From: Promethearchaeota archaeon
GTDB lineage: Archaea > Asgardarchaeota > Lokiarchaeia > Sigynarchaeales > SOKP01
DNA: 13,490 nt
Direction of reading: 5' to 3'
NCBI GenBank assembly: GCA_016839655.1
Contig: JAEOTW010000074.1
Coordinates: forward strand, 1 to 13,490
The notes beneath the pieces were generated by a model. That model searched no databases, was not told the DNA's origin, and saw only the letters and a list, made by a program, of their open reading frames with translations. This document shows, piece after piece, positions 1 to 13,490 of this stretch. Made by a program: the position numbers and the translations under genes. Each line of letters starts with the position of its first letter. Within the stretch, counting starts at the first letter, position 1.

Positions 1-1476
1 AAAGAAGCCACTATTGGTGGTAAAATGGCACAATTAGATAGAATTTATCCAACTGATGATTGTGGGATATGAGTTCTGGCACCGATAATGGTAAATGCAT
101 CAAAACATCCAAATATAAATTTATACACATATAGTGATGTTGTGGAATTTACTGGTATTCCTGGAGCGTATAACGTAAAGATTCGTAAGAATCCCCGTTA
201 TGTAGATGAAAAAAATTGTACGGGATGTGGATTATGTACAACCAAATGCCCTATTAAAGTTCCTAGCGAATTTGATAGAGGTATTGGTGAAAGAGGTGCA
301 ATATATATTCCTTTTCCTCAAGCAGTACCTAAATTAGCTGTGATGGATAGGAGTGTTTGTATAGACTGTAAAAATTGTGAACGAATATGTCCCGCTGAAG
401 CAATTAATTTTGAACAAGAAGCAGAATATGTTGATGTTAAGGTAGGCGCTGTGATTGTTGCAACTGGTTGGGACGAATATCCAATATGGGATTCTAATGA
501 ATATCATTATGGGTATTATCCTGATGTTATTACTCAAATAGAATTAGAAAGGATGTTAAGCCCAATCGGACCAACTGGAGGACATGTTTACAGAGTTTCT
601 AATGGAGACATTCCAAAAACAGTTGTAATGATTCAGTGTGTTGGGTCTAGAGATGTTAATGCTAATCCCTATTGTTCTTTTGTATGTTGTAATGTAGCAC
701 TTAAAAATGCTCAACTATTAAAGCAAGAATACCCCGATATGGATGTGATTCTGTTTTATATCGATATTCGGACAACGGATAAAGGCAATGAAGAATACTA
801 TCGAAAAATAAGAGAATCAGGTATTCGAATGATTAGAGGAAAAGTGGGTGAAATTATAGAGGAAAAGGAGTCAAATAAGTTAAAAGTAAGAGCATACTCC
901 TCTTTAACGGGAGAAATTGTGAAGATTGATGCTGATTTAGTTGTTTTGTCAACAGGTATGATCCCTTCAAAAGGAACCGAAGAAATGATTGAGGTAATGG
1001 GATTAAGTAAAGGTCCCGGAGGTTTCCTTTCTGAAATTCATGGATGCTTAAACCCACAAGAAACAAAAGATATAGGAATTTACATTGCTGGGTGTGCTGC
1101 AGGTCCGAAAAACATCCCTTATTCAGTATCTTCTGCTTTGGCTGCTGCAAGTAAAGCATCAACTCTCTTATCACATGATACAATAAAACAAGAATTAATA
1201 ATTGCTGAAGTAGATGAGGATCTCTGTATGGGATGTCATAGATGTGAAAAGCTCTGCTCTTATGAAGCAATAAAAGTAAATAAGAATGAAATTGCTGAAG
1301 TGGATGACTTAAAATGTAAAGGATGCGGTGTATGCATATCATCTTGTCCAGCTAGAGCTATTGATTTAAAATATTACCGTGATAGACAATTTAGCCAAGA
1401 AATAATAGGTATTGGCTCTAATGAAGCAGAATTAATAGAAATACCTTCAGAAAGTATTGAAGAATTAACGGATTAG
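1..1476 (+). CDS. hdrA: Heterodisulfide reductase subunit A (HdrA), selenoprotein, 5' end outside the window
   Basis: This is the C-terminal 491 codons of HdrA, the FAD and iron-sulfur subunit that bifurcates electrons in HdrABC complexes. The frame is open from base 1, with GGKMAQLD just before the Sec site as in HdrA, so the gene begins upstream. Visible parts in order: a C-G-I-UGA-V-L-A-P segment near codon 24; an inserted two-cluster ferredoxin domain (CxxCxxCxxxCP at about 217-252 and 358-393); the second half of the thioredoxin-reductase-like FAD domain (VGAIVATG-type strand near 445, STG near 950, IYIAGCAAGPKNIP near 1078); and a C-terminal 2[4Fe-4S] ferredoxin domain (about 1225-1257 and 1315-1350). 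In HdrA homologues the UGA position is the second Cys of a CxxC, and it is Sec in some methanogens. The ATG at 88 is internal, not the start. vhuD follows after 10 nt, so the two are co-transcribed. Confidence 0.93.
70..72 (+). other. In-frame UGA read as selenocysteine in hdrA
   Basis: TGA lies in frame between ATA and GTT. The HdrA sequence continues without gap on both sides (TDDCGI before, VLAPIMVNASKHPN after). The UGA replaces the second Cys of the conserved HdrA CxxC. Colinear sequence on both sides and Cys/Sec exchange at a redox position are what a Sec codon looks like; a true nonsense mutation would have no reason to fall on this Cys. Confidence 0.85.
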
Positions 1477-1486
1477 AGGAGACAGA

Positions 1487-1915
1487 ATGTCTAACAAACA
1501 AAATGATGATTCAAGAAGAATTATAGCTTTTGGCTGTGATAAGTGAGGGTATTCGGCGGCAGATTTAACAGGAGTTACAAGAAAATCATATTCAACAGAC
1601 TTTCATCTCATACGAGTGAGATGTACTGGGCGAATAGGAATACATCTTATTATGGAAGCTTTTCTAAATGGTGCTGATGGTGTTGCAATAATATCTTGAA
1701 AAGAAGGAGAATGTGAATTCGGTAATGGTAATATTAATACATATGAACATGTGCTTACTTTAAAGAAATTATTGAAGCATGAAGGTATCTCTGAGGAAAG
1801 AATCCAACAATATTTTTGTTCCGCAGCTGAGGTTGAAAAATTTATCACATCAGTTAAAGATATCTCATCCAGAATTCAAGCCCTCCCTCCATTACCTAAA
1901 TATAATCCGAAATAG
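1487..1915 (+). CDS. vhuD: VhuD/MvhD, hydrogenase delta (iron-sulfur) subunit with two selenocysteines
   Basis: A 142-codon frame containing two UGA codons matches MvhD/VhuD from end to end. This small [2Fe-2S] protein passes electrons from the F420-non-reducing [NiFe] hydrogenase (or another dehydrogenase) to HdrA. Landmarks: IIAFGC17-D-K-U20 (family FACNWC), ADLTGVTR, IRVRC46TGRI (family RVMCSGRV), GADGV, S-U71-K-E-G-E-C76 (family GCHPGDC), and a C-terminal AAEVEKF helix. Both UGAs fall on the family's conserved cysteines, so U20, U71, C17, C46 and C76 are the probable cluster or redox residues. The start is fixed by a strong Shine-Dalgarno AGGAG at 1477-1481, just after the hdrA stop. Final stop is TAG at 1913. 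The length is normal for the family. An ORF caller ignoring UGA recoding would find no complete gene here. Confidence 0.9.
1544..1546 (+). other. In-frame UGA (Sec20) in vhuD
   Basis: TGA as codon 20, in the pattern C-D-K-UGA-G-Y. It aligns with the second Cys of the N-terminal CxxC of MvhD/VhuD. The flanking sequence is colinear with the family. Confidence 0.85.
1697..1699 (+). other. In-frame UGA (Sec71) in vhuD
   Basis: TGA as codon 71, in the pattern S-UGA-K-E-G-E-C. It aligns with the first Cys of the family's GCHPGDC motif. Downstream sequence continues in the same frame to a normal MvhD C-terminus. Confidence 0.85.
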
Positions 1916-1916
1916 A

Positions 1917-1980
1917 ATGATCTTTTCAAAAAAATAATAGTTGAAAAGAAACTAACCCGCAGCCCGGGTTTTCGGAAAAA
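1917..1980 (+). promoter_or_regulatory. Candidate SECIS region in the vhuD 3' UTR (two hairpins)
   Basis: Archaeal Sec insertion needs an RNA structure, usually in the 3' UTR. Directly after the vhuD stop there is ATGA (1917-1920), a perfect 9-bp stem (1921-1929 with 1941-1949) and an 11-nt A-rich loop (1930-1940). A second, GC-rich 6-bp stem follows (1954-1959 with 1965-1970) with a CAGCC loop. GAAAA at 1943-1947 can alternatively pair with TTTTC at 1969-1973, giving a longer hairpin capped by CCCG/CGGG with a purine-rich bulge. Lokiarchaeal SECIS elements are reported to resemble eukaryotic ones (an AUGA/GA core and an A-containing apical loop). The ATGA and A-rich loop are suggestive, but I cannot place a clean tandem G·A core, so the exact fold is unassigned. 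The 9-bp stem is shorter than the usual eukaryotic SECIS helix. Confidence 0.5.
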
Positions 1981-2009
1981 ATAGAATTTAATAAGTAATA
2001 AGTATAATT

Positions 2010-3503
2010 ATGAGTCTTGAAAAAAATCTTTCATGGGAATTTTTAAAAAATTTAGCAGATGCTTTAGATTCATATAGAATCAGAGCACTCATTGACGCTA
2101 AAAGTGATATTTTAGAAGCGGGTGTATATAATGAAATACAATATGAAAGTATCCTCTATAAAATGCTAGATGAAGAGAGATTAAAATTCTCTCTATTTAA
2201 TTTTTTAAAAAATAATTCTGAAAGCAATTTAGAAACTTTAAGAAAATTTTCTCAAATAAACTCTATTAATTTAAATAAAACCTTGAGCTTATTTGAATTA
2301 CTTAGAAATGAAAAATTACTAATTGTAGAAGATTTATATGATAAAGAAAAAGGAGACGAAGCTAATCCAGAAAAACTTATATTCAAAGACTTCTCAATCA
2401 AAGTTTTAGAAGGAGACATTTCAAAACTCAAACCTATTTATGAACCTGTAAAGGTTGTATTTGAATCTAAAACCTGTTCAGGTTGTGGATTATGTGCTGG
2501 AATCTGTCCAGTAAACTGTCTTCACATTTATAATGGTTTCGGAAAAATAGATGAAGAAAAATGTATTCGATGTGGATTATGCTATTTTGTTTGTCCTAGA
2601 ACTTATTTACCTGTTAATGTTTTAAATATGGCACAAGAAAATGCTTCTGAAATTAAGGAATATAGTAAAGTTGGATATTATATTGAAGCATATTCCGCAA
2701 GAACAAAACTAAAAGAGATTTCTGATATATGTCAAGATGGAGGTATTTCAAGCACTTGTATTCATTATCTCCTAGAAAAGAATAAAATCGATTTTGCTAT
2801 TGGCGCTAAAATGAGTAATACTTTATGGCGCCCTGAACCTCTTTTAATTAAAAATAAGGAAGATATCCTCTCCTCAGCAGGTACTAAATACGTGAACAAT
2901 CCTAACTTACAATTGCTAAATGAAAACGAGCTTAATGGAAAAAAAATCGCAGTTGTAGGTGTTCCCTGCCAAATGCAGGCACTTCTGAAATCAAATATTT
3001 ATAACATAGGATTTCCATCAATAAATAATGTAGAATATCGAATAGGAATCTTTTGTATGGAGTCTTTTTCTTATGAATCCCTTCTTAATATCTGTAAGAA
3101 ATTAGAAGTTGATATCAATAATGCTAAAAAGATGGATATCAATAAGGGGAAATTCTTTGTTTATACCCAGAAAGATGAAGAATTAAATATCCCTATAAAA
3201 GAAATTTCACATTTAGCTCGAGAAGACTGTGAAATTTGCTATGATTTAACTTCTGAATCAGCAGATCTTTCAATTGGATCTATAGGTTCTCCTTCAGGAT
3301 GGAATACAGTACTCATTAGAACTGAAAAAGGTAAGGAATTATACAATGAGTTAATTAAACAAAAATTAATTGAGTCTAAACCGATTACAGACGTGAAACC
3401 CGGTCTACCTCTATTAGAAAAAATTGCTAATTCCAAAAAGACTAAGAGTAAAAAACATATAAATTCAAAATTAGAAGAAAATCAGAGAGTTCCAATTTAT
3501 TAG
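2010..3503 (+). CDS. FrhB/FdhB-family F420-dependent iron-sulfur flavoprotein subunit with helical N-terminal extension
   Basis: The 497-residue protein belongs to the coenzyme F420 hydrogenase/dehydrogenase beta-subunit family, which transfers electrons between F420 (or a related cofactor) and partner enzymes through FAD and Fe-S clusters. Residues 1-140 are mainly helical and not part of standard FrhB; they look like a winged-helix or adaptor extension, which is an inference. Residues 156-169 (CSGCGLCAGICP) and 185-197 (CIRCGLCYFVCP) form a 2[4Fe-4S] ferredoxin domain. The FrhB domain follows: CQDGGISS, SAGTKYVNNP, VGVPCQMQALL, and near the C-terminus C407-E-I-C410-YD leading to GSPSGWNTVLIRTEKG. 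It follows vhuD by 94 nt in the same direction with no strong Shine-Dalgarno, so it may have its own promoter. Next to hdrA-vhuD it suggests F420- or hydrogenase-linked HdrABC electron flow. Confidence 0.85.
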   Translation: MSLEKNLSWEFLKNLADALDSYRIRALIDAKSDILEAGVYNEIQYESILYKMLDEERLKFSLFNFLKNNSESNLETLRKFSQINSINLNKTLSLFELLRNEKLLIVEDLYDKEKGDEANPEKLIFKDFSIKVLEGDISKLKPIYEPVKVVFESKTCSGCGLCAGICPVNCLHIYNGFGKIDEEKCIRCGLCYFVCPRTYLPVNVLNMAQENASEIKEYSKVGYYIEAYSARTKLKEISDICQDGGISSTCIHYLLEKNKIDFAIGAKMSNTLWRPEPLLIKNKEDILSSAGTKYVNNPNLQLLNENELNGKKIAVVGVPCQMQALLKSNIYNIGFPSINNVEYRIGIFCMESFSYESLLNICKKLEVDINNAKKMDINKGKFFVYTQKDEELNIPIKEISHLAREDCEICYDLTSESADLSIGSIGSPSGWNTVLIRTEKGKELYNELIKQKLIESKPITDVKPGLPLLEKIANSKKTKSKKHINSKLEENQRVPIY

Positions 3504-3634
3504 ACTTTCAAGTTTTAAGAAAATTATGATTACTCTGACTTCTTCTCAAGGAAAACCAAAAATTTAATATTAAATTCTGTATTTACTAACATTAAATCAA
3601 TAAAGAAAACACAAAATTAATTAATTGAGTTAAT

Positions 3635-4126
3635 ATGAGTTCTTTCTCTGCTGTTCGACCAAAAAATTTTCGTGAAAAGGTGTTTTTTCGCAAATTAAGA
3701 ACACAAGTAGACGGAAATGCTAAAGTTGAACATGGGTTAACACAAATTAGAGGCATAGGTAGAAGATTCTCACAAGCTATTGTTAGAGTAGCAGGAATAG
3801 ATCCAAATCTTAGAATTGGAGCAATTGCCGAAAAAGATCTAAACAGAATTGAAGAGATAATTATAAATCCTGTTGAAAATGGCGTTCCAAATTGGATGGT
3901 GAATCGACCAAAAGACTTACGAACTGGTGAAGATCTTCATATAATTGGAAATAAATTGGAGATCACCGTTAGGAGGGATGTCGACAGAATGAAAAAGATC
4001 AAGAGTTATAAAGGTGTTCGACATCACTTAAGATTAAAAGTACGTGGTCAAAGAACAAAAAGTACTGGTCGTCATGGTTTAGTCGTCGGTGTTATGAGAA
4101 GAAAAAAAGGTCAACAAGTAAAATAA
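3635..4126 (+). CDS. rps13: Small ribosomal subunit protein uS13
   Basis: Archaeal/eukaryal-type uS13 of 163 residues, in the 30S head, where it contacts the P-site tRNA and the large subunit through a bridge. Visible: the helix-two-turns-helix region LTQIRGIGRRFSQAIVRVAGI (about residues 34-54), the DLRTGEDLHIIG segment, and the basic C-terminal tail (SYKGVRHHLRLKVRGQRTKSTGRHG). The archaeal form has an N-terminal extension, present here. It is first in an rps13-rps4 pair; the 131-nt AT-rich upstream gap presumably holds the promoter, but I see no clear TATA box and no strong Shine-Dalgarno. Confidence 0.97.
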   Translation: MSSFSAVRPKNFREKVFFRKLRTQVDGNAKVEHGLTQIRGIGRRFSQAIVRVAGIDPNLRIGAIAEKDLNRIEEIIINPVENGVPNWMVNRPKDLRTGEDLHIIGNKLEITVRRDVDRMKKIKSYKGVRHHLRLKVRGQRTKSTGRHGLVVGVMRRKKGQQVK

Positions 4127-4150
4127 TAATAAATTAATAAAGGTGAAAAT

Positions 4151-4654
4151 ATGGGAGATCCAAGACGGTTAAAGAAGAAATTTAAAAAACCAAAACATCC
4201 ATTTCAAAAAGATCGAATTATGGAAGAACTCGAATTCCTCGGTAGATATGGGCTTAGAAATAAGCGAGAATACTGGAAAATGCGTACAATGTTAGGAAAT
4301 TGGCGTAATCTGGCACGACAATCAAGAACATTATCTGATGAACGTGCTAAGGAAGTACAACAGACTTTAATACAGAAATTAAACCGGTTGGGTATTATAG
4401 GAGCAGAAGCAGAGTTTGAAGATGTACTTCTTCTTTCAACAGAAGATGTCTTAAAAAGAAGACTCCAAACGCTTGTATATGAGAGAGGACTTGCAAGTAC
4501 CATATATCAAGCAAGACAATATATTACTCACGGGCATATTCAAGTAGGCGGAAAGAAAATAAATGCTCCTTCCTATATTGTTAAAAGAGATGAAGAAGAA
4601 CTTATTGACTTCACTCCAAAAAGTCCATTATCCGCAGTAAAAGAAAAAAGCTAA
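4151..4654 (+). CDS. rps4: Small ribosomal subunit protein uS4
   Basis: Archaeal uS4 of 167 residues, a primary 16S rRNA-binding protein of the 30S body. The N-terminal part (MGDPRRLKKKFKKPKHPF) is the archaeal/eukaryal basic tail. Residues about 100-150 are the S4 RNA-binding domain (LQTLVYERGLASTIYQARQ, then THGHIQVGGKKINAPSY). It starts 24 nt after the rps13 stop with a Shine-Dalgarno-like AAAGGTG at about 4139-4145. In most archaea the next genes are rps11 and rpoD; here the following gene is on the other strand and rps11 comes 1.1 kb later. Confidence 0.97.
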   Translation: MGDPRRLKKKFKKPKHPFQKDRIMEELEFLGRYGLRNKREYWKMRTMLGNWRNLARQSRTLSDERAKEVQQTLIQKLNRLGIIGAEAEFEDVLLLSTEDVLKRRLQTLVYERGLASTIYQARQYITHGHIQVGGKKINAPSYIVKRDEEELIDFTPKSPLSAVKEKS

Positions 4655-4739
4655 ATCGTAAATCTCTTCATTCGACTCTTATGATTTTTATTATGATCTT
4701 AAGTAATTTATTAAAGATGAGTAATTTTCATGAAAAAAA

Positions 4740-4756
4740 TTATAAAAATTTTATAA
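4740..4756. terminator. 17-nt AT palindrome between convergent genes
   Basis: Perfect inverted repeat with 8-nt arms (TTATAAAA / TTTTATAA) and a 1-nt spacer. It lies between the rps4 stop (4654) and the 3' end of the convergent minus-strand gene (4772), followed by an A-run that is a T-run on the minus strand. A terminator role fits the position, but such palindromes are easy to find by chance in AT-rich DNA. Confidence 0.25.
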
Positions 4757-4771
4757 ACAAAAAAAAAGAAA

Positions 4772-5569
4772 TTAGAATTTTCTTCTCTTTTTTAGATAAA
4801 ATCCAATAGATACAATAGAAACAATTGTACAAATAATCAATGAACTATATCCAGGAATTGTAGAACCACATACCTCTATCAGATTATCACCAATATTATA
4901 GTCTAGATCCCATGAATAACCTATCGCATCAATGTAATTAACTCCGGTAGATAAAGATTGACTAGAAAATCGGAAATGATCCATTTCAACTGGAGTACCA
5001 TAAAAACTACAATTTCCTTTAGATACACCATCAATAAATATTTCATATTCACCTTTAGTACAATTGAAATCAAATCTAATATGAATCCAAGAATCCACTG
5101 AATAAGTTGTGGGTATAGGTAGATCTTTCACTAATCCATCAAAATAGCTAAATTCACCATTATCACCCAAAGCAACGTTTAAATAATCAGTTGAGCCACC
5201 CCCATCTGAGAGACGGATGCTGAATCCATGATCTGTCTGTTTAGCTCTTACCCAGAATTCAATTGTTCCTACAATTGTTGGACTAATATCCTGTTCCATA
5301 ATTGTATACAATGTAGTTGTATCGTTGAATTCGATAATTTTATGATGAGCTCCCTCTGATGCAATAACATTAATTGTACCACCAGTTTCATCTACAGTCC
5401 ATTCGTCTGGATCACTTCCTAAATCATCATTGGTAAAACTGTATGTCCCGGGATAAGATCCGCACCCAGAAGTCGCATGAACATTAGAGATAAAGAGGAA
5501 GATTAAGAATAAAAAACAGAAGAAAGAAAAAACTTTATTAATTGAGTTCCTTTTTTCCATTGAATTCAT
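4772..5569 (-). CDS. Secreted/anchored cell-surface protein, LamG-like beta-sandwich
   Basis: A 265-residue protein with an N-terminal signal peptide (basic MNSMEKRNSINK then a hydrophobic stretch to about residue 32, VHATSG cleavage region). A single beta-rich ectodomain follows, with features of a LamG/concanavalin-like fold (TIEFWVRAKQT, DSWIHIRFDFN, YEIFIDGVSKG). At the C-terminus IPGY leads into one transmembrane helix and ends KKRRKF. That last arrangement resembles the C-terminal sorting/anchor signals common in Asgard and other archaeal surface proteins. Binding partner unknown. It is encoded against the ribosomal genes, between rps4 and rps11, where no gene normally sits. A second in-frame Met at residue 4 is an alternative start. 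Function beyond surface location is an inference. Confidence 0.75.
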   Translation of the reverse strand: MNSMEKRNSINKVFSFFCFLFLIFLFISNVHATSGCGSYPGTYSFTNDDLGSDPDEWTVDETGGTINVIASEGAHHKIIEFNDTTTLYTIMEQDISPTIVGTIEFWVRAKQTDHGFSIRLSDGGGSTDYLNVALGDNGEFSYFDGLVKDLPIPTTYSVDSWIHIRFDFNCTKGEYEIFIDGVSKGNCSFYGTPVEMDHFRFSSQSLSTGVNYIDAIGYSWDLDYNIGDNLIEVCGSTIPGYSSLIICTIVSIVSIGFYLKKRRKF

Positions 5570-5586
5570 ACATATATGACAATAAT

Positions 5587-5598
5587 AAAATATATAAA
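5587..5598 (-). promoter_or_regulatory. TATA box for the minus-strand surface protein
   Basis: The minus strand reads TTTATATATTTT about 20-30 nt upstream of the ATG at 5569. That spacing fits an archaeal box A for a leaderless or short-leader transcript. Confidence 0.4.
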
Positions 5599-5743
5599 CA
5601 TATCTTTTTTAACATTTAGATATGATTTCATAGGGAATTCACAAAAGGAAGTTATGATTTCGTCGATCTTTTTAAGTTAACACACTTCTTATCAATCTAT
5701 TTATAATCTCAATTTTATTTTTGATATTAAATCAAAAAACTTA

Positions 5744-5753
5744 TTTTTTATAG
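5744..5753 (+). promoter_or_regulatory. Probable TATA box for rps11
   Basis: TTTTTTATAG lies about 40 nt upstream of the rps11 ATG in the divergent intergenic region. Separated from rps4 by an opposing gene, rps11 needs its own promoter, and this is the best candidate. Called by eye in AT-rich sequence. Confidence 0.35.
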
Positions 5754-5791
5754 ACAAATACCATTTACATTAAACAAAGGTAATTAAAAAA

Positions 5792-6250
5792 ATGAGTAAA
5801 CGTGAAGAAATGAAATGGGCTATTGTCCATATTTTCAGCTCATATAACAACACAATAGTAACAGCAACGGATTTAAGTGGTGCCGAGACGTTTGCAAAAT
5901 GTAGTGGCGGTATGGTAGTCAAATCTATTACAGTTTCTGTGGTGTAGACTCAAGCCGACCGTGACGAAAGTAACCCGTATGCGGCTATATGAGGATTCGG
6001 CTCGACTCCTCAAGTCAGGCAATGCGGGTTCAGAGTTGCAAACGATCTTCGTGATAAAGGGGTTAGAGGCATCCATATAAAAGTCAGAGCTCCCGGTGGA
6101 AATAAATCCCAAACTCCCGGTCCAGGAGCACAAGCTTGTATTCGAGCTTTGGCTCGCGCCGGATTAAAAGTAGGAAGAATTGAAGAAGTAACTCCTAAAT
6201 CGCACGACCACTGTAGGCGCAAGGGCGGGCATAGAGGGAGACGTGTTTGA
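5792..6250 (+). CDS. rps11: Small ribosomal subunit protein uS11, split by two 30-nt BHB introns
   Basis: Three exons, 5792-5922, 5953-5988 and 6019-6250, join to a 132-residue uS11, the 30S platform protein that binds 16S rRNA near the mRNA exit. Exon 1 encodes [20 protein letters not shown] to GGMVVK; exon 2 [11 protein letters not shown]; exon 3 [50 protein letters not shown] and the HRGRRV end. This matches archaeal/eukaryal uS11 in order and length once the inserts are removed. Unspliced, the frame meets TAG at 5945 and TGA at 5990. Start: ATG with AAAGGT about 10 nt upstream. Oddities: the usual PIPHDG near the C-terminus reads PKSHDH, and GC content rises from about one third in exon 1 to about one half from intron 1 onward. 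rpoD, the usual next gene, is absent. Confidence 0.93.
5923..5952 (+). other. BHB mini-intron 1 in rps11 (30 nt)
   Basis: The insert falls between GGMVVK and ADRDES of uS11 and contains an in-frame TAG. Fold: exon AGTC (5917-5920) pairs perfectly with intron GACT (5947-5950) as the 4-bp central helix. Bulge 1 is AA|A (5921-5923) and bulge 2 is CA|A (5951-5953). Intron arms 5924-5933 and 5937-5946 pair with one mismatch (three U·G pairs) around a TTT loop. The outer exon helix is short, TGGT (5913-5916) with GCCG (5954-5957). Cutting after the second base of each bulge leaves AA+A, the Lys codon expected. From the protein alone the junction is ambiguous by 2 nt; the fold selects this position. 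Phase 2. Confidence 0.88.
5989..6018 (+). other. BHB mini-intron 2 in rps11 (30 nt)
   Basis: The insert falls between PYAA and [10 protein letters not shown] and carries an in-frame TGA. Fold: exon GGCT (5983-5986) pairs with intron AGTC (6013-6016) as the central helix (one G·U). Bulge 1 is AT|A (5987-5989) and bulge 2 is AG|G (6017-6019). Intron arms 5990-5999 and 6003-6012 pair with one mismatch around a GCT loop. Exons form an outer helix: CCCGTAT (5974-5980) with ATGCGGG (6022-6028... read from 6022), plus GC/GC if one A is bulged. Cutting after the second base of each bulge gives AT+G, restoring the Met of the conserved PYAAM. Same architecture as intron 1; phase 2. Confidence 0.9.
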
Positions 6251-6318
6251 ATTAGGACATCCCATTCGCTAATATAGCAGAAAAATTTATCCACAATCCT
6301 TTATTCTCTATTAAGAAA

Positions 6319-6346
6319 TCTTTTTGCAAATTTTTCTTTCTGTCTC
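6319..6346 (+). terminator. T-rich tract downstream of rps11
   Basis: Several T-runs (two runs of five Ts and TTTCTTTCTGT-type sequence) lie about 70-95 nt after the rps11 stop, just where the opposing gene ends. Archaeal RNA polymerase terminates on T-rich tracts, so this is a plausible end of the rps11 transcript. There is no strong hairpin. Confidence 0.3.
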
Positions 6347-6594
6347 TATCTCATAAATATTACTCCTATTACAATTAAAATGATGACAATTAGGATGCAA
6401 AATATGCCAAATACCATTTCTTCATGTTCTACTAAATCTTTTTTTTTTTCCACACTTAGTTCCTCACCACAATTTGAGCAATGTGAGGGAGGCTTTCTAA
6501 ATACATAATCTCTATAGGGGCTATACTTCAGATAGATTTTCTTTCCACATTTTGGACATCTTGGCTGAAGCATACCTTTTTTATTTGAGCTCAT
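6346..6594 (-). CDS. Small zinc-ribbon membrane protein, unknown function
   Basis: 82 residues. C13-P-K-C16-G and C39-S-N-C42-G form a zinc ribbon (CPxCG ... CxNCG knuckles) on the N-terminal side. One hydrophobic helix at about residues 60-81 ends in FMR. Likely a membrane-tethered protein with a cytosolic zinc ribbon, an arrangement common among small archaeal proteins. ATG at 6594. It is not obviously co-transcribed with the gene upstream on the same strand (about 110 nt gap). Confidence 0.65.
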   Translation of the reverse strand: MSSNKKGMLQPRCPKCGKKIYLKYSPYRDYVFRKPPSHCSNCGEELSVEKKKDLVEHEEMVFGIFCILIVIILIVIGVIFMR

Positions 6595-6706
6595 TTTGAT
6601 ATTTCAAACTCTGTTTGGATTCCTAATTCTTCACATGTACTAAACAATATATAAACTTAATCAACGAGAAGGTTAAAAAAAAATAGATTTTAAAGTTTCA
6701 AGAGTT

Positions 6707-7105
6707 TTATAAATTAGATTGCTTCCATATATTATCAAGAGTATCAGATACGTTCTTATCTAACTTTTTTACTAACTTAGCTGGGGGAACACCCATTTCC
6801 TGTGCCCATTTTACCATTAAACTTTTTGGTTTTAGCCATTGAAGACCACTTCCCCACGCAAGTGATATTTCTACACTTACATATGTCATAGAATCTATCG
6901 CATTATATCCTAATGCTAGTTTGTACGTCTCACCCCATGATGTACCAGTTGCTTTATGTTTTATTGTCATAATACCAAATTGGTGATTATCTGTAATTTG
7001 CTTTTCTTTTACTGTTCCTCGATTACCTCCCCAAAAAGTTAAAGTTCTACTCCAAACCTCATTTAAGGGTAAAGGAATTTTATAAGAACAAAATTTACTT
7101 CCCAT
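6707..7105 (-). CDS. Conserved-looking small soluble protein, unknown function
   Basis: 132 residues, no signal peptide or membrane segment. The sequence alternates beta-strand-like stretches (FGIMTIKHKATGTSWGETYKL-type, TYVSVEISLAWGSG) with a C-terminal helix, and is rich in Trp and Gly. The strand-rich core followed by a helix and the N-terminal PLNEVWSRTL are loosely reminiscent of SRPBCC/START-like proteins, but I do not recognise a family and make no functional call. Minus strand, same direction as the zinc-ribbon gene. Confidence 0.6.
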   Translation of the reverse strand: MGSKFCSYKIPLPLNEVWSRTLTFWGGNRGTVKEKQITDNHQFGIMTIKHKATGTSWGETYKLALGYNAIDSMTYVSVEISLAWGSGLQWLKPKSLMVKWAQEMGVPPAKLVKKLDKNVSDTLDNIWKQSNL

Positions 7106-7480
7106 TAGGTCGACCTCATGGAATTGATTTTAATTTAAATTATATCCAATGTTATAAAAATCTAACTTATAATTGAAATCTTTAGAATTGGAAAAATTCA
7201 TTCAAATAATGGGAAATTACAAGACTATAAGGCTATTTCTTCTTAAGCATTTACCATATTGATATACACAATGAAATTTCAAGATCCTATACGGTTATAA
7301 CTTAATATAAAAGAATTTTCATCCCATATTTTTTTGTCTGTGTGGTTAATATTTATTATAAAATAAAGGAATGTAAAAAAGACTTTTACTTGTTTCATTA
7401 AAAAATTCGAATAATCCTCTTTTTATCTTAGCCTATTGGATAATCACAAAGAATCATCTTCTCTTCCTTATAAATGAATT

Positions 7481-7500
7481 TAAAGATAAACTTATCTTTA
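7481..7500. repeat. Perfect inverted repeat, possible operator
   Basis: 9-nt arms TAAAGATAA and TTATCTTTA separated by AC. It lies about 50 nt upstream of the TATA-like box of the 7593 gene. The symmetry suits a dimeric regulator; no regulator is identified. Confidence 0.35.
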
Positions 7501-7529
7501 CCATCGCAAAAAAATATATTAGTGAAATG

Positions 7530-7563
7530 TTTTTAAATACTTAAAGAGATATTTTAAGAGATA
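7530..7563 (+). promoter_or_regulatory. Promoter region of the coiled-coil gene with a short direct repeat
   Basis: TTTTTAAATA at 7530-7539 is a good archaeal box A. It is followed by two 11-nt near-identical copies, TTAAAGAGATA (7541-7551) and TTTAAGAGATA (7553-7563), 12 nt apart, which could be a binding site near the transcription start. The ATG at 7593 has no Shine-Dalgarno. Confidence 0.35.
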
Positions 7564-7592
7564 ATTAAAATAAACAATTCAAGTAATCTTAC

Positions 7593-9143
7593 ATGAGCGA
7601 AGAAGAAAAGTTCAATTCAATAATACAAGAAATTAAAGATATATATGTATATTTGACACAAGGAGAACCAACTCCAGATGATGAGATCACAGCTCGGGAA
7701 AAATTAATTAATCAGATTCAAACTCTAAAATCTGTAAAAACATTTAATGTCGAAGCGAATTTAGCTCTATTTGAAGATACTTTAAATAAATTAGATAGCT
7801 GGGATACATTAGAACTTTGGTTTTTAGAATCTGAATTACCAAATAATATTGAAAAAATTATCAAAATTAGTGATGATCTGCCTGAATTTGAAGTTAAAGC
7901 AGATACCGAAGAGTCTCCCACAGCTCATTTGCATGAAGATTTAGAAACCGCCAGTTTTGACATAGATCAGATTGTAGACAAAGTTTCAGAACAATTTAAA
8001 GGCGAGATAGACGATTTAAAACACAAAATTGATGTTCTTAAAATAGAATTAGAGAAGAAAGATGAATCACTCCAGCAAGTTTCTCATAATCGAGTTATCA
8101 AAAAAATTACTCCTAAGAAGGATGTGAAATTACCTCCTCCAAAAATTAAAATTCCGGTTATTAAAAAACCTGGTCAACCTCCTCAAATTAAAGCACCAAG
8201 CAAACATGAAGCTGAAAAACCTAAAAAAGCAATTGGAATTAAATCAATTGAGGATGTCCAGACAAGAATTGAACAATCATTAGAAAAACAAAAGATTTCT
8301 CCTAGTCTTGAGCAAATTCCTGAAATTAAAGAGGAGCATTTTGGGGAATTACAGGAAGAAGAAATAATTACTGAAATTCCAGAAGAATTTGAGTCTATTT
8401 TAGATATTCTTGAAGAATCTGAAGGTCCATCAGAAACACAAGAACAACCCATTTTTACAGAAATGCCGGAAAAACCTAAGAAAAGAACTCTTGTTCCAGA
8501 AATAATAGAAGTTGAAACTATAGAAGAAGAAAAGAAAGTACCATTTACTATCGAAGATACTGAAATTATTGAAGAACCTGAGATTAGAGAGCCTGTTTTA
8601 GTTGAAAAACCTCCTATTAAAGAGCCTGAATATATTGAAAAACCACCTATTATAGAAAAACCTAAAGTTACAGAAGTAAGTATAGAAGAAATTGAGGCAG
8701 AAGAAATTCGTTCAACTGGAACTGAATTATTTAACGTATTTTCTTCAGTTGGAGAAAAATCAACTGAAAAGATGCCAACTTTAGATGAGGCTTTTACTCC
8801 GAAGACAGCAAAAGCGAAGAAGAAGAAAAAGGGTGAAAAAGGTGATACTATGCCTTTTGTTGGATTTGATGATTCTAAACCAGAAATTAGTAGTTACCCT
8901 GAACCTGAAACAGAAATTGAGGAAGAATTGCCTTCTGATAAAGATTCCTTATACCAGGAATTAATTGCTCTTGAGGGTAAACGTTATTCATTAGAGAAAA
9001 CATTTAAAGAAGTAGAAAAGTCTTATAGCACAGGTTCTATTGATGATGATGAATACAAAAATCAGAGTGACGAACTAAGAGGAAGATTAAATGGTATAAC
9101 TTCGAAAATTAACAAAATAAGACGTGTTATTTCTAGTATATAA
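7593..9143 (+). CDS. Large acidic coiled-coil/disordered protein, unknown function
   Basis: 516 residues, no signal peptide or membrane helix. Residues 1-100 are predicted helical. About 125-165 is a coiled coil (VSEQFKGEIDDLKHKIDVLK and on). About 165-210 is basic and proline-rich (PPPKIKIPVIKKPGQPPQIK). About 215-375 is very acidic with imperfect E-K-P-P-I repeats (EKPPIKEPEYIEKPPIIEKP). About 375-445 holds a less biased segment (GTELFNVFSSVG, then a Lys run). About 450-516 is a helical hairpin with YSTGSIDDDEY at the turn. This is a scaffold-like layout: folded ends joined by a disordered linker. The C-terminal hairpin loosely resembles SHOCT-like or ESCRT-I steadiness-box hairpins, which is only a suggestion. 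Convergent with nadE, 12 nt apart. Confidence 0.8.
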   Translation: MSEEEKFNSIIQEIKDIYVYLTQGEPTPDDEITAREKLINQIQTLKSVKTFNVEANLALFEDTLNKLDSWDTLELWFLESELPNNIEKIIKISDDLPEFEVKADTEESPTAHLHEDLETASFDIDQIVDKVSEQFKGEIDDLKHKIDVLKIELEKKDESLQQVSHNRVIKKITPKKDVKLPPPKIKIPVIKKPGQPPQIKAPSKHEAEKPKKAIGIKSIEDVQTRIEQSLEKQKISPSLEQIPEIKEEHFGELQEEEIITEIPEEFESILDILEESEGPSETQEQPIFTEMPEKPKKRTLVPEIIEVETIEEEKKVPFTIEDTEIIEEPEIREPVLVEKPPIKEPEYIEKPPIIEKPKVTEVSIEEIEAEEIRSTGTELFNVFSSVGEKSTEKMPTLDEAFTPKTAKAKKKKKGEKGDTMPFVGFDDSKPEISSYPEPETEIEEELPSDKDSLYQELIALEGKRYSLEKTFKEVEKSYSTGSIDDDEYKNQSDELRGRLNGITSKINKIRRVISSI

Positions 9144-9155
9144 TTTAGAGAATAT

Positions 9156-9935
9156 TCATTTATTTTTTATTTTGAAAATAGGTGGCATTATAAGTTTATG
9201 TTGCGCTGATTTCATCATATCCTTTATCTTTTTCACATTTTCTTGGTTTAAGTCATTTAAAGCTAAATCATTATCAATCCTATATATAGTTTCATCTAAA
9301 ACCTCATAAGTCAAACCGATTTCGTCTTCATCAGTTTGACCTTCCCATAATCCCGCACTTGGTGGTTTTTTTATGATTTCTTCTGGAATTTTGAGAATTT
9401 TAGCGATTTCTCTTACTTCACACTTATAAAGATCTCCAATTGGTTCAATGTCAACTCCACCATCGCCATATTTAGTAAAGTATCCAATAGCTATTTCCGT
9501 TCTATTGCTGGTACCTGCAACTAGAAATTCTCCCAAAGATTGGCCAATGAAATAGATAGTTATCATCCTTAATCTTGGTTTTAAATTTGCTATTGCTAAA
9601 CTATTAGATTCAATTAATGAAGAAGATTTTTTCATAAATTCATTATAAATGTCTGTTAAATCAAATACGATAAATTTAATTCCTAAATTTTCAGTTAAAG
9701 TTGTAGCATCCTTCAAGTCTAGGGGATTCGATGAACAGGGTAATCCTAGCCCTATCACATTTTCCTTACCAAGAGCTTCAACACATAAGGTCGTTGTGAG
9801 AGCGCTATCAATCCCTCCACTAATTCCTACGACCACTGCATTAACTTTTGCTGAACTTACGTAATCTTTAATCCATTCTTGTATTTCTGATATAGTTTTT
9901 TTATAATCGAGTTTTCGCATAATTTTAACTCTCAT
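9156..9935 (-). CDS. nadE: NAD synthetase, ammonia-dependent type
   Basis: 259 residues. It makes NAD+ from deamido-NAD+, ATP and ammonia, the last step of NAD synthesis. The PP-loop ATP-binding motif SGGIDS is at residues 39-44. Further signatures: AGTSNRTE, GYFTKYGDGGVDIEPIGDLYKCEV and KPPSAGLWEGQTDEDEIGL. No N-terminal nitrilase/glutaminase domain is present, so it uses free ammonia, as short archaeal NadE do. The ATG at 9935 is the longest start; the Met at residue 6 (9920), preceded by GAGAG about 10 nt upstream, gives the MRKLDY start common in the family and may be the real one. Confidence 0.95.
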   Translation of the reverse strand: MRVKIMRKLDYKKTISEIQEWIKDYVSSAKVNAVVVGISGGIDSALTTTLCVEALGKENVIGLGLPCSSNPLDLKDATTLTENLGIKFIVFDLTDIYNEFMKKSSSLIESNSLAIANLKPRLRMITIYFIGQSLGEFLVAGTSNRTEIAIGYFTKYGDGGVDIEPIGDLYKCEVREIAKILKIPEEIIKKPPSAGLWEGQTDEDEIGLTYEVLDETIYRIDNDLALNDLNQENVKKIKDMMKSAQHKLIMPPIFKIKNK

Positions 9936-9990
9936 TACTATTATGTAATTATCTTTTTTGCATAAACTTAAAAGATAGGATTATAATAAA

Positions 9991-10010
9991 AATTTTATAA
10001 CTATAAAATT
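9991..10010. repeat. Perfect inverted repeat between nadE and the 10072 gene
   Basis: 9-nt arms AATTTTATA and TATAAAATT separated by AC, in the divergent promoter region. It overlaps TATA-like sequence for both directions, so it may be only a symmetrical promoter. The AC spacer and 9-nt arms match the layout at 7481-7500, but the arm sequences differ. Confidence 0.3.
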
Positions 10011-10071
10011 AAAAAAACAAACTTAACTTTATCTAATAGAAGTAATTTATTTTTTAAAGAATTGATGCAAA

Positions 10072-10482
10072 ATGAGTGAAGAATTTAAAGCAATAGTGGA
10101 TTCTTCTTTCGATAATGGAACACCATTATGGATTTATACTCAGGATTATATTTATGGTATGGTACCAACTGTTAGTGATAAATGGTTAGAAGTATCTTAT
10201 ACTTTTGAAGATCCTGACGAGCCTTTAATGAAAGGAGAAAAAAGTCCCGATTTTGCTTATCAATTAATGATGGAAGAAATTTCAAAAGGTCTTACTTTTT
10301 ATGTTCAAGATTTAAAAGTACCTCTATTAAAAGAATTCGCTGGAGGAACCGGAAAGTCTGGGGCTGATTTAATTAACGTTGTAATTGCAGAATTAGTTAA
10401 TAGTACATCAAAGTATACAAGTAATGCTGATTTTATTATTAAAAGCAAAAATGAGCTTGGAAAACTAAAAGAAAAAGTATAA
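10072..10482 (+). CDS. Hypothetical protein, unknown function
   Basis: 136 residues, acidic, soluble, no cysteines that suggest a metal site. The N-terminal half is strand-rich with aromatics (TPLWIYTQDYIYGMVPT), the second half helical with a glycine-rich turn (GGTGKSGADLINVVIAEL). The N-terminus MSEE and position downstream of a divergent promoter support it as a real gene. No Shine-Dalgarno. I do not recognise a family. It ends 8 nt from the end of the convergent gene at 10491. Confidence 0.6.
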   Translation: MSEEFKAIVDSSFDNGTPLWIYTQDYIYGMVPTVSDKWLEVSYTFEDPDEPLMKGEKSPDFAYQLMMEEISKGLTFYVQDLKVPLLKEFAGGTGKSGADLINVVIAELVNSTSKYTSNADFIIKSKNELGKLKEKV

Positions 10483-10490
10483 TTCTGTGT

Positions 10491-10985
10491 TTAAATATAT
10501 AATCCACGTCGTTGTGGATGTTTCTTGGAAAATTCTTTATCAATACGCCGTCCTAGTGCTGGACCTATATTTGGATCACGATCGTTTATTAATTTTTTAA
10601 AATAGTCGCCATGTTCTTGTGAATATTTTTCTATACCTGATGCTACTATATTTTGATTGTTTTTAATAGGAACAACCATACCAAATAGACGTAGCATATC
10701 ATTTGGTGACATCTTTTTTCCAATCTTTTCTTCAATATCCTTATCCAAATTTCTCACGACAGTTCCCATACTTAAAGCAGAATAAGCACTTAATTGTTTT
10801 GACTTTAACCAAAAAGTATTAGGTTTTTTTGCTATAAAAGTATCTAAATTGCCGTGTTTATCATCTGAACCTATGACTCTCCAATCCTTTCTATCTTTAT
10901 CATATTCTTTTTTCATTTTTTTAACTACTGAGCTGATTGGAGCTACTCCGTAATAATCCTTTTCTTCCTCTTTATCACTAGTCAT
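10491..10985 (-). CDS. Hypothetical protein, unknown function
   Basis: 164 residues, highly charged, no membrane segment. The acidic start MTSDKEEEKDYYG is followed by a basic stretch (KKMKKEYDKDRKDWR). The middle (QLSAYSALSMGTVVRNLDKDIEEKIGKKMSPNDMLRLFG) looks like a helical folded core, and the C-terminus is basic (GRRIDKEFSKKHPQRRG). A nucleic-acid-binding role would fit the charge but nothing specific shows it. Convergent with the 10072 gene. Confidence 0.55.
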   Translation of the reverse strand: MTSDKEEEKDYYGVAPISSVVKKMKKEYDKDRKDWRVIGSDDKHGNLDTFIAKKPNTFWLKSKQLSAYSALSMGTVVRNLDKDIEEKIGKKMSPNDMLRLFGMVVPIKNNQNIVASGIEKYSQEHGDYFKKLINDRDPNIGPALGRRIDKEFSKKHPQRRGLYI

Positions 10986-11107
10986 AGTATCCTATTATAT
11001 TAAGGTAATTTAACTATAAAAAGATAAACAAAATATAGTATAAACAATAAAATATTTTAAATTGAAAATTTTAGATGTAATACAAAAGAATCATCTAATT
11101 GTAGAAA

Positions 11108-12994
11108 GTGGAAAAACAAAATCAATTTGAAAAATTTAAGGAATTCATTGAGCAGTTTGATAAATATATAGAAACTAAGGATTTTTTAGAAATACATAAA
11201 TTTTTTCCGTTAATTGATAGTTTTGAAGAAAAATTTTTAAATGGATATAATAAACGGAAAATAGAGGGTGCTTTTTATACAAATAGAAAGATATCAAATT
11301 TTATCTTTACAGAAACAGTTATTTGCTTAATTAATAAAAAATTAAATCAGAATAATCAGAAAACAAAAAAGGTACACAACCTAAATGAAATCCTTAAATA
11401 TGATCAAACTCTCAAGCATAAGATAATACAAATACTATTAAACATTACAATTTGTGATCCAGCGTGTGGAGCAGGTGGTTTTCTCTTAAGTGCCGCGGAA
11501 ATCATATATGATACAATTCTCAAACTAAACTATCACTCATCAAACACTCAAATTAAAAATCAAATACTAGCCAACTTATACGGATTTGACATTAATCAAT
11601 ATGCAATTAAATTATGCTTTTTAAACCTTCTAAAATGGTATAGTAACGAGAGAATAACAAGAATGGAAAGTATAATATCGATCCTAAAATCTAATTTACA
11701 AATACAAAATAGTATAACCACTCCAAAATTTCCAAAATTTGATATAATTATTGGCAATCCTCCTTATGGAAATATATTAAATCAAAGAGAAAAAGAAATT
11801 CTTAAAAAAGAAAATATTTTTTATAAAGATGTTTACTGCACTTTTTTGATAAAGGCTTTAAAATGGAGCAATGAATTCATCGGTTTCTTAGTTCCAAAAA
11901 GTTTCCTTTTAAGGCAAGGTTATATTAAATTTAGGAATAATTTCCTTTCTAAAGCAAATGTTATTCAAATTTATGATATTGGTTCTAAAATGTTCAAAAA
12001 TGCTACAAACGAAGTTCAAATAATAATATATGAAAACAAAAAAAATCATGTTAAACAAGATTTAACTATTTATGATTATCCTAGAACTAAGAATATTACC
12101 TACACAAATCAAGACTTTGATTCCTTAAAGGTTTGTTTCAACTTAGATTGTCCATTATCTCTAAAATCTAAAAAATTATACGTCTATACTTTTAATAAGA
12201 GATGCCCATACTGTAATTCAAATACATATGAATTAAATCGGATTAGAATTAAACCAAAAGAGAGAATTTATCAAATAATTAAAAAAATAGAAAAATCCGG
12301 AGATTTAAATTATCTAAATCCTTTAGATTATCCAAAAATGATTAGAGGCGAAGAAGAGATTGGTTTAAATGAAGTTAAAAGAAAATTAAGAAAAGATATA
12401 ACAGGTTCTTGCTTTTTTATAGGTGCTAGAAACGATTTCAATTATTATATCCTCAAAAAAAATAAATCTTTTAATATTGAAGAATTAGATCCTAAAATCT
12501 TGAAAGGTAATAATTATGAATACTATAAGAACCCAAAATTGTTAATAAAACATAATAATATTATCCCTGAGGCAATCTATACTGAAGATGATGTTTGCTT
12601 TACATCGTCAATTTACTCTTTGCTACATGATGATACTGGTGAATTGAAATATTTATGCGCTACTTTTAATTCAATCCTAATTCAATTTTATTGTATTTAC
12701 GCGATTAATAATCAGAAAGATACAACCATTAATTTAAATCAATACATGATCAGACACTTACCTATTATTAAACCTGACAAAATAATTAAAAATAATATCA
12801 TCAAGAACGTGGATCTAATTGGTTCTTTACTGCTAAAGGATAAAGGAATTTCTCTAAATAAATATTATCAGGTATTAAGAGAAATCGATAATATTGTGTT
12901 TAAATTATATTCAATATCAACAAGTGAGAAAAACCTGATTATCTCAAATATAAAAAATCAGATTAAACATTTTGGAACTATTTATGGGAAATAA
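11108..12994 (+). CDS. N6-adenine DNA methyltransferase (Eco57I/TaqI-like)
   Basis: 628 residues. It transfers methyl from S-adenosylmethionine to adenine N6 in DNA. Motif I, DPACGAGGF, is at residues 117-125; motif IV, the catalytic NPPY, at 217-220, preceded by FDIIIG; about 255-300 continues the Eco57I fold (FLVPKSFLLRQGYIKFRNNF). This order is that of gamma-class enzymes with a C-terminal target-recognition region, here about 320-628. Inside the latter C343-x4-C348-x17-C366-x2-C369 looks like a zinc ribbon. With only about 110 residues before motif I there is no room for an N-terminal nuclease as in type IIG enzymes, and no nuclease gene is seen beside it, so it may be solitary. Start GTG at 11108; a TAG two codons upstream excludes a longer frame. 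Confidence 0.88.
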   Translation: MEKQNQFEKFKEFIEQFDKYIETKDFLEIHKFFPLIDSFEEKFLNGYNKRKIEGAFYTNRKISNFIFTETVICLINKKLNQNNQKTKKVHNLNEILKYDQTLKHKIIQILLNITICDPACGAGGFLLSAAEIIYDTILKLNYHSSNTQIKNQILANLYGFDINQYAIKLCFLNLLKWYSNERITRMESIISILKSNLQIQNSITTPKFPKFDIIIGNPPYGNILNQREKEILKKENIFYKDVYCTFLIKALKWSNEFIGFLVPKSFLLRQGYIKFRNNFLSKANVIQIYDIGSKMFKNATNEVQIIIYENKKNHVKQDLTIYDYPRTKNITYTNQDFDSLKVCFNLDCPLSLKSKKLYVYTFNKRCPYCNSNTYELNRIRIKPKERIYQIIKKIEKSGDLNYLNPLDYPKMIRGEEEIGLNEVKRKLRKDITGSCFFIGARNDFNYYILKKNKSFNIEELDPKILKGNNYEYYKNPKLLIKHNNIIPEAIYTEDDVCFTSSIYSLLHDDTGELKYLCATFNSILIQFYCIYAINNQKDTTINLNQYMIRHLPIIKPDKIIKNNIIKNVDLIGSLLLKDKGISLNKYYQVLREIDNIVFKLYSISTSEKNLIISNIKNQIKHFGTIYGK

Positions 12995-12999
12995 ATAGT

Positions 13000-13490
13000 T
13001 CATTCGTGTGTTTGTTTAAAATGAAAATTACATTTATTATTACCTAAACCTATATACTCACTTCTTTCTAAATTTATTTTTGGGTTAAAATCATTTACAA
13101 TAGCTGCATAAAAAGGAATACACATATCTTTACAAATTAAGGGGATTTTTTCTTGTCGTTCAGGATTTCTATCCATTATTGCTTTATAGGGGCACTTTTT
13201 TATTTCAATATTTGCTTCAAATTCAGAGATTTTATTGATTGAATATTTCCAATCCTCAATAGACCAACGGAATGTAAGAATTTCAATTAAATCATTTAGA
13301 TCATTGTTTTCAATATCTAAATATTTCTTAATTCTTCTGAAAATTATTTCCATCAGCTTGATCCAGACATTTGTATCTATTCTTAGGGCTGTTTCCCACC
13401 CTACTTCTTTTTCGGTTTCTAGCATCCATAAACCATCTAAAGTAAAGAAATTTTTTTGAAAATAAAACAATTTATCTGCATCACTAACTT
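13000..13490 (-). CDS. DUF6125 / ATC-hydrolase-like protein, N-terminus outside the window
   Basis: The frame stays open to the window edge (VSDADK precedes LFYFQKNFFTLDGLW), so the TTG near 13470 is not needed as a start and the gene is partial. Family features: DGLWMLETEKEVGWETALRID, W-x-x-L followed by RRIKKYL, then a cysteine-containing second half (IKKCPYKAIMDRNP, ICKDMC, NPKINLERSEYIGLG, and a final C-x-F-x-F). These resemble the DUF6125 / L-2-amino-thiazoline-4-carboxylate hydrolase-like proteins seen in many archaea and anaerobes. The biochemical role is not established from the sequence. It ends 5 nt from the convergent methyltransferase gene; no functional link is visible. Confidence 0.7.
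   Translation of the reverse strand, partial: VSDADKLFYFQKNFFTLDGLWMLETEKEVGWETALRIDTNVWIKLMEIIFRRIKKYLDIENNDLNDLIEILTFRWSIEDWKYSINKISEFEANIEIKKCPYKAIMDRNPERQEKIPLICKDMCIPFYAAIVNDFNPKINLERSEYIGLGNNKCNFHFKQTHE

Follow-up and report, generated by a model that had tools for sequence, protein, structure and literature searches.

Analysis of the window (the whole stretch of DNA under study, 13,490 nt) revealed that rps11, the gene for ribosomal protein uS11, is interrupted by two inserts of 30 nt. With a probability of roughly 0.92, these inserts are bulge-helix-bulge (BHB) introns of the pre-mRNA, excised by the tRNA-splicing endonuclease EndA and sealed by the ligase RtcB. In these Lokiarchaeia, tRNA-splicing enzymes probably cut and rejoin mRNA. 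The original prediction of BHB introns in rps11 is supported by restoration of the reading frame, by a BHB at both junctions, by diverged inserts at the same codon in relatives, by paired changes in the hairpins of those inserts and by the presence of EndA and RtcB genes in related genomes.

Organization of rps11 in the window

The rps11 gene runs on the plus strand from ATG at 5792 to the stop codon TGA at 6248-6250. Both inserts were found exactly where they had been placed, each with a single in-frame stop codon (TAG in 5923-5952 and TGA in 5989-6018), and the unspliced frame terminates at the TAG inside the first insert. The predicted product of 132 residues after removal of both inserts was obtained: the joined segments 5792-5922, 5953-5988 and 6019-6250 amount to 399 nt, and the translated uS11 covers positions 2-110 of the Pfam profile Ribosomal_S11 (E 1.4e-39). 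The truncated product of 51 residues matches the same profile with E 6.2e-10, and unspliced mRNA would yield a truncated peptide only. Judged from the sequence, cuts in the bulges would rejoin the exons into a functional product, since they restore the Lys44 and Met56 codons that the protein had been said to need and give the full Ribosomal_S11 match. Apart from the two inserts, no lesion was found in the 396 coding bases of rps11. The gene order rps13-rps4-rps11 is the usual one among relatives, and both rps13 and rps4 give uninterrupted family matches.

Two other features of the window were recorded. A minus-strand open reading frame (4772-5569, 265 aa) lies between rps4 and rps11, is unrelated to both neighbours and has a weak laminin-G/lectin-like match under the Pfam cut-off. 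On the plus strand, 11108-12994 encodes a methylase of 628 aa of the Eco57I/TaqI-like restriction-modification kind. No tRNA gene that could serve for intron comparison turned up when the window and 12 loci were scanned.

Bulge-helix-bulge structure of the inserts

The inserts were folded with their flanks by RNAfold (5908-5964 for intron 1 and 5970-6030 for intron 2), a check that had been proposed with the prediction, and in both a central helix was found between the predicted cuts (Table 1; a caret marks the cut).

Table 1. Coordinates of the rps11 exons, the two mini-introns and their BHB elements in the window
Feature	Position	Strand	Details
rps11 exon 1	5792..5922	+	ATG to two bases of Lys44; spliced translation, Pfam Ribosomal_S11
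Mini-intron 1	5923..5952	+	Putative; 30 nt, phase 2, Lys44 codon, in-frame TAG; fold, permutation
BHB 1 central helix	5917..5920 with 5947-5950	+	AGTC with GACT; RNAfold
BHB 1 5' bulge	5921..5923	+	AA^A, predicted cut after 5922
BHB 1 3' bulge	5951..5953	+	CA^A, predicted cut after 5952
Intron 1 inner hairpin	5926..5944	+	8 bp, 3-nt loop; RNAfold
rps11 exon 2	5953..5988	+	36 nt, Lys44 to two bases of Met56; spliced translation
Mini-intron 2	5989..6018	+	Putative; 30 nt, phase 2, Met56 codon, in-frame TGA; fold, permutation
BHB 2 central helix	5983..5986 with 6013-6016	+	GGCT with AGTC; RNAfold
BHB 2 5' bulge	5987..5989	+	AT^A, predicted cut after 5988
BHB 2 3' bulge	6017..6019	+	AG^G, predicted cut after 6018; 2 nt in minimum free energy (MFE) fold, 3 nt in canonical model
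rps11 exon 3	6019..6250	+	Met56 to stop TGA at 6248-6250; spliced translation

In the archaeal BHB, a 4-bp helix separates two bulges, one on each strand, at the exon-intron boundaries. Intron 1 shows this arrangement in the MFE fold together with the alignment, and its outer helix comprises 8 bp with a 1-nt bulge. On the 5' side of its MFE fold 5921-5925 are unpaired (AAA and two further bases), facing two unpaired bases. Intron 2 shows the arrangement in a slightly relaxed form, the 3' bulge being shorter in the MFE fold because 6019-6020 pair outward. The motif had been described in advance as a 4-bp helix with bulges of 3 nt, each cut following the second bulge base. This description fits the aligned model of intron 1; for intron 2 the helix was recovered and the 3-nt bulge on the 3' side was not. 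Intron 1 can be placed in three sliding positions with identical protein, among which the BHB selects AA^A, and intron 2 has a single possible placement. Group I and group II introns need a catalytic core of some hundred nucleotides or more, and inserts of 30-31 nt are too small for such a core; this candidate was rejected.

Comparison with dinucleotide shuffles gave z -2.2 for the fold of intron 1 (5 of 200 shuffles as good), z -4.0 for intron 2 (0 of 200) and z -2.75 for the whole of 5900-6045 (2 of 200). With 30-nt spacing, the thresholds passed by intron 1 were reached at eight of 13,400 plus-strand positions of the window, 5922 included, and looser thresholds admitting intron 2 as well were reached at 20. 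Shuffling of the insert alone, with fixed flanks, gave P = 0.0001 for each of the two window introns. For all six inserts found at the DNA level, four of them in the relatives described below, the permutation values were 0.0001, 0.0001, 0.0001, 0.00125, 0.00005 and 0.00095, i.e. at most 0.00125 in every case; Fisher's combination of these values (2e-16) needs caution because the BHB score was devised after the folds had been seen.

Inserts in rps11 and rps12 of relatives

Comparison of rps11 among relatives, also proposed with the prediction, revealed an insert at the Met56 site in two further Lokiarchaeia genomes and its absence from close relatives. Recurrence within Lokiarchaeia, at several rps11 sites and also in rps12, had not been anticipated in the prediction. 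The inserts in locus L009 (genome G001; 4010-4039) and in locus L077 (minus strand) are both 30 nt long, interrupt the Met56 codon in the same phase as intron 2 of the window and have one possible placement each. Pairwise identity among the three Met56 inserts is low (17, 12 and 14 of 30 bases). The central helix is nonetheless paired at four of four positions in each insert (12/12 cells), as are 24 of 27 cells at the nine inner positions, and four of the nine inner pairs are maintained across the three inserts by changes on both sides. It is thus structure rather than sequence that is conserved among the Met56 inserts, as in BHB introns.

Inserts were also found at other sites. Locus L015 (genome G003) has a BHB insert of 31 nt at Lys125, which shifts the frame and whose cuts give the family codon. 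In rps12 of G039 a 30-nt insert lies at the conserved LPG^DGAL, and cutting at its BHB (AG^U and AG^A) yields the Asp codon; this was the one internal stop in the uS12 search of the class, in which 76 of 83 genomes matched. A length of 4 nt suits the 5' bulges of L009, L077 and L015 best, and outer pairs are few in L009 and L077 (2/6). Several inserts are relaxed motifs on account of these 2-nt or 4-nt bulges and few outer pairs. Exon complementarity gave mixed results on co-adaptation of the exons: it is clearly unusual only at Lys44, where none of 41 intronless genes scored as low, compared with 3, 8 and 3 of 42 at Met56 and 10 of 38 at Lys125. Reuse of the Met56 site may reflect conserved codons on its two sides, which in some intronless genes are able to pair with each other.

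Short hairpin inserts with in-frame stops, five of six preserving the frame, would also be expected if ribosomes hopped over them and the RNA were kept whole. Translational bypassing of this kind occurs in gene 60 of phage T4 and at the byp elements of yeast mitochondria, which are small hairpins inserted into coding genes at numerous positions and flanked by matching take-off and landing codons. Short hairpin inserts in coding genes are common to the byp elements and the present set, whereas matching take-off and landing codons are absent here. The triplets at the six inserts are AAA/CAA, ATA/AGG, ATA/ACG, ATA/AAG, AAA/TCA and GTA/GAT, so that none of the six match; AAA/CAA differs by one base, as does GGA/AGA in another register of the rps12 insert. 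Bypassing from ATA would moreover give Ile in place of the Met56 of the family, and it would leave a BHB geometry with cuts at these very positions to coincidence. Bypassing was rejected on the codon count and is considered very improbable.

Protein-level fragments

The N-terminus of uS11 ending at codon 56 was searched against 5.8 billion proteins. Among 19 N-terminal fragments of uS11, nine end at Met56, three at Lys44 and seven at neither. The nine Met56 fragments (P0001, P0003, P0004, P0005, P0007, P0008, P0009, P0011 and P0016, the last two being near-copies) run through PYAAI and stop 0 to 6 residues further; the Ile replacing the usual Met is as expected from reading into an insert. The Lys44 fragments are P0010, which is the window's own, P0014 and P0015. 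Several uS11 fragments are annotated simply as small subunit ribosomal protein S11. In P0009 and P0011/P0016, stretches of roughly ten additional residues, free of stops, lie near residues 14 and 21, suggesting putative further insert sites; the genes of these three proteins possibly carry two introns each, as in the window.

Such stretches bear on a reading in which the inserts are translated, the stops being recoded or read through to give a uS11 with 10-residue insertions. In-frame, stop-free inserts of ten residues seem present in P0009, P0011 and P0016, and five of the six DNA-level inserts are divisible by three. On the other hand, all three stop codons are represented among the inserts, and the 31-nt insert of L015 breaks the frame. 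Translation would also turn Met56 into Ile and set ten variable residues within a conserved stretch. Read-through was rejected on the 31-nt insert and the mixed stop codons, and its probability is close to nil.

For uS12, seven of the 120 matches listed (of 3383 hits) fell short of 138 residues, six of them departing from the family exactly at LPG^D. The first 60 residues of uS13, used as control, gave ten fragments with mostly scattered ends. This control is not clean, since two of the ten (P0141 and P0144) share a departure point at WMV^N, a possible candidate insert site in rps13 at the protein level.

Splicing machinery in Lokiarchaeia

In the proposed mechanism, the rps11 transcript would fold at each insert into an outer helix, a 4-bp central helix with a small bulge on either strand, and an inner hairpin. 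EndA would cut inside both bulges, and RtcB would join the exons so that Lys44, Met56 and a single open frame are restored; RtcB would probably circularise the 30-nt intron as well. Splicing itself, that is cleavage and ligation, and the role of RtcB as the ligase are what we infer from the sequence.

Two EndA paralogues were present in all six Lokiarchaeia genomes searched. In both G001 and G031, one EndA matches the catalytic chain of A. pernix (3p1z_B, E 6.5e-37) and retains its Tyr, His and Lys; this His, mutated in 3ajv, is lacking from the second, which matches archaeal EndA. By sequence, the pair in these two genomes is consistent with the two paralogues of an (alpha-beta)2-type EndA. 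Two-subunit EndA is described as having broad specificity that includes relaxed BHB (PMC6379350), and the relaxed motifs found here fit that description. RtcB was searched for in the genomes of relatives and found in three of four; it was not found in the intron-bearing G031, a possibly incomplete metagenome-assembled genome (MAG).

Genome survey and evolution

A scan of genome contigs with rps4 gave 45 loci, mostly from Lokiarchaeota or Lokiarchaeia MAGs. In the class of G001, rps11 was matched in 66 of 83 genomes. Internal stops were found in two of these (G001 and G031) and an insert in the C-terminal region in one (G003); runs of N make two unreadable (G043 and G044), two are split at contig ends (G014 and G068) and the remaining 59 are listed without internal stop. 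At the level of the phylum (227 genomes, 194 matched), internal stops occurred only in G001 and G031 among the matches listed. A search of the 17 class genomes lacking an rps11 match, with the C-terminal 74 residues as query, yielded weak hits in G079 only, the best of them (E 0.125) being a 16-residue piece where a contig begins; these 17 genomes are uninformative. Among the 83 class genomes no internal stop was found in the uL2 C-domain (74 matched), the RNA polymerase A' domain (75 matched), uS7 (76 matched) or uL14 (78 matched). In G006:C111, G029:C88 and G075:C31, about 1.5 kb of in-frame, intein-like sequence interrupts RNA polymerase A' domain 2.

Some rps11 loci are irregular in other ways. 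In the chromosome-scale Loki assemblies L078 (G044) and L079 (G043), runs of N lie over the 5' part of rps11; the gene is far away from rps4 in G044. A split or trans-spliced rps11 in these two genomes, where only the C-terminal part matched, was rejected as the runs of N span the missing part. In L011 (2360-3487) the rps11 match extends over 22 residues (to NNTI) and gives way to unrelated sequence for the rest of the contig; no further rps11 match occurs in G004, the genome of L011, and a large insert, a rearrangement or a chimera are the candidates.

The same runs of N indicate that the locus can assemble badly, as would be needed if the inserts were assembly errors or if a decaying or misassembled rps11 stood beside a functional copy elsewhere. 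The coding bases of rps11 and the adjoining rps4 and rps13 are, however, intact in the window. Same-site inserts of different sequence occur in two genomes with one rps11 each (G001, G003 and G031 have a single match apiece), the fragments come from several databases and contigs, and an assembly error would not produce a BHB with paired changes. Decay or misassembly is therefore highly improbable, and chance or assembly error is an unlikely source of the inserts.

In the uS13+uS4 tree of 39 rows, the five intron-bearing rows require five changes, of which the starred branches alone force three. The insert is absent from L014, L017 and L034, clade mates of L015, and from L071, the sister of L077. 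The window groups with L003 (no insert) and L009 (Met56) at modest support (84/91). Clade mates without inserts indicate gain or loss between close relatives, with one site shared by separated clades. This pattern may reflect repeated gain, transfer, or the frequent loss of old introns.

The inserts could also be BHB substrates that serve chiefly in regulation, the amount of uS11 being limited by EndA cleavage followed by inefficient ligation. Against this, uS11 is required in quantity and the cuts restore the frame exactly, and a conserved regulatory role is unlikely because relatives manage without the inserts. We consider a mainly regulatory role improbable. A wider reading of the BHB introns, which we put forward tentatively and at slightly less than even odds, is that mini-introns of about 30 nt form a mobile or recurrently arising class in essential ribosomal-protein genes of Lokiarchaeia, gained and lost between close relatives and tying ribosome production to tRNA splicing. 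The class would have preferred codons (Lys44, Met56, Lys125 and perhaps two more in rps11; G^D in rps12), and its members could spread by reverse splicing and recombination.

Comparison with known systems and implications

The available part of one source names cbf5 as the sole confirmed archaeal protein gene with a BHB intron by 2009, others being merely predicted (PMC2738675), and the available part of another still gives it as the sole confirmed case in a coding region as of 2020 (PMC7714728). The cbf5 intron occurs in Desulfurococcales and Sulfolobales (Thermoproteota) and its splicing was shown experimentally, whereas the present introns belong to ribosomal-protein genes of an Asgard lineage and their splicing is inferred from sequence. 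They also differ from cbf5 in their size of 30-31 nt, in two introns in one gene, in the use of several sites and in recurrence at the same site in separate clades. In Haloferax volcanii, EndA cuts at BHB sites in the 5' UTR of the HVO_1309 mRNA, as described in PMC7714728; this is likewise an mRNA with BHB sites, but unlike here no coding sequence is interrupted. According to PMC11291895, three Atabeyarchaeia/Freyarchaeia genomes carry introns in 92-95% of their tRNA genes; archaeal tRNA introns, like those described here, have canonical or relaxed motifs and may be multiple within a gene. In contrast to tRNA introns, the host here is an mRNA whose reading frame must be restored. No report of BHB introns in ribosomal-protein genes or Asgard mRNAs was found in open-access full texts, a scope that excludes subscription papers and preprints. 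BHB introns in mRNA were already known; what is new is their occurrence in ribosomal-protein genes and in an Asgard lineage, their minimal size, two introns per gene and the recurrent sites.

The truncation or omission of essential genes by gene callers in Lokiarchaeia genomes is a warning. With introns present in some genomes and absent from close relatives, the origin of small introns and the way they spread can be put to the test. A recurrent Asgard set would make mRNA splicing by proteins alone a repeated habit in that lineage. The class of mini-introns, if true, would constitute a spliceosome-independent mRNA intron system in an archaeal lineage close to the eukaryotes.
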